From NCBI RefSeq assembly GCF_011455875.1, contig NZ_CP015031.1, forward strand, positions 1,469,405 to 1,533,404: DNA of 64,000 nucleotides, read 5' to 3'. The stretch's first letter is position 1. Each line of letters begins with the position of its first letter. This document shows, piece after piece, positions 1 through 64,000 of this stretch. Both the position numbers and the translations under genes were made by a program. The notes under the pieces are model-generated. The model ran no database searches. It was not told the origin of the DNA and saw only the letters and a program-made list of their open reading frames with translations. Source of the DNA: Basfia succiniciproducens (GTDB lineage: Bacteria; Pseudomonadota; Gammaproteobacteria; Enterobacterales; Pasteurellaceae).

Positions 1-2
1 TG

Positions 3-281
3 GCAGGGTTGCCGAAACAAAACGCATTACGGTTTTTAGCCAAAACGGAGACCTTTGAAAGAAGCTGGTATGCCGGTACCTTAGGTTTTATGAACCGTGC
101 AAGGGCGGAATTTTGCGTAACTTTACGTTCCGCTTTTGTGGAACAAAACAGAATTCGTGTTTTTGCAGGCGCAGGGATTGTCGCAGGCTCTGTCCCCTTG
201 CTAGAATGGCAGGAAATTGAAAGAAAAGCATCAGGGTTATTATCTTTATTACAAAATAGTGGAGAGCACATATGTCAGTAA
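3..281 (+). CDS. menF: Isochorismate synthase MenF, C-terminal part (cut by window start)
   Basis: The frame is open from the first bases, so only the last 92 codons are present. The end carries the chorismate-binding-enzyme signature GAGIVAGSVPLLEWQEIERK, preceded by ERSWYAGTLGF, both typical of the C-terminal catalytic region of isochorismate synthases. MenF converts chorismate to isochorismate, the first committed step of menaquinone synthesis. The stop overlaps the menD start by 10 bp, which implies translational coupling and rules for MenF over EntC or salicylate synthases. The N-terminal half lies outside the window. Confidence 0.88.
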   Translation, partial: AGLPKQNALRFLAKTETFERSWYAGTLGFMNRARAEFCVTLRSAFVEQNRIRVFAGAGIVAGSVPLLEWQEIERKASGLLSLLQNSGEHICQ

Positions 282-1978
282 GCACATTTAATCGTTGTTG
301 GTCAAAAGTGATCCTTGAGACTTTAACACGTCACGGAGTGAAACATTTCTGTATCGCTCCCGGCTCCCGCTCCACACCTTTAACGCTTGAAGCAAACCGC
401 TTGCAGGAACAACGGCGGGCGTTGTGTCATACGCATTTTGATGAACGGGGTTTGGGCTTTTTTGCTTTAGGCTTGGCAAAATCTTCGCAAACACCGGTGG
501 CGATTATCGTAACTTCCGGCACGGCGGCGGCTAATCTTTACCCTGCTATTATCGAAGCGCGCCAAACCGGCGATAATCTGATTGTGCTTACCGCAGATCG
601 TCCGGACGAATTAATAGAGTGCGGTGCAAACCAAGCGATTTTGCAGCAAAATATGTTTGCGGGTTATCCTGTTGCCAGCGTGAATTTGCCTCGCCCGAGT
701 CAGGATTATATTGTCTCCTGGTTAATTTCTACGCTGGATCAGGCTTGTCATCAACAAGCGCAACAAGCAGGCGTGATTCATATTAATGTGCCGTTCGCCG
801 AGCCTCTTTATGACGCCGATGAAGATGAAATCGACGTTCATCCTTGGTTGGCGCCGGTACAGCGCTGGCTTAATCATAATAAACCATGGGCGGATCATCA
901 GGCTTTACAGGAAGAAGTGGTGATGCACGAGCATTGGGATAATTGGCGCACCAAACGCGGCGTGATCGTGGCGGGCCGTTTAACGCAGGAACAGAGTATG
1001 GGTATTACCGCCTGGGCAAATACCATGGGGTGGGTAGTATTAACCGACATTCAATCCGGCGTTGAACCAAGTCTGCCTTATGCGGATATTTGGCTTGCCA
1101 ACAAAACCGTGCGCGAAAAATTATTGCAGGCGGATCTTGTGATTCAGCTGGGCTATGCTTTTGTCAGCAAACGAATCAACCAATTTTTGGCGGATTTCAA
1201 AGGTGAATACTGGATTGTGGATGAAAGCGCGCACAGAGTGGATCCTTATCATCATATCCATACCCGCTTTACCGCCAAAGTGCATCACTGGTTACGCGCT
1301 CATCCGCCGTTACGGCAAAAACCTTGGTTGCTCGAACCATTGGCATTATCTAAATTCTGCGCAAGTTTTATCGAACAACAGGTAGGCGGCAATTTAAACG
1401 AAGCTTCATTGGCGCATCATATTGAACGAATTTTGCCGAATAACGGAATTTTATTTTTAGGTAACAGCTTATTTGTCCGCCTTGTGGACGCTCTGGGCAA
1501 ATTACCGGAAGGTTATCCGGTAATTACAAACCGCGGCGCCAGTGGCATTGACGGTTTACTAGCTACCGCAGCCGGTGTGGGAATGGGCTCGAATCAGCCC
1601 GTAGTCGCCATGATCGGCGATGTTTCCGCTCTGTATGATTTAAACTCGTTGGCATTGTTCAAAAACGTTAACCAACCGACGATTATTTTCCTGATTAATA
1701 ATAACGGCGGCGCTATTTTTGATATGCTGCCGGTGGAAAGTTCGGTAAAAAGCGAATTTTACCGCATGCCGCATCATACGGAATTTTCGCAAGCGGCTTC
1801 AATGTTCGATTTAAAATATGCCCGTCCGTACACCTGGGCGGATTTAAGCTCCGTGCTGAAACAGGCGTATTCCCGTAAAGAAGCGACGGTAATCGAAATT
1901 AAAGTCGGTCCGATGGACGGTAGTAACACCTATAAACGCTTAATTGAACAAATCAGTTATGCGGTAATCGGTGCTTAA
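272..1978 (+). CDS. menD: SEPHCHC synthase MenD
   Basis: This ThDP-dependent enzyme joins 2-oxoglutarate (as succinic semialdehyde) to isochorismate, giving 2-succinyl-5-enolpyruvyl-6-hydroxy-3-cyclohexene-1-carboxylate. The 568-aa length fits the family. The N-terminal Pyr domain begins CIAPGSRSTPLTLEA (about residues 27-41), and the C-terminal PP domain has the ThDP/Mg motif starting GDVSALYDLNSL (about 449) and ending NNNGG (about 476-480). ATG 272 lies inside the menF 3' end, after a GGAGAG Shine-Dalgarno at 261-266. A hairpin with a T-tract follows the stop before menH. Confidence 0.97.
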   Translation: MSVSTFNRCWSKVILETLTRHGVKHFCIAPGSRSTPLTLEANRLQEQRRALCHTHFDERGLGFFALGLAKSSQTPVAIIVTSGTAAANLYPAIIEARQTGDNLIVLTADRPDELIECGANQAILQQNMFAGYPVASVNLPRPSQDYIVSWLISTLDQACHQQAQQAGVIHINVPFAEPLYDADEDEIDVHPWLAPVQRWLNHNKPWADHQALQEEVVMHEHWDNWRTKRGVIVAGRLTQEQSMGITAWANTMGWVVLTDIQSGVEPSLPYADIWLANKTVREKLLQADLVIQLGYAFVSKRINQFLADFKGEYWIVDESAHRVDPYHHIHTRFTAKVHHWLRAHPPLRQKPWLLEPLALSKFCASFIEQQVGGNLNEASLAHHIERILPNNGILFLGNSLFVRLVDALGKLPEGYPVITNRGASGIDGLLATAAGVGMGSNQPVVAMIGDVSALYDLNSLALFKNVNQPTIIFLINNNGGAIFDMLPVESSVKSEFYRMPHHTEFSQAASMFDLKYARPYTWADLSSVLKQAYSRKEATVIEIKVGPMDGSNTYKRLIEQISYAVIGA

Positions 1979-1985
1979 AATGAGT

Positions 1986-2017
1986 AAAAAACCTTGATAA
2001 ATTTCAAGGTTTTTTTA
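1986..2017 (+). terminator. Intrinsic terminator-like hairpin between menD and menH
   Basis: AACCTTGA (1990-1997) pairs with TCAAGGTT (2004-2011) around a 6-nt loop, followed by a T-run to 2016. The T-run ends only 2 nt before the AGGTGA Shine-Dalgarno of menH, so read-through is needed to reach menH from menD. It may act as a partial terminator that lowers menH expression. Confidence 0.7.
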
Positions 2018-2029
2018 TAGGTGAATACA

Positions 2030-2785
2030 ATGACTCTGGTTTTTTTACACGGTTTGCTCGGCACAAAATCCGACTGGCGGAAAATCATCGAAAATCTACC
2101 GCACTTTCGTTGCGTCAGCCTGGATTTACCTTTTCACGGCGAACATAAATTTACTGAAGCGAATAATTTTGAGCAATGTGCGGATTTTATCTCTCATCAA
2201 ATCAAAAGTGCGGTAGGAAATCAGCCGTATTTTTTAGTGGGTTATTCGCTTGGCGGGCGGATTGCCCTTTATTATGCGTTGCAGTCTCAATGCGAAAAGG
2301 GGAATTTACAAGGTTTGATTTTAGAAGGTGCGAATCTCGGTTTAACCTGTGATGAGGCACGCAAAGTGCGGTGGAAAAACGATGAATTTTGGGCTCAACG
2401 GTTTATCACTGAATCTGCGGAAAGCGTGTTAAATGATTGGTATCAACAACCTGTATTTGCTCATTTAAACGCACAACAACGTGCGGATTTAATTGAAAAA
2501 CGTGTTACAAACTGCGGTAAAAATATCGGTAAAATGCTGGAAGCAACTTCCCTTGCTAAACAGCCTTATTTAGGCGATAAAGTGCGGGAAAGTACATTGC
2601 CGGTTTATTATTTGGCCGGCGAAAAAGATCAAAAATTCCTCCAAATGGCGGTACAGGAAAAGTTGAACTTACAGCTTATTGCTAATGCGGGGCATAATGC
2701 GCATCTGGAAAATCCCGTCGAATTTTCGCAAAAACTGACCGCACTTTTGCGAAATCATAAAATAAAAAAGACGGATAACTTATGA
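2030..2785 (+). CDS. menH: SHCHC synthase MenH (alpha/beta hydrolase)
   Basis: MenH removes pyruvate from SEPHCHC to form SHCHC in menaquinone synthesis. The alpha/beta-hydrolase signs are the oxyanion-hole sequence VFLHGLLG at the N-terminus, the nucleophile elbow GYSLGG with Ser near residue 73, and the late catalytic His in NAGHNAHLENP. I chose ATG 2030 over the in-frame GTG 2021 because AGGTGA at 2019-2024 is a well-spaced ribosome site for 2030. This gives 251 aa, close to E. coli MenH. The coding sequence holds three USS cores (2206, 2364, 2738). Confidence 0.92.
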   Translation: MTLVFLHGLLGTKSDWRKIIENLPHFRCVSLDLPFHGEHKFTEANNFEQCADFISHQIKSAVGNQPYFLVGYSLGGRIALYYALQSQCEKGNLQGLILEGANLGLTCDEARKVRWKNDEFWAQRFITESAESVLNDWYQQPVFAHLNAQQRADLIEKRVTNCGKNIGKMLEATSLAKQPYLGDKVRESTLPVYYLAGEKDQKFLQMAVQEKLNLQLIANAGHNAHLENPVEFSQKLTALLRNHKIKKTDNL

Positions 2786-2831
2786 TCTGTTTATTTATCG
2801 GTTTTTCTTTCTAGATTTGCAAAACTTCCGC

Positions 2832-2837
2832 TATAAT
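2832..2837 (+). promoter_or_regulatory. Candidate -10 element for menB
   Basis: A perfect TATAAT lies 34 nt before the menB start codon. A USS (ACCGCACTT, 2839-2847) begins one base further on, so it would sit around the transcription start. The matching -35 (about 2809-2814, TTCTAG) is poor. Confidence 0.4.
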
Positions 2838-2870
2838 GACCGCACTTTTCATTAACTCAAAGGACTTACA

Positions 2871-3728
2871 ATGTTATATCCAAGCGAAGAATTTCTTTAC
2901 GCCCCGGTTGAATGGGCGGATCACAGCGAAGGTTACACCGACATCCGTTACCACAAATCCAAAGACGGCATCGCCAAAATTACTATTAACCGCCCGGAAG
3001 TACGTAACGCATTTCGTCCGCAAACCGTAAAAGAAATGATTCACGCCTTTTCCGACGCCCGTTTCGATGAAAAAATCGGTGTTATCGTGTTGACCGGTGA
3101 AGGGGAATACGCATTCTGCGCCGGCGGCGACCAAAAAATCCGCGGCGATTACGGCGGTTATAAAGACGACAGCGGCGTTCATCACTTAAACGTACTGGAT
3201 TTTCAACGCGATATCCGTACCTGCCCGAAACCTGTGGTAGCAATGGTTGCCGGTTATGCGGTGGGCGGCGGTCATGTTTTACACATGATGTGCGACTTAA
3301 CCATCGCGGCGGATAACGCCAAATTCGGTCAAACCGGTCCGAAAGTGGGTTCTTTCGACGGCGGTTGGGGAGCCAGCTATATGGCGCGTATTGTAGGTCA
3401 GAAAAAAGCCCGCGAAATCTGGTTCTTATGTCGCATGTACGACGCCAAAGAAGCTTTGAATATGGGCTTGGTAAATACCGTGGTACCTTATGCGGATTTA
3501 GAAAAAGAAACAGTGCGCTGGTGTCGCGAAATGCTGCAAAACAGCCCGATCGCATTGCGCTGCCTGAAAGCCGCCCTGAATGCGGACTGCGACGGTCAGG
3601 CCGGTTTACAGGAATTAGCGGGTAACGCTACTATGTTGTTCTACATGACGGAAGAAGGTCAGGAAGGTCGCAACGCTTTCAACCAAAAACGCGAACCGGA
3701 TTTCAGCAAATTTAAACGCAATCCTTAA
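2871..3728 (+). CDS. menB: 1,4-dihydroxy-2-naphthoyl-CoA synthase MenB
   Basis: This crotonase-fold enzyme closes the second ring of the naphthoquinone by cyclising O-succinylbenzoyl-CoA. The 285-aa length fits. Family signs are [15 protein letters not shown] near residues 43-57, the oxyanion-hole segment [16 protein letters not shown], the second oxyanion region [16 protein letters not shown], and the C-terminal [18 protein letters not shown] lies 7-12 nt upstream of the ATG. The men genes menC and menE, needed between MenH and MenB in the pathway, are not in the window. Confidence 0.97.
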
Positions 3729-3744
3729 TTTTGTTAAGTGCGGT

Positions 3745-3957
3745 TAGAATTTATAGAATTTTATGCGGCCCTTGCTGCCCCCTCAGTCACTGCGTGACAG
3801 CTCCCCCCATAAAGGTGGGAGCGAAAATCACATTATCGCGCCTGCACTGGCGGTACTAGCTATGTTGAAAAGACAACATTACTTTTCCACCTCTAACTTC
3901 GTGGAGGAGGGAACGGAGTGAAATGCTGTTGTCGTTATCAACATACGCCAAAAATAT
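3745..3957. other. Intergenic stretch left of IS copy 1 with small inverted repeats
   Basis: No convincing gene is seen. The stretch contains GTCACTGCGTGAC (3786-3798), then CTCCCCCCATAAAGGTGGGAG (about 3801-3821), and CCACCTCTAACTTCGTGGAGG near 3889-3909. These resemble dispersed intergenic repeats rather than a transcription terminator, because no T-run follows any of them. A USS lies at 3736-3744, just after menB. Confidence 0.4.
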
Positions 3958-4024
3958 TGTAGTGGTAGACTAATTCCGCAGTCCTCAATAAGTGGTAAAA
4001 TAACATCACAAATGAGGAAATATT

Positions 4025-4339
4025 ATGAGAAGAACATTTAGCGCAGAATATAAAGCTGAAGCAGTAAAATTAGTGACTGAACGAGGATATTCAGTTTCTC
4101 AAGCTTGCCGAGAGTTAGGTGTGGGTGAAACAGCACTTCGTCGCTGGATAAGTCAAGTTCAAGCGGAGCAACAAGGTTACGTTTTAGCTGGTTCAAAGCC
4201 AATTAGCCCAGAACAACAACGAATTCGAGAACTTGAAAATCGTATTAAAGAACTTGAAGAAGATAAGGCCATTTTAAAAAAGGCTACAGCGATTTTAATG
4301 TCACTCGAAAACAAAAATACCAAGTCATTACGACGTTAA
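4025..4339 (+). CDS. IS3-family transposase OrfA
   Basis: A 104-aa protein with an N-terminal helix-turn-helix (MRRTFSAEYKAEAVKLVTER, SVSQACRELGVGETALRRW) and a leucine-zipper-like coiled coil (RIRELENRIKELEEDKAILK). OrfA recognises the IS ends, and the zipper mediates oligomerisation. The slippery heptamer AAAAAAG near its 3' end lets some ribosomes shift to the orfB frame and make the OrfAB transposase. The protein is identical to the one encoded at 19986-20300. Confidence 0.95.
   Translation: MRRTFSAEYKAEAVKLVTERGYSVSQACRELGVGETALRRWISQVQAEQQGYVLAGSKPISPEQQRIRELENRIKELEEDKAILKKATAILMSLENKNTKSLRR
4276..4282 (+). promoter_or_regulatory. Programmed -1 ribosomal frameshift site (A AAA AAG)
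   Basis: The heptamer is in the correct phase of orfA: TTA-AAA-AAG, i.e. X-XXY-YYZ. After a -1 slip the reading continues without stop through GYSDFNVTRKQKYQVITTLK into the orfB frame. The fused OrfAB would run from 4025 to 5163, about 379 aa. Confidence 0.8.
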
Positions 4340-4377
4340 AATCGCGAGGAATCAACCGGTTATGTGAGCTATTTAGC

Positions 4378-5163
4378 GTGTCTGAAAGTGCTTACTACGC
4401 CCATTTGCGCACAGCCAAAAAGCCAGCGAAACACACAGCTTTAGCCGTTGAAATCAAGGCAATTTTTGATGCAAGCCGAAGTTCAGCAGGCAAACGAACG
4501 ATTCAATCGCATTTGAAAGAGAAAGGTATTTTTGTGGGGTTGTATTTAATTCGTAAGTTAATGAATAAGCAAGGATTATTTAGTAAGCAACCGCAAAAAT
4601 GGCGCAATCCTAGTAAAGGAAACAGTCAAGTTTTTGAGAATATACTAAGTCGAGAATTTACGCCTGATAGCCAAACGACCGTGCTATGTGGTGACACGAC
4701 CTATATAAAAATCAATGGGATATGGTGCTATTTAGCAGTGGTAATTAATTTATTAAATCGTCAAGTCGTCGGTTGGAAGCTAAGTCGCTATCATGATAGT
4801 GAGCTGGTTAAAGATGCACTGAATCATGCGATGCTGAATATTGAACGCACGGAGCGAATGTTGTTCCATTCAGACCAAGGTAGTATTTATGGCAGTGAAA
4901 TCTTTACTGATTCAGTTAAGAAACATGGGCTTACACAAAGTATGAGCCGTCGTGGTAACTGTTGGGACAATGCGCCGGTGGAGCGTTGGTTTCGAAGTTT
5001 TAAATATGAATGGATGCTGAAAGGTGGTTATAGTGATTTTGAAAGTGCTGTAAATGATGTGAGAGAATATGTGATGTATTATAATCACATTCGCCCACAT
5101 AGCTATAATCAAGGTCTATCTCCGATTTTAGCAAAAACAACTTATCGGAGACTGTTAAATTAG
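4378..5163 (+). CDS. IS3-family transposase OrfB (DDE/rve integrase domain)
   Basis: This is the catalytic half of the transposase. From GTG 4378 it is 261 aa, but the frame is open further upstream and is probably translated as an OrfAB fusion. It has an HTH_21-like N-terminal part (AIFDASRSSAGKRTIQSHLK). The rve domain has first Asp in CGDTTYIKINGIW, second Asp in FHSDQGSIYGS and catalytic Glu in NAPVERWFRSFK, as in DD(35)E transposases. It ends 12 bp inside the right IS end and is identical to the copy at 19162-19947. Confidence 0.95.
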   Translation: MSESAYYAHLRTAKKPAKHTALAVEIKAIFDASRSSAGKRTIQSHLKEKGIFVGLYLIRKLMNKQGLFSKQPQKWRNPSKGNSQVFENILSREFTPDSQTTVLCGDTTYIKINGIWCYLAVVINLLNRQVVGWKLSRYHDSELVKDALNHAMLNIERTERMLFHSDQGSIYGSEIFTDSVKKHGLTQSMSRRGNCWDNAPVERWFRSFKYEWMLKGGYSDFESAVNDVREYVMYYNHIRPHSYNQGLSPILAKTTYRRLLN

Positions 5164-5308
5164 TTGACCACTACAAATACGGCAAAAATTTCGCTCCCCA
5201 CAGCGGTGATTTTTTCCGTTACATTTCTTATTAAAAGACAACTTTGGAAAAATTCCGGCTTTTTTTACAACATCACAAGACTTTTCAGCTAAAAAATGAT
5301 AATTTCCT

Positions 5309-5337
5309 TTGACTATTTTTCTATCTGAAGGTAAGAT
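5309..5337 (+). promoter_or_regulatory. Candidate sigma-70 promoter for yceD-rpmF-fab operon
   Basis: TTGACT (5309-5314) and TAAGAT (5332-5337) are separated by exactly 17 bp. Initiation would fall at about 5343-5345, only 2-4 nt before the yceD ATG at 5347, so a transcript from here would be nearly leaderless. No Shine-Dalgarno at normal distance is seen; AAGG at 5328-5331 is 15 nt away. Confidence 0.55.
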
Positions 5338-5346
5338 TCACGCCCT

Positions 5347-5871
5347 ATGCAAAAGGTAAAACTACCCCTAACCGTTGACCCGGTTAAAGATGCGCAACGC
5401 AGATTGGATTACGTAGGCTACTACGCAGCCGATCAGTTGGTTCGTCTTAATGAGTCAGTGGTAAAAGTGCTCAGCGATGCACAGGTAACATTATCGTTTT
5501 TCATCGATCCGCAAAAATTAGTGGTGATGAAAGGTCAGGCGCAGGTTGAGGTTGAATTAGAATGTCAACGTTGCGGTCAGACGTTCAATCAAACGCTGGA
5601 ATGTACGTTTTGTTATAGTCCGGTGGCTAATTTGAGTAAAATTGATGAATTACCGGAGATTTATGAACCGATTGAATTTAATGAATTCGGGGAAATAGAT
5701 TTAATTGGTACGATTGAAGATGAATTTATTTTAAATCTTCCAATTGTTCCAATGCATTCATCTGAACACTGTGAAGTGTCCGCGCAGGAACAGGTTTTTG
5801 GCGAATTGCCAGAAGAATTGGCAAAAAAACCGAACCCGTTCGCTGTATTAGCTAATTTAAAGCAAAAGTAA
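5347..5871 (+). CDS. yceD: YceD, DUF177 family protein (23S rRNA accumulation protein)
   Basis: A 174-aa protein whose E. coli homologue YceD affects 23S rRNA levels. Its gene is almost always directly upstream of rpmF, as here (17-bp gap). Family signs are the N-terminus [20 protein letters not shown], a CxxC pair ([11 protein letters not shown]), the [13 protein letters not shown] segment and the C-terminus [12 protein letters not shown]. The start is fixed by the conserved N-terminus even though the ribosome site is weak. It is the first gene downstream of IS copy 1. Confidence 0.9.
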
Positions 5872-5888
5872 ATTTAGGAGTATAGCCA

Positions 5889-6059
5889 ATGGCTGTTCAA
5901 CAAAATAAAAAATCTCGTTCACGTCGTGATATGCGTCGTTCACATGATGCGTTAACTACTGCTGCAGTATCAGTTGATAAAGCAAGCGGTGAAACTCATT
6001 TACGCCACCATGTAACTGCTGACGGTTACTACCGTGGTCGTAAAGTGATTAACAAGTAA
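5889..6059 (+). CDS. rpmF: 50S ribosomal protein L32
   Basis: A 56-aa basic protein starting [20 protein letters not shown] and ending [10 protein letters not shown], the standard bacterial L32 sequence. The ATG follows TTTAGGAG at 5873-5880. L32 lies near the peptidyl-transferase region of the 50S subunit. The yceD-rpmF-plsX order couples ribosomal protein and lipid synthesis genes, as in E. coli. This form has no CxxC zinc pairs. Confidence 0.96.
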
Positions 6060-6086
6060 TTGAACTTATTACTTTAAGGTAATCAC

Positions 6087-7103
6087 TTGAGTCGTCTAAC
6101 CCTTGCGTTAGATGTGATGGGCGGGGACATTGGTCCCCGTATTACTATCCCTGCGTCTATAAAAGCGTTGGAAAAAGATCCAATGCTATCTTTGCTTTTG
6201 TTTGGCGACAGCCAGCAAATAAATCCCTTATTGGAACAAGTTCCGTCCGCTCTGAAAGAACGTCTCCGTGTTTGTCATTGCTCTCGTGTAGTTGAAAATA
6301 ATCAAGGTTTATCCTATGCCTTACGTCATAGTAAAGGAACGTCTATGCGTTTAGCTATCGAAGCGGTACAAAAAGGCGAGGCTCAAGGTTGTGTCAGTGC
6401 CGGCAATACCGGTGCTTTAATGGGATTATCAAAGGTACTTTTGCAACCGTTAAAAGGAATTGATCGTCCGGCGCTTATTTCTCTGCTGCCGACAATGGAC
6501 GGCGGTCGCACGGTTATGCTGGACTTAGGAGCAAATATAGATTGCAACGCGAATAATTTATACCAATTTGCTTTAATGGGTGCTATTTTTGCAGAAAATC
6601 AACTTGATTTGGTTTTCCCCCGGATTGCTTTATTGAATATAGGCATTGAAGAAATTAAAGGTTATAAATCCATTCGCGAAGCCGCCGATTTATTAACAGG
6701 CAACAGTTCGCTCAATTACATCGGTTTTATCGAAGGAAATCTCCTGTTAAACGGCAAAGCAGATGTTATCGTCAGTGACGGGTTTGTGGGTAATATAGCC
6801 CTGAAAACCCTCGAAGGGGCGGCAAAAAATGTGATTTCCTTAATAAAAGGAAAATCGCGCAATCATTTATTAAAACCTCTGTTTAATTGGTTAATAAAAT
6901 TGCTGTTTAAAGACAGTTATCAACGTTTACAAAAAATAAACCCGGATCAATATAACGGGGCATCATTAATCGGATTAACCTCAATCGTTGTTAAAAGCCA
7001 TGGCGCTGCAAATATTGAGGCATTTAATAATGCGATTCATGATGCTGCATTACAGGCCCGCCAACAAATTCCTGAAAAAATATTGGCAGGGTTACAAAAA
7101 TAA
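6087..7103 (+). CDS. plsX: Phosphate acyltransferase PlsX
   Basis: PlsX makes acyl-phosphate from acyl-ACP for glycerol-3-phosphate acylation. The protein is 338 aa. TTG 6087 is chosen as start because it gives the conserved N-terminus SRLTLALDVMGGDIGP; AAGG lies about 9 nt upstream. Other conserved segments are SAGNTGALMGLS, LDLGANIDCN, GFIEGNLLLNGKADVIVSDGF shortened at its ends, and TLEGAAKNV. It lies between rpmF and fabH, the usual gamma-proteobacterial order. Confidence 0.96.
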   Translation: MSRLTLALDVMGGDIGPRITIPASIKALEKDPMLSLLLFGDSQQINPLLEQVPSALKERLRVCHCSRVVENNQGLSYALRHSKGTSMRLAIEAVQKGEAQGCVSAGNTGALMGLSKVLLQPLKGIDRPALISLLPTMDGGRTVMLDLGANIDCNANNLYQFALMGAIFAENQLDLVFPRIALLNIGIEEIKGYKSIREAADLLTGNSSLNYIGFIEGNLLLNGKADVIVSDGFVGNIALKTLEGAAKNVISLIKGKSRNHLLKPLFNWLIKLLFKDSYQRLQKINPDQYNGASLIGLTSIVVKSHGAANIEAFNNAIHDAALQARQQIPEKILAGLQK

Positions 7104-7143
7104 TCTAAAAATTTTAATAAAGTTGTGACATAACGAGAACATT

Positions 7144-8094
7144 ATGTACAGTAAAATCTTAGCCACAGGTAGTTATTTACCTGCACAAGTGCGTACTAAC
7201 GCCGATTTAGAAAAAATGGTCGATACTTCGGACGAATGGATTTATACCCGTTCAGGCATGAAGGAACGCCGTATCGCCGCAACGGATGAAACATCGGCGA
7301 CGATGGGTGCCAATGCGGCGGCAAAAGCCTTGGAAATGGCAAATTTAGATCCGCAGGAAATAGAGCTTATTATTGTAGGTACAACAACTAATTCCCATTC
7401 TTATCCAAGTGCGGCCTGTCAAATCCAAGGTATTTTAAATATTAAAGACGCAATATCCTTTGATGTCGCCGCAGCCTGTACCGGTTTCGTTTATGCGCTT
7501 TCTGTCGCCGATCAATTTATTAAAAGCGGGCAAGTGAAAAAAGCCTTGGTCATCGGCTCTGATCTAAATTCCCGCCATCTTGATGAAACCGATCGCAGTA
7601 CGGTGGTTTTATTTGGTGACGGTGCCGGTGCCGTTATTTTAGAGGCAAGCGAACAACAAGGCATCGTCTCAACCCATTTACATGCATCCGCCGATAAGGA
7701 AGATATGCTTTCATTGCCTCATATTGAACGCGGTGAAGACAAATCCGGCTATATCACAATGCAGGGTAATGCCACCTTTAAACTTGCCGTGGGTCAGCTT
7801 TCAAGCGTCGTAGAAGAAACCTTAGAAAAAAATAATTTGCAGAAATCCGACTTAGACTGGCTGATTCCTCATCAAGCCAATATCCGTATTATTTCGGCAA
7901 CGGCAAAAAAATTAGATATGGATATGTCACAAGTTGTATTAACCATAGAAAAATACGGCAATAACAGCGCTGCAACGGTACCTGTCGCATTAGACGAAGC
8001 CGTTCGCGACGGACGGATCAAACGGGGGCAACTCCTTCTGCTTGAAGCCTTTGGCGGTGGTTGGACTTGGGGCTCCGCTCTCGTTCGTTTTTAA
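7144..8094 (+). CDS. fabH: Beta-ketoacyl-ACP synthase III FabH
   Basis: FabH starts fatty acid synthesis by condensing acetyl-CoA with malonyl-ACP. The 316-aa thiolase-fold protein has the catalytic Cys in [11 protein letters not shown] (about residue 112), His in [10 protein letters not shown] (about 243) and Asn in GNNSAATVP (about 273). The C-terminal [13 protein letters not shown] is typical. A stem-loop follows at 8105-8128, before fabD. Confidence 0.97.
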
Positions 8095-8104
8095 TATATA
8101 AACT

Positions 8105-8128
8105 CCTCAATATTTTTATTGAGGTTTT
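8105..8128 (+). terminator. Weak terminator-like hairpin between fabH and fabD
   Basis: CCTCAATA (8105-8112) pairs with TATTGAGG (8117-8124) around a TTTT loop, followed by TTTT. The stem is AT-rich and the T-run short, so it may attenuate or protect mRNA rather than stop transcription. Confidence 0.45.
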
Positions 8129-8158
8129 CACTCGGAATTCAATAAAATAGGAAATACA

Positions 8159-9097
8159 ATGAAAAAATTTGCAATGGTTTTCCCGGGTCAGGGATCGCAA
8201 TCAGTAGGTATGCTGGCTGAACTTGCCGAACAATTTCCCGTTGTTCAAGAAACCTTTAAACAAGCTTCCGAAGTCTTAGGTTATGACTTATGGCAACTCG
8301 TGCAACAAGGTCCTGCCGAAGAACTTAACAAAACCTGGCAAACTCAGCCCGCACTTTTAGCAGCTTCAGTGGCAATTTACCGTATTTGGCAACAACAATA
8401 CCCGGAATTAAAACCCGAAGTGATGGCCGGCCATAGCTTGGGTGAATATTCCGCTTTAGTTTGCGCAGGCGTTATTGATTTTCAGGATGCTATTAAATTA
8501 GTTGAATTACGCGGTAAATTAATGCAACAAGCCGTGCCGGAAGGTACAGGCGCAATGTACGCAATCATCGGTTTAGATAACGAATCTATTATTAACGCCT
8601 GTAAAGCCGCCGAACAAGGCGAAGTGGTTTCCGCAGTAAACTTTAACTCTCCTGGACAAGTTGTTATTGCCGGTAGCAAAGCCGCTGTCGAGCGTGCCGC
8701 AGCTGCTTGTAAAGAAGCTGGCGCAAAACGTGCGTTACCATTAGCGGTAAGTGTTCCTTCTCATTGCGCATTGATGAAACCGGCGGCGGATCAGCTTGCG
8801 GTTTCCTTAGAAAGTATTTCGTTCAAAGCGCCTGAAATTGCCGTTATCAACAATGTCGACGTGAAAGCGGAAAATGATGCAGAAGCAATTCGAACCGCCC
8901 TTGTTCGCCAACTTTACAGCCCTGTTCGTTGGACTGAAATCGTTGAACGCATGGCTAAAAATAATATCGAAGTTTTACTTGAAATGGGACCGGGCAAAGT
9001 ATTAACCGGTTTAACCGGCCGAATCGTTAAAGAACTTTCGGCACAACAAGTAAATGATGCGAAATCATTAGAAACGGTAAAAGAAATTTTAGCTTAA
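8159..9097 (+). CDS. fabD: Malonyl-CoA:ACP transacylase FabD
   Basis: FabD moves malonyl from CoA to ACP. The 312-aa protein starts MKKFAMVFPGQGSQSVGM and has the active-site GHSLGEYSAL with Ser near residue 93. The conserved Arg lies in VELRGKLMQQA and the catalytic His in VPSHCALMKPA. The C-terminal EMGPGKVLTGLTGRI is typical. It is followed by a 90-bp gap before fabG, in which I see nothing certain. Confidence 0.97.
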   Translation: MKKFAMVFPGQGSQSVGMLAELAEQFPVVQETFKQASEVLGYDLWQLVQQGPAEELNKTWQTQPALLAASVAIYRIWQQQYPELKPEVMAGHSLGEYSALVCAGVIDFQDAIKLVELRGKLMQQAVPEGTGAMYAIIGLDNESIINACKAAEQGEVVSAVNFNSPGQVVIAGSKAAVERAAAACKEAGAKRALPLAVSVPSHCALMKPAADQLAVSLESISFKAPEIAVINNVDVKAENDAEAIRTALVRQLYSPVRWTEIVERMAKNNIEVLLEMGPGKVLTGLTGRIVKELSAQQVNDAKSLETVKEILA

Positions 9098-9187
9098 TTA
9101 TTCGTGGTGGGTTTTCGCCTGCCATTTACCAGGGTCTATTTATCCGGTGGTTTTTTAACCCCCGCCTACAAACGTTAGGAGACAAAT

Positions 9188-9916
9188 ATGCAAGGCAAAA
9201 TCGCATTAGTAACAGGCGCAACCCGCGGTATCGGTCGCGCGATTGCGGAAGAATTAGCGACAAAAGGCGCTTTTGTTATTGGTACCGCAACATCAGAAAA
9301 AGGAGCGGAAAGTATTTCCGCTTATTTAGGTGAAAAAGGCAAAGGTTTCGTGTTAAACGTAGCTGATCAGGAATCTATCGAATCCGTTTTGGAACAAATC
9401 AAAAAAGAATTCGGTGATATTGATATCCTTGTAAATAATGCGGGCATTACCCGTGACAACCTGTTAATGCGCATGAAAGATGACGAATGGTTTGACATTA
9501 TTCAAACCAACCTCACTTCCGTTTATCGCTTATCTAAAGCGATGTTGCGTACTATGATGAAAAAACGTTTCGGCCGTATTATCACTATCGGTTCGGTTGT
9601 CGGTTCAAGCGGTAACCCGGGTCAGTCCAATTACTGCGCGGCAAAAGCCGGTTTAATCGGTTTCAGTAAAGGGCTTGCCAAGGAAGTGGCGTCTCGTGGA
9701 ATTACGGTAAACGTTGTTGCTCCGGGCTTTATTGCAACCGACATGACAGAAGTATTAACAGAAGAGCAAAAAGCGGGGATTTTAACTAATGTTCCTGCCG
9801 GTCATTTAGGTGAACCTAAAGATATTGCCAAAGCGGTTGCTTTCCTTGCATCCGAAGATGCGGGCTATATTACCGGAACTACTTTACACGTAAACGGCGG
9901 CTTATATATGGCATAA
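9188..9916 (+). CDS. fabG: 3-oxoacyl-ACP reductase FabG
   Basis: FabG is the NADPH-dependent reductase of the first reductive step in fatty acid elongation. The 242-aa short-chain dehydrogenase has the cofactor motif TGATRGIGRAI, NNAGITRDN, catalytic Ser in TIGSVVGSSGNPG, and the Tyr/Lys pair in SNYCAAKAGLIG (YxxxK). GTTAGGAGACAAAT ahead of the ATG is a good ribosome site. Confidence 0.97.
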   Translation: MQGKIALVTGATRGIGRAIAEELATKGAFVIGTATSEKGAESISAYLGEKGKGFVLNVADQESIESVLEQIKKEFGDIDILVNNAGITRDNLLMRMKDDEWFDIIQTNLTSVYRLSKAMLRTMMKKRFGRIITIGSVVGSSGNPGQSNYCAAKAGLIGFSKGLAKEVASRGITVNVVAPGFIATDMTEVLTEEQKAGILTNVPAGHLGEPKDIAKAVAFLASEDAGYITGTTLHVNGGLYMA

Positions 9917-10176
9917 TTTTATTCTTATTCCGTTCCGAAAACAGAAAAAGGATAAAAAGCATGGCAAAGCATTAGTCTTAATGCTAGAATTAACCTTGCT
10001 ATAACGTGAGTTACGCAACAGCGTATGCAAAAACGTAACTGATTTCTAACCGTTTGTATGTTCCAATTTGTTTGTATTGTGGTTTGACCACGCAAAGAAA
10101 TAGCTTGCAAGTTTTGGAAAAATACATACACTATTTACCTTATCGCATTGGGCGAGAACTACAATAGGAAAAAAAA
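9917..10176 (+). other. Structured 260-bp leader between fabG and acpP
   Basis: No gene was recognised. The stretch has inverted repeat AGTTACG (10009-10015) with CGTAACT (10034-10040), and a tight hairpin GTGGT-TTG-ACCAC (10079-10091). There is a possible -10 TATAAC near 10000-10005. It probably holds a separate promoter and 5' leader for acpP, which is usually expressed far above its neighbours. Confidence 0.4.
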
Positions 10177-10407
10177 ATGAGCATTGAAGAACGCGTAAAA
10201 AAAATCATTGTTGATCAATTAGGTGTTAAAGAAGAAGAAGTTAAATCCGAAGCGTCTTTCATCGAAGACTTAGGTGCCGACTCTTTAGACACAGTTGAAT
10301 TAGTAATGGCTTTAGAAGAAGAATTCGATATCGAAATTCCTGATGAAGAAGCTGAAAAAATTACAACGGTTCAATCAGCAATTGATTACGTTCAAAACAA
10401 TCAATAA
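10177..10407 (+). CDS. acpP: Acyl carrier protein
   Basis: A 76-aa acidic helical protein with the phosphopantetheine attachment motif [10 protein letters not shown], Ser near residue 37. It carries growing acyl chains for FabH, FabD, FabG, PlsX and LpxD, all in this window. ATAGGAAAAAAA precedes the ATG. fabF, usually next in line, is absent; a strong terminator follows instead. Confidence 0.98.
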
Positions 10408-10414
10408 TTAATTC

Positions 10415-10446
10415 ATTAAGGCGGTAATAACCGCCTTAATTTTTTA
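10415..10446 (+). terminator. Intrinsic terminator of the fab operon
   Basis: An 11-bp perfect stem, ATTAAGGCGGT (10415-10425) with ACCGCCTTAAT (10430-10440), has a 4-nt loop and is followed by a T-run to 10446. It ends the yceD-acpP operon before dcuB. Confidence 0.9.
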
Positions 10447-10519
10447 TCTCATTCTCCCCCCTTTCATCTTTTTGTGTTATCCCTGAATAGCTAAAAAATA
10501 ACCAACTTATTACATTTTT

Positions 10520-10533
10520 TTGATTTAAATAAA
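10520..10533 (+). promoter_or_regulatory. Candidate FNR box upstream of dcuB
   Basis: TTGAT-TTAA-ATAAA matches the FNR consensus TTGAT-N4-ATCAA at 9 of 10 fixed positions. It lies about 107-120 bp before the dcuB start, a plausible distance for anaerobic activation. The region is very AT-rich, so chance similarity is possible. Confidence 0.4.
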
Positions 10534-10639
10534 ACTTTTATAAGAATCCTGTAATAAATGAATTAAATCAATTGAAAGCATTTCTAATTCACGTATCATT
10601 TGCGTAGTTTTTAAAAATAACTCTTTCGGGGAATTAATC

Positions 10640-11989
10640 ATGCTTTATTTAGAATTTCTGTTTCTATTATTAATGCTTTATACGGGTAGCCGTTTCGGCG
10701 GTATTGGTCTTGGGGTAATTTCAGGTATCGGGCTGGTTATTGAAGTATTCATACTTCGTATGCCGTTAGGTAAAGCGCCAATTGATGTAATGCTTGTAAT
10801 CTTAGCTGTAGTAACTTGTGCCTCCATACTTGAAGCGGCCGGCGGTTTAAAATATATGTTACAAATTGCAGAACGCGTACTGCGCAGTAACCCAAAACGC
10901 GTAACTATTTTAGCGCCGATGGTAACTTACGTAATGACATTCATGTTAGGTACCGGTCACTCAGTTTACTCCGTAATGCCGATCATCGGTGATATCGCGT
11001 TAAAAAACAAAATCCGTCCGGAACGTCCGATGGCGGTTTCATCCGTAGCTTCGCAATTAGCTATTACATCCAGCCCGTTATCCGCGGCAATTGCTTATTA
11101 TTTAACGCAAATCACTAAAATGCCGGGCTATGAACATATCACATTGTTGAACATTATTTCAGTGACCGTTCCGGCAACTTTCGTCGGTACTATGGCAATG
11201 GCGCTTTACAGCTTACGTCGCGGTAAAGAATTGGAAGATGATCCGGAATATCAACGTCGTTTAAAAGATCCGACTTGGCGCGATCGTATTTTAAATACGA
11301 CTGCAACCTCTTTAGATGCGGAATTACCTCGTTCGGCAAAAATGGCGGTATGGTTATTCGTACTTTCGCTTGTTACCGTTGTAGTCATCGCAATGCTTCC
11401 TGAAATCCGCACAGTAGGTGTGCCGGTGGATGGCAAACCGGTGAAAGCGATTTCTATGTCATTCATTATCCAAATGATGATGCTCTGTTTCGGCGGTATT
11501 ATCTTAATCGCAACCAAAACCAATCCGCAATCCGTACCAAACGGTGTGGTGTTTAAATCAGGTATGGTGGCATGTATCGCAATTTACGGTATTGCATGGA
11601 TGAGTGATACATACTTCTCATACGCAATGCCTGAATTCAAAGCGGCGGTAACTACTATGGTTGAAAGCTATCCTTGGACATTCGCTTTCGCTCTATTTGC
11701 CGTATCCGTAGTAATCAACAGCCAGGCGGCAACCGCGGTAATGATGTTGCCAGTAGGTATCAGCTTAGGCTTACCGGCGCCCGTATTAGTCGGTTTAATC
11801 CCGGCGACTTACGCGTACTTCTTCATTCCTAACTATCCGTCAGATATCGCAACCGTGAACTTTGACGTAACGGGTACAACCAAAATCGGTAAATACTACT
11901 TCAACCACAGCTTCATGATACCGGGTCTTATCGGTGTAACCACAGCTTGTTTGGTAGGTTATGCCTTAGCTCATATGATTATTGTTTAA
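10640..11989 (+). CDS. dcuB: Anaerobic C4-dicarboxylate antiporter, DcuA/DcuB family
   Basis: A 449-aa polytopic inner-membrane protein of the Dcu family, which exchanges fumarate or malate for succinate during anaerobic growth. Conserved segments are GKAPIDVMLVI near residues 44-54, MLGTGHSVYSVMPII, KIRPERPMAVSSVASQLAI, VINSQAATAVMMLPV, and the C-terminal NYPSDIATVNFD...NHSFMIPGLIGV. The 446-aa DcuB of E. coli aligns along its whole length. GGGGAA is the ribosome site. Transcribed alone, between a terminator on each side. DcuA cannot be fully excluded. Confidence 0.9.
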   Translation: MLYLEFLFLLLMLYTGSRFGGIGLGVISGIGLVIEVFILRMPLGKAPIDVMLVILAVVTCASILEAAGGLKYMLQIAERVLRSNPKRVTILAPMVTYVMTFMLGTGHSVYSVMPIIGDIALKNKIRPERPMAVSSVASQLAITSSPLSAAIAYYLTQITKMPGYEHITLLNIISVTVPATFVGTMAMALYSLRRGKELEDDPEYQRRLKDPTWRDRILNTTATSLDAELPRSAKMAVWLFVLSLVTVVVIAMLPEIRTVGVPVDGKPVKAISMSFIIQMMMLCFGGIILIATKTNPQSVPNGVVFKSGMVACIAIYGIAWMSDTYFSYAMPEFKAAVTTMVESYPWTFAFALFAVSVVINSQAATAVMMLPVGISLGLPAPVLVGLIPATYAYFFIPNYPSDIATVNFDVTGTTKIGKYYFNHSFMIPGLIGVTTACLVGYALAHMIIV

Positions 11990-12011
11990 TTTAATCAAAC
12001 AATATCATCTT

Positions 12012-12055
12012 AAAAGTGCGGTCAAAATTTTCAAAGTTTTGACCGCACTTTTTAT
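12012..12055. terminator. Bidirectional terminator made of an inverted USS pair
   Basis: AAGTGCGGT (12014-12022) and ACCGCACTT (12042-12050) form the stem, with a partly complementary AT-rich loop, and are followed by T-runs on both strands. It separates the convergent dcuB (+) and hda (-). Both arms are DNA uptake signals. Confidence 0.85.
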
Positions 12056-12058
12056 TGT

Positions 12059-12757
12059 TTAAAGTCCGAGAGTTTCTTTCACGAAAGGAATGGTGAGTTT
12101 GCGCTGCGCTTGCAAGGAAGCCTTATCCAATTTAAGCAAAGCGTCAAATAAGGTGTGCATATCGCGGTCTAAACGTTTTAATAGAAAATTTGCCGTTTCA
12201 TCAGGCAATTCAATCCCGCGTTCATGGGCATTACGTTGTAAGACCAGAATTTTTTCTTCATCGGTAAATACATTAAGATGATAAATTTCGCCCCAGGTTA
12301 AACGTGAAGCAAGATCAGGCAACTTAATCGACAATGCGTTAGGCGATTGATTGGCACTGATTAATAATAAAGTATTTTCTTTTTCTTTAATGCGGTTAAA
12401 CAAATCAAAAATCGCGATTTCCCATTCTTCATTACCAACCACAAGCTGTAAGTCATCAAGACATACCGCATCCTGGTATTCCAGATTTTCTAAAACTGCG
12501 GGAGAAAAATACTGAGATTTGCTTAAAGGTACATAAATTGCAGGGCGATTCTGCAATAAAAATTGATTAGACACCGCTTTCAATAAGTGGCTTTTACCGC
12601 TTCCTTCGGCGCCCCATACATAAAAGAATTGCTGTTTAAGGCAGGCAATATTTTTAGATAAAGAATCAACCAGCAGATCATTATGACCTACAAAAAAATT
12701 ATCCAGGGTTTCGTCGTCAATTTGATGAATCGGTAAAGGAAGTTGATGCTCTGACAA
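12059..12757 (-). CDS. hda: DnaA regulatory inactivator Hda
   Basis: Hda works with the DNA sliding clamp to stimulate ATP hydrolysis by DnaA after initiation, so preventing re-replication. The 232-aa protein has a short N-terminal clamp-binding-type segment (HQLPLPIH), Walker A WGAEGSGKSHLLKAV near residues 49-63, Walker B AVCLDDLQLV, and an AAA+ lid with LASRLTWGEIYHL. It follows upp-uraA on the minus strand, as in E. coli, with an 82-bp gap. Confidence 0.93.
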   Translation of the reverse strand: MSEHQLPLPIHQIDDETLDNFFVGHNDLLVDSLSKNIACLKQQFFYVWGAEGSGKSHLLKAVSNQFLLQNRPAIYVPLSKSQYFSPAVLENLEYQDAVCLDDLQLVVGNEEWEIAIFDLFNRIKEKENTLLLISANQSPNALSIKLPDLASRLTWGEIYHLNVFTDEEKILVLQRNAHERGIELPDETANFLLKRLDRDMHTLFDALLKLDKASLQAQRKLTIPFVKETLGL

Positions 12758-12839
12758 AAAATAATCCTAACTAAAATAAATGAGGTAAGAATATAGCTGA
12801 AAAAAATAGGGTTAGGCAAGGCCCAACCCCATTTTTTAT

Positions 12840-14081
12840 TTATTCCATCTGATTTTTTGCTTTCGGTAACAACAGGTTCAATACAATGGCGACCACCGCA
12901 CATAAGCTGATACCTTTGAGAGAAAGCTCTCCCACATTCACAAACATACCGCCGATACCAAAGGTCATCACTACCGAAATAATACAGAGGTTACGGGCTT
13001 CCGTTACATCCACTTTATCGCGAATTAAGGTACTCATCCCTACCACCGCAATCGAACCGAACACTAACATCATAATACCGCCCATAACGATAGTCGGAAT
13101 GGTTGATAAAAATGCGCCGACTTTGCCACAGAATGAAATACCGATTGCCCAAACCGCCGCCCAGGTCATAATATTCGGGTTGAAATTGCGGGTTAACATA
13201 ACCGCACCGGTGACTTCCGCATAAGTCGTATTCGGCGGACCACCCAATAAAGAGGCGGCTGTTGTCGCCACACCGTCGCCTAATAAAGTGCGGTGTAAGC
13301 CGGGTTTACGAATAAAATCCTTGCCGGTAACGGAACTGATCGCCATGATACCGCCGACATGCTCAACGGCAGGTGCAATAGCGATTGGTAATAAGTATAA
13401 AATCGCTTCCAGTTTAAATTCCGGCGTAGTGATCTCCGGTAAGCTGAACCAAGGTGCGTTCAATACGGGTTGAAAATCAATTAAACCTAAGAACAAACAC
13501 AAAATATAACCGACCGCTATCCCGAACATAATAGGAATCAGCTTCATCATGCCCTTAGAGAAAATCGCGACACACAAGGTAGTAAGCAAAGTAACCATGG
13601 AAACCAACACCGCGTCGTTATAGCTATAAGCACTATTTTTGCCAAGCGCCATATCTACTGCGGTAGGTGCCAAACCCATACCAATAATAATGATAACAGG
13701 GCCGACCACAACCGGTGGAAAAATGCGTTGCAAAGCGCCAGCTCCGCGCATCTTAACCAAGGCGCTTAATGCGACATAAACCAGCCCCGCAAAAGCAAGC
13801 CCGCCCATAGTGACTGCGATACCCCAGGTTTGAATACCGTATTGCATCGGTGCAATAAAGGCAAATGAAGAGGCCAAAAAAATAGGAACCTGTTTTCCGG
13901 TACATAACTGGAATAACAATGTTCCTATCCCTGCGGTTAACAATGCCGTATTTGCATTTAACCCGGTAATTAACGGCACTAATACCAATGCGCCAAATGC
14001 CACGAATAGCATTTGCAAACCTACAAAGGCTTGTTTCGCTTTACTCTGCACCTCAATCGGTGCGTTTGTTTGATTTGTCAT
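12840..14081 (-). CDS. uraA: Uracil permease UraA
   Basis: A 413-aa nucleobase:cation symporter-2 family protein with about 12-14 predicted membrane segments. It imports uracil with protons. Family signs are PVVVGPVIIIIGMGLAPTAV, AIAPAVEHVGGIMAIS (the NCS2 signature region with Glu and His) and GGPPNTTYAEVTGAVMLTRN. It lies 43 bp downstream of upp, forming the usual uracil uptake-and-salvage pair. Confidence 0.95.
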   Translation of the reverse strand: MTNQTNAPIEVQSKAKQAFVGLQMLFVAFGALVLVPLITGLNANTALLTAGIGTLLFQLCTGKQVPIFLASSFAFIAPMQYGIQTWGIAVTMGGLAFAGLVYVALSALVKMRGAGALQRIFPPVVVGPVIIIIGMGLAPTAVDMALGKNSAYSYNDAVLVSMVTLLTTLCVAIFSKGMMKLIPIMFGIAVGYILCLFLGLIDFQPVLNAPWFSLPEITTPEFKLEAILYLLPIAIAPAVEHVGGIMAISSVTGKDFIRKPGLHRTLLGDGVATTAASLLGGPPNTTYAEVTGAVMLTRNFNPNIMTWAAVWAIGISFCGKVGAFLSTIPTIVMGGIMMLVFGSIAVVGMSTLIRDKVDVTEARNLCIISVVMTFGIGGMFVNVGELSLKGISLCAVVAIVLNLLLPKAKNQME

Positions 14082-14124
14082 GTAAGTTTTAACTCTCTGA
14101 TTAAAATTAACTTGAAACTAAAAA

Positions 14125-14751
14125 TTATTTTGTGCCGAAAATTTTATCGCCCGCATCACCAAGACCCGGAATAATGTAACCGTCTTGATTTAAATGATCA
14201 TCAATTGAGGCGGTATACAATTCGATATCCGGATGGGCGGATTCCAACGCTTTAATACCTTCCGGCGCCGCAACTAAAACCAATACTTTAATGTGTTTGC
14301 AGCCCTTTTGTTTTAATAAGTCAATGGTTGCAATCATAGAGCCGCCGGTTGCCAACATCGGATCAACAACGATAGCTAAACGTTCTTCAATGTCACTGGC
14401 TAATTTTTGGAAATAAGGAACCGGTTCTAAGGTTTCCTCGTCACGATACATACCCACAACACTGATACGCGCGCTCGGAATGTGTTCTAACACACCATCC
14501 ATCATACCGAGCCCCGCACGTAAGATCGGTACTACCGTTACTTTTTTGCCTTTAATGCGTTGAACTTCAACCGGACCACACCAACCTTCAATCGTCACAA
14601 TTTCCGTTTCTAAATCCGCCGTTGCTTCATAAGTCAGCAAACTTCCCACTTCAGTCGCTAATTCACGGAAATGTTTTGTACTTACATCAGCCGCACGCAT
14701 TAAGCCTAATTTATGTTTCACTAAAGGGTGTTTAACTTCAACTAGTTTCAT
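14125..14751 (-). CDS. upp: Uracil phosphoribosyltransferase
   Basis: Upp converts uracil and PRPP to UMP. The 208-aa protein starts [19 protein letters not shown]. It carries [15 protein letters not shown], the PRPP loop [16 protein letters not shown] near residues 128-143, and the uracil-binding C-terminal [17 protein letters not shown]. First gene of the upp-uraA-hda unit. Confidence 0.97.
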
Positions 14752-14848
14752 AAGACATTCCTTAATCTAATTTATTTAAAAAATCAGTAAATTTTAAATC
14801 AGAACAATTTAAATTAACAGGGGCTAACCCCGTTATTTTTTCCCGATA

Positions 14849-14891
14849 AAAAAGTGCGGTCGAAATTTTGAAATTTTTGACCGCACTTTTA
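14849..14891. terminator. Terminator of the his operon, inverted USS pair
   Basis: AAGTGCGGT (14852-14860) pairs with ACCGCACTT (14880-14888) with AT-rich complementary inner bases. On the minus strand it ends in a run of T. It lies 6 bp downstream of the hisIE stop and separates the his operon from upp. Confidence 0.8.
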
Positions 14892-14896
14892 AACCA

Positions 14897-15538
14897 TTAT
14901 TTATTGGAACCCTCTGGGTGCAAACCAATACCTTGATGGCGTTCTTTTAATTTATCAATTACGTCTCCCCATTCAAGGTTTTGCTCGTGCAACATCACCG
15001 TTAAGTGATAAATTAAATCCGCCGTTTCCGAAACAATTTCACCTTTATCTTTAGACAAGGCGGCAAGAGCGGTTTCAACCCCTTCTTCCCCGACTTTCTG
15101 GGCAATTTTTTTGGTGCCTTTAGCATAAAGCGTTGCGGTATAAGAGCTTTCCGGATCGGCAAATTTACGCTCTGCCAACACACGCTCTAACTTGGCAAAC
15201 CAAGTCCAATCACCTTCGCTTTGTGCTGCAAACTGATGGAAACAGCTCTCTTCTCCCGTGTGGCAAGTGGGACCGATCGGATCCGCTAAAATCAATAACG
15301 TATCGTTATCGCAATCCAAACTCATATCCACCACATTTAAGAAATTGCCTGAAGTTTCGCCTTTTGTCCATAAACGCTGTTTAGTACGCGAGAAAAAGGT
15401 CACCACTTTTTCATCACAGGTTTTTGCTAAGGCTTCTTGGTTCATATAGCCCAACATTAACACTTCGCAGGTTTGGAAGTGTTGGATGATGACGGGGAGG
15501 AGGTTATCGACTTTTTGCCAGTTGATTTTATTTTGCAT
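14897..15538 (-). CDS. hisI: Bifunctional phosphoribosyl-AMP cyclohydrolase / phosphoribosyl-ATP pyrophosphatase
   Basis: HisIE carries out steps 2 and 3 of histidine synthesis. The N-terminal HisI part has [29 protein letters not shown], and the metal-binding Cys in DCDNDTLLI and [12 protein letters not shown]. The C-terminal HisE part (from about residue 115) has [15 protein letters not shown] and [17 protein letters not shown]. The fused 213-aa form is normal for gamma-proteobacteria. It is the last his gene, and unusually is 108 bp away from hisF because of an inserted repeat. Confidence 0.96.
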
Positions 15539-15575
15539 ATTTTTCCTTAATTTTAACCGCGTATATGTATTTTTA

Positions 15576-15644
15576 CGTAGGGACAGACTTTATGTCTGTC
15601 CAGCGTTGTTTATTTGACGGACAGGGATAAACCCTGTCCCTACG
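15576..15644. repeat. 69-bp MITE-like palindromic repeat between hisF and hisIE
   Basis: The element is bounded by perfect 11-bp terminal inverted repeats CGTAGGGACAG (15576-15586) and CTGTCCCTACG (15634-15644). Inside are two hairpins: GACAGAC/GTCTGTC (15582-15600) and GGACAGGG/CCCTGTCC (15619-15639). Its right end lies 2 bp from the hisF stop codon. It contains no gene. Confidence 0.75.
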
Positions 15645-15646
15645 AG

Positions 15647-17866
<2,220 letters not shown>

Positions 17867-17867
<1 letters not shown>

Positions 17868-18460
17868 TACAGATTCTCCACAAAGTTTTTCAACAACTGC
17901 GCGCCGTTTTTGCCGGAACGTTCCGGATGGAACTGTACGCCGTAGAAGTTTTTACAGCCTAACGCCGCACTAAAAGGCACACCGTAATCGCTGGTGGCGA
18001 TGGTATGTTCATTCGGCAACACCGCATAGCTATGCACAAAATAGAAGTGGCTGTCTTGTTCGATACCGGCAAATAGCGGGTGATCCTGCTCGTAACGCAC
18101 TTTGTTCCAGCCCATATGCGGCAGCGGTAAACCCGTATTCGGGATTAAATCCGTATGCCCGCTCATCAGGCTTAGGGTCGGTACATTACCTTCGCTGGAA
18201 TACTCCGTCATCAGCTGCATACCTAAACAGATACCGAGCATAGGTTGAGTGGCGTTTTGGATGGTTTCAATTAAATTGCGATCTTGCAAGATTTTCATCG
18301 CCGCCATCGCAGTGCCCACACCGGGCAATAGCAATTTATCCGCTGATTTGATAGTTGCAATATCACGGCTAATTTCCGCTTTAATATTTAAGCGGTCGAA
18401 TGCAAATTTTACAGATGACAGGTTTGCACAGCCTGTGTCGATGATTACTAGGTTGGTCAT
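17867..18460 (-). CDS. hisH: Imidazole glycerol phosphate synthase, glutaminase subunit HisH
   Basis: HisH hydrolyses glutamine and passes ammonia to HisF. The 197-aa class-I amidotransferase has LLPGVGTAMAAM, catalytic Cys in MLGICLGMQLM (about residue 77) and the His/Glu pair in GVQFHPERSGKNG. The gene is intact, but 54 nt of its 5' end recur at 20538-20591. In related species such as Haemophilus hisH directly follows hisB; here they are 5.3 kb apart. Confidence 0.96.
18394..18447. repeat. att-like direct repeat, hisH-internal copy
   Basis: The first 32 nt (18394-18425, starting GTCGAATGCAAATTTTACAG) are identical to 20538-20569, and similarity continues with a few mismatches to about 18447. 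The repeat covers most of the first 22 codons of hisH. The second copy has the same orientation, so the 2.1 kb between them is flanked by direct repeats. Confidence 0.85.
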
Positions 18461-18472
18461 ATAAATATATCT

Positions 18473-19009
18473 TTATTTTAATTTACCTAATGCTTTTGCT
18501 GCATTTGGATTTTGGAATGCTTTTATAGTTTCTAACTGAATTTCAGCCTGAATTTTGGGATCTAACGGTAACTTAGATAAAATAGCTTTTTCAACTAAAG
18601 TAGTTAATGGTTCACCGATAGCTTTCCTAAAATTAAAGCCTAATAATTGTAGAATTATAAAAGTTTCTTTTGAAACCACAGGAGACAAAATTCTAACTAC
18701 CTCATCAACATTTCCACCAGTAGCTTTAGCTAAATCTTGTAATTTAGGAATTAACTCTTGCGTAATGTAGTCAATTTCTTTATCAGCAATTTTCTGAGCC
18801 ATTAGTTCTTGTTGGTAAGCTTGGGAAATTTGCAATAATTCATTTTTATCCGAAATTAATTCCTGAATAATTTCTTCTAATTCATTTATTGTTTCTTTAT
18901 CATCTTTTTTGGCTTTACTTGCTTTAATTTTCGTAAAAATAGCTGACGCCGTGTTTTTAACTAATGCTTCAGATAACTTAACACCTAAATCAATTAATTG
19001 CTGATCCAT
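18473..19009 (-). CDS. Orphan helical / coiled-coil protein of unknown function
   Basis: I do not recognise this family. Start ATG 19009 is preferred to an upstream TTG at 19024 because GGAGA sits about 8 nt upstream; this gives 178 aa (MDQQLIDLGVKLSEALVKNT...). The sequence is Lys/Glu/Leu-rich and looks all-helical. A probable coiled coil spans roughly residues 35-85 (NELEEIIQELISDKNELLQI), and a more hydrophobic segment is FIILQLLGFNFRKAIG. There is no signal peptide or clear catalytic motif. Codon use is visibly more AT-rich than the his genes. It ends 12 bp upstream of hisH and lies between the hisH repeat copies, which suggests acquired cargo. Confidence 0.7.
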   Translation of the reverse strand: MDQQLIDLGVKLSEALVKNTASAIFTKIKASKAKKDDKETINELEEIIQELISDKNELLQISQAYQQELMAQKIADKEIDYITQELIPKLQDLAKATGGNVDEVVRILSPVVSKETFIILQLLGFNFRKAIGEPLTTLVEKAILSKLPLDPKIQAEIQLETIKAFQNPNAAKALGKLK

Positions 19010-19082
19010 ATAAACTTTCTCCAATTACAAGCGGTCAAATTCCCCAAAAACTTTGCAAAATTTCACCGCACTTCTATATTTA

Positions 19083-19120
19083 AAATCTCCCCCAACCCCT
19101 CTTTACAAAAGAGAGGAGCT
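19083..19120 (+). repeat. Intergenic repeat (ATCTCCCC...CCCCTCTTT type), copy A
   Basis: The sequence reads ATCTCCCCCAACCCCTCTTT followed by ACAAAAGAGAGGAG, with an internal hairpin CTCTTT/AAAGAG. The same element occurs inverted at 20375-20411 and in this orientation at 27343-27379. Copies A and B bracket IS copy 2. A USS (19065-19073) lies just to the left. Confidence 0.65.
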
Positions 19121-19161
19121 AATTCAAGGAGCTCATACTCAATTCGACTTGTAGTGGTCAA

Positions 19162-19947
19162 CTAATTTAACAGTCTCCGATAAGTTGTTTTTGCTAAAAT
19201 CGGAGATAGACCTTGATTATAGCTATGTGGGCGAATGTGATTATAATACATCACATATTCTCTCACATCATTTACAGCACTTTCAAAATCACTATAACCA
19301 CCTTTCAGCATCCATTCATATTTAAAACTTCGAAACCAACGCTCCACCGGCGCATTGTCCCAACAGTTACCACGACGGCTCATACTTTGTGTAAGCCCAT
19401 GTTTCTTAACTGAATCAGTAAAGATTTCACTGCCATAAATACTACCTTGGTCTGAATGGAACAACATTCGCTCCGTGCGTTCAATATTCAGCATCGCATG
19501 ATTCAGTGCATCTTTAACCAGCTCACTATCATGATAGCGACTTAGCTTCCAACCGACGACTTGACGATTTAATAAATTAATTACCACTGCTAAATAGCAC
19601 CATATCCCATTGATTTTTATATAGGTCGTGTCACCACATAGCACGGTCGTTTGGCTATCAGGCGTAAATTCTCGACTTAGTATATTCTCAAAAACTTGAC
19701 TGTTTCCTTTACTAGGATTGCGCCATTTTTGCGGTTGCTTACTAAATAATCCTTGCTTATTCATTAACTTACGAATTAAATACAACCCCACAAAAATACC
19801 TTTCTCTTTCAAATGCGATTGAATCGTTCGTTTGCCTGCTGAACTTCGGCTTGCATCAAAAATTGCCTTGATTTCAACGGCTAAAGCTGTGTGTTTCGCT
19901 GGCTTTTTGGCTGTGCGCAAATGGGCGTAGTAAGCACTTTCAGACAC
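19162..19947 (-). CDS. IS3-family transposase OrfB, copy 2
   Basis: The 261-aa protein is identical in sequence to the OrfB of copy 1, with the same DDE residues (CGDTTY, HSDQGS, APVERW). It is read from GTG 19947 or, more likely, as an OrfAB frameshift product via the slippery site at 20043-20049. No stop or frameshift mutation is present, so the element should be functional. Confidence 0.95.
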   Translation of the reverse strand: MSESAYYAHLRTAKKPAKHTALAVEIKAIFDASRSSAGKRTIQSHLKEKGIFVGLYLIRKLMNKQGLFSKQPQKWRNPSKGNSQVFENILSREFTPDSQTTVLCGDTTYIKINGIWCYLAVVINLLNRQVVGWKLSRYHDSELVKDALNHAMLNIERTERMLFHSDQGSIYGSEIFTDSVKKHGLTQSMSRRGNCWDNAPVERWFRSFKYEWMLKGGYSDFESAVNDVREYVMYYNHIRPHSYNQGLSPILAKTTYRRLLN

Positions 19948-19985
19948 GCTAAATAGCTCACATAACCGGTTGATTCCTCGCGATT

Positions 19986-20300
19986 TTAACGTCGTAATGA
20001 CTTGGTATTTTTGTTTTCGAGTGACATTAAAATCGCTGTAGCCTTTTTTAAAATGGCCTTATCTTCTTCAAGTTCTTTAATACGATTTTCAAGTTCTCGA
20101 ATTCGTTGTTGTTCTGGGCTAATTGGCTTTGAACCAGCTAAAACGTAACCTTGTTGCTCCGCTTGAACTTGACTTATCCAGCGACGAAGTGCTGTTTCAC
20201 CCACACCTAACTCTCGGCAAGCTTGAGAAACTGAATATCCTCGTTCAGTCACTAATTTTACTGCTTCAGCTTTATATTCTGCGCTAAATGTTCTTCTCAT
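19986..20300 (-). CDS. IS3-family transposase OrfA, copy 2
   Basis: The 104-aa helix-turn-helix/leucine-zipper protein is identical to OrfA of copy 1. The start lies 67 bp inside the IS end. The slippery sequence AAAAAAG on the minus strand is at 20043-20049, in the right phase for a -1 shift into orfB. Confidence 0.95.
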   Translation of the reverse strand: MRRTFSAEYKAEAVKLVTERGYSVSQACRELGVGETALRRWISQVQAEQQGYVLAGSKPISPEQQRIRELENRIKELEEDKAILKKATAILMSLENKNTKSLRR

Positions 20301-20374
20301 AATATTTCCTCATTTGTGATGTTATTTTATCACTTATTGAGGACTGCGGAATTAGTCTACCACTACAACTATTT

Positions 20375-20411
20375 ATCCCCCTCTTTAGAAAAGAGGGGTT
20401 AGGGGAGATTT
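20375..20411 (-). repeat. Intergenic repeat (ATCTCCCC...CCCCTCTTT type), copy B
   Basis: Its complement reads AAATCTCCCCTAACCCCTCT followed by TTTCTAAAGAGGGGGAT. This is the same element as 19083-19120 and 27343-27379, inverted relative to them. It lies 4 bp outside the ACT duplication of IS copy 2. Confidence 0.65.
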
Positions 20412-20528
20412 GATAGCGATGTTAATTTCGCTTTAATCAAATTACAACCCCGTTGGCGCAAGCGTCCTTGCTTGTGCCTAAACCAATTTTTCAGTCCAAT
20501 CGTAGACGCTTGAACTATCTGTTATTTC

Positions 20529-20591
20529 TTACAAACTGTCGAATGCAAATTTTACAGATGACAGGTTTGAACAGTTTGTGTCGGTGATCAT
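20529..20591 (-). pseudogene. Remnant of hisH 5' end (second att-like repeat copy)
   Basis: On the minus strand an ATG (20591) opens a 20-codon frame MITDTNCSNLSSVKFAFDSL before a stop. The true HisH N-terminus is MTNLVIIDTGCANLSSVKFA, so DT-C-NLSSVKFAFD is shared. At nucleotide level 20538-20569 is identical to 18394-18425. The remnant begins 2 bp after the lipoprotein gene stop, which probably marks the former junction of that gene with hisH. A product of this mini-frame would have no HisH function. Confidence 0.85.
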
Positions 20592-20593
20592 AG

Positions 20594-21130
20594 TTAATTT
20601 AATTCATTAAGTGTTACGCCACATTCGTTTGTTGAGCTACTTGGAATCACTTCATAATTTTTACCGGCTTCAGCAACAAATGAGATTTCCTTTCCACCCG
20701 AACATTTGTAGTATGTCGTTGTTGTTTTACCTGTTGTAACATCTTTAAATATATGTGGAGCGCTCATAATCTCGTTCTTTACATTTACTTTCGCATTCGC
20801 TGGAATAATAAATTCTTTGAAAAATGGTGTTGAACCGATATTTGAAAATTGGCTAGGATCCTTGCTATATACAGATTCAGGCATACCGATAGATTCGTTT
20901 CCTTTTGCACCAACAAGTGATGAAAACGCCTGTCCTACACCTCCGCCAATTGTAATTTTTTCTTTATTTCCATTATGTTCGATGGTAAGTGTTGATGGTC
21001 TGCCATTTTGACCAAATATGCGAATACGGGCATCAGTTGAGGCATTATAAGTTTTATCTTTTGTAGATAATTCCGTACCCATACAGCCAGCAAGCAATAA
21101 AATAGATAAAGCTAAAGATAATTTTTTCAT
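20594..21130 (-). CDS. Predicted outer-membrane or periplasm-facing lipoprotein, unknown function
   Basis: A 178-aa protein with a lipoprotein signal MKKLSLALSILLLAGC; lipobox LAGC gives mature Cys16. The rest is polar, Gly/Ser/Thr-rich, probably beta-rich (ARIRIFGQNGRPSTLTIEHN), with a Cys pair (YYKCSGG, TNECGVT) that could form a disulfide. I recognise no family. It lies between nadE and the hisH remnant, on the same strand. A USS and AT-rich sequence without an obvious gene fill the 232 bp to nadE. Confidence 0.75.
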   Translation of the reverse strand: MKKLSLALSILLLAGCMGTELSTKDKTYNASTDARIRIFGQNGRPSTLTIEHNGNKEKITIGGGVGQAFSSLVGAKGNESIGMPESVYSKDPSQFSNIGSTPFFKEFIIPANAKVNVKNEIMSAPHIFKDVTTGKTTTTYYKCSGGKEISFVAEAGKNYEVIPSSSTNECGVTLNELN

Positions 21131-21362
21131 TTTTATATTCCTTTTTTATTTGTCACAAGCGATCAAATTTCACAAAAAATTTGTAAAAATCAACCGCACT
21201 TTTAAGCCTAGCACTTGCGTGCTAAGTTATCCATATCATCAATACGCAAAAGCATAGGGTATTGCATTCAGTTCAATTGTGCGGTTTAGCGGGATTGGGT
21301 AATAATGTCTTTAATATCGTCGATTATTATGACACCAAGCATAACGCTGTTATATTTTGATT

Positions 21363-22115
21363 TTAACACTCCGCTTCATCGGGGGATTTCGGTTTAGGTG
21401 GCAACATACGTTTGTGATGAGAACGGTTGTGCCAGAAACGAATTTGTTGCAGCGCCTGCGGGCTAACGGTTTCGCCGCGCAGATAAGCGTCGATTTCCGC
21501 ATAAGTAACGCCCATTTCAGCTTCGTCCGTTTGTCCTGCCCATAAACCGGCGCTCGGTTTTTTATCCAGCACGCTTTGCGGTACGCCAAGATAACGTCCG
21601 AGTTCAAATACCTGCTCTTTGCGCAATCCCGCTAAAGGCAGCACGTCCGCCGCACCATCGCCGAATTTGGTAAAATAACCCGTCAGCCATTCCGCCGCAT
21701 TATCGGTGCCCAACACAATAGAACGATGGCTTTGTGCCGTGGTAAACAGCGCAATCATACGCAGTCTTGCCATTAAATTGCCCTTTAATACGTTAATGCG
21801 CTCCGGTTCGGAATTTAATACCGGGGAAAGTTGTTGCATAATTAAATCGTACCAAGGCGCAATGGAAATTATTTGTCCGTCAATACCGGCGCTTTCCAGT
21901 GTGGCTTGCGCATCCGCCACATCTGACGGACTGGTTACTTCGGCGGGCAAAATTAAGGCTTGTACCGGTGCGCCGGTGCGCGCTACCAAATGAGCGCAGA
22001 CGGCGCTGTCAATACCGCCGCTGACGCCCAGCGTATAGCCGTCCATACCGTAAAGTTCGGTTCGTTGGTTTTCCAGCCATTGAATTAAATAATCTGCGTA
22101 TGCTGCCGTTTTCAT
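21363..22115 (-). CDS. nadE: NAD synthetase, ammonia-dependent type
   Basis: NadE amidates deamido-NAD to NAD using ATP and ammonia. At 250 aa it lacks a glutaminase domain. The PP-loop LGVSGGIDSAVCAHL is near residues 28-42; further segments are GTDNAAEWLTGYFTKFGDG, DVLPLAGLRKEQVFELGRYL shortened by family use, and KKPSAGLWAGQTDE. The start overlaps the pncB stop by 4 bp (ATGA), so the two are translationally coupled. Confidence 0.93.
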   Translation of the reverse strand: MKTAAYADYLIQWLENQRTELYGMDGYTLGVSGGIDSAVCAHLVARTGAPVQALILPAEVTSPSDVADAQATLESAGIDGQIISIAPWYDLIMQQLSPVLNSEPERINVLKGNLMARLRMIALFTTAQSHRSIVLGTDNAAEWLTGYFTKFGDGAADVLPLAGLRKEQVFELGRYLGVPQSVLDKKPSAGLWAGQTDEAEMGVTYAEIDAYLRGETVSPQALQQIRFWHNRSHHKRMLPPKPKSPDEAEC

Positions 22116-23551
22116 TCTTTTTTCCCCGAATGCCGTTCAATCAGATGTTGTTTTAGCGTCCATAAATCCTGCGATAAATCCACATAATAACCGTGAGGTT
22201 TTTCCAACCGGCGGACTTCATTCCAAAGCGATTGTAATTCCTGTCGGCAATGCGCACGGCTCTCTTCCAGTGTCGGTATGGTCAGCTGTTTTTCCCCTTG
22301 CGAAATCCATTGCTGCAATTTTTGTTCCGCAACAAAATCCGTCACCCATTTGGTTTTCCAGGTATATTCCGGGTCAAACAACATATAAGGTTTAGTACTA
22401 TCAATGATTTCATCATGTAAGGTAATCACATCGGCGATCGCTTTGTGATTTTTATCATACAGGCGCCACAAATTTTTAAAGCCCGGTGTAGTGGTTTTTT
22501 GCAAGGTCTCGCTAAGTTTAATTTTCGGAATAATCCGCCCTGCGTTTTCCAGCGCAACAATCTTATATACGCCGCCGAAAACCGGTTCGCTTTTTGCGGT
22601 AATCAACCGTTCGCCTACACCAAAACTGTCGATTTTCGCCCCTTGCAGCAACAAATCTTTAATCAGATATTCGTCAAGGGAATTGGATACGGTAATTTTA
22701 GTTTCCGTAAGCCCCGCCGCATCCAGCATTTCTCTCGCCCGAATACTTAAATAGGCTAAGTCGCCGCTATCAATACGGATACCTTTCAATTTATAGCCCC
22801 GTGGCGCCAGATATTCGCGATGAACCCGTATTGCATTAGGAATGCCTTGATGCAACGTATCATAAGTGTCCACCAGCAACACCGTGTTATCGGGGTAAGT
22901 TTTGGCATATTGCAGAAAAGCTTCGTATTCATTATCGAAACTTTGTACGTAAGCATGAGCCATCGTGCCCAAAGCGGGAATACCGCAGGCAAAATCGCTG
23001 TACACATTGGACGTACCGTCTACACCCGCAATATAGGCTGCACGAGCCCCGAAATGGGCGGCATCAACGCCATGCGCACGGCGCGCACCAAATTCCAGCA
23101 CATTACGTCCTTGTGCTACACTCACTATACGCGCCGCTTTAGTGGCAATCAGCGTTTGATGATTCAACGTCAGTAATAAAAAGGCTTCAATCAGGGTGCA
23201 ATCAATAATCGGCGCACGGATCACAACAAGCGGTTCGGCAGGAAACACCGCCGTACCTTCTTTCACCGCCCACAGATCACCGCGAAAACGAAAATGACGC
23301 AGATAATCCAGAAAACCTTCTGAAAAAATCTGTTTTTGTTGTAAAAAGGCAATTTCCTGCTCGCTGAAATGTAAATTTTCCAGATAATCCAGTAATTGCT
23401 CCAACCCGGCAAAGACCGCATAACCGCCCTCGTCCGGCACCCGTCGGAAAAAATAGTCAAAATAGGCAATTTCATCTTGTCTGCCCTGCTCAAAATAACT
23501 GTTCGCCATAGTCAGAGCATAAAAATCCATCAATAATGCACTGTTTTGCAT
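22112..23551 (-). CDS. pncB: Nicotinate phosphoribosyltransferase
   Basis: PncB joins nicotinate and PRPP to give nicotinate mononucleotide. At 479 aa it belongs to the larger class, not the roughly 400-aa enterobacterial PncB. Typical segments are LLMDFYALTMANSYF at the N-terminus, EFGARRAHGVDAAHFGARAA near residues 155-174, GTSNVYSDFACGIPALGTMA, VLLVDTYDTLHQGI, GIRIDSGDLAYLS and FGVGERLITAKSEPVFGGVYK shortened here to its core. AAGGAGG precedes the ATG. With nadE it supplies two steps of NAD salvage; NadD would be needed elsewhere. Confidence 0.93.
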   Translation of the reverse strand: MQNSALLMDFYALTMANSYFEQGRQDEIAYFDYFFRRVPDEGGYAVFAGLEQLLDYLENLHFSEQEIAFLQQKQIFSEGFLDYLRHFRFRGDLWAVKEGTAVFPAEPLVVIRAPIIDCTLIEAFLLLTLNHQTLIATKAARIVSVAQGRNVLEFGARRAHGVDAAHFGARAAYIAGVDGTSNVYSDFACGIPALGTMAHAYVQSFDNEYEAFLQYAKTYPDNTVLLVDTYDTLHQGIPNAIRVHREYLAPRGYKLKGIRIDSGDLAYLSIRAREMLDAAGLTETKITVSNSLDEYLIKDLLLQGAKIDSFGVGERLITAKSEPVFGGVYKIVALENAGRIIPKIKLSETLQKTTTPGFKNLWRLYDKNHKAIADVITLHDEIIDSTKPYMLFDPEYTWKTKWVTDFVAEQKLQQWISQGEKQLTIPTLEESRAHCRQELQSLWNEVRRLEKPHGYYVDLSQDLWTLKQHLIERHSGKKE

Positions 23552-23712
23552 AATGCCTCCTTATTTTTAAATGTCATATAAGCAAAAAATGTAAACTATC
23601 ACTTAAAATTGTAAAGCATAAGCTACATTAAACGCCGATAAGGATGATATTTCAAGTTATTTTGTAGCAAGAAAATGAAATAAAAAAACTTTATGAATTC
23701 TGACCGCACTTT

Positions 23713-23733
23713 GGGGCGTATGTGATACGCCCC
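23713..23733. other. Stem-loop between hisB and pncB
   Basis: GGGGCGTAT (23713-23721) pairs with ATACGCCCC (23725-23733) around GTG. It lies 20 bp downstream of the hisB stop on the minus strand, but a USS (23703-23711) rather than a T-run follows it, so it may stabilise the his mRNA end more than terminate it. Confidence 0.5.
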
Positions 23734-23753
23734 TAGGATTCGATTATGAAAAT

Positions 23754-24851
23754 TTACAACACGCCCTTACTGCTCGGCATTTCATTTCCTTCGATTTTAA
23801 TCGCCTGGCGCAAAGTTCTGCCGAAAGCTTTAAACAAGGCTTCGATTTGATGGTGAGCATTGTCGCCTTTAACGGATAAATGCAAGGTTGCAAGCAAGGT
23901 ATAGGCAATAGACTGGAAAAAATGCTCCGTCATTTCGGTGCTGAAATCGCCCACTTTGTCACGATTGAATTTCGCTTTGAATTTGAAATACGGGCGACCG
24001 GATAAATCCAGGGCGCATTCCGCTTTGCATTCGTCCATAGGCAGCACAAAACCAAATCGCTGAATACCGCGCTTATTGCCGATAGCCTCTTTTAACGCCG
24101 CGCCCAGTGCCAATGCGACATCTTCGATGGTATGGTGATCGTCAATATGCAAATCGCCTTTGCAGCTGACATTCATGCGAAACCCGCCATGAGTAGCGAT
24201 TTGATCAAGCATATGATCAAAAAAACCGATACCGGTATTAATTTGATTCACCCCGGCTTCATCCAACCAGACTTCCACTTTGATGTCGGTTTCTTTGGTT
24301 TTGCGAGCCACAACGGCATGACGCGGTTGACCTAAACCTTTCGGATCCGCCACAGGTTCCCGTAATAATTTTTCGGCGATCATATCCCAGTCTAAATTTT
24401 CCGGATGATACTGCAATGCGCGAATACCCAGATTTTCAGCCAGTTGAACGTCTGTCGCCCGATCGCCGATAACAAAGCTGTCTGCGGGATCAAATAATTT
24501 TTTATCAATGTACTTTTTCAACAATTTAATTTTCGGTTTACGGCAATCACAGTTGTCTTCCGGCTTATGCGGGCAGATTAAAATATCATCAAATTCAATG
24601 CCTTGCGAACGAAAAACAGCTAACATGGCATTATGCGGCTTATCAAAATCTTCCTGCGGAAATGAATCCGTTCCCAAGCCGTCTTGATTCGATACCATCA
24701 CAAAACGATAACGATTTTTTAATTTGAGCAACGCCGGAATCACATTACGTTCGAATTTGAGCTTTTCTAAACTGTCAATTTGAAAATCGGTTTTCGGCTC
24801 GTCGATTAACGTGCCGTCACGGTCGATGAATAGGGTTGGTTGTTGAGTCAT
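23754..24851 (-). CDS. hisB: Bifunctional histidinol-phosphatase / IGP dehydratase HisB
   Basis: HisB performs two steps of the histidine pathway. The N-terminal HAD phosphatase has [12 protein letters not shown] near residues 8-19 and the zinc Cys/His cluster [14 protein letters not shown]. The C-terminal dehydratase (from about residue 172) has [31 protein letters not shown] and [15 protein letters not shown], with the Mn-binding His/Glu motifs. The 365-aa fusion is normal for gamma-proteobacteria. It is the last his gene before the 5.3-kb interruption. Confidence 0.97.
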
Positions 24852-24947
24852 ATAGTGTCCTTGTAAGGCAGGCTTACCCGCCCACCATCAATGCAACATA
24901 AAGTGCGGTTAAAATTCCGGATTTTTTGGGGCCGGCAAGCCCTACGA

Positions 24948-26030
<1,083 letters not shown>

Positions 26031-27317
26031 TTATTTAATTTTTGCTAATCGAATCGATACTGCCTGTTTATGCGCATCCAACCGTTCCGCCGCTGCCATC
26101 ACTTCAACGGTTTTAGCTAAATCTTTAAAGCCTTGCGGGCTGAGTTCCTGTACCGTCATGCGTTTGCTGAAATCCGCCAGACCTAGGCTGGATGAAGTCC
26201 TGGTATAGCCGTAAGTAGGTAAAACATGGTTAGTACCGCTGGCATAATCTCCCATACTTTCGGGGCTGTAGGCACCTAAGAAAATTGAGCCTGCATTATC
26301 GATATTCGGTAATAAATCACGGGCGTTTTGTACTTGAACCACCAAATGTTCCGGCGCATATTCATTACTGATTTCAACACATTGCTGTAAATTTTCAGCA
26401 ATAAAAATGCGACTGTGCGCTAACGCTTTTTGCGCAATTTCGGAACGTGGCAAGGTGGTCAGTTGGCGTTCGACGGCGAGTTCGGTTTCCAGCGCCAATC
26501 GTTCGCTCGGCGTAACCAGTATGACTTGGCTGTCGGCACCGTGTTCCGCCTGAGAAAGCAAATCACTCGCCACAAAATCAGGATCGGCATTTTCATCGGC
26601 AAGTACCAGCACTTCCGACGGCCCCGCCTGCATATCAATGGCGGCGCCGTTCACCGCCTGGCTTACCTGGCGTTTAGCTTCCGTCACAAAGGCATTGCCC
26701 GGTCCGAAAATTTTATCTACTTTCGCTACGGTTTCCGTACCGAATGCCATTGCAACGACGGCCTGTGCGCCGCCTACCTGATAAATGGTTTCTACGCCGC
26801 AAAGATTCGCCGCATAAAGGATCGCATCGGCAATCGGTGGCGGCGAACAGAGCACGATTTTTTTACAGCCTGCAATTTTGGCAGGAATTGCAAGCATTAA
26901 TACGGTTGAAAACAGGGGCGCCGAACCGCCGGGAATATATAATCCCACACGATTAATCGGGCGGGTCAGCACTTGGCAACGTACACCCGATTGGGTTTCG
27001 ACATCCGCCTCGACGGGAACCTGTGCAAGATGGAAAGCTTCGATATTTTTCTTCGCATTTTGAATGGCTTGTTTTAATTCTTCCGGCAGGCGTTGCGCAG
27101 CTTCCTCAATTTGCTGTTCGGAAACCTCCAAACTATTCAATTTTACTCTATCGAATTTTTCCGAAAGCTCAAACAGCGCTTTATCGCCATTGGCAGCCAC
27201 ATTTTCCCGAATGGCATCCACCGCATCTTTAATGTTCCCCGCCGCAGAAATCGCCGGGCGTGTAAGGGCTTGTTTCTTTTCTTGTTCGGTTAAATCTTTC
27301 CAAATTAGGGTTTGCAT
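26031..27317 (-). CDS. hisD: Histidinol dehydrogenase HisD
   Basis: HisD oxidises histidinol to histidine in two NAD-dependent steps. The 428-aa protein shows [20 protein letters not shown] near residues 124-143, [17 protein letters not shown], the zinc and catalytic region [16 protein letters not shown], and [10 protein letters not shown] with catalytic Glu/His. GGAGATAAAT precedes the ATG. Confidence 0.97.
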
Positions 27318-27342
27318 ATTTATCTCCGTTTTTCTCTTTCTT

Positions 27343-27379
27343 AAATCTCCCCTAAATTCCCCTCTTTAACAAAGGGGAA
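27343..27379 (+). repeat. Intergenic repeat (ATCTCCCC...CCCCTCTTT type), copy C
   Basis: The sequence starts AAATCTCCCCTAAATTCCCC and continues TCTTTAACAAAGGGGAA, with hairpin CCCCTCTTT/AAAGGGG. It fills the hisG-hisD gap and matches the two copies that bracket IS copy 2. Confidence 0.6.
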
Positions 27380-27391
27380 CGGAGAACGATC

Positions 27392-28291
27392 TCAAGCCAG
27401 CATTTTTTCAATAGGTAACACCAGCACCGAACTTGCGCCTTTTTCTTTTAACTGTTCCATAGTCTCCCAGAACAGATTTTCCTGACTGACCACGTGAACA
27501 GCCACTTTAGTATCGTCGTGGGCAAGCGGGAGAATTGTCGGATTTTCCACTCCCGGTAACAGCGCGGTAATTTCTTCCAATTTATCTTTCGGCGCGTGTA
27601 GCATAATGTATTTGGATTCATCGGCTTGTTGTACGCCTTGAATACGGGTGAGAATTTTATCCACCAACGCCTGTTTTTCCTCCGACAGCGGTTCCTTACG
27701 TTGAATTAAGCAGGCTTTTGAACGATAAATCACTTCCACTTCTTTTAAACCGTTGGCTTCAAGAGTAGCGCCGGAGGAAACCAAATCGCAAATGGCGTCG
27801 GCTAAGCCGGCACGCGGTGCGACTTCAACGGAACCGTTTAATAAAATACTTTTGAAAGGAACGCCCTGTTCTACCATATAGCGTTTTAGTAATTGAGGAT
27901 AAGAGGTAGCAATGCGGCAATCGCGCAGCGATTCGGGGCCGTCAAATTCAACATCGCTATCCACCGCCAGCGACAAGCGACAACCGCCGAATTCTAAACG
28001 GCGCAACATTTTATATTCCACTTTGTCGCCTGCCGCCGTGCGGGTTAATTCTTCTTCCTCCAACACGTTTTCGCCGATAATGCCTAAATCGACCACACCG
28101 TCAAACACCAATCCGGGAATATCATCATCACGTACTCTTAAAATGTCGATGGGTAGATTTTCCGCATAAGCAATTAATTTTTGTCCTTGTAAATTAATTT
28201 TTACACCGCATTGTTTAAGTAATTCTTGAGATTCATCACTTAAACGGCCTTTTTTCTGCATTGCAATTCTTAAACGTTTATTGGTTGACAT
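27392..28291 (-). CDS. hisG: ATP phosphoribosyltransferase HisG (long form)
   Basis: HisG starts the histidine pathway by joining ATP and PRPP, and is the feedback-inhibited step. The 299-aa long form includes the C-terminal histidine-binding ACT-like domain (residues about 225-299), so HisZ is not needed. N-terminal segments are [16 protein letters not shown] and [19 protein letters not shown], and the PRPP loop is in [16 protein letters not shown]. It lies 156 bp downstream of hisL, after an attenuator. Confidence 0.96.
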
Positions 28292-28342
28292 ATTGTATTT
28301 CCTTTTATTGTTTTTTATTTAATCGGGTTAAATCCGGAGTAT

Positions 28343-28378
28343 AAAAAAACCTCCCGAAAGTTTCCTTCCGAGAGGTTT
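28343..28378 (-). terminator. his operon attenuator (terminator hairpin)
   Basis: On the minus strand AAACCTCTCGG pairs with the later CGGGAGGTTT around GAAGGAAACTT, followed by a run of seven T. It lies between the histidine-rich leader peptide and hisG. An alternative upstream stem, CGGAAG/CTTCCG (28403-28423), could serve as pause or antiterminator element. This is the classical arrangement for attenuation by charged tRNA-His. Confidence 0.9.
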
Positions 28379-28446
28379 AGCAATCCTGTTTCCACACTTG
28401 CCCGGAAGTTTTCTTTTCTTCCGAACACCACAAAACGCCCGAAAGA

Positions 28447-28494
28447 TCAATCAGGGTGATGATGGTGATGAGATAAAGTGCGGTTGAAGTTCAT
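28447..28494 (-). CDS. hisL: his operon leader peptide HisL
   Basis: The 15-codon frame MNFNRTLSHHHHHPD has five consecutive His codons and ends HPD, exactly like the enterobacterial his leader (which has seven His). GGAG lies 8 nt before the ATG. Ribosome stalling at the His codons when histidyl-tRNA is scarce would prevent formation of the attenuator at 28343-28378. A USS core (28476-28484) lies inside the coding sequence and specifies Asn-Arg-Thr-Leu. Confidence 0.93.
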   Translation of the reverse strand: MNFNRTLSHHHHHPD

Positions 28495-28569
28495 GTTATT
28501 TCTCCAATTTTTCTATGCCCTTTAACTTACTGCAAAATCTTTTAAGCCGCAAGCTGTTTTTGCTATTTT

Positions 28570-29337
28570 TTATGATTTTTTTGCACGGATAAAAAGTAAT
28601 ACGGGGCGGTGCTGCAAATCCTTAAATTCCGTTTGCCACTCCGCTTGGTCGGCAAGCATGGGCTCCGCCATTTTCTCAATTGTAAAACCCGCCTGTATTA
28701 AATTATTTACGATTGTTGAAATCGTTCGATGATAAGTTAAAAACGGCTGTTTAAACCAACTGCGCTCCCGCTTGCCTTCATCCCGATAAAAATTCAGACG
28801 ATAAGCGATTTGTTGTTTATTTTCATCTTTTTCCCAGCGTTCTCCGCCCTGATAGGCGGTGACGACGGGATGCTCCTGAGAAAAAACCAAGCTTCCCCGC
28901 GCCGTTAATTTATTAGAGATTTTCGTCAACAATGCAGGAAAATTTTCAACATAGTGGAAAGCAAAAGAGCTGGTAATCACATCAAATTGTGCCTCCGGCA
29001 GTTGATCAAGTTGTTCCATGGGAAGATGGTGCAAACTAAAGCTGCCTGATGAAAACTGCGGTTGATTTTCGCAGAATTTCCCCAAATCGATTTCCGCCTG
29101 TTTCAGCATACTTGCAGAAAGATCGATGCCCACTACTCTTTTTGCCCCCAGCCGCAAATACATCTGCAAATGCTCGCCTGTTCCGCAGCCCATATCCAGC
29201 AAGGTTTTACCTGTTATATCAGGCAATAAAGACAGCATAGTCGGTTTCTCGACTATTTCATTTAAGCTGCCGGGATTGGCGCGAAGTTTTTGGTATAACT
29301 CAAAAAATCCTTCGCTGTCATAAACGGATTCTTTCAT
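28570..29337 (-). CDS. SAM-dependent methyltransferase, class I
   Basis: A 255-aa Rossmann-fold methyltransferase of unknown substrate. Motif I is LLDMGCGTGEHLQMY near residues 41-55, motif II acidic residue in VVGIDLSASMLKQAE, and motif IV-like segment FDVITSSFAFHYVENF. It resembles UbiE/Tam-like small-molecule methyltransferases. It lies between the mtr terminator and the his leader on the same strand and is probably transcribed alone. Confidence 0.8.
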   Translation of the reverse strand: MKESVYDSEGFFELYQKLRANPGSLNEIVEKPTMLSLLPDITGKTLLDMGCGTGEHLQMYLRLGAKRVVGIDLSASMLKQAEIDLGKFCENQPQFSSGSFSLHHLPMEQLDQLPEAQFDVITSSFAFHYVENFPALLTKISNKLTARGSLVFSQEHPVVTAYQGGERWEKDENKQQIAYRLNFYRDEGKRERSWFKQPFLTYHRTISTIVNNLIQAGFTIEKMAEPMLADQAEWQTEFKDLQHRPVLLFIRAKKS

Positions 29338-29351
29338 AGCAATAAATCAAT

Positions 29352-29384
29352 AAAAAATACAGGCACGGGAAATTTTCCGTGCCG
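29352..29384 (-). terminator. Intrinsic terminator of mtr
   Basis: GGCACGG (29362-29368) pairs with CCGTGCC (29377-29383), with partly complementary inner bases. On the minus strand the stem is followed by TGTATTTTTTATTG. Confidence 0.8.
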
Positions 29385-29407
29385 GTTATAAGGCCTGAGC
29401 AGGTGAT

Positions 29408-30676
29408 TTAACCTTTAAATTCCGGTAACCAGCCGAACTGCATAGCAAGCTGGGACAGGATATTTAACACGCCGAAAATAATAATGAAATACACCATTAA
29501 ATTACCGCCGAAGCAACTATAAGAAGGTTTGTTGAATTTTTTCCGGCTCGCTTTCGCCAATAATGCCGGCACGATAGCCGCCCAAATCGTTGCCGCCAGC
29601 CCCGCGTAACCAATGGCGATAACGAAACCGTAAGGGAATTGCAAACTGAGTAATAATGGCGGCAAAAAAGTCACTAATGCCGTTTTCGTTCTGCCGGCTT
29701 TGCCGTCGTCAAAACCGCAAAGATCCGCAATATAATCGAATAAACCCAAGGTCACGCCTAAAAATGAACTGGCTATTGCCATATAAGCAAAGAATTTCAA
29801 CGCCAGAGCGATATAATCCGTTTGAATATATTTACTTAATGCCGCAAGTAATGCCGCAATATCGCCGCCTTTTTCAATAACCGGAACAAATTCCGCACGC
29901 GGTAAATTCCCTTGAATTGCTAATTGCCACAAAATATAGATAATCAGTGCAATAAATGTGCCGACAAAAACGGATTTCGAAACCTTGCCCGCATCACGAT
30001 TATAGTACTTAACCAGACTTGGCACGTTTTGATGAAATCCGAAGGAAACCAGGCATACCGGCAGAGCCACTAAAGCATAAGGCAAATATTGAGTATCCTG
30101 CGAAGTTGCCGAGTTAAGCAGTACATCGGCATTAGCGGATGAAATCAATCCCGATACGGAAAGGAAGAAAGAAATAACCATACCGCCAATGAGTATCGTA
30201 CTAAAGCGATCCACGGCTTTTGTGGAAAACCATACAAAAACGGCAAGCACAAAGGTAAAAATTAATGATCCGGAAGATCTGCCGATTTCTACCGCACTTT
30301 GTTCGGAACTCAATAACTGATTAAGGAAACCCTCTGTAATCCCACCGCCGGAAGTAATGTAAGCATAGGTTAAAATATACAGCACAAACGCCAGCGACAG
30401 GCCGTTTAAGATATTCCATCCCTTCCCGAGCAGATCTTTTACGATGGTGTCAAAACTTGAGCCCGTGGGATAATGCAAATTGGCTTCTAACAACATCAAG
30501 CCCGATGACATCATGCAAAACCAGGTATAGATTAGAATTAATAATGATCCTAAAAACCATACGCCGGCGGTTGAAATCGGGTTGGCTAACATTCCCGCAC
30601 CGATTGTTCCGCCGGCAATAATCATTGCGCCGCCAAGCAAAGAAGGTTGTTTTTTGTTTTTCATAGATTTTTCCAT
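29408..30676 (-). CDS. mtr: Tryptophan-specific permease, Mtr type
   Basis: A hydroxy/aromatic amino acid permease with about 11 membrane segments. It resembles E. coli Mtr along its length: PSLLGGAMIIAGGTIGAGM, GSSFDTIVKDLLGKGWN, SFLGVTLGLFDYIADLCGFDD and the C-terminal AAIVPALLAKASRKKF. The frame extends upstream to 30724, but that start would be above the -10 element, so I use ATG 30676 (422 aa; ATG 30664 is possible). A TrpR-like operator overlaps the -10 box, which supports tryptophan rather than tyrosine as substrate. Confidence 0.88.
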   Translation of the reverse strand: MEKSMKNKKQPSLLGGAMIIAGGTIGAGMLANPISTAGVWFLGSLLILIYTWFCMMSSGLMLLEANLHYPTGSSFDTIVKDLLGKGWNILNGLSLAFVLYILTYAYITSGGGITEGFLNQLLSSEQSAVEIGRSSGSLIFTFVLAVFVWFSTKAVDRFSTILIGGMVISFFLSVSGLISSANADVLLNSATSQDTQYLPYALVALPVCLVSFGFHQNVPSLVKYYNRDAGKVSKSVFVGTFIALIIYILWQLAIQGNLPRAEFVPVIEKGGDIAALLAALSKYIQTDYIALALKFFAYMAIASSFLGVTLGLFDYIADLCGFDDGKAGRTKTALVTFLPPLLLSLQFPYGFVIAIGYAGLAATIWAAIVPALLAKASRKKFNKPSYSCFGGNLMVYFIIIFGVLNILSQLAMQFGWLPEFKG

Positions 30677-30704
30677 AAAGGTTTTCCATGTTAAATAACT
30701 TTTT

Positions 30705-30737
30705 GAACTATTATAGTAGTACATTTAAGAAAGACAA
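30705..30737 (-). promoter_or_regulatory. mtr promoter with overlapping TrpR-like operator
   Basis: On the minus strand, -35 TTGTCT (30732-30737) and -10 TATAAT (30710-30715) are 16 bp apart. The sequence 30705-30722, GAACTATTATAGTAGTAC on the plus strand, matches the TrpR operator GTACTAGTTAACTAGTAC at 13 of 18 positions, with strong outer halves GNACTA and TAGTAC. Binding here would cover the -10 box. Confidence 0.65.
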
Positions 30738-30844
30738 GTATAAAACAAAGAAAATTATCGGCGGATAACAAGGATTCGATAGCGGTCTGCCAAGTACTAA
30801 AAAGTGCGGTCAAAAAAGCGATTTTTTCTAACTTATTAAAAATA

Positions 30845-31501
30845 TTAAGTATTATCTAACAAACAAGGCGAACGGTTAATCACCATCAACGAAAGTTGCA
30901 CGACCCAACCGATTGATAAGGCAAAAACTACAGTACCAATCCCCACCGTGCCGCCTAACAGAAAACCTAACAGGCAAACCGTTACTTCAATACTGGTACG
31001 CACAATGCCGATTCGCCAGTGAAAACGCTGGCAAAGCCCCACCATTAAGCCGTCTCTGGGACCGGCTCCTTGGTGGCAGGTTAAATAAAATGCGGTGCCG
31101 ACACCAAAACAAAACACGCCGATAAAAACAAAAACCAAACGTCCGAGCAAGCTTGTAGGCGCGGGAACATAAGCGGTGGTAATGCCGAGAAATAAAGCGA
31201 TCACGAGAATATTCAGCAAAGTGCCGAGACCCAGTTTTAATTTTAGCGGAAACCAGGCGAGCATAACCATGATACTGATCAACAGCGAAGCCCAGCCCAC
31301 ACCGAATCCGCCCTGCAAAGCCACGCCTTGCGAAAGAATGGTCCAGGGCGCCGACCCCAAATTGGATAACAGCAGCAATCCGTCCCCGATTCCCACAATC
31401 ACAAAAGAGAGCAGCAAAACGCTAAGAGATCTGAATTCCAGAGACCAAAACGAGGTTGCCGTCCAGCGGGTTTGAGGAAGAATTTGATGTTTTTTTGACA
31501 T
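30845..31501 (-). CDS. YczE/YitT-like integral membrane protein
   Basis: A 218-aa protein with about five predicted membrane helices. The segments LLSNLGSAPWTILSQGVA, HQGAGPRDGLMVGLCQRF and IGIVRTSIEVTVCLLGFLLG match the YczE-like family. The molecular role of the family is not established, and in other bacteria members often neighbour transcription regulators. No Shine-Dalgarno is evident before ATG 31501. The gene stands alone. Confidence 0.75.
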   Translation of the reverse strand: MSKKHQILPQTRWTATSFWSLEFRSLSVLLLSFVIVGIGDGLLLLSNLGSAPWTILSQGVALQGGFGVGWASLLISIMVMLAWFPLKLKLGLGTLLNILVIALFLGITTAYVPAPTSLLGRLVFVFIGVFCFGVGTAFYLTCHQGAGPRDGLMVGLCQRFHWRIGIVRTSIEVTVCLLGFLLGGTVGIGTVVFALSIGWVVQLSLMVINRSPCLLDNT

Positions 31502-31725
31502 ATAAATAAGCGCTTATCCAATTCGATTGGGATTATCATAATTTAAGGAAATCGAAAATAAAATGAAATTAAACGCATAATATATACTAAAAGAGGATAA
31601 AAATTCTTAGAAAAAATGATTTAACTCGCATTTTTACGCTTTTCCACAAGATTTTTTAACTAAAAATCAGTATAGTAGCGGGGATTTTCTAATCTCTATA
31701 ATTTTAATTCATTCTGAGGTTCTAT

Positions 31726-32991
31726 ATGAGCATGTTAACCAGCCTTCTGGGTATTTTTGTGTTATTAGCCATTGCTTATTCTCTTTCGAGCAATCGCAAA
31801 GCAATTAATTTCCGCACTGTAGGGGGAGCGTTATTAATTCAAATCTTAATCGGCGCATTTATTTTATACGTGCCGGCAGGTCGGGATATTTTACTTTCGA
31901 TGGCAAACGGCGTAGCAAAAGTAATTTCTTACGGTAACGAAGGGATTAAATTCGTGTTCGGCGGTTTAGCCGGCGATAAAATCTTTGAGGTATTCGGCGG
32001 CGACGGTTTTATTTTCGCCGTGCGTGTGTTACCGAGTATCGTCTTCTTCTCCGCATTGATTTCCCTGCTTTACTATATCGGCGTTATGCAATGGGTGATT
32101 AAAATCATCGGCGGCGCATTGCAGAAATTGCTCGGTACATCAAAATCTGAATCTATGTCGGCGGCTGCTAACATTTTCGTGGGTCAAACCGAAGCGCCTT
32201 TAATCGTTAAACCTTATATCAGCCGCATGACCGAATCCGAATTATTCGCGGTAATGTGCGGCGGTTTAGCCTCTATCGCCGGTTCCGTTATGGCGGGTTA
32301 TGCCGGTATGGGCGTGCCGTTGACTTATTTAATCGCCGCTTCATTTATGGCGGCGCCTGCGGGTTTATTGTTTGCGAAAATTCTAGTGCCGCAAACAGAA
32401 AAATTTGACGATGCCATCGAACATGTCGAACTTGAAAAACCGGCAAATATTTTAGATGCGGCGGCAGGCGGCGCCTCATCGGGTTTACAATTAGCCCTCA
32501 ACGTAGGTGCGATGTTAATTGCTTTTGTGGCGTTAATTGCTTTAATCAACGGTATTTTAGGTGGTGTCGGCGCTTGGTTCGGCATGCCCGAATTATCATT
32601 AGGTGAAATTTTCGGTTGGATTTTCCGTCCGCTAGCCTGGTTAATCGGCGTACCTTGGGAAGAGGCCGGCGTTGCAGGTCAAATGATTGGTACAAAACTT
32701 GCCATTAACGAATTTGTCGGTTATTTGGAATTCACCAAATACTTAACGCCTGAAACCCCAATGGTATTAGGCGATAAAACAAAAGCCGTTATCACTTTCG
32801 CTTTATGCGGTTTTGCCAACTTCAGTTCGATCGCTATTTTAATCGGCGGCTTGGGCGCCATGGCGCCGAATCGTCGCGGCGATATCGCACGCCTTGGTAT
32901 AAAAGCGGTTATTGCCGGTTCTCTTGCCAACTTAATGAGTGCAACCTTAGCGGGCTTATTTATCGAATTAAGCGGTGTTGCGTTAGGCTAA
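31726..32991 (+). CDS. nupC: Nucleoside permease NupC
   Basis: A 421-aa concentrative nucleoside transporter (CNT family) that imports nucleosides with protons or sodium. Family segments are [63 protein letters not shown] and [19 protein letters not shown]. It is followed by deoD, so uptake and phosphorolysis of purine nucleosides are linked, but a strong hairpin separates the two genes. Confidence 0.95.
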
Positions 32992-33052
32992 TATTAAATT
33001 TGCGTTAAAAGTGCGGTATAATTTACCGGATTTTTAAATTGCCCGTAATTCT

Positions 33053-33085
33053 CAACACCACGAGTAAGTCGTGGTGTTGTTGTTT
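33053..33085 (+). terminator. Strong hairpin terminator between nupC and deoD
   Basis: A perfect 11-bp stem, CAACACCACGA (33053-33063) with TCGTGGTGTTG (33069-33079), has a 5-nt loop and is followed by TTGTTTT. It implies that deoD has its own promoter. Confidence 0.85.
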
Positions 33086-33092
33086 TAATCAA

Positions 33093-33108
33093 AAGAAAAC
33101 GTTTGCTT
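33093..33108 (+). promoter_or_regulatory. Candidate PurR operator upstream of deoD
   Basis: AAGAAAACGTTTGCTT matches the PurR consensus ACGCAAACGTTTGCGT at 13 of 16 positions, including the full central AAACGTTTGC. It lies 35-50 bp before the deoD ATG, where a bound repressor would block transcription. Confidence 0.6.
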
Positions 33109-33142
33109 AAAAAATAAACGCTGACCAAAAGAGGAAACTTCT

Positions 33143-33859
33143 ATGACTCCACATATTAATGCGCCTGAAGGTGCTTTCGCTGATGTTGTTTTAATGCCGG
33201 GCGATCCACTGCGAGCAAAATATATCGCCGAAACTTTCTTGGAAAACGCAAAAGAAGTCACCAATGTACGTAATATGCTTGGTTACACCGGAACTTACAA
33301 AGGTCGCCCCGTTTCCGTAATGGGGCACGGTATGGGCATTCCGTCTTGTTCTATTTATACAAAAGAGTTAATTACCGAATACGGCGTGAAAAAAATTATC
33401 CGCGTAGGCTCATGCGGTGCAGTTCGTAATGACGTTAAAGTGCGCGACGTAATCATCGGTTTAGGCGCCTGTACGGATTCCAAAGTAAACCGCATTCGTT
33501 TTAAAGATAACGATTTTGCCGCAATTGCGGATTTCGATATGACTCAAGCGGCAGTGCAAGCGGCAAAAGCCAAGGGCATCAATTATCGCGTGGGCAATCT
33601 GTTCTCTGCGGATTTATTTTATACGCCGGATGTGGAAATGTTCGACGTCATGGAAAAATACGGCATTTTAGGGGTGGAAATGGAAGCCGCCGGCATTTAC
33701 GGCGTTGCCGCCGAATTTGGTGCGAAAGCATTAAGCATCTGTACCGTATCCGACCATATACGCACCGGCGAACAAACTTCTTCGGAAGAACGCCAATTAA
33801 CCTTCAACGATATGATCGAAATCGCTTTAGAAAGCGTATTGTTAGGCGATCAGGCTTAA
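33143..33859 (+). CDS. deoD: Purine nucleoside phosphorylase DeoD
   Basis: DeoD cleaves purine (deoxy)nucleosides with phosphate to base and ribose-1-phosphate. The 238-aa hexameric-type enzyme shows [62 protein letters not shown] and the catalytic Asp in [11 protein letters not shown] (about residue 204). GAGGAAAC precedes the ATG. Confidence 0.97.
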
Positions 33860-33865
33860 TTGTTC

Positions 33866-33909
33866 AAAAGTGCGGTAAAAATTTCCGGATTTTTTACCGC
33901 ACTTTTTTC
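33866..33909. terminator. deoD terminator, inverted USS pair
   Basis: AAGTGCGGT (33868-33876) and ACCGCACTT (33896-33904) form the stem with TAAAAA/TTTTTA-type inner pairing, followed by TTTTTT. Both arms are uptake signals. Confidence 0.85.
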
Positions 33910-33997
33910 TTGTCCCCGCATTTTGCAGATATTTCATTCACTAAGCCCTATTAATCGGGTAAACTAAGCCCATTATTTTTTACTCATGGAGCGCACA

Positions 33998-34864
33998 ATG
34001 AATTTTATTGGGAAAATCCTAGGTTTTATTATCGGTTACCGTTTCGGCGGACTGTTCGGTGGTATCGCCGGGCTTATTTTAGGCCATATCGCGGATAAAA
34101 AATTATATGAATTAGGTAGCGTAAATTCGTCATTTTTTAGCAAAAAAATTACCCGCCAGTCACTATTCATGCAAACTACCTTCGCCGTATTGGGGCACTT
34201 AAGCAAAGCCAAAGGGCGCGTTACCGAAGAAGATATTCAGCTAGCGAACAATCTAATGAGCCAAATGCAATTGGATGTCGCCAACCGCCAACTTGCGCAA
34301 AATGCTTTTAACCGCGGTAAAGAAGCGGATTTCCCGGTACGCGAAGTAATTCGTGAATTCCGTATAGGCTGCGGTCAGCGCGCCGATTTACTACGTATGT
34401 TTTTACATATTCAGGTACAGGCCGCGTTTGCCGATTCCAACTTGCATAATAATGAAAAAGAATTGCTTTTTGTGATTGCCGAAGAACTTGGTCTTTCCCG
34501 ATTCCAATTTGATCAAATGTTAGCCATGGAAATGGCCGCCCGCCAATTTACCCAAGGCGGATTCTACCGTCAACAGCAATATCAGCAACAAAGTCACCAA
34601 CAATATAATCAAGAAAATTATCAAAATTCCTACCGCACTTCGTCAGGCCCTACGGTAGAAGACGCCTACAAAGTGCTGGGCGTTAACGCCGGTGATAACC
34701 AACAAACGGTAAAACGCGCTTATCGTCGTTTAATGAACGAACATCACCCGGACAAACTTGTAGCGAAAGGACTACCGAAAGAAATGATGGAAATGGCAAA
34801 AGAAAAAGCGCAACAAATCCAGGCGGCTTACGATTTAATCTGCAAAGTGAAAGGTTGGAAATAA
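33998..34864 (+). CDS. djlA: Co-chaperone DjlA (membrane-anchored DnaJ-like)
   Basis: DjlA is an inner-membrane J-protein that stimulates DnaK. It has an N-terminal Gly-rich membrane anchor (IIGYRFGGLFGGIAGLILGH), a central TerB-like helical domain, a Gln-rich linker near residues 190-215 (QQQYQQQSHQQYNQ), and a C-terminal J domain DAYKVLGVNAGDN with HPD in NEHHPDKL. ATG 33998 is preferred to ATG 33986 because GGAG (33988-33991) is its ribosome site; this gives 288 aa. The stop overlaps the next gene by one base. Confidence 0.93.
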   Translation: MNFIGKILGFIIGYRFGGLFGGIAGLILGHIADKKLYELGSVNSSFFSKKITRQSLFMQTTFAVLGHLSKAKGRVTEEDIQLANNLMSQMQLDVANRQLAQNAFNRGKEADFPVREVIREFRIGCGQRADLLRMFLHIQVQAAFADSNLHNNEKELLFVIAEELGLSRFQFDQMLAMEMAARQFTQGGFYRQQQYQQQSHQQYNQENYQNSYRTSSGPTVEDAYKVLGVNAGDNQQTVKRAYRRLMNEHHPDKLVAKGLPKEMMEMAKEKAQQIQAAYDLICKVKGWK

Positions 34865-35478
34865 TGGCATTTCCTCTGCGCCCTTTTCCGTTGTTGTTAG
34901 CCGTATTTATCAGCCTGCTCGCAATTTGGTCTGCGGTTGAGCCGGTCTCCCGCGCAGTGTGGTATGCGGAGGTAGTGCCGGTTTTCGCGGTATTTATGCT
35001 GTTGATTGTCACTTATCCTTGGTTTCAATTCAGCAATCCGGCTTATTTTTGTATGTCTCTTTGGTTGATTCTGCATTTAATCGGCGCCCATTACACTTTT
35101 GAACTGGTGCCTTTTAAATGGGGAAGCGATTTACTTGCCGGCTGGTTAGGCGAAGGGCGTAACCATTTTGACCGTGTCGCCCATTACATCATCGGTTTTT
35201 ATAGCTTCCCTATGGCGGAATTTTTATTACGCCGTAAACTGACCGGCCCTATTGTCGCCGGATTTTTCAGCCTGTTTTTTATCATGTCGGTTGCCGCCGG
35301 TTATGAGTTGATTGAATGGCAATACGCGGTTATCGCAGGCGGTCAGGAAGGCATTGCCTTCTTGGGCTCGCAAGGCGATGTGTGGGATGCGCAAAAAGAT
35401 ATTCTTGCCGATACCCTGGGCGCATTAACCGCCCTGCTCTTGTTTTATTTTATTCGCCCGGATAAAAAGTATTCATAA
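34864..35478 (+). CDS. YjdF-like integral membrane protein (DUF2238)
   Basis: A 204-aa protein with about six membrane helices, starting [17 protein letters not shown]. The conserved family part includes [54 protein letters not shown] and [18 protein letters not shown]. Its acidic and His residues (His-Phe-Asp, Glu, Asp) look metal- or substrate-related. Biological role unknown. ATG 34864 overlaps the djlA stop (TAATG), and the stop overlaps dusC in the same way, so djlA-yjdF-dusC-yjjG form a tightly coupled unit. Confidence 0.85.
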
Positions 35479-36413
35479 TGCGTGTTATTTTAGCTCCTAT
35501 GCAAGGCGTGCTGGACGCTTTTGTGCGCCAATTGCTTACTGAAGTCAATGATTACGATCTCTGTATTTCCGAATTCGTGCGAGTAGTTGACCAGCTGCTA
35601 CCGGAAAAAGTGTTTTATCGCCTTTGCCCCGAACTGAAAAATGCCGGCAAAACAACCGCCGGTACGCCTATACGAGTCCAACTTCTCGGTCAATTTCCCG
35701 AATGGCTGGCGGAAAATGCGGTGCGCGCCGTTGAATTAGGGTCTTTCGGCGTCGATCTTAACTGCGGTTGTCCGTCAAAAACGGTAAACGGCAGTCATGG
35801 CGGCGCCTCTTTATTAAAACAACCGGAATTAATTTATCAGGCGACCCGAGCCATTCGAACCGCCGTACCTAAACATTTGCCGGTCAGCGTAAAAGTGCGC
35901 CTGGGCAGGGATTCCGCCGACTTCGCCTTTGATATTGCCGATGCCGTTCAACAAGGCGGGGCGAATGAAATCACTATTCACGGACGAACAAAAGCCGACG
36001 GTTACAAAGCGGAACGAATCAACTGGGAAAAAATCGGTGAATTGCGCCGAAAACTCGCTATTCCGGTAATTGCCAACGGTGAAATCTGGAACTGGCAAGA
36101 CGGACAAAATTGCCTTGCGGTAACGGGATGCGAAGATTTAATGATTGGGCGCGGTGCGTTAAATATTCCTAATTTAAGCCGGGTGGTCAAACGTAACGAA
36201 GAAAAATTGCCGTGGCATAAAGTGATACGGATTTTGCAAAAATACGCTCATTTAGAAAATATTCATGACACAGGTTTTTATCATGTGGCTCGCATTAAAC
36301 AATGGCTGCAATATTTAAAAAAAGAATATCCGCAAGCTACTATGCTGTTTGACTATATTAAAACCTGTCATAATGCGGACGAATTACGAATAAAAATGGA
36401 ACACTTACAATGA
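35478..36413 (+). CDS. dusC: tRNA-dihydrouridine(16) synthase DusC
   Basis: An FMN-dependent reductase that makes dihydrouridine in tRNA. The 311-aa TIM-barrel starts [20 protein letters not shown]. The catalytic Cys lies in [15 protein letters not shown] (about residue 98), and [12 protein letters not shown] and [12 protein letters not shown] are typical. The [11 protein letters not shown] region fits the DusC subgroup rather than DusA or DusB. It overlaps yjjG by 4 bp. Confidence 0.92.
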
Positions 36414-37081
36414 AATACCAATGGATCTTTTTTGATGCCGACGAAACCCTTTTTTCCTTCAATGCTTTTGCCGGGCTACAAAAGTTGTTCGCCGATAACG
36501 GGTTAAAATTTAACGAGCAGGATTTTACTCAATACGAGAAAGTCAATAAACCTCTTTGGGTAAAATATCAAAATGCGGAAATCAGTGCGGAACAGATTCA
36601 AACTATCCGGTTTGAGCCTTGGGAGCAAAAGTTAGGCAAAAGTGCGGTCGAAATTAATCAAGATTATATGCTTGCGCTCGCGGATCTGTGTAAGCCTCTG
36701 GACGGTGTAATAGAAACCATTCACACCCTGGAAAAACAGGCAAAACTGGCAATTATTACAAACGGCTTTACCGCCTTGCAACATCTTCGTCTGCAAAGAA
36801 CCGGTTTAGCACAATATTTCCAGTTTATTACTATTTCACAAGAACTCGGCATAGCCAAACCGGACGCCCGAATCTTCGAGCATAGTTTACAACAGGCGGA
36901 CATTGAAGATAAAAGCCAGGTGTTAATGGTAGGCGATAACTTACATTCGGATATTTTAGGCGGAAAGAACGCCGGCTTGGATACTTGTTGGTTAAGTTAT
37001 GACAAAGCCAACGATAGTGATATTGCACCGACTTACAGCATTAAGAAATTTAATGAATTACTGGATGTGGTGGCGGCTTAA
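36410..37081 (+). CDS. yjjG: Pyrimidine 5'-nucleotidase YjjG (HAD family)
   Basis: A 223-aa HAD-superfamily hydrolase. E. coli YjjG dephosphorylates pyrimidine and non-canonical nucleotides. Motif I is [15 protein letters not shown] near residues 5-19, motif [14 protein letters not shown], motif III Lys in [15 protein letters not shown], and motif [21 protein letters not shown]. It is the last gene of the djlA-yjjG unit, followed by a shared terminator. Confidence 0.9.
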
Positions 37082-37125
37082 TTAAAATTTCTCACTTTTT
37101 TAACCGCACTTTTAACAAAAATAAC

Positions 37126-37157
37126 AAAAACGGCACTTTAAACTGAAGTGCCGTTTT
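37126..37157. terminator. Bidirectional terminator between yjjG and the 103-aa membrane protein gene
   Basis: AAAACGGCACTT (37127-37138) pairs perfectly with AAGTGCCGTTTT (37146-37157) around a 7-nt loop. Flanking A/T runs serve both strands. A USS (37103-37111) is nearby but not part of the stem. Confidence 0.85.
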
Positions 37158-37162
37158 GCTTA

Positions 37163-37474
37163 TTATTTAGTCGGTTTGTTACATTGGGTAACGGCGCCGA
37201 TTTTTGTGCAATAAGAGCCGTCACTGGCATAAGTATGTTTTCCGGTGTTGTAATATACCGTGCCTTTGTTACTGTATGTGGTATTACCTACCCGATTATA
37301 AATCGAACCGTCCTGCCCATGCACCGAATTACCTTGCTGGCTGAAAACCGCACTGTTATTATTGCCCATATTTCCTACTTGATTACCCATTTTATTTAAC
37401 GTGGGGGAAACGGCTAATACTAAAACCGGCGCGGCAATAATTAATGCCAACAGCCAGATGACCATTTTATCCAT
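37163..37474 (-). CDS. Small membrane-anchored protein with Gly/Asn/Tyr repeats, unknown function
   Basis: ATG 37474 is chosen because GGAGG lies 8 nt upstream; the frame extends 16 codons further without a ribosome site. The 103-aa product has one N-terminal hydrophobic helix (MVIWLLALIIAAPVLVLAV) as signal or anchor. A polar part follows with short repeating units of the form G-S/T-x-Y-x-x-x-G: QDGSIYNRVG, NTTYSNKG, TVYYNTG, HTYASDG. It ends with a Cys pair (YCTKIGAVTQC). The family was not recognised. It is probably secreted or periplasmic. Confidence 0.65.
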   Translation of the reverse strand: MDKMVIWLLALIIAAPVLVLAVSPTLNKMGNQVGNMGNNNSAVFSQQGNSVHGQDGSIYNRVGNTTYSNKGTVYYNTGKHTYASDGSYCTKIGAVTQCNKPTK

Positions 37475-37558
37475 CGCAAAACCTCCAATAAAAAAGTACG
37501 CCCGACACGTACTTTTTGACAATAAACACCGGCGAATGTTCAGCCGAATTTTGAAAGT

Positions 37559-38548
37559 CTAGCGATCCAATCCTAAAACTTTACGTCCGTTAATGCTGGC
37601 GATATTCACCATTTCATCCAAATTAGGGAAACGGCAACCTGCCGCAAGCAAGCTCAGTTCCTGCCACATATCGCCTTCGCACAACGGCACCATATAATCG
37701 CAGATATTATCCGTACCTAAGGCGACCGTAATACCTTCCGGAATCATTTCATCGGCAGGCGTTAAAGCATTATGGAACGGCATTAATTCTTCTTTACGGT
37801 TACTATCAATCCATGCCATCGGGCAGGCGATTATCATCATTTGAGCTTCACGCATTTTTTTGTAAAGTTCATAGCGATATTCTCTTGAATGTGCACCGAT
37901 AGAAATACCGTGAATCGCCACCACGCGCCCCTGCATGCCGTGTTCAATGGTTTTATCACAGAGTTGCTCGGTTTCTTTTTCTTTCGGCGTGTTGAATTGG
38001 TCAACGTGAACATGGCACATAATACCCAACGATTTCGCTTTATCCAATAAAATATCCATTGCTTCCAGACCCCGACCATAGTCTAATTCGTCACGATAAG
38101 GAAGCCCGCCAATCATATCCACCATTTCCGAACCGATATCAAACCATTTGCGAGCCGTAGGTTCAATCACGCCTTTTAAAGTTTGATTCGCAAATTTAAG
38201 AATAATATCGTTTTTATACACGTCACGGGCTTTATGCGCCGCAATAATTGCCCGATCTTCGCAAATCGGATCGATATCTACAAAGGTACCGAATGCCGTT
38301 ACGCCTTGAGAAATCATTAATTCGATAGACTGACAAAAACGAGCGTAATAATCTTCCACACTTGAAGTGCGTTTTACCTCGTCCACCAAATCCCATTTTT
38401 GCTGTAAATTACTATTATGATAAATATGAATTTTTTCCGGGGTCATGGTGAACGCGCGGTCGGCATGGGCATGTGCGTTAACCCAACCGCCTTTTTTGAT
38501 AATCTCATCTCTTATGTAAGTTTTAAAACTGCGAACATGATTCTTCAT
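37559..38548 (-). CDS. Amidohydrolase, cytosine-deaminase-like
   Basis: A 329-aa metal-dependent hydrolase. Metal ligands are visible in WVNAHAHADRAF (HxH, about residues 25-27), CHVHVDQFNTPK, VVAIHGISIGAHS and the Asp in VALGTDNICDYM. This pattern matches the CodA/TRZ-like branch of the amidohydrolase superfamily, but the usual cytosine-binding residues cannot be verified by eye, so the substrate is open. GGAG precedes ATG 38548. A 268-bp AT-rich gap with no gene I can support separates it from yejM. Confidence 0.78.
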   Translation of the reverse strand: MKNHVRSFKTYIRDEIIKKGGWVNAHAHADRAFTMTPEKIHIYHNSNLQQKWDLVDEVKRTSSVEDYYARFCQSIELMISQGVTAFGTFVDIDPICEDRAIIAAHKARDVYKNDIILKFANQTLKGVIEPTARKWFDIGSEMVDMIGGLPYRDELDYGRGLEAMDILLDKAKSLGIMCHVHVDQFNTPKEKETEQLCDKTIEHGMQGRVVAIHGISIGAHSREYRYELYKKMREAQMMIIACPMAWIDSNRKEELMPFHNALTPADEMIPEGITVALGTDNICDYMVPLCEGDMWQELSLLAAGCRFPNLDEMVNIASINGRKVLGLDR

Positions 38549-38816
38549 GATTACTCCGTAATGCTATTTGAATTGATTGAAAATGGATAGGATTAAACAA
38601 AACAAATGAATTATTAATTGAAAAAAGAAGAGCAATCAATGGGCAAGAACGCACACCGACTGTTTTGAAAAGAATGTTATGAAAAATTCTCTGATTTTTG
38701 ATTAATAACATTGTTATCTAGTCCTTAGTTGGTACTAGCTGGATAGTATAAATTGTTATATTACAAAAATATAATCGGTTTTGGCTATCGGTTTAAAACT
38801 TATATGTTGACCATAA

Positions 38817-40598
38817 TTACTTCGCCATAAACGAACGGCTTTGAGTAAAGACTTCCAGGAATAAACCCAGCGGCGGACGTAATGAGGATTCTTTTTCATA
38901 ATCCACATTATATTTCTGGTATTGTCCTTTACGATCAATATGATATTGGTTGCCATTAGGGCTAATGATGACATTCCAGCGGTAATTGCCGACCAATATC
39001 CAATCCGCCTTGCGCGAAATATTTATCAGGCTTTCTCCTTGGGCGTAATCGGTCATCGGATTTTCCACTTTAAAGACATTCTGCATTAGAGTCGGCACCA
39101 GATCCACATGGCTGGTTAATTTGCTTTGCTGTTCGTTCAGCAATGCATTCCAACGGATAATCATCGGCACTTGGATTTCATCCAAACCGAAATAATCGAT
39201 ATGTTCTTTATCGGATAATTGGAAAGCATGACCATGATCTGCGGTAATAATCACGATGGTTTTATCCAATAAACCGCGCTCCTGCAATTGCTCGAACACA
39301 ATTTGCAGCTGAACATCCACATTGCCCAATTGGTTATCGTAAATTTCCGTTTCTTCCTCTTTGGATTTCGGATCCGCATTCTGCACTGCGGTTAGCACAT
39401 CCAAGTCTAAATAACTAAACCAAGCCTGATCTAAATGCGCTTTATTTAACCAAATTAACCAATTTTTTACCGCACTTTGATTGCCCGCTTTAATTCTCGG
39501 CAAATTCACTTTTTGGAATAGCGCCTGTCTGAATAAACTGTCTTTAAAATTGTTGGCGGAAAACAAACCCATTTGATAATGTTCCGCCTGCAATTTCTTA
39601 AACAGCTCGGATTCCGTTTTATTGTGCAAAATACTGTCGGTATAACTTGCATTCAACCCGTAGAACAAGCCGGTTAAGCCTAAATTGCTATTGTTACCCG
39701 TACTGTAATGATTCATAAATTGAGCGGATTGTTTAGCGAACTCGGTTAAATTCGGCATTTTGCTTTCAATAACGGAATCGTAGCGCATACCTGAAATATT
39801 AATCAGCAATATATTCAGTTTCCGCTCGATCGGCATATAAGCCAATTTATGCTTAGGATAATCTATATTAAAGGCTTCGGGGCGACCTTCCTGTTCTAAT
39901 GTCTGCGCGTATTCGGTTTTATCCAGTAGGCCGTTTTTTTCCAAAAAGGTTCGGGCGGTCATCGGGTAGGATAACGGGAAGTTTGATTTCTGCATGGTAA
40001 TCGGGCGATAAATATAGGCGTCCGCCCAAGCATAAATTAAGTGGGTCGCCACAAACATGGTGACAAAGAAAATCCCCACTTTGCGCATCCATTTCTGCCG
40101 TTCCAGGCTGCGTAACTTATTCCAGGACCAGCGGGAATACAGCATTTGAACCAGCAAAATTAACGGCATTGGCGCAAAGAAAATCTGCCAATCGCGAGAA
40201 AGCTCGCCGTCTTCGGGGTTGACCAGCAAATTCCACACCACGGACGATAAATGCAGATTGAAACGAGAAAACACTTCCGTATCAATCAACAGTAATGTCA
40301 GACAAATTGTAGTAACGATAACCGATAAACCGCGGAAAGTACGTTCGTTTTTGATAATAAAACTGAGCGGGAAGATAATCAGCAAATAACCGGCGAACAC
40401 AATGAAACTGAAATGTCCGAGAATACTGATAAAGAAATAAAGTTTTCCCCAAAGGGTGGACGGCCAATCGATAATAAAAGCATAACGGGAACCAAATAAA
40501 ATCGCCCAAATAATATTAAAAAGAGCAAACCAATGCCCCCACGAGATTTTCTGTGAGGTTGCTTCACGATATTGTCTGCCGTTTTTAATAAATTGCAT
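38817..40598 (-). CDS. yejM: Inner-membrane sulfatase-like protein YejM (PbgA/LapC)
   Basis: YejM senses periplasmic LPS and, with LapB, controls FtsH turnover of LpxC, so setting LPS output. The 593-aa protein has five N-terminal membrane helices (residues about 20-190, DUF3413). A periplasmic alkaline-phosphatase/sulfatase fold follows (LNILLINISGMRYDSVIES, IVIITADHGHAFQLSDKEH). The Ser/Thr nucleophile position is not evidently preserved (GMRYDS, NNSNLGLTGL), in line with a non-enzymatic role. yejL is 25 bp upstream. Confidence 0.92.
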   Translation of the reverse strand: MQFIKNGRQYREATSQKISWGHWFALFNIIWAILFGSRYAFIIDWPSTLWGKLYFFISILGHFSFIVFAGYLLIIFPLSFIIKNERTFRGLSVIVTTICLTLLLIDTEVFSRFNLHLSSVVWNLLVNPEDGELSRDWQIFFAPMPLILLVQMLYSRWSWNKLRSLERQKWMRKVGIFFVTMFVATHLIYAWADAYIYRPITMQKSNFPLSYPMTARTFLEKNGLLDKTEYAQTLEQEGRPEAFNIDYPKHKLAYMPIERKLNILLINISGMRYDSVIESKMPNLTEFAKQSAQFMNHYSTGNNSNLGLTGLFYGLNASYTDSILHNKTESELFKKLQAEHYQMGLFSANNFKDSLFRQALFQKVNLPRIKAGNQSAVKNWLIWLNKAHLDQAWFSYLDLDVLTAVQNADPKSKEEETEIYDNQLGNVDVQLQIVFEQLQERGLLDKTIVIITADHGHAFQLSDKEHIDYFGLDEIQVPMIIRWNALLNEQQSKLTSHVDLVPTLMQNVFKVENPMTDYAQGESLINISRKADWILVGNYRWNVIISPNGNQYHIDRKGQYQKYNVDYEKESSLRPPLGLFLEVFTQSRSFMAK

Positions 40599-40623
40599 TC
40601 TTCACTAGCCCTATCGATTATAG

Positions 40624-40848
40624 TTAGTGGTGTTTTGTTTTAACGGAATTCAATAAGGCGTCGGAGAAGGCTTGAGCCAATACCGTGCGCTGATTCGCCC
40701 CGACACTGCTGGTTAATAAATTCGTCACCATATTGCCTAAAACAACTAATGAAAGATCTACCGGCGCCTTGTGTTTTTCCAGGACTTCAATTATATCTTT
40801 TAAGATTTCATCAACTTGTTTGTCTTGATATTTTGAATTAATAGCCAT
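40624..40848 (-). CDS. yejL: YejL family protein (DUF1414)
   Basis: A 74-aa helical protein of unknown function, strongly conserved in gamma-proteobacteria next to yejK and yejM. The segment EVLEKHKAPVDLSLVVLGNM matches E. coli YejL. ATG 40848 is chosen over TTG 40854 on family grounds; neither has a strong ribosome site. Together with yejM it forms a minus-strand pair divergent from yejK, as in E. coli. Confidence 0.88.
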   Translation of the reverse strand: MAINSKYQDKQVDEILKDIIEVLEKHKAPVDLSLVVLGNMVTNLLTSSVGANQRTVLAQAFSDALLNSVKTKHH

Positions 40849-41013
40849 GTTCAACCAAATTTATTTCTAATTCTATTCATCACAAAGGATGAATAGTTTA
40901 CCTGATAATTTTTTAGATCCTAGCATATTTTATGCTTTATCGTTAAAAAAGTGCGGTTATAATTAGGCAAGATTTTTATTAAATATTTTAAATTTACCTA
41001 TTTGGATTAAAAA

Positions 41014-42081
41014 ATGAGTATTACCGTCAATCAAATTGTTCTGCATCAAATTATCAAACCTGCGTCGGCGAACATTCCGACTAATAACAATAATGAAACG
41101 GAAAACGGAGAAACGGCGACACAAAACACACAATTAGAAACCGTTCTACGTCAGGAATTATTGCCTATTACCGCCGAAGCGGAACAATTTATGCTGGAAC
41201 TCCATCAGGCTTATCAGAATAAAACCAAAGGTTACGGCGTATTTCAAGAACAATCCCGTTTTGCACAAAGTTTGAACCGGCTGTTAGAGCGGGAAACCGA
41301 TTTTCTGCCCTTTAGTTATGAAGCGGCAAAATTATTGAGTTCAGAATTAGCCAAATATGCCTTTGCGGAAAGCGGAACCTTTGTGCTTTGCCGGTACAAT
41401 TTTTTAGCTACCGATTACCTGTTTATTGCTTTATTGGATAGTAAAGCCAGCGTGCTGGTTGATGAAAAATTAGAAATTCACCGCACCCAATATCTTAATA
41501 TTAACCAATTCGACATCGCCGCCCGTATTAATTTAACGGATTTGCGAGTCAACGCTAATTCAAACCGTTATTTAACCTTTATCAAGGGACGAGTCGGTCG
41601 TAAAATCGGCGATTTCTTTATGGATTTTCTTGGTGCGGACGAAGGACTCAACCCGCAAGTACAAAATCAATGCTTATTGCAAGCGGTCAGCGATTATTGC
41701 CAAAAGGGCGAATTAAGCGCCGAACAATCCCAAGCGGTAAAAAAACAAGTTTTCGACTATTGCAAAGGACAAATTAATGCCGGCGATGAGATAGAATTGA
41801 CTGAACTTTCCGAAACAATTCCCACTCTAAACCAGCAGCCTTTTGCCGATTTCGCCGCAGAACAGGATTACGGTTTAGAAAACAATATTCCGCCGGTGCG
41901 TTCCGCACTAAAATCCCTGACCAAATTTTCAGGTTCGGGGAAAGGGGTAACAATCAGTTTTGATGCCGAATTATTAGACAAAAGAATTTATTGGGATGAT
42001 ATGCAGGATACCTTAACAATCCACGGTTTGCCGGCAAATTTAAAAGATCAATTACAACGGCTTTTGAAGAATCATAATTAA
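41014..42081 (+). CDS. yejK: Nucleoid-associated protein YejK (NdpA)
   Basis: A 355-aa protein of the 37-kDa nucleoid-associated family, starting [17 protein letters not shown]. Conserved parts are [36 protein letters not shown] and the C-terminal [19 protein letters not shown]. An acidic, low-complexity insert [11 protein letters not shown] follows the N-terminal strand. Upstream, a TATAAT (40958-40963) directly abuts a USS (40949-40957) and is a possible -10. Confidence 0.92.
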
Positions 42082-42155
42082 TTTGGCAATTCCGCTAAGT
42101 TTAGGTATCATCAGCAGATGTTTCGCCCACAAGACACAAAAGAAAGGTAAATACC

Positions 42156-42569
42156 ATGCAAATTAAACCGATTATTACCGCACTTTTATTAGCGCTGAGT
42201 GTAACTTCCTGTTCCACCGTTAGTAAAGTTGTGTATCGTGTAGATGTGCCGCAAGGCAATTATTTGGAATCAGCGGCGGTATCTCAATTACAAGTGGGTA
42301 TGACCCGCGAACAAGTGCAATACATACTTGGCACGCCGGTTCTAAACGATCCGTTTAGCACAAACACTTGGTATTACGTTTATCTACAGCAAAGAAGTTA
42401 CGAAACACCCGAACAACACACCTTAACCGTGAACTTTAACCAACAAGGTACGGTTGAAAGTTTTGATTTAGACAAACCTTTGCCGGATCAAGAAAAACAA
42501 GTGGTAAACAATGCCAACATCACCATGCCAGAGTCCCAAAGCACCAGCTGGTGGCAATTTTGGAAATAA
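42156..42569 (+). CDS. bamE: Outer-membrane assembly lipoprotein BamE (SmpA)
   Basis: BamE is an accessory of the BAM complex whose core, BamA, is encoded at 54.5-56.8 kb. The 137-aa protein has a lipoprotein signal with Cys19 in LSVTSCST. The SmpA/OmlA fold follows: QLQVGMTREQVQYILGTPVL and TWYYVYLQQ. A Trp/Phe-rich C-terminus (SWWQFWK) is an extension. cpxR follows 18 bp later, joining outer-membrane assembly to an envelope-stress system. A USS lies in the signal-peptide codons (42177-42185). Confidence 0.93.
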   Translation: MQIKPIITALLLALSVTSCSTVSKVVYRVDVPQGNYLESAAVSQLQVGMTREQVQYILGTPVLNDPFSTNTWYYVYLQQRSYETPEQHTLTVNFNQQGTVESFDLDKPLPDQEKQVVNNANITMPESQSTSWWQFWK

Positions 42570-42587
42570 CCTTAAAAAGGATTCACC

Positions 42588-43295
42588 ATGGCTAAAATTT
42601 TATTAGTTGACGACGATACGGAACTTACGGAATTGCTTTCGGAATTATTGTCGTTAGAAGGTTTTGAAGTTCAAATCGCATGCAACGGCGAAGAAGCGTT
42701 AGCAAAAATTGACGAAAGCTACGACATAGTTCTTCTTGATATCATGATGCCGGTTTTAAACGGTATCGAAACATTAAAACGTTTAAGACAGAATTTTACT
42801 ACGCCCGTTCTTATGTTAACGGCTCGCGGTGATGAAATCGATCGCGTTCTAGGTTTAGAACTGGGCGCCGACGATTATTTACCAAAACCTTTTAATGATC
42901 GCGAATTAGTCGCCAGAATCAAAGCGATTTTACGCCGTTCCGTATTAAACAAATCGGCATCTAGCGAAGAAGAAACCCCTTTCGAAGAGCGTAAGGCGAT
43001 TGAATTTGCCGGTCTGACTCTCTATCCCGGTCGCCAGCAAGTCATGTATCAGGGCCAGGATCTCGAATTAACGGGAACGGAATTCGCTTTATTGTGCGTA
43101 TTAATCAAACATCCGGGCGAAGTGCTTTCTCGCGAATTATTGAGTCTTGAAGCACTAGGTAAAAACCTGACATCTTTTGACCGTTCAATTGATATGCATA
43201 TGTCAAATTTACGTAAAAAACTACCGACCAGACCCGATGATTTTCCTTGGTTTAAAACCTTGCGCGGACGTGGTTATATTTTATTAACTGACTAG
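42588..43295 (+). CDS. cpxR: Response regulator CpxR
   Basis: An OmpR-type response regulator of envelope stress, 235 aa. The receiver domain has acidic pocket DDD (residues 8-10), phosphoacceptor Asp51 in VLLDIMMPV, Thr in LMLTARGDE and Lys in YLPKPFNDREL. The C-terminal winged helix includes LTGTEFALLCVLIKHPGEV and FKTLRGRGYILL. It forms an operon with cpxA 32 bp downstream and possibly bamE upstream. Confidence 0.95.
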   Translation: MAKILLVDDDTELTELLSELLSLEGFEVQIACNGEEALAKIDESYDIVLLDIMMPVLNGIETLKRLRQNFTTPVLMLTARGDEIDRVLGLELGADDYLPKPFNDRELVARIKAILRRSVLNKSASSEEETPFEERKAIEFAGLTLYPGRQQVMYQGQDLELTGTEFALLCVLIKHPGEVLSRELLSLEALGKNLTSFDRSIDMHMSNLRKKLPTRPDDFPWFKTLRGRGYILLTD

Positions 43296-43327
43296 GGGTT
43301 CCACCCCAAGTCCCATCGGGTTATGTC

Positions 43328-44719
43328 ATGATAATAGAGAAACTTAGCAATCATTTACAGTCCGTTACAACGCAAATTTTTGCTATTTTCTGGTTTACCT
43401 TTACTCTATTATTATTGCTTGCCTTTTTTATTCCAAGCCTGGATAACCGGGTTTATTCCGCCTTAACAAGCGAACAACTGGAAACATATCAAAAGCAGAT
43501 TGTTACCTCGATTCGCACTAATCAAATTTCACGATTACTTGTTGCCCCCGCTAAATTTGCCATTGATTCCACGGCACCAATCCGCCCTATTTTAATGGAT
43601 AGCAACAAACGCATTATCGGTGCGCTTCCCGATGAATTGCCGACGGTACAGCAATTTGTGCTGCAATCCGCCAATGTTTCCGCACCAATGGTGAGAAATT
43701 TTAATAATATCCAGCTTGCCGGGCCTTTTATCGTTCATCTCAACACACCGGAAAACGAACCCTTTTTACTGTATTTTGTAAAAACGGTTAACCCACAAAA
43801 AGAAGGCGTTAACTTTATCTTTGACCACCCGGCGCTGATTGTCTTTCTTATTATGTTGTTTTCATCGCCGATATTATGGTGGCTGGCCTGGCGGATTGCC
43901 CACCCTTTACGTCGTTTGCAACATTTTGCCGGCCTTGTATCTAAAGGTGATTTCACCCTGCACAAAGAATTGGAAGAAAGCGGTGTTTATGAACTACGCC
44001 AATTAAGTAAAAGTCTCAACCAAATGACCGAGTCGCTGGATAATTTACTGTCAACCCGGCAAGCCCTACTCTATTCTATTTCTCATGAATTAAGAACGCC
44101 CTTAACCCGCTTGCAGTTAGCCGTTGCATTAATTCGCCGCCGGCAAGGAGAAAGCAGAGAGTTAACCCGTATTGAAACGGAAGCAGAACGTTTGGATCAA
44201 ATGATCAATGATCTATTACAGCTATCCCGCAATCAATTAAAATCCGAGCTTGAACGGGAACGCTTTCCGATTACCGAAATTTGGCAAGACGTACTTGAAG
44301 ATACCAAATTTGAAGCGAAACAAAGAAATATCCACTTTAAAGCAACCTGCAAGATTCCCGATGTTGCAAAATATGCAATTAACGGTAACCGTTCCGCATT
44401 AGCCAGTGCCCTGGAAAATATATTGCGTAACGCGCTGAAATATACCAATACATCTATTGAAGCGACGTTTACACTTGAAAATAATTATCTTCGCATTGAT
44501 ATTGACGATGACGGTATCGGTGTGCCGGAAAGCGAATATAGCAAAATTTTTACCCCGTTCTATCGAGTGGATACCGCACGCACCCGTAGTACGGGCGGAA
44601 CAGGTTTAGGCTTAGCCATTGTACTGAATATTATCAAACAGCATCACGGGGAAATCGGTGCGAATAAAAGCCGTCTTAAAGGCTTATGTATTACGATGAA
44701 ATTACCTTTAGACAAATAA
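43328..44719 (+). CDS. cpxA: Sensor histidine kinase CpxA
   Basis: The 463-aa kinase/phosphatase partner of CpxR. It has membrane helices at about residues 16-36 and 168-188, and a short periplasmic sensor between them. A HAMP domain follows (about 189-240), then the dimerisation and phosphoacceptor His253 in LLYSISHELRTPLTRLQ. ATPase boxes are NALKYTNTS, DDDGIGVPESEYSKIFTPFY and STGGTGLGLAIV. A strong terminator follows. No cpxP gene is nearby. Confidence 0.94.
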   Translation: MIIEKLSNHLQSVTTQIFAIFWFTFTLLLLLAFFIPSLDNRVYSALTSEQLETYQKQIVTSIRTNQISRLLVAPAKFAIDSTAPIRPILMDSNKRIIGALPDELPTVQQFVLQSANVSAPMVRNFNNIQLAGPFIVHLNTPENEPFLLYFVKTVNPQKEGVNFIFDHPALIVFLIMLFSSPILWWLAWRIAHPLRRLQHFAGLVSKGDFTLHKELEESGVYELRQLSKSLNQMTESLDNLLSTRQALLYSISHELRTPLTRLQLAVALIRRRQGESRELTRIETEAERLDQMINDLLQLSRNQLKSELERERFPITEIWQDVLEDTKFEAKQRNIHFKATCKIPDVAKYAINGNRSALASALENILRNALKYTNTSIEATFTLENNYLRIDIDDDGIGVPESEYSKIFTPFYRVDTARTRSTGGTGLGLAIVLNIIKQHHGEIGANKSRLKGLCITMKLPLDK

Positions 44720-44765
44720 ACATCCGAAATAAAATTGGCGAGCGACAGTTTATAGTCAAACATAT

Positions 44766-44800
44766 AAAAAGGCGGGCTAACTTAAGTAGCCCGCCTTTTT
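44766..44800 (+). terminator. cpxRA terminator
   Basis: GGCGGGCTA (44771-44779) pairs with TAGCCCGCC (44787-44795), preceded by AAAAA and followed by TTTTT. It can serve both strands, as the anion symporter gene on the minus strand ends at 44854. Confidence 0.9.
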
Positions 44801-44853
44801 ATCATCCGAGTACTGATATAAAAGTGCGGTCGGTTTTTATAAAGTTTTCTGCA

Positions 44854-46251
44854 TTAACCGAACCAGAATAGATAACCTATGGTACCGATAACAAAGATAC
44901 ACAGAATATTCAGCACAACACCGGCACGAATCATATCACTTTGTTTAACCTCACCTGTACCAAACACAATGGCATTCGGCGGTGTGGCTACCGGCAACAT
45001 GAACGCACAGGATGCACCTAAACCGATTAATAACGCTAAGCCCATCTCCGGCATCCCTAATGCTTGCGCAATAGAGATAAAAATCGGCACCAATAAGGCG
45101 GCACTTGCGGTGTTAGAGGTAAATTCCGTTAAGAAAACAATAAAGGCGGTAACAATCAAACCGATTACGTAAAAATGTCCGCCCTGGATAAGAAATACGA
45201 TACCGTCAGCCATAACTTTACTCGCGCCGGAATCTTTTAATACCGCACTTAAAGTCAAGCCGCCGCCAAACAACAGCAACACGCCCCATTCGGTATTATC
45301 CTGAATCTGTTTCCATGAAGCGACGCCGGAAATACAAATCAAAGCCGCTGCTAATAATGCAACCACGCTATCAAAGCTGGCAATATCTTTCGGCAAACCT
45401 AACAAACCTGAAAGCATCGGATTTACGGAGGAACTGAACACCCATAAAACGGCGGTTAAAATAAAGATAAGCAAAGTAATAATTCTAGGGGTTGTCATCT
45501 CTATTTTTTCAAAATCCTGAGTAAAACGTATATTCAGTCTTGGTTTGAAAATAACATACATACAACCGATCATCAAAGGCATTAATATGATCATAACCGG
45601 CATACCGTACCATAACCAATCGGAGAAAGTCAGGTGCAACTGAGAGGCGACAATTGCATTAGGCGGACTGCCTACCAATGTCCCCATACCGCCGATACTC
45701 GCGCTATAAGCAATACCTAACAGAACAAAAGTATAGGTATTATGCTCTCGCTCACGATCCAATTGGCTTAAAATTCCCATTGCTAACGGTAACATCATTG
45801 CAGCCGTCGCCGTATTGCTAATCCACATTGACAAAAATGCGGTCACACTAAACAAATACAGCACAGCAATGAATAAATTCCCTTTTGCCAAAGCCATAAT
45901 ACGATTAGCAATTAAACGATCCAATTTTTGGATGTGTAATGCCGTTGCCAAAGCAAAACCGCCGAAAAACAGGAAAATAGTCGGATCCGCGAATGCAACT
46001 AAGGCATTTTTAGTGGTGACTAAGCCTAAACCAATGGCGAGTAACGGCACTAATACGGCGGTTACGGTAACGTTTAAAGCTTCGGTCAGCCATAACACAC
46101 CCACAAATACAAGTAACGCCAAACCTTTATTCACATTTTGCTCAAAAGGAAGAAAGGCTAATAACAATGCAAAAATAATCACATCCGCCATAAAAATCAG
46201 CGAATTTCTAGAGAAGATGGACGGTGGAGAAACGGAAGTTTGCGTATTCAT
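44854..46251 (-). CDS. DASS-family sodium:dicarboxylate (divalent anion) symporter
   Basis: A 465-aa polytopic protein of the divalent anion:sodium symporter family. Both substrate-motif repeats are visible: SMWISNTATAAMMLPLAMGI near residues 140-160 and FTSNTASAALLVPIF in the second half. The C-terminal MLPVATPPNAIVFGTGEV is diagnostic. Likely substrates are succinate, fumarate or malate, entering aerobically in contrast to DcuB. ATG 46251 follows GAGGGT; the frame extends to a TTG at 46266. Confidence 0.88.
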   Translation of the reverse strand: MNTQTSVSPPSIFSRNSLIFMADVIIFALLLAFLPFEQNVNKGLALLVFVGVLWLTEALNVTVTAVLVPLLAIGLGLVTTKNALVAFADPTIFLFFGGFALATALHIQKLDRLIANRIMALAKGNLFIAVLYLFSVTAFLSMWISNTATAAMMLPLAMGILSQLDREREHNTYTFVLLGIAYSASIGGMGTLVGSPPNAIVASQLHLTFSDWLWYGMPVMIILMPLMIGCMYVIFKPRLNIRFTQDFEKIEMTTPRIITLLIFILTAVLWVFSSSVNPMLSGLLGLPKDIASFDSVVALLAAALICISGVASWKQIQDNTEWGVLLLFGGGLTLSAVLKDSGASKVMADGIVFLIQGGHFYVIGLIVTAFIVFLTEFTSNTASAALLVPIFISIAQALGMPEMGLALLIGLGASCAFMLPVATPPNAIVFGTGEVKQSDMIRAGVVLNILCIFVIGTIGYLFWFG

Positions 46252-46629
46252 AAAGTTTACCCTCAAGTCAATGTACGGCTTTACTAAGTTAGCAATTGGT
46301 TAATTATACGCAATATAAATGTTATAAATTTGTGATTTACTTCAAAGAATATTTGCATCTTACACAGCAGAAACTGTAAATCAACGCTTTTTGTGAACAT
46401 TTTTCACCGGATTTCGTTCAAATTTTATCATCATAAACAGGTTTTCCTATGATGTTTTGTAAAAATTGGAATCACTATCGCAAAAAGTGCGGTTAAAATT
46501 TCGCAAGTTTTGGAAAATTGATAGATTAATGAGAAATAAATCAGTAGAATGTCGCCCTTTATTAAGATCTGTCAACGAAAAACGGATCCCCTAAGTCACA
46601 AGGTGTAACAACGAGACAATAGAGGCAAT
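46252..46629. other. Divergent intergenic region between the symporter gene and rlmN
   Basis: No gene is supported in these 378 bp. The region must hold both divergent promoters. It contains a CRP-like palindrome at 46331-46346 and a USS at 46485-46493. I see no clear hairpin. Confidence 0.6.
46331..46346. promoter_or_regulatory. Candidate CRP site upstream of the DASS symporter
   Basis: TGTGA-TTTACT-TCAAA matches the CRP consensus TGTGA-N6-TCACA at 9 of 10 positions. It lies 80-95 bp before the symporter ATG. Catabolite control of dicarboxylate uptake is common, but this call rests on sequence similarity only. Confidence 0.35.
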
Positions 46630-47745
46630 ATGACTGAAAAAATTAATTTAATGAACCTAACCCGCCAACAAATGCGCGAGTTTTTTAAAGAATTAGGCGA
46701 AAAACCTTTCCGAGCGGATCAACTCGTAAAATGGATCTATCACTTTGGCGAAGATAACTTCGACAATATGACCAATATTAATAAGAAATTACGCGAGAAA
46801 TTAAAAGCGGTAGCGGAAATCAAAGCGCCGGAAATTGCCGTTGAACAACGTTCTGCAGACGGCACTATCAAATGGGCGATGCAGGTGGGCGACCAGCAAA
46901 TCGAAACAGTTTATATCCCTGAAGCCGATCGCGCCACTCTTTGCGTTTCATCGCAAGTAGGCTGCGCTTTAGCCTGTACGTTCTGTTCGACCGCGCAACA
47001 AGGTTTTAACCGTAACCTAACGGTGTCTGAAATCATCGGGCAGGTATGGCGGGCATCAAAAGTGATAGGCGAATTCGGCGTGACCGGTATTCGCCCCATT
47101 ACCAATGTAGTTATGATGGGGATGGGCGAACCTTTACTAAATGTAGCGAATGTAGTACCGGCAATGGAACTGATGTTAGATGATTTCGCTTATGGTTTGT
47201 CAAAACGCCGCGTTACATTATCGACTTCCGGTGTAGTTCCCGCATTGGATAACTTAAGCGGCATGATCGATGTAGCGTTGGCAATTTCTTTGCACGCGCC
47301 GAATGACGAGTTGCGCGATGAAATTGTGCCGATTAATAAAAAATATAATATTAAAATGTTAATTGATTCGGTAAACCGTTATTTAAGCGTGTCTAACGCC
47401 AATCACGGCAAAGTAACCATCGAATATGTTATGTTGGATCATGTAAACGACAGCATTGAACACGCTCATCAATTGGCTGAAGTACTAAAAAATACACCTT
47501 GTAAAATTAACCTGATTCCATGGAATCCATTCCCGCAAGCACCTTATGGCAAGAGTTCAAATACGCGGGTGGACAAATTCCAAAAAACCTTGATGGAATA
47601 CGGTTTTACCGTTATCGTGCGTAAAACCCGCGGCGATGATATTGATGCCGCCTGCGGCCAGCTGGCGGGAGATGTTATTGATCGCACAAAACGTACGGCT
47701 GCAAAGCGCCAGTTCGGACAAAACATTGACGTTCAATTACAATAA
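46630..47745 (+). CDS. rlmN: Dual-specificity 23S rRNA/tRNA methyltransferase RlmN
   Basis: A radical-SAM enzyme that makes 2-methyladenosine at 23S A2503 and in some tRNAs. The 371-aa protein has the cluster motif [15 protein letters not shown] near residues 113-127, [10 protein letters not shown], and [14 protein letters not shown]. The conserved C-terminal catalytic Cys is in [13 protein letters not shown] (about residue 343). First gene of the rlmN-pilF-rodZ-ispG-hisS-yfgM series. Confidence 0.96.
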
Positions 47746-47784
47746 ATTCCAACTCTTGTAAACGTGCCATATAAATAAGGAAGA

Positions 47785-48351
47785 ATGATGACTTTCAAAT
47801 TTCAACAAAAATTGACCGCACTTTTTTCCTTATTTATTTCACTGTTACTTTCAGCCTGTAGCTCGTCTCCCCAGGTAAATGCGGAAAATTTAGCTAAACA
47901 ACAGGCGGCTAAAGCCCGTATTGAATTAGGCTTAGCCTATTTACATCAACAAAATATCAATCAGGCTAAACAAAATTTCGATAAAGCGCTGGAACACGCG
48001 CCTCAATATTATTTAACCCATTCGGCACTAGCTTATTTTCATCAACAACTGGGTAACGTCAAACAAGCGCGCATCCATTATCAAAAAGCCATTGATTTAG
48101 ATAATAATCAGGGTGACGTACATAACAATTACGGCACTTTTCTCTGTTCGCAAGGACAATTTGAACAAGCTTACGACGAATTCGAACAGGCGCTTCAATC
48201 ACCCAATTATTATCGTCAAACCGATAGCTACGAAAACTTGGCGCTTTGTGCATTATCAGCTAAAAATAATGAGCGTTTTCAACGTTATTTAGCAAAATTA
48301 GAAAAATTGGATCCCAAGCGCGCCGCCAAATTAGAAAATATATCGAACTAA
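47785..48351 (+). CDS. pilF: Type IV pilus biogenesis lipoprotein PilF/PilW (TPR)
   Basis: A 188-aa outer-membrane lipoprotein that supports secretin assembly for type IV pili, machinery also used for DNA uptake. The lipobox is LLSAC. TPR repeats follow: ARIELGLAYLHQQNINQAKQ, HSALAYFHQQLGNVKQARIH, and NYGTFLCSQGQFEQAYDEFE. It is somewhat shorter than Pseudomonas PilF but like Pasteurellaceae versions. A USS overlaps the signal-peptide codons (47815-47823). Confidence 0.87.
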   Translation: MMTFKFQQKLTALFSLFISLLLSACSSSPQVNAENLAKQQAAKARIELGLAYLHQQNINQAKQNFDKALEHAPQYYLTHSALAYFHQQLGNVKQARIHYQKAIDLDNNQGDVHNNYGTFLCSQGQFEQAYDEFEQALQSPNYYRQTDSYENLALCALSAKNNERFQRYLAKLEKLDPKRAAKLENISN

Positions 48352-48503
48352 ACCTTTTCGTTTAATATTTCGTCAGGATTCATCATGTCTCCGTACCGGG
48401 GCATTTTATTCGGGAATTCTATGTAATAAAGGTTGCAAAACTAAGGATACAACTTTAAACTTTACCAACTTCCGTCTTGCTTTAAAAAATAAACTATTTA
48501 TCT

Positions 48504-49478
48504 ATGGACAATCAAACAATATCAGACCAATCCCCCCTTTCTCTTGGTGAACAACTACGCCGGGCTCGCGAAAAATTAAACATCTCCATTGATGAGGTAG
48601 CCGCTAAACTCAATTTGCGTAGTGCAATTATTCAGGCTATTGAAAATGATGAATTTGTACAAAAATCGATTCCCTCGACCTTTATGAAAGGTTATGTGCG
48701 TAACTATGCAAAATTTCTAAAATTACCGGATGGTCTGTTGACTTCGTCCATGCCGAACTTTGCCGAAGAACCTAAAAACGATTTAAATAAGAATTCCCGT
48801 ACTAAACATTCGGTTAACCCTCATGCGGCTCATAGTCGTTGGGTCGGCTATTTAACAACCTTAGTGGTTTTATTCGTTGCGGGAATGACTGCGCTTTGGT
48901 GGTGGGAAAACTATCAACAATCAAATAACGAACGTGATAATTTAGTTCAGAATTATGTCGCAACGGAAGACAGAACCGCTGAACGGAGCGACAACGTCGT
49001 TGAAATCCCGGCAATTCAAACCATACCGGAAGCATCAACGCCGGTACCAGAAGCGAATACCAATGAAAGTGTGGAAATCGCCCCTGTAGTGGCCAACACG
49101 CCGGTAGTAACTAATGAAACTCAACCGGTTCAGCAAACGGCGGAGCAAACCAATACGGCGCAAGCCATGTTGCAACAACACAGCACCGAGCCGGAACAGG
49201 CTCAGCCGACCGATAACGAAACTACGGAGCCGGCAACCGTAACTGCAGGAGACTTGCAGATTGAAGTCACCGGCGTAAATTGTTGGATCAGCGTAAAAGA
49301 TGCTAAACGCAAAGTCTTAGCACAAAAAGAATATAAACAGGGCGAAATTTTAACCTTTAACGAAGGTTCGCCTTATTCAGTTATTATCGGAGCGCCGGGT
49401 AACGTTAAAATCACTTATAAAGGTGAAGCTTATCCGTTAAAAGTGGACGGTCGTGTCGCTAAATTTAAATTACAATAA
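48504..49478 (+). CDS. rodZ: Cytoskeletal protein RodZ
   Basis: RodZ links MreB filaments to the cell-wall machinery. The 324-aa protein has an N-terminal HTH (SLGEQLRRAREKLNISIDEV, about residues 12-31) and a positively charged juxtamembrane part. One membrane helix lies near residues 112-132 (GYLTTLVVLFVAGMTALWWW). Then come a long Pro/Glu/Thr-rich periplasmic linker and a C-terminal DUF4115 beta domain (ITGVNCWISVKDA-like, residues about 250-324). ispG follows 12 bp later. Confidence 0.93.
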   Translation: MDNQTISDQSPLSLGEQLRRAREKLNISIDEVAAKLNLRSAIIQAIENDEFVQKSIPSTFMKGYVRNYAKFLKLPDGLLTSSMPNFAEEPKNDLNKNSRTKHSVNPHAAHSRWVGYLTTLVVLFVAGMTALWWWENYQQSNNERDNLVQNYVATEDRTAERSDNVVEIPAIQTIPEASTPVPEANTNESVEIAPVVANTPVVTNETQPVQQTAEQTNTAQAMLQQHSTEPEQAQPTDNETTEPATVTAGDLQIEVTGVNCWISVKDAKRKVLAQKEYKQGEILTFNEGSPYSVIIGAPGNVKITYKGEAYPLKVDGRVAKFKLQ

Positions 49479-49490
49479 CGAACTTTAACA

Positions 49491-50597
49491 ATGTCAGCAT
49501 TTAAACCAACTATCAAACGTCGCGAATCGACTAAAATATATGTAGGAAATGTGCCTGTAGGCGGAGATGCGCCTATCGCCGTACAATCAATGACTAATAC
49601 TCGTACAACCGACGTAGAGGCGACGGTTGCGCAAATTAAAGCGCTGGAACGTGTCGGTGCGGATATTATCCGCGTTTCGGTACCGACTATGGAAGCCGCC
49701 GAAGCTTTTAAATTAATTAAGCGACAATCTTCAGTGCCGTTAGTTGCCGATATTCACTTTGATTACCGTATCGCCCTGAAAGTAGCGGAATACGGTGTGG
49801 ACTGTTTGCGTATAAATCCAGGCAATATCGGCCGTGAAGACCGCATTCGTGCGGTTGTTGACTGCGCCAAAGATAAGAATATCCCGATTCGAATCGGCAT
49901 TAATGCGGGTTCTTTAGAAAAGGATATTCAGGAAAAATATGGCGAGCCGACACCGGAAGCCTTATTGGAATCGGCATTACGTCACGTAGAAATTTTAGAC
50001 AGATTAAATTTTGATCAATTTAAGGTCAGTGTAAAAGCATCGGATGTTTTCTTAGCGGTAGAAGCCTATCGTTTACTGGCAAAAGCAATTAAACAACCAT
50101 TGCACTTAGGTATTACCGAAGCCGGCGGTGCGCGGGCCGGTGCGGTAAAAAGTGCGGTGGGTTTGGGTATGCTTTTAGCGGAGGGGATCGGCGATACCTT
50201 GCGTGTCTCCCTGGCGGCTGATCCGGTGGAAGAAATCAAAGTAGGTTTTGATATTCTAAAATCTCTGCGTATTCGTTCCCGAGGAATTAATTTTATTGCC
50301 TGCCCTACCTGTTCCCGTCAGGAATTTGACGTAATCGGTACGGTTAACGCCCTTGAACAACGCCTTGAAGATATTATCACACCAATGGATGTGTCCATTA
50401 TCGGCTGTGTGGTAAACGGCCCGGGCGAAGCTTTGGTTTCGGATCTCGGCGTGACCGGCGGTAACAAGAAAAGCGGCTTTTATCTTAACGGCGAACGTCA
50501 AAAAGAGCGTTTCGACAATGAATATATTGTAGATCAGTTAGAAGCAAAAATCCGTGCGAAAATCGCCGCTCAGGATCCGAAAAATCGTATTTTATAA
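49491..50597 (+). CDS. ispG: HMB-PP synthase IspG (GcpE)
   Basis: An iron-sulfur enzyme that converts MEcPP to HMBPP, the penultimate step of the MEP isoprenoid pathway. The 368-aa protein has an N-terminal TIM barrel ([27 protein letters not shown]) and the C-terminal cluster Cys in [11 protein letters not shown] and [11 protein letters not shown]. dxr, the pathway's first committed gene, is at 60 kb. A hairpin terminator separates ispG from hisS. Confidence 0.97.
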
Positions 50598-50604
50598 TTC
50601 ATCG

Positions 50605-50634
50605 TCCGGTACTTTTAAACCGTACCGTTTTTTT
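50605..50634 (+). terminator. Terminator-like hairpin between ispG and hisS
   Basis: CGGTAC (50607-50612) pairs with GTACCG (50622-50627) around TTTTAAACC, followed by seven T. hisS may therefore depend on read-through or on a promoter overlapping this site. Confidence 0.65.
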
Positions 50635-50653
50635 AAACTATAGGAAAATTATT

Positions 50654-51937
50654 GTGGCAAAAACAATCCAAGCAATCCGAGGTATGAATGATTGCCTGCC
50701 CACAGAAACGCCGGTATGGCAATGGGTAGAATCAAAAGTTCGTTCGACTTTAGCGAGCTATGGCTATTCTGAAATTCGTATGCCAATCGTAGAAAACACA
50801 CCGTTATTTGCGCGTGCAATCGGTGAGGTGACTGATGTGGTATCAAAAGAAATGTTTACGTTTAATGACCGCGATAACGAAAGTTTAACATTGCGCCCGG
50901 AAGGTACTGCAGGCTGCGTACGCGCGGGTATTGAACACGGTTTACTTTATAATCAGGAACAGCGCCTATGGTATATGGGACCGATGTTCCGTTACGAACG
51001 TCCGCAAAAAGGACGCTATCGCCAATTCCATCAAGCCGGGGTAGAAGTTTTTGGTATTGCCAACGCGGAAATCGATGCGGAACTTATCATCTTAACCGCT
51101 CGTCTTTGGAAAGAACTTGGCATTGAGCAACATGTCACTTTGCAACTTAATTCTATCGGTTCATTAGAAGCCCGTGCCAACTATCGCAGCGCATTAGTTG
51201 AATTTTTACAACAATATGTGGGTCTAATGAACGAAGAAGAAAAAGAGCGCTTGCTCAAAAACCCATTACGGATTTTAGATACGAAAAACGAAGCGCTGCA
51301 GCAAGCATTAAATAATGCGCCTAAATTATTAGATTATTTAGACGATGACAGCCGTGAGCATTTCGCCCGACTTTGCGCAATTTTAGATAATATAGGCATC
51401 TCATACGAAATAAATCCCAAATTAGTTCGCGGATTGGATTATTACAACAAAACGGTGTTTGAATGGGTGACCACCGCTCTTGGCGCACAAGGCACAGTAT
51501 GCGGCGGCGGTCGTTACGACGGATTGGTTGAACAACTCGGCGGGCACGCTACCTGCGGTGTAGGTTTTGCTATGGGATTGGAGCGTCTTATTCTGTTAGT
51601 GCAGGAAGTTAATAAAGCGATTCCCCTACCTCAAAGTGCGGTGGATATTTATCTGATTTTTGCCGGAGAAAATACCGCATCCGCCGCATTCCGGTTAGCA
51701 GAAAAAGTGCGTTCCGAACTACCGCACTTACGCACGATGATGCATTGCAGTGGCGGCAATTTTAAGAAACAGTTTAAGCGCGCAGATAAAAGCGGCGCAA
51801 AAATTGCTCTTGTGATCGGCGAATCGGAAGTGCAAAACCAGCAAGTGGTTGTCAAAGACTTATTAGGTGGCGCAGAGCAACAAACCGTTGCTTTAGAAGC
51901 TGTTATTGATCATTTAAAAACATCTTTTAAGGAATAA
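50654..51937 (+). CDS. hisS: Histidyl-tRNA synthetase
   Basis: A class II aminoacyl-tRNA synthetase of 427 aa. The start is GTG 50654, giving [15 protein letters not shown], the conserved N-terminus; TAGGA is 8 nt upstream. Motif 2 is near [17 protein letters not shown]; histidine-specific motif [12 protein letters not shown] is near residues 260-271; motif 3 is [11 protein letters not shown]; the anticodon-binding domain is C-terminal. Its product, His-tRNA, is the signal read by the his leader at 28.4 kb. Confidence 0.97.
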
Positions 51938-51940
51938 TAT

Positions 51941-52555
51941 ATGGCTTATACCAGTTTAGAAGAACAAGAAATTAATGAAATTAAAAATTTCTGGAAAGAA
52001 AACGGCAAAACTATTATTGTTTCGGTAATTATCGCAATCGCAGGCGTATTCGGCTGGCGTTATTGGCAAAGCTATCAATTAAGCCAGCATCACCAATTAT
52101 CGGATCAGTATCAGCAGGTTATTTACGAATTCCGTCAAGATCCTGCGGCTCAAAAAGATAATCTGGCTGAATTTATTGCACAAAACGGCAAAAGCGGTTA
52201 TGCGGCTTTAGCTTTATTTGAGCAGGCGAAAACTGCGGTCGAAAAACAGGATTTTTCGCAGGCGGAAACCGCATTAAAACAAGCATTAAACAGTGCGCCT
52301 GATGAAATTTTTGCTTCTATTGCGGCATTACGCTTGGCTAACGTGCAATTTCAACAAAAAGATTTTGACGGCGCGCTGGTAAGCTTAAATCTTGTGAAGG
52401 ATACCAGCTGGGATAGCCGTAAACAAATTCTAAACGGCGATATTTTACTGGCTAAAGGTGATAAAGCCGGTGCTAAAGCCGCTTATCAACAAGCACAGAA
52501 AAATGCTTCCGCATTGGAGCAACAATGGCTGCAAGTGCGGTTAAATAATTTATAA
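51941..52555 (+). CDS. yfgM: YfgM, inner-membrane TPR protein
   Basis: A 204-aa protein anchored by one N-terminal helix (TIIVSVIIAIAGVFGWRYW, about residues 24-42), with a periplasmic TPR-like part. E. coli YfgM binds the Sec translocon with PpiD and supports periplasmic folding. It starts 3 bp after hisS. bamB and der, which follow in E. coli, are absent here and a terminator follows instead. Confidence 0.9.
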   Translation: MAYTSLEEQEINEIKNFWKENGKTIIVSVIIAIAGVFGWRYWQSYQLSQHHQLSDQYQQVIYEFRQDPAAQKDNLAEFIAQNGKSGYAALALFEQAKTAVEKQDFSQAETALKQALNSAPDEIFASIAALRLANVQFQQKDFDGALVSLNLVKDTSWDSRKQILNGDILLAKGDKAGAKAAYQQAQKNASALEQQWLQVRLNNL

Positions 52556-52590
52556 TTTTACGCTGATTTTCAGCGCAGTCAAAATTTAAT

Positions 52591-52631
52591 AAAAAGGGTT
52601 AAGTCTTCCGCGAAGTTCTTAACCCTTTTTT
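52591..52631 (+). terminator. Terminator of the rlmN-yfgM series
   Basis: AAAAAGGGTTAAG (52591-52603) pairs perfectly with CTTAACCCTTTTT (52618-52630) around a 14-nt loop. A smaller hairpin CGCTGATTTTCAGCG lies just before (52561-52575). Confidence 0.9.
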
Positions 52632-52678
52632 ATATAATGCTTAATAGACTTGCCGCATAACATATTGACATACAATAG

Positions 52679-52703
52679 AAATAAAAGGCTAAAGCACAGC
52701 CTT
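52679..52703 (-). terminator. Candidate terminator downstream of lpxD
   Basis: On the minus strand AAGGCT (52703-52698) pairs with AGCCTT (52690-52685) around GTGCTTT, followed by TTATTT. It would end the pyrH-lpxD direction of transcription, convergent with yfgM. Confidence 0.6.
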
Positions 52704-52773
52704 AACCTTTTTCTATTCTCGCGTTAACCGGTACAGAACAATAGATTATTAATAATAAAATATTCCGGAATGT

Positions 52774-53799
52774 TTAATCCGCTAATTTTTTCTCCAGGGC
52801 TTTTAACCGCTTATTCATCTTATCAATATCTAAGGTTAATGCCGCAGTTTTACGCCACTCCTTATTAGTTTGCGCAGGAATACCCGAAGAGTAAATACCT
52901 GGTTCGGTAATCGGACGCAGAATCATACTCATACCGGTAACAATTGCCTGATCGCAAATTTCCATATGGCCGTTAATCACGCTCGCACCACCAATCTGAC
53001 AATAGCGACCGACCGTTAAACTGCCAGCCATAATAACACCGCCGGCGACAGCCGTTCCCGTACCTATATGTACGTTATGCGCAATTTGGCAAAGATTATC
53101 AATAATTACATTATCTTCAATCACCGTAGAATCCAGCGCGCCCCGGTCGATACAAGTACAAGCGCCGATTTCCACATGATTGCCGATAATAACGCTACCG
53201 GTTTGCGGAATCTTAATCCATTGCCCGCGTTCATTAGCATAGCCGAATCCGTCGCCGCCAATTACTGCACCCGACTGAATCAAACAATCCGAACCGATTT
53301 GTACTTCGTGATAAATACTCACATTCGCCCACAACTGGGTATTAGCGCCAATCTTAGTATTTTTACCAATAAAACAACCCGCGCCAATCACGACGTTATC
53401 GCCCAATTCAACGCCATCTTCAATAACGGCATTTGCTCCGATAGAAACATTCGTACCTAATTTTGCCGAACTGGCAATAACGGCGGTCGATGCAATATCT
53501 GAAGCGGCTTTTGGCGTCGTATCCATATATTGGGCTAATAAAGCATAGGCAACATAAGGACTTTTCGTGATTAAAAGATTGCTATTAGCACTGCAGAATT
53601 CGATATCGGCTTCAGAAACCACCAAAATCCCGGCTTGAGATTGTGCTAAAAAAGGGCGAAATTTCGCATTGGAAATGAAAGTTAATTGGTTAGCTTGCGC
53701 TTTATCAAGAGGGGCAATACTGTCAACAACAACATCGGTGTTACCCCTTGAGGTAGCACCGATATGTTCAGCTAATTCTTTAAGCGAATAAACACTCAT
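52774..53799 (-). CDS. lpxD: UDP-3-O-(3-hydroxyacyl)glucosamine N-acyltransferase LpxD
   Basis: LpxD adds the second acyl chain in lipid A synthesis using 3-hydroxyacyl-ACP. The 341-aa protein has a uridine-binding N-terminal domain and a left-handed beta helix of hexapeptide repeats (residues about 105-300, e.g. [29 protein letters not shown]). The catalytic His is likely in IAHNVHIG. The start overlaps the skp stop by one base. lpxA, fabZ and lpxB, often next, are not in the window. Confidence 0.96.
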
Positions 53800-54341
53800 T
53801 ATTTAGTTGCTTCCGCCGGTTTTGTTTCAGCTTTACCACCGATTGCTTTTAACACATCTTCGGTAATATCTTTACCGTCTGCGGCAAATACAACTGAATT
53901 TGCATCTAATACGTAAGTATAACCTTTATCTTTTGCGATATTATTAGTCGCAACTTGAATGCCTTCTAATAATTTCGCACGTTCTTCATTTTGACGTTTA
54001 TCGTTTTCTACTTGGAATTTACGAACTTCTTCATCGTGATCTTTCATTAATTTATTAATTTCATCTTCACGTTTTTTCAATTCTGAAGGACGGTTCTTAG
54101 GATTTTGCGCATCTTTTTGCAAAGAAGCGATTTTAGCATCAATTGATTTCTTATTTGCCGCTAATTTATCGGCTTGCGTTTTAAATTCGCTATCTAATTT
54201 CTTCGCTACCGCTTCACGATCCGGGTGATGTTGAAATAAATATCCGGCATTAATAAATGCGATATTTTCAGCAGCCATTGCCATAGATGAAGTTAGTGCT
54301 AATGCTAGAGAAAGTGCGGTTGCTTTTACGACTTTTTTCAT
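53799..54341 (-). CDS. skp: Periplasmic chaperone Skp (OmpH)
   Basis: Skp holds unfolded outer-membrane proteins in the periplasm for delivery to BamA, encoded upstream. The 180-aa protein has a Sec signal ([20 protein letters not shown], cleavage after AMA) and then long basic/acidic helices ([20 protein letters not shown]) forming the tentacles. The trimerisation strands [13 protein letters not shown] are C-terminal. The extended [11 protein letters not shown] tail is low-complexity. Confidence 0.95.
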
Positions 54342-54451
54342 TACGTTATATTTCCTTGTATTAAGATTAAAACTTTCGTATCAAATCTCATTTAGATTTA
54401 ATACGAACATGGTTATTCGACTTACTAATTTAAGATAAGTTCCATCTCAAA

Positions 54452-56821
54452 TTAAAATGTGCCGCCAATGCTGAATTGGAATTGTTCCACATCGTCACGA
54501 TCATATTTTTTGATCGGTTTCGCATAAGAGAATACCAACGGCCCAATCGGTGACTGCCACTGGAAACCTACACCGGCAGAAACGCGAATTCGGGACGGAT
54601 CACTATAATCCGGTAATGTCGGGAATCTTGCCTTATCTTCGGCTTTCCAATGTGTATTCCATAAACTACCGGCATCGACAAAGAATGAAGTGCGAACGGA
54701 ATTTTGATTTTTTTCGGCAACGAACGGAGTAGGCACAATTAACTCTGCACTCGCCGTCGCCATTGCATTACCGCCCACCACATCGCTGTCAAGTTGCGTA
54801 TAATTACCATTAGAATCAATATAAATCGCATTCGGACCTACACCGCCGTAAGAGAAACCGCGTAAACTACCAATGCCGCCGATATTATAGTTTTGGTAGA
54901 ACGGTAATTTTTTACCGCCCATACCATCGGCAAATGCCACCGTCGCTTTACCCGAAAGTACCCAGGTTTGCGAACGTTCCAACGGATAATAACCCACTAC
55001 ATCAGCATTTAATTTATAATATTTGTTATCTGATCCAGGAATGGTCACGGTTCCGCCGAGTGTCGCTTTTACCCCTTTGGTCGGGAAGTATCCTCTATTT
55101 AAGTTATTAAATGTCCAACCTGTTGAGAAAGTAAAATCATGAGCCTTGAAACGCCAGTCGCCTGTTTCATCATAACCCATTGATTTCATATATTTTTCAC
55201 GGTTATATTCCGGCGTAATATTTTTTAATTTATTATAGGCGTAACCTAATCCCATATAGTAAGAGTTATTTTCATTTACCGGAAAACTTAATGTCGTGTT
55301 CACACCATAAGTCGTACGCGCATATGAAGCTTCGGTATCACTGTCAGAGTTATCATATTTTTCATAGAAAATATTACCGCCAAGACTCACGCCGTCTTTT
55401 GTAAAATAAGGTTCCGTATAACCTAAACTCACGCTTGTACCATAGTCATTACGGGAACCGGATAAACTGACGGACGAACCCATACCTAAGAAGTTATCCT
55501 GTTTCACACTGGCTTGATAGCTAAACCCGCTTTCCGTACCGTAACCGATACCGAAATTGATACTACCCGTATTGCGTTCTTTGATTTTATAAATAACGTC
55601 TAATTCGTCATCGCTGCCGGGAACCTCTTCCGTACGATGTTCTACCGACTCATAAAAACCCGTACGATCCAACCGCACTTTACCCAGTTCAACCAATTGA
55701 GAAGATAACCAAGATCCTTCTTGCTGACGCATTTCCTGACGTAATGTGCTGTCTGCAGTCACCGTATTGCCTTCAAAACGAATCTGACGAACGGAATAAC
55801 GACGACCGGCTTCAACAATAAAGGTTACCGCAATCGTTTTATTTTCTTCATCAAAATCAGGATGTACGTTTACCGTAGCATTAGCATAACCGCGTTCGCC
55901 CAATTTTGCTTTAATTTGTTCTTCAACACTTTGCAATTCGCCGCGACGATACATTTCGCCCACGTGAATGGTTTTTAAAATCGGTTGTAATTCATCCTGC
56001 ATACCAGCTACATCACCGACAATACGGGCGTCTTTAATGGTATATAAATCGCCTTCATTAACACCGACTTTAACTCTTGCTTCGGTTTTTTCATCATTTA
56101 ATTGAACATCGGTATCCGTTACGCGGAATTTGGCATAGCCATGATTATGGTAATAATCAGAGATTGTTTCTAAATCTTTACCGAATTGATTGTTCTCAAA
56201 TTTATTACCGAAAAATTTCCACCAGGCATCAGGTTGAAGTTCCATTTGTTCCTGTAAAGTATCGCTGTCAAAAGCCTGATTACCTTCAAATGAAATTCCT
56301 TTTAATAGCGCTACATCGTTTTCTTTAATTTGCAATTTAACTTCAGCGGTATTATTCGGCAAATTATTCACGATTGTTTCAACTTTCGCGTTATAGCGCC
56401 CGGTACTTTCATAGTGTTCCTGAATACCTTGACGGAACGCTTCCAATTTTTCACGATTTAAAACTTCACCCGCTTTAAACCCGTTTGCATCCAGGTTTTG
56501 TTTTAACGCATCGGTCGGAATCGAGCTGTTGCCGTCGATGGTCACATCGGCAATCACAGGTTGTTGCTCAACGGAAATAACTAAAGTATTCCCGTCTCGG
56601 GCGGCTTTCACATTATCATAACCGCGGGCAAACAAAGTTTTTACCACATTGGCAATGTCGCCGTCTGTTGCTCGTTGACCGACGCGTACGGGTAAGCCGG
56701 CAAGCACTTTACCTTCCGAACCTGCCTGCACGCCGTCAACTCGAATATCCTGCACAACGAACGGCGCAGCTATAGCGCTGGTGGAACCCAGTAGTAAACT
56801 AGCAATTAAGAGTTTTTTCAT
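54452..56821 (-). CDS. bamA: Outer-membrane protein assembly factor BamA
   Basis: BamA is the essential insertase of the BAM complex. The 789-aa protein has a Sec signal (cleavage after AIAA near residue 19), five POTRA domains (about 20-420, starting [14 protein letters not shown]), and a 16-strand barrel. The barrel carries [14 protein letters not shown] near the conserved loop-6 region ([17 protein letters not shown] motif visible) and ends in the C-terminal signature Phe (FQFSIGGTF). Neighbours are rseP upstream and skp downstream. Confidence 0.97.
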
Positions 56822-56856
56822 CGTTACTATTATCCTAAATAAGATTAGTTTTTTAA

Positions 56857-58185
56857 TTACAAACGTAAGAAATCATTGAATAAAGCGAAAGCCGTTAACA
56901 TGAGTAACAGGATCGCACCAATTCGATAACCTATGTTTTGAATTCTTTCGGAAACCGGTTTCCGCATAATTCCTTCGGCCGCTAAAAAAATCAGATGACC
57001 ACCGTCTAAAACAGGTAAAGGAAATAAATTCATTATTCCAAGGTTGACACTAATAAGAGCCATAAAGCTTAAATAATAAACCAAACCTATGCTGGAAGAC
57101 ATACCCGCCCCCTTAGCAATGGAAATTGGTCCGCTTAAATTATTTAAAGATAAATCGCCTGAAAATAATTTACCGATAACTTTAATCGTCAACCAGGAAA
57201 GTTGCGCCGTTTTTTCAACGCCCTTCTGCAAGGCTTCAAGCATATCATATTTTAATTCGCTACGATACTTATCATTAAGCGGTTCAAAGGTTGGCGAAAT
57301 ACCTACAAGCCAGCGTTTATCGGTAAATTCCGGCGTTAATATCACATCAAACAATACGCCTTCCCGTTCAATTTGTAACGGAATTGATTTACCTTGTTGA
57401 ACCAGTTTGACAAAAGCCTGCCAATTTATTTCCTCACCATCGGATTGACGAATCATATCGCCGATTTGCAATCCGGCTTTCTGTGCAGGCGAGTGTTCCA
57501 TAATTTTGGAAATCTTCATTTCGACTTTACCGGACACCGGCTCAATACCCAGGGAACCAAAAGCACTTTCTTTTTCCGGATCATATTTCCACCGGCTGAG
57601 ATCCAGGGTTTTACGGAATTCCATGTTTTCACCGAATGGCGTTAAGGTCAATTGAACCTGCCGGTTGCCTAATTTAGAAGCCAAAACCATATTAACGGTT
57701 TCCCAATCGGGCGTTGCAGTGCCGTCAACCGCAACAATCTGACTATCAACAGGTAATTGAGCCTGCGCGGCAATAGATTGCGGCTGAACGGCGCTGATTA
57801 CAGGTTTTACACTAGGAATACCAATCGTATAAATCGCCCAATAAGCCACAATTGCAAATAGAAAATTGGCTAAAGGACCCGCTATCACAACAAAAGCGCG
57901 TTGTAATACGGATTTATTATTAAAAGCCTGAGATTTTAACGCTTCCGGCACTTCCTCATTACGTTCATCAAGCATTTTCACGTACCCCCCGAGAGGCAAC
58001 ATAGATACGACAAACTCAGTACCATGCTTGTCAACTTTACGCCATAACACCTTGCCGAAGCCGATAGAAAAACGATGAACTTTTATACCGCACTTTCTTG
58101 CAGCCCAAAAGTGCCCGTATTCATGTACCGAAACCAGTACGCTAATAGCGATGATAAACGAAAGTAACGACCACAAAAATGACAT
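56857..58185 (-). CDS. rseP: Site-2 intramembrane metalloprotease RseP
   Basis: RseP cleaves the anti-sigma factor RseA and clears signal peptides. The 442-aa membrane protein has the zinc motif HEYGH near residues 21-25 and the third ligand in [13 protein letters not shown] near residue 395. Two periplasmic PDZ domains lie between (about 115-310; [15 protein letters not shown] in the second). It follows cdsA by 15 bp. Confidence 0.96.
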
Positions 58186-58200
58186 TATGAAACGATATCC

Positions 58201-59067
58201 TTACAGCACAAAGAAATAAAAATAAGCAAAAAACGGTACGGCTGCGGTAAGACTGTCAATACGATCCAATATACCGCCGTGGCCGGGAATTAGTTGACTG
58301 CTGTCTTTGATTCCGCTCTCTCGTTTAAACATACTTTCCGTTAAATCGCCCAGCACGGAAATTGCCACCGTGGCAACCGATAACAGAGTTAAAGAGAAAG
58401 TCGAACCGCGATTAAATAAAGACTCGCCGGCAATAGTTTGAAAAATAAAAGCCAGCACGCAAGCGGTAATTAAACCGCCGATTACGCCTTGCCAGGTTTT
58501 TCCGGGCGATACTTTAGGTGCTAATTTATGTTTTCCGAATTTTCGACCGGCAAAATAAGCGCCGCTATCCGCCGCCCAGACCAAAATAAATACGTAAAGC
58601 AATAATACCACGCCGTGATGAGCATCTATGATATAACCGTCTAAACGTAATTTAAGTACACCGATAAAAAACGGTAACAGCGTGAAGAATGCAAAAATAA
58701 TTTGCAAAATTAAAGACTTACTCCAGATTGAAGCGGATTTAGGATAATTTATTACTAAAAAGAATGCGGCAATCCACCAAATAACGGCGGCAAGTAACAA
58801 CGGCTCGGCTAAACCGTCAAACACTCTGCCGGCATTAAGATAACTATGATGACTATAAATCCAAAGGAACAAAAACGTGCCTGCAATAGCACTGATAACA
58901 TATCGCCAAACTTCGGTTTTAATTTTGGCAAACTGTGTCCATTCCCACACACCAAGCGTGACCACCGCGCCCAAACAAAGAGCAAAGTAAAAAGGAGAAA
59001 ATAAAAATAAAGCGGCAAATACCACGGCAATTAACGCAATTGCCGATAAAATACGTTCTTTAAGCAA
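58201..59067 (-). CDS. cdsA: Phosphatidate cytidylyltransferase CdsA
   Basis: CdsA makes CDP-diacylglycerol, the precursor of all phospholipids. The 288-aa protein has about eight membrane helices and the family signature KRESGIKDSSQLIPGHGG followed by ILDRIDSL. The start is TTG 59067 (LKERILSAIALIAVV), supported by GAGGA 7-8 nt upstream and the family N-terminus. uppS is 20 bp upstream. Confidence 0.95.
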   Translation of the reverse strand: MLKERILSAIALIAVVFAALFLFSPFYFALCLGAVVTLGVWEWTQFAKIKTEVWRYVISAIAGTFLFLWIYSHHSYLNAGRVFDGLAEPLLLAAVIWWIAAFFLVINYPKSASIWSKSLILQIIFAFFTLLPFFIGVLKLRLDGYIIDAHHGVVLLLYVFILVWAADSGAYFAGRKFGKHKLAPKVSPGKTWQGVIGGLITACVLAFIFQTIAGESLFNRGSTFSLTLLSVATVAISVLGDLTESMFKRESGIKDSSQLIPGHGGILDRIDSLTAAVPFFAYFYFFVL

Positions 59068-59087
59068 AGGTTTATCCTCTAATTATT

Positions 59088-59804
59088 TTAGCTAGTCCCG
59101 AAGCGGCGTTCGCGTTGTTGATAGACATAAATAGCGCGATTAAATTCCTGTTCGTTAAAATCGGGCCATAATACATGGGAAAAATACAATTCGGCATAGG
59201 CAATTTGCCACAATAAGAAATTACTAATGCGTTGTTCTCCGCTGGTACGAATCAACAAATCCACGGGAGGTTGCTCTTTTGTGACCAGATTCCGTTGAAA
59301 AAGTTCTTCCGTAATCTCCGATATTGTCAAACTTCCGTCTTTAACTTGCTGAGCAATCTGTCTGGTTGCCTGAACAATGTCCCAACACCCGCCATAATTG
59401 GCAGCTATATTCAGCGTTAAACTGTCATTATTTGCCGTTAAAGTTTCCGCTCTGGCGATTTTTTCCTGCAATTTAGGACTAAAGCCGGAAATATCACCAA
59501 GAACTTTGAGTTTAATATTATTTTTATGCAGCTTTTTCACTTCGAGATCCAAAGCTTGCATGAATAAAGTCATTAAAGCATTGACTTCCTGTTCCGGACG
59601 ATTCCAGTTTTCACTGCTAAAAGCATATAAGGTGAGCGCCTGAACCCCGATTTGACAGGCGTAAGAAACCGAACGACGCACTGCTCGTACCCCACTTTTA
59701 TGTCCGAAAATTCGCATTTTCCCTTGCTGTTTAGCCCAACGTCCATTGCCGTCCATAATGATCGCAATATGCTTAGGAATATTATTAAGATCTAGTTCTT
59801 TCAT
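59088..59804 (-). CDS. uppS: Undecaprenyl diphosphate synthase
   Basis: UppS builds the C55 carrier for peptidoglycan and O-antigen synthesis from isoprenoid units. The 238-aa cis-prenyltransferase has [17 protein letters not shown] with catalytic Asp (about residue 18), [13 protein letters not shown], and the C-terminal [23 protein letters not shown] at 59823-59831 lies just upstream. Confidence 0.97.
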
Positions 59805-59887
59805 TATTTTATTAAATTTTTAACCGCACTTTTCGCGGTGAATATATCATAAGTTAGGCCTATGTGTTAGAGCCTGTACGGATTTCT

Positions 59888-61090
59888 TTATGCTTTCAAA
59901 GAAACGATCACCTCTTTGGCCGCCAAACGGGACTGCTTATCAACCGCCAATACATCATCAATACAATTAATCTGCTGCGGTTGAATTAATTCCACCACCT
60001 TGGCATTCACTCGCGCAATATCGGTGAATTTTATCATCCGATTTAAAAATGCTTCGACCGCAATTTCATTTGCCGCATTCATTGCCGTGGTTGCATACTG
60101 ACCTGCGGCAAAAGCCTCTATCGCTAATTTTAAACAAGGATAGCGCTCATAATCGGGTTTTAAGAAAGTTAATCCGCTTAGCTGATAAAAATCTAACGGC
60201 GTAACGCCCGAAACAATTCGCCCCGGATAAGCCATGGTTTCCGCAATCGGCGTTCGCATATCGGGATTACCCATCTGTGCGATAACGGAACCGTCAATAT
60301 AACGCACCATCGAATGAATAATAGATTGCGGATGAATAATCACTTCCATTTCTTCCGCGCCGGCATTAAACAACCAACGAGCTTCAATATATTCCAGCCC
60401 TTTATTCATCATGGTAGCGGAATCAACGGAAATTTTCTTGCCCATTGACCAGTTAGGATGCGCTACCGCCTGTTCGGGCGTAATATTGTCGAATTCCGTC
60501 AAATCCGTATAACGGAACGGACCGCCGGATCCGGTTAATACAATCTTATTGATCCCCAATTCTTTTAACGGACAAAAACCGATTTGTTGCTGCGCCTCGG
60601 GAGGAAGCGATTGGAAAATCGCATTATGTTCGCTATCTACCGGCAATAAGCGTGCTTTGGTGCGTTTAACTTCATCAATAAAGATCCGCCCGCAAGTAAC
60701 CAGGGTTTCTTTATTAGCAAGCAATACCGTTTTACTCGCCTGCACAGCCGATAATGTCGGGAGCAACCCCGCCGCACCGACAATCGCCGCCATTACCTGA
60801 TCCGCTTCAGGGTGCGCCGCCAATTCGCAAATAGCTTTTTGCCCCGCCAAAACTTTCGTTTTTTTGCCCGCACTTTTTAATTTTTCCGCTAACTGTTTGG
60901 CTGCGTTCTCATCATCAAGCGCGGCGAATTCCGGCTGAAATTTCACGCACTGCTCAACCATTAAATCCACGTTGCGACCGCCTACCAACGCGAAAGCGTG
61001 ATATTTTTCAGGATTATGTTCGATAACGGAAAGCGTGCTTTTGCCGATTGAACCGGTCGAGCCTAAGATAACTAAGTTTTGTTTTTTCAT
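59888..61090 (-). CDS. dxr: 1-deoxy-D-xylulose 5-phosphate reductoisomerase Dxr (IspC)
   Basis: Dxr makes MEP, the committed step of the isoprenoid pathway that ispG completes. The frame opens at 61123, but ATG 61090 gives the family N-terminus [20 protein letters not shown] and 400 aa, so it is preferred; no strong ribosome site supports either. NADPH-binding [10 protein letters not shown] is near residue 10. Active-site segments are [44 protein letters not shown] and [14 protein letters not shown]. Confidence 0.96.
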
Positions 61091-61156
61091 AGCGTTAATA
61101 AGGAAGCCTGCCGGCATCCGCAATTTAGGTAATTATTTTTTGTACAGATAAAATTA

Positions 61157-61178
61157 AGGACGCCTACTGTGACGTCCT
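61157..61178 (-). terminator. Stem-loop downstream of frr
   Basis: AGGACG (61157-61162) pairs with CGTCCT (61173-61178). On the minus strand it is followed by TAATTTTATC, so it may be a modest terminator between frr and dxr. Confidence 0.5.
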
Positions 61179-61195
61179 ACAAGATGTTGATTTGA

Positions 61196-61753
61196 TTAGA
61201 AATCCATTAATTCTTTTTCTTTTTCCGCCAACACTTCATCTACTTTTTTGATATAACTGTCGGTGATTTTCTGAATTTCTTCTTCCGCTTTACGTTGATC
61301 GTTTTCACTGATTTCTTTGTCTTTTAATAAGGCCTTGATTTTATCATTTGCATCACGACGCACATTACGGATTGCCACTTTACCTTGCTCGCCTTCGCCT
61401 TTAACGATTTTGATTAAATCACGACGGCGTTCTTCCGTTAACGGCGGAAGCGGCACACGAATAGTGGTGCCTGCAGATGACGGGTTTAAACCTAAATCTG
61501 AAGTTAAAATCGCTTTTTCTACCGCTTGAATTAAAGAACGGTCAAATACGGTAACGGCTAAGGTACGCGCGTCTTCCGCCACTACGTTTGCTAATTGGCG
61601 AAGCGGTGTCGCGGAACCATAGTAATCAACCTGAATAGCGTCAAGCAAACTCGGTTGAGCGCGACCCGTACGAATTTTTGCAATATGACCTTTTAATGCT
61701 TCAAGGCTTTTTTCCATACGGTCTTGGGTATCTTTTTTAATTTCGTTGATCAT
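61196..61753 (-). CDS. frr: Ribosome recycling factor
   Basis: RRF splits post-termination ribosomes together with EF-G. The 185-aa tRNA-shaped protein has [20 protein letters not shown] near residues 25-44, [19 protein letters not shown], and the C-terminal helices with [17 protein letters not shown]. It follows pyrH by 65 bp, as in most proteobacteria. Confidence 0.97.
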
Positions 61754-61818
61754 TGTTTTTCCTTGTTAATAAAATTCAAAGCCGGGGGATCGCATACGCC
61801 CGCCGATATTTTTGCTAA

Positions 61819-62532
61819 TTATGAAATAATTGTGCCTTCGGTTTCGCCGGTAACCACTTCGCGCAATGCGCCCGGTTTACCCATATTAAATACGCGAATC
61901 GGCATACCGTGATCGCGGGCAAGGGTAAATGCAGCCAAATCCATTACTTGTAATTCTTTATCAATTACTTCCGCATAAGTTAATTTATTGAATAACTTCG
62001 CATCAGGATTTTTTGCCGGATCACAATTATATACGCCGTCTACTTTTGTTGCTTTCAGCACTACATCCGCTTCAATTTCAATACCGCGTAAACAAGCCGC
62101 CGAATCGGTAGTGAAGAACGGGCTGCCGGTACCGGCGGAAAAAATAACCACACGTTTTTCACGCAACATTTTGATCGCTTCAGACCAGTTATAAGTATCG
62201 CAAATGCCGTTTAATTGGAACGCCGACATTAATTTTGCGTTCACATCCGCGCGGTGAAGCGCATCGCGCATCGCTAAACCGTTCATAACTGTTGCAAGCA
62301 TCCCCATATGGTCTCCTACAACCCGATTCATACCGGCTTTTGCCAATTTCGCACCGCGGAACAGATTACCGCCGCCGATAACGACGCCGACTTCAACGTC
62401 CATAGCAATCAATTCTTTGATTTCTAATGCCATACGATCTAGGATTGACGGATCAATACCAAAGCCTTCATCACCCTGTAATGCTTCGCCGCTTAATTTA
62501 AGCAAAATACGTTTATAAATCGGTTTATTCAT
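61819..62532 (-). CDS. pyrH: Uridylate kinase PyrH
   Basis: PyrH phosphorylates UMP to UDP. The 237-aa amino-acid-kinase-fold protein starts [20 protein letters not shown]. Conserved parts are [32 protein letters not shown] and [21 protein letters not shown] 62532 is preferred to GTG 62544 because GAGGGT (part of the longer frame) is its ribosome site. It accepts UMP made by Upp. Confidence 0.97.
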
Positions 62533-62665
62533 TTTTACCCTCACAAGAACTGGACATAAAATTCCGCTTATTATAAAGCAACAAGGCTAAACTGGAAATA
62601 GCAATAGAAGCGCAACTTAAAATTTTGTAGAATACGATCCTTATTTATCATCGTCATAGGGAAAG

Positions 62666-64000
62666 ATGATGTTATCGCCATCTGAAATTCTAAAAAAAAC
62701 GACCGCACTTTTTGCGGCGACAATTTGCTTATATTTTGCCTGCAAACTTATTTTAATGGGTACGGGATTTTACCCCCAACCTAAATTAACGGATATTCTG
62801 TTGTTTGCGATTTTAATTGTTATTTTTAACTCATCAAAAAACTTATTCTATTTTTTGCTGTTGCCCTTTATTATAGCTCATGCACTGTACGCACCGGTAG
62901 GTATCACATTCGGTGCGCCGTCCTACCAATATATCGCTTCTGTTTTTGCTACGGATTTGATGGAAAGCCGGGAGTTTTTATCGCAACTGAGTATTAAAAA
63001 CTATTTGATGCCTGTGGGCATTATCGGCTTAACTTTAGCTTTTCGCTGGATCACACAGAAATATGATTTAAAGCTCCATAAAAATAAAATGTTTTTGGCA
63101 TCAATAACCGCTTTTATGTTGTTAGCCAATTCCCCGTTTAAATTTATTGATGAAATTTCCACATCCGGCACACAAGTAATTAGCGAATTACAGCGTTTAA
63201 ACAACATGACCATCGAAAGCGAATGGGGTGATTCTCAATTAATTAATTCAAACTATGACGATTATGTCTTAATCGTCGGTGAAAGCGCGCGCAAAGATTA
63301 TCACCATGCTTACGGTTATCCCGTCAAAAATACGCCGTTTATGAGCAAAGCGAACGGTGTATTAATCGATGGAATGACTGCCGGCGGAACGAATACCATC
63401 GCTTCTTTAAAATTAATGTTCACTCAACCGAATACACAAACTAAGGAAGGTAATTATTCGTTAAATTTTGTAGATTTAATCAAATCCGCCGGAATTAAGA
63501 CTTATTGGATTTCCAACCAAGGTTATTTAGGCGAGTTCGATACGCCGATTTCCGCTATTGCTAATAAAAGTGATGAGAAAATCTTTTTAAAATCGGGAGA
63601 TTCTTTAAACAGTAATACGAGCGATTTCGAATTATTACCGAAATTTACTCAGGTTCTTGAACGACCAAGTACCGGTAAACGGTTTATTGTGGTTCATTTG
63701 TACGGCTCTCACCCGATTACCTGTGACCGATTAAACGATTATCCGAAATTGTTTGATGACGATAAAATAGCTAAAAAATATTTTAATGTGAATTGTTATA
63801 TTTCATCTATAAAGAAAACCGATGAGGTAATTAAAAGAATTTATGACGCTTTAGCAGAAAATAAAGCAAAAACCGACCGCACTTTTTCAATGATTTATTT
63901 CTCGGATCACGGTCTTGCCCATCAAATTACAGAAGATAATATTGTTATTCATAACAGCAGCGGGAAAAGTAAACGCCATTATGATATTCCGTTATTTAAA
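62666..64000 (+). CDS. Phosphoethanolamine transferase-like membrane protein (cut by window end)
   Basis: The frame ATGATGTTATCGCCATC... is open for 445 codons to the last base. The N-terminal part has about four or five membrane helices (to about residue 150). A periplasmic alkaline-phosphatase/sulfatase-type domain follows, with LIVGESARKDYHHAYGYP, the likely Thr nucleophile in AGGTNTIASLKLMF, IVVHLYGSHP and YFSDHG. This matches the EptA/OpgE/CptA-type enzymes that move phosphoethanolamine to lipid A, core LPS or glycans. The precise acceptor cannot be told. It is divergent from pyrH. USS cores lie at 62702-62710 and 63876-63884. Confidence 0.82.
   Translation, partial: MMLSPSEILKKTTALFAATICLYFACKLILMGTGFYPQPKLTDILLFAILIVIFNSSKNLFYFLLLPFIIAHALYAPVGITFGAPSYQYIASVFATDLMESREFLSQLSIKNYLMPVGIIGLTLAFRWITQKYDLKLHKNKMFLASITAFMLLANSPFKFIDEISTSGTQVISELQRLNNMTIESEWGDSQLINSNYDDYVLIVGESARKDYHHAYGYPVKNTPFMSKANGVLIDGMTAGGTNTIASLKLMFTQPNTQTKEGNYSLNFVDLIKSAGIKTYWISNQGYLGEFDTPISAIANKSDEKIFLKSGDSLNSNTSDFELLPKFTQVLERPSTGKRFIVVHLYGSHPITCDRLNDYPKLFDDDKIAKKYFNVNCYISSIKKTDEVIKRIYDALAENKAKTDRTFSMIYFSDHGLAHQITEDNIVIHNSSGKSKRHYDIPLFK

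Follow-up and report, generated by a model that had tools for sequence, protein, structure and literature searches.

Homology-facilitated illegitimate recombination has been proposed as the origin of the stacked T6SS immunity-gene arrays of Vibrio cholerae (Kirchberger et al. 2017, PMC5361080). In these arrays a new module is added beside a conserved anchor without loss of the old one, and part of the displaced gene is left between the two (PMC5361080). In another described system (PMC5635113, 2017), gene turnover is high between two fixed core genes, mobile-element genes are absent and recombination tracts reach into a flanking gene. Integron gene-cassette arrays consist of single-gene, co-directional cargo added beside a fixed point. 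All of these features recur between hisB and hisH in the histidine operon of the Pasteurellaceae, several of which are known to be naturally transformable (PMC7811141, PMC5809987). No description of the hisB-hisH slot was found in open-licence papers.

The window analysed here, a stretch of 64,000 nucleotides from Basfia succiniciproducens (NZ_CP015031.1, 1,469,405 to 1,533,404), carries a direct repeat of the hisH 5' end, which an initial annotation, made from the letters alone, took for the att-like borders of a small integrated element. Comparison across the family points to another origin. The hisB-hisH interval is probably an integrase-free slot for the exchange of cargo genes, in which homologous recombination acts at hisB and hisH and homology-anchored illegitimate recombination occasionally stacks one cargo upon another.

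Results

The hisH repeat in the window

A repeat search aligned the inner copy (Table 1) with 20533-20588 at 89% identity over 56 nt, both copies having the same orientation, and a whole-genome search found the repeat at these two places only. The repeat claimed for the hisH 5' end was thus real. Its exact 32-nt core had been placed correctly at 20538-20569 in the outer copy, while the inner core, given as 18394-18425, was one base off and lies at 18395-18426. The outer copy was also detected with nhmmer, the query being the hisH 5' profile of the family. Read on the minus strand from 20591 down to 20529, and with the two preceding letters, it is CT ATG ATC ACC GAC ACA AAC TGT TCA AAC CTG TCA TCT GTA AAA TTT GCA TTC GAC AGT TTG TAA, which bears out the earlier reading of a HisH remnant that ends in a stop.

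Table 1. Features of the hisB-hisH interval in the window (window coordinates)
Feature	Position	Strand	Evidence or remarks
hisH, intact present copy	17867..18460	-	GATase Pfam match; HisH relatives in 135/140 family genomes
Inner repeat copy, hisH codons 6-24	18390..18445	-	repeat search
Newer cargo gene ('orphan'), 178 aa from ATG, directly 5' of hisH	18473..19009	-	relatives in 5/140 family genomes
Left arm of dispersed inverted-repeat element split by the IS	19083..19116	.	inverted repeat; paired copies elsewhere in genome
IS, rve transposase and HTH_Tnp_1 orfA	19151..20368	-	Pfam rve, HTH_Tnp_1; terminal inverted repeats
Right arm of the same element	20378..20411	.	inverted repeat; paired genome copies
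Outer repeat copy, putative hisH 5' relic, 20 codons, TAA at 20529-20531	20532..20591	-	nhmmer E = 5.5e-11
Older cargo, lipoprotein gene, 178 aa	20594..21130	-	relatives at hisH in L042, L150; upstream of orphan in L077
nadE, further hisB-hisH cargo	21363..22115	-	pncB-nadE behind hisB-side half of his operon in G044/L122
pncB-like phosphoribosyltransferase gene, further hisB-hisH cargo	22112..23551	-	as for nadE
hisB, upstream anchor of the slot	23754..24851	-

The lipoprotein gene stops 2 nt before the outer copy, and the orphan gene stops 12 nt before the present hisH. Of 84 filled slots in the family, 69 had the last cargo stop no more than 30 nt upstream of hisH, so that both copies in the window stand at positions where a hisH start is expected. 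From its sequence and position, the outer copy is best regarded as the fossil of an earlier hisH start and the inner copy as part of the hisH now in use. The relic was 85% identical to its own hisH and 90% identical to the best other hisH; its length does not suffice to show that it is another allele, to date it or to assign it to an allele. A hisB fragment was sought beside the window relic and none was found.

The insertion sequence between the two copies was flanked by an ACT target duplication (19148-19150 and 20369-20371). With its orfA, rve-type orfB, inverted ends and 3-bp duplication, it resembles the IS3 family, shows nothing unusual for that family and is independent of the hisH repeat. 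The genome contained 11 near-identical full-length copies, which suggests recent activity. It had landed in one copy of a dispersed inverted-repeat element, either MITE-like or terminator-like, whose arms measure about 34-38 nt and which occurs several times in the genome, the other copies including 871002-871245, 1550844-1551015 and 1762617-1762737. The view that the IS arrived as a separate event with its own duplication is supported; the intergenic repeats noted beside it exist and proved to be the arms of this interrupted element.

The two cargo genes adjacent to hisH starts

The orphan gene had been so called in the initial annotation, and the name did not survive, since four further Pasteurellaceae genomes carry close relatives. 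Among 140 Pasteurellaceae genomes searched, the family lay directly upstream of hisH in all five carriers: Nicoletella, Bibersteinia, a MAG labelled Lonepinella, Avibacterium endocarditidis and the window (loci other than the window: L050, L069, L070 and L077). The initial annotation had proposed a search for the gene between hisH repeats elsewhere; the gene adjoins hisH in these genomes, and in other species cargo genes stand at hisH without any flanking repeat. Among 369 genomes drawn from the class, the window itself was the only match, and no relatives were found in phage or viral-contig collections. Distant plasmid relatives (37-42%) occur in Enterococcus faecium and Clavibacter, without hisH; the latter sits among hypothetical genes and the former adjoins type I restriction genes, a neighbourhood that gives a weak hint of a defence role. 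The protein had no match in Pfam, PADLOC or NCBIfam, and its AlphaFold2 model had a pLDDT of 48.7.

Relatives of the lipoprotein gene were found upstream of hisH, adjoining it or close to it, in L042 and L150. In Actinobacillus porcinus (L042) the gene directly adjoins hisH, an arrangement that the initial annotation had proposed to look for. In Avibacterium endocarditidis the order lipoprotein-orphan-hisH is the same as in the window, with a frameshift in the lipoprotein gene.

The hisB-hisH slot across the family

The hisH loci were collected from the GTDB r220 collection and the 140 family genomes, one genome per species, and gave 107 distinct loci, in 101 of which hisB could be placed upstream of hisH. 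DNA was present between the two genes in 93 of the 101 Pasteurellaceae loci, mostly a single gene, and the slot was empty in the other 8. The slot spans some 40 genera of the family and its proteins formed at least 52 clusters, 25 of them single. Outside the family, the hisB-hisH gap was 142 nt or less in 27 of 27 hisH loci, all of them empty. Judged from these sequences, nearly every Pasteurellaceae species has a different gene at this place, which marks the interval as a gene-swapping slot.

Two loci, L061 and L074, were kept among the 107 for their family-type his genes. Their records are titled Moraxella cuniculi and Pseudomonas stutzeri and contain Pasteurellaceae-type his loci with cargo, which may mean that the records are mislabelled or contaminated, or that the operon was transferred as a whole.

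When a junction was counted as filled at 300 nt or more (loci L040-L091), hisB-hisH was filled in 43/50 loci, hisH-hisA in 40/53, hisF-hisIE in 29/52, hisC-hisB in 17/47 and hisA-hisF in only 2/53. In the window, a MOSC-domain gene (17166-17867) lies between hisH and hisA, and in L192 and L193 a MOSC gene lies upstream of hisH; cargo may therefore move between slots.

Many of the cargos appear defence-like from their domain matches. Slot clusters matched the YhcG/DUF1016 nuclease (14 loci), DUF817 (9), putAbiC (5) and GNAT (5) in Pfam, as well as HNH_5, HEPN/RES, CAP12/Pycsar TIR, PIN_12, VapBC, AlbA_2, DUF6037, MOSC and acyltransferase families; there was also a weak BanI-like match, and one protein combined DUF4357 with a weak GIY-YIG match. 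PADLOC named PDC-S02, PDC-S35 and PDC-S64 and returned the AlbA protein as a pAgo-associated match. Among the window slot proteins and 39 cluster representatives, Pfam gave no integrase or recombinase, and the only transposase was that of the window IS. Uptake sequences were no denser in the slot (0.68 per kb) than elsewhere (0.69 per kb), although 54 of 76 lay no more than 200 nt from the stop of hisB. By HisB, the window is closest to L195, whose slot is almost empty (about 62 nt) and consists of a paired uptake-sequence-like palindrome.

Turnover and imported tracts

The label of the gene adjoining hisH changed at least 71 times on a 95-locus HisB tree, compared with a mean of 79.8 and a minimum of 74 for shuffled labels, and the five loci of the orphan family accounted for five changes; these counts are rough, the tree being based on a single gene and partly unresolved. 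L155 and L171 were 79% identical in hisB, 94% in the cassette and 94% over hisH nt 1-50, after which identity fell to about 70%, and in the pairs L090/L184 and L169/L185 it likewise fell inside hisH. The drop places the end of an imported tract within the 5' part of hisH, and the alignments of the three pairs show recent transfer into the slot.

The window operon itself looks mosaic. Its HisH is nearest to that of A. indolicus (90%), whereas its HisB is 82% identical to A. indolicus and 86% identical to L195 and L077.

hisH relics in other species

The hisH 5' profile was run over the slots and returned relics in the window, L057 (R. caecimuris), L120, L121 and L122, the last with two. A weak match in L136 starts a few nucleotides past a cargo stop, and a relic of about 20 nt in L070 was detected by eye. 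In all, six species besides B. succiniciproducens have a hisH relic between stacked cargos. The relics end at about hisH nt 23, 72, 75, 75, 131 and 194, a variability that argues against a site-specific recombinase.

Three of the relics continue into a duplicated 3' end of hisB, and the three hisH::hisB junctions differ from each other. In L121, the relic passes at a shared CCGCTT into a repeat of the terminal ~300 nt of hisB, behind which lie another cargo and hisH; the relics of L120 and L070 are fused to the last ~58 nt and ~52 nt of hisB, respectively. The two hisB pieces of L121 are 94.5% identical and its two hisH starts are identical over the first 47 nt.

The L057 relic was 64.5% identical to its own hisH and 85.5% identical to the hisH of other Rodentibacter. 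The cargo gene that precedes this relic adjoins hisH in R. heidelbergensis (L082), and the one that follows it does so in L053 and L108. Old and new hisH alleles are distinguishable in this species and their ancestry is incongruent.

The stack in L122 (genome G044) has the order hisB-cargo-relic-GNAT-relic-pncB-nadE. The his operon of this genome is split, with the two dead hisH starts near hisB (L122 4576-9294) and an intact hisH 1.2 Mb away (L123).

Discussion

Origin of the stacked arrangement

In the exchange slot proposed here, a donor fragment consisting of the hisB 3' end, a cargo gene and hisH would usually pair homologously in both anchor genes and give a clean swap of cargo. Stacking would follow when homologous pairing is confined to the hisH side and the fragment's other end enters the 5' end of the recipient hisH by an illegitimate join. 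The old cargo would then be retained, with a brief inactive start of hisH behind it, and after this would come the new cargo and a complete hisH. The window would formerly have had the order hisB-pncB-nadE-lipoprotein-hisH; the orphan gene would have come with a new hisH start, leaving a relic of 60 nt behind, and the IS would later have entered the intergenic repeat between the relic and the orphan gene. This order of events, and natural transformation as the route, are what we infer, the latter from the biology of the family; the slot and its turnover, the relics with their variable breakpoints, the hisB fragments and the incongruent ancestry of one relic are seen in the sequences themselves. 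The view of the initial annotation that DNA from elsewhere entered at the start of hisH and regenerated the 5' end of the gene is supported. Points against the exchange-slot reading are the lack of a hisB fragment behind the window relic, the shortness of that relic, the near-identity of the hisH copies and of the hisB pieces in L121, and an uptake-sequence density that is not raised in the slot.

The best of the other explanations is a tandem duplication of the segment from the hisB 3' end through the cargo to the hisH 5' end by unequal crossing-over, after which the cargo of one copy was swapped homologously. The close similarity of both the hisB pieces and the hisH starts in L121 speaks for it. 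It is nevertheless unlikely on several grounds: 1) the L057 relic is a poor match to the present hisH and resembles that of its congeners, 2) the cargos on either side of a relic are unrelated in all cases and 3) the window has no duplicated hisB piece. A plain tandem duplication of hisH, which the initial annotation had offered as its alternative, fits poorly for the first two of these reasons.

The hisH5'::hisB3' fusions of L070, L120 and L121 are also exactly what a Campbell-type insertion would yield, in which a circle carrying the hisB 3' end, cargo and the hisH 5' end is integrated by a single crossover in hisH, with the same final arrangement. Such a circle would have to be closed at an arbitrary point, the orphan has no match in phage or viral-contig collections and its distant plasmid relatives are not accompanied by hisH, so that this route is judged quite improbable. 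A small site-specific integrative element whose att site lay in the 5' end of hisH, although it would account for new DNA bounded by direct repeats and for the regenerated gene start, is highly improbable, since no integrase or recombinase was found among the slot cluster representatives scanned, apart from the window IS transposase, the relic end points vary around no fixed crossover core, most cargo lacks flanking repeats and some joins continue into hisB fragments.

A broader proposal, and a doubtful one, is that the his operon is a selected docking site at which defence-like and accessory genes gain from a histidine-regulated transcript, its junctions hisC-hisB, hisB-hisH, hisH-hisA and hisF-hisIE, with hisA-hisF excepted, forming a family-wide cassette board filled by transformation.

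If the exchange-slot reading holds, a puzzling repeat can be read as a record of the way in which chromosomes gain single genes with no mobile element involved; the relics would preserve the former allele of the anchor as well as the illegitimate junction. Because nearly every species keeps a different gene at the same place, the slot also offers a ready-made set of candidates for defence systems that consist of one gene, among them the YhcG-type nuclease, putAbiC, TIR, HEPN/RES, HNH, PIN, VapBC and many unnamed families.

Comparison with known systems

Unlike the system of PMC5635113, the slot lies inside a biosynthetic operon, is the same in some 40 genera, usually holds a single gene and preserves what appear to be fossils of failed clean swaps. 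It differs from integron arrays in that no integron integrase was found among the slot proteins, the end points vary and mostly one gene is present. The V. cholerae arrays share with it the addition of a new module at a conserved anchor and the retention of the old one, and the stacks in the slot fit the mechanism proposed for those arrays. There, however, the displaced effector belongs to the exchanged module, whereas the anchor of the slot is a housekeeping gene that is needed intact, and the piece left behind is the 5' end of that anchor, sometimes fused to a piece of hisB.
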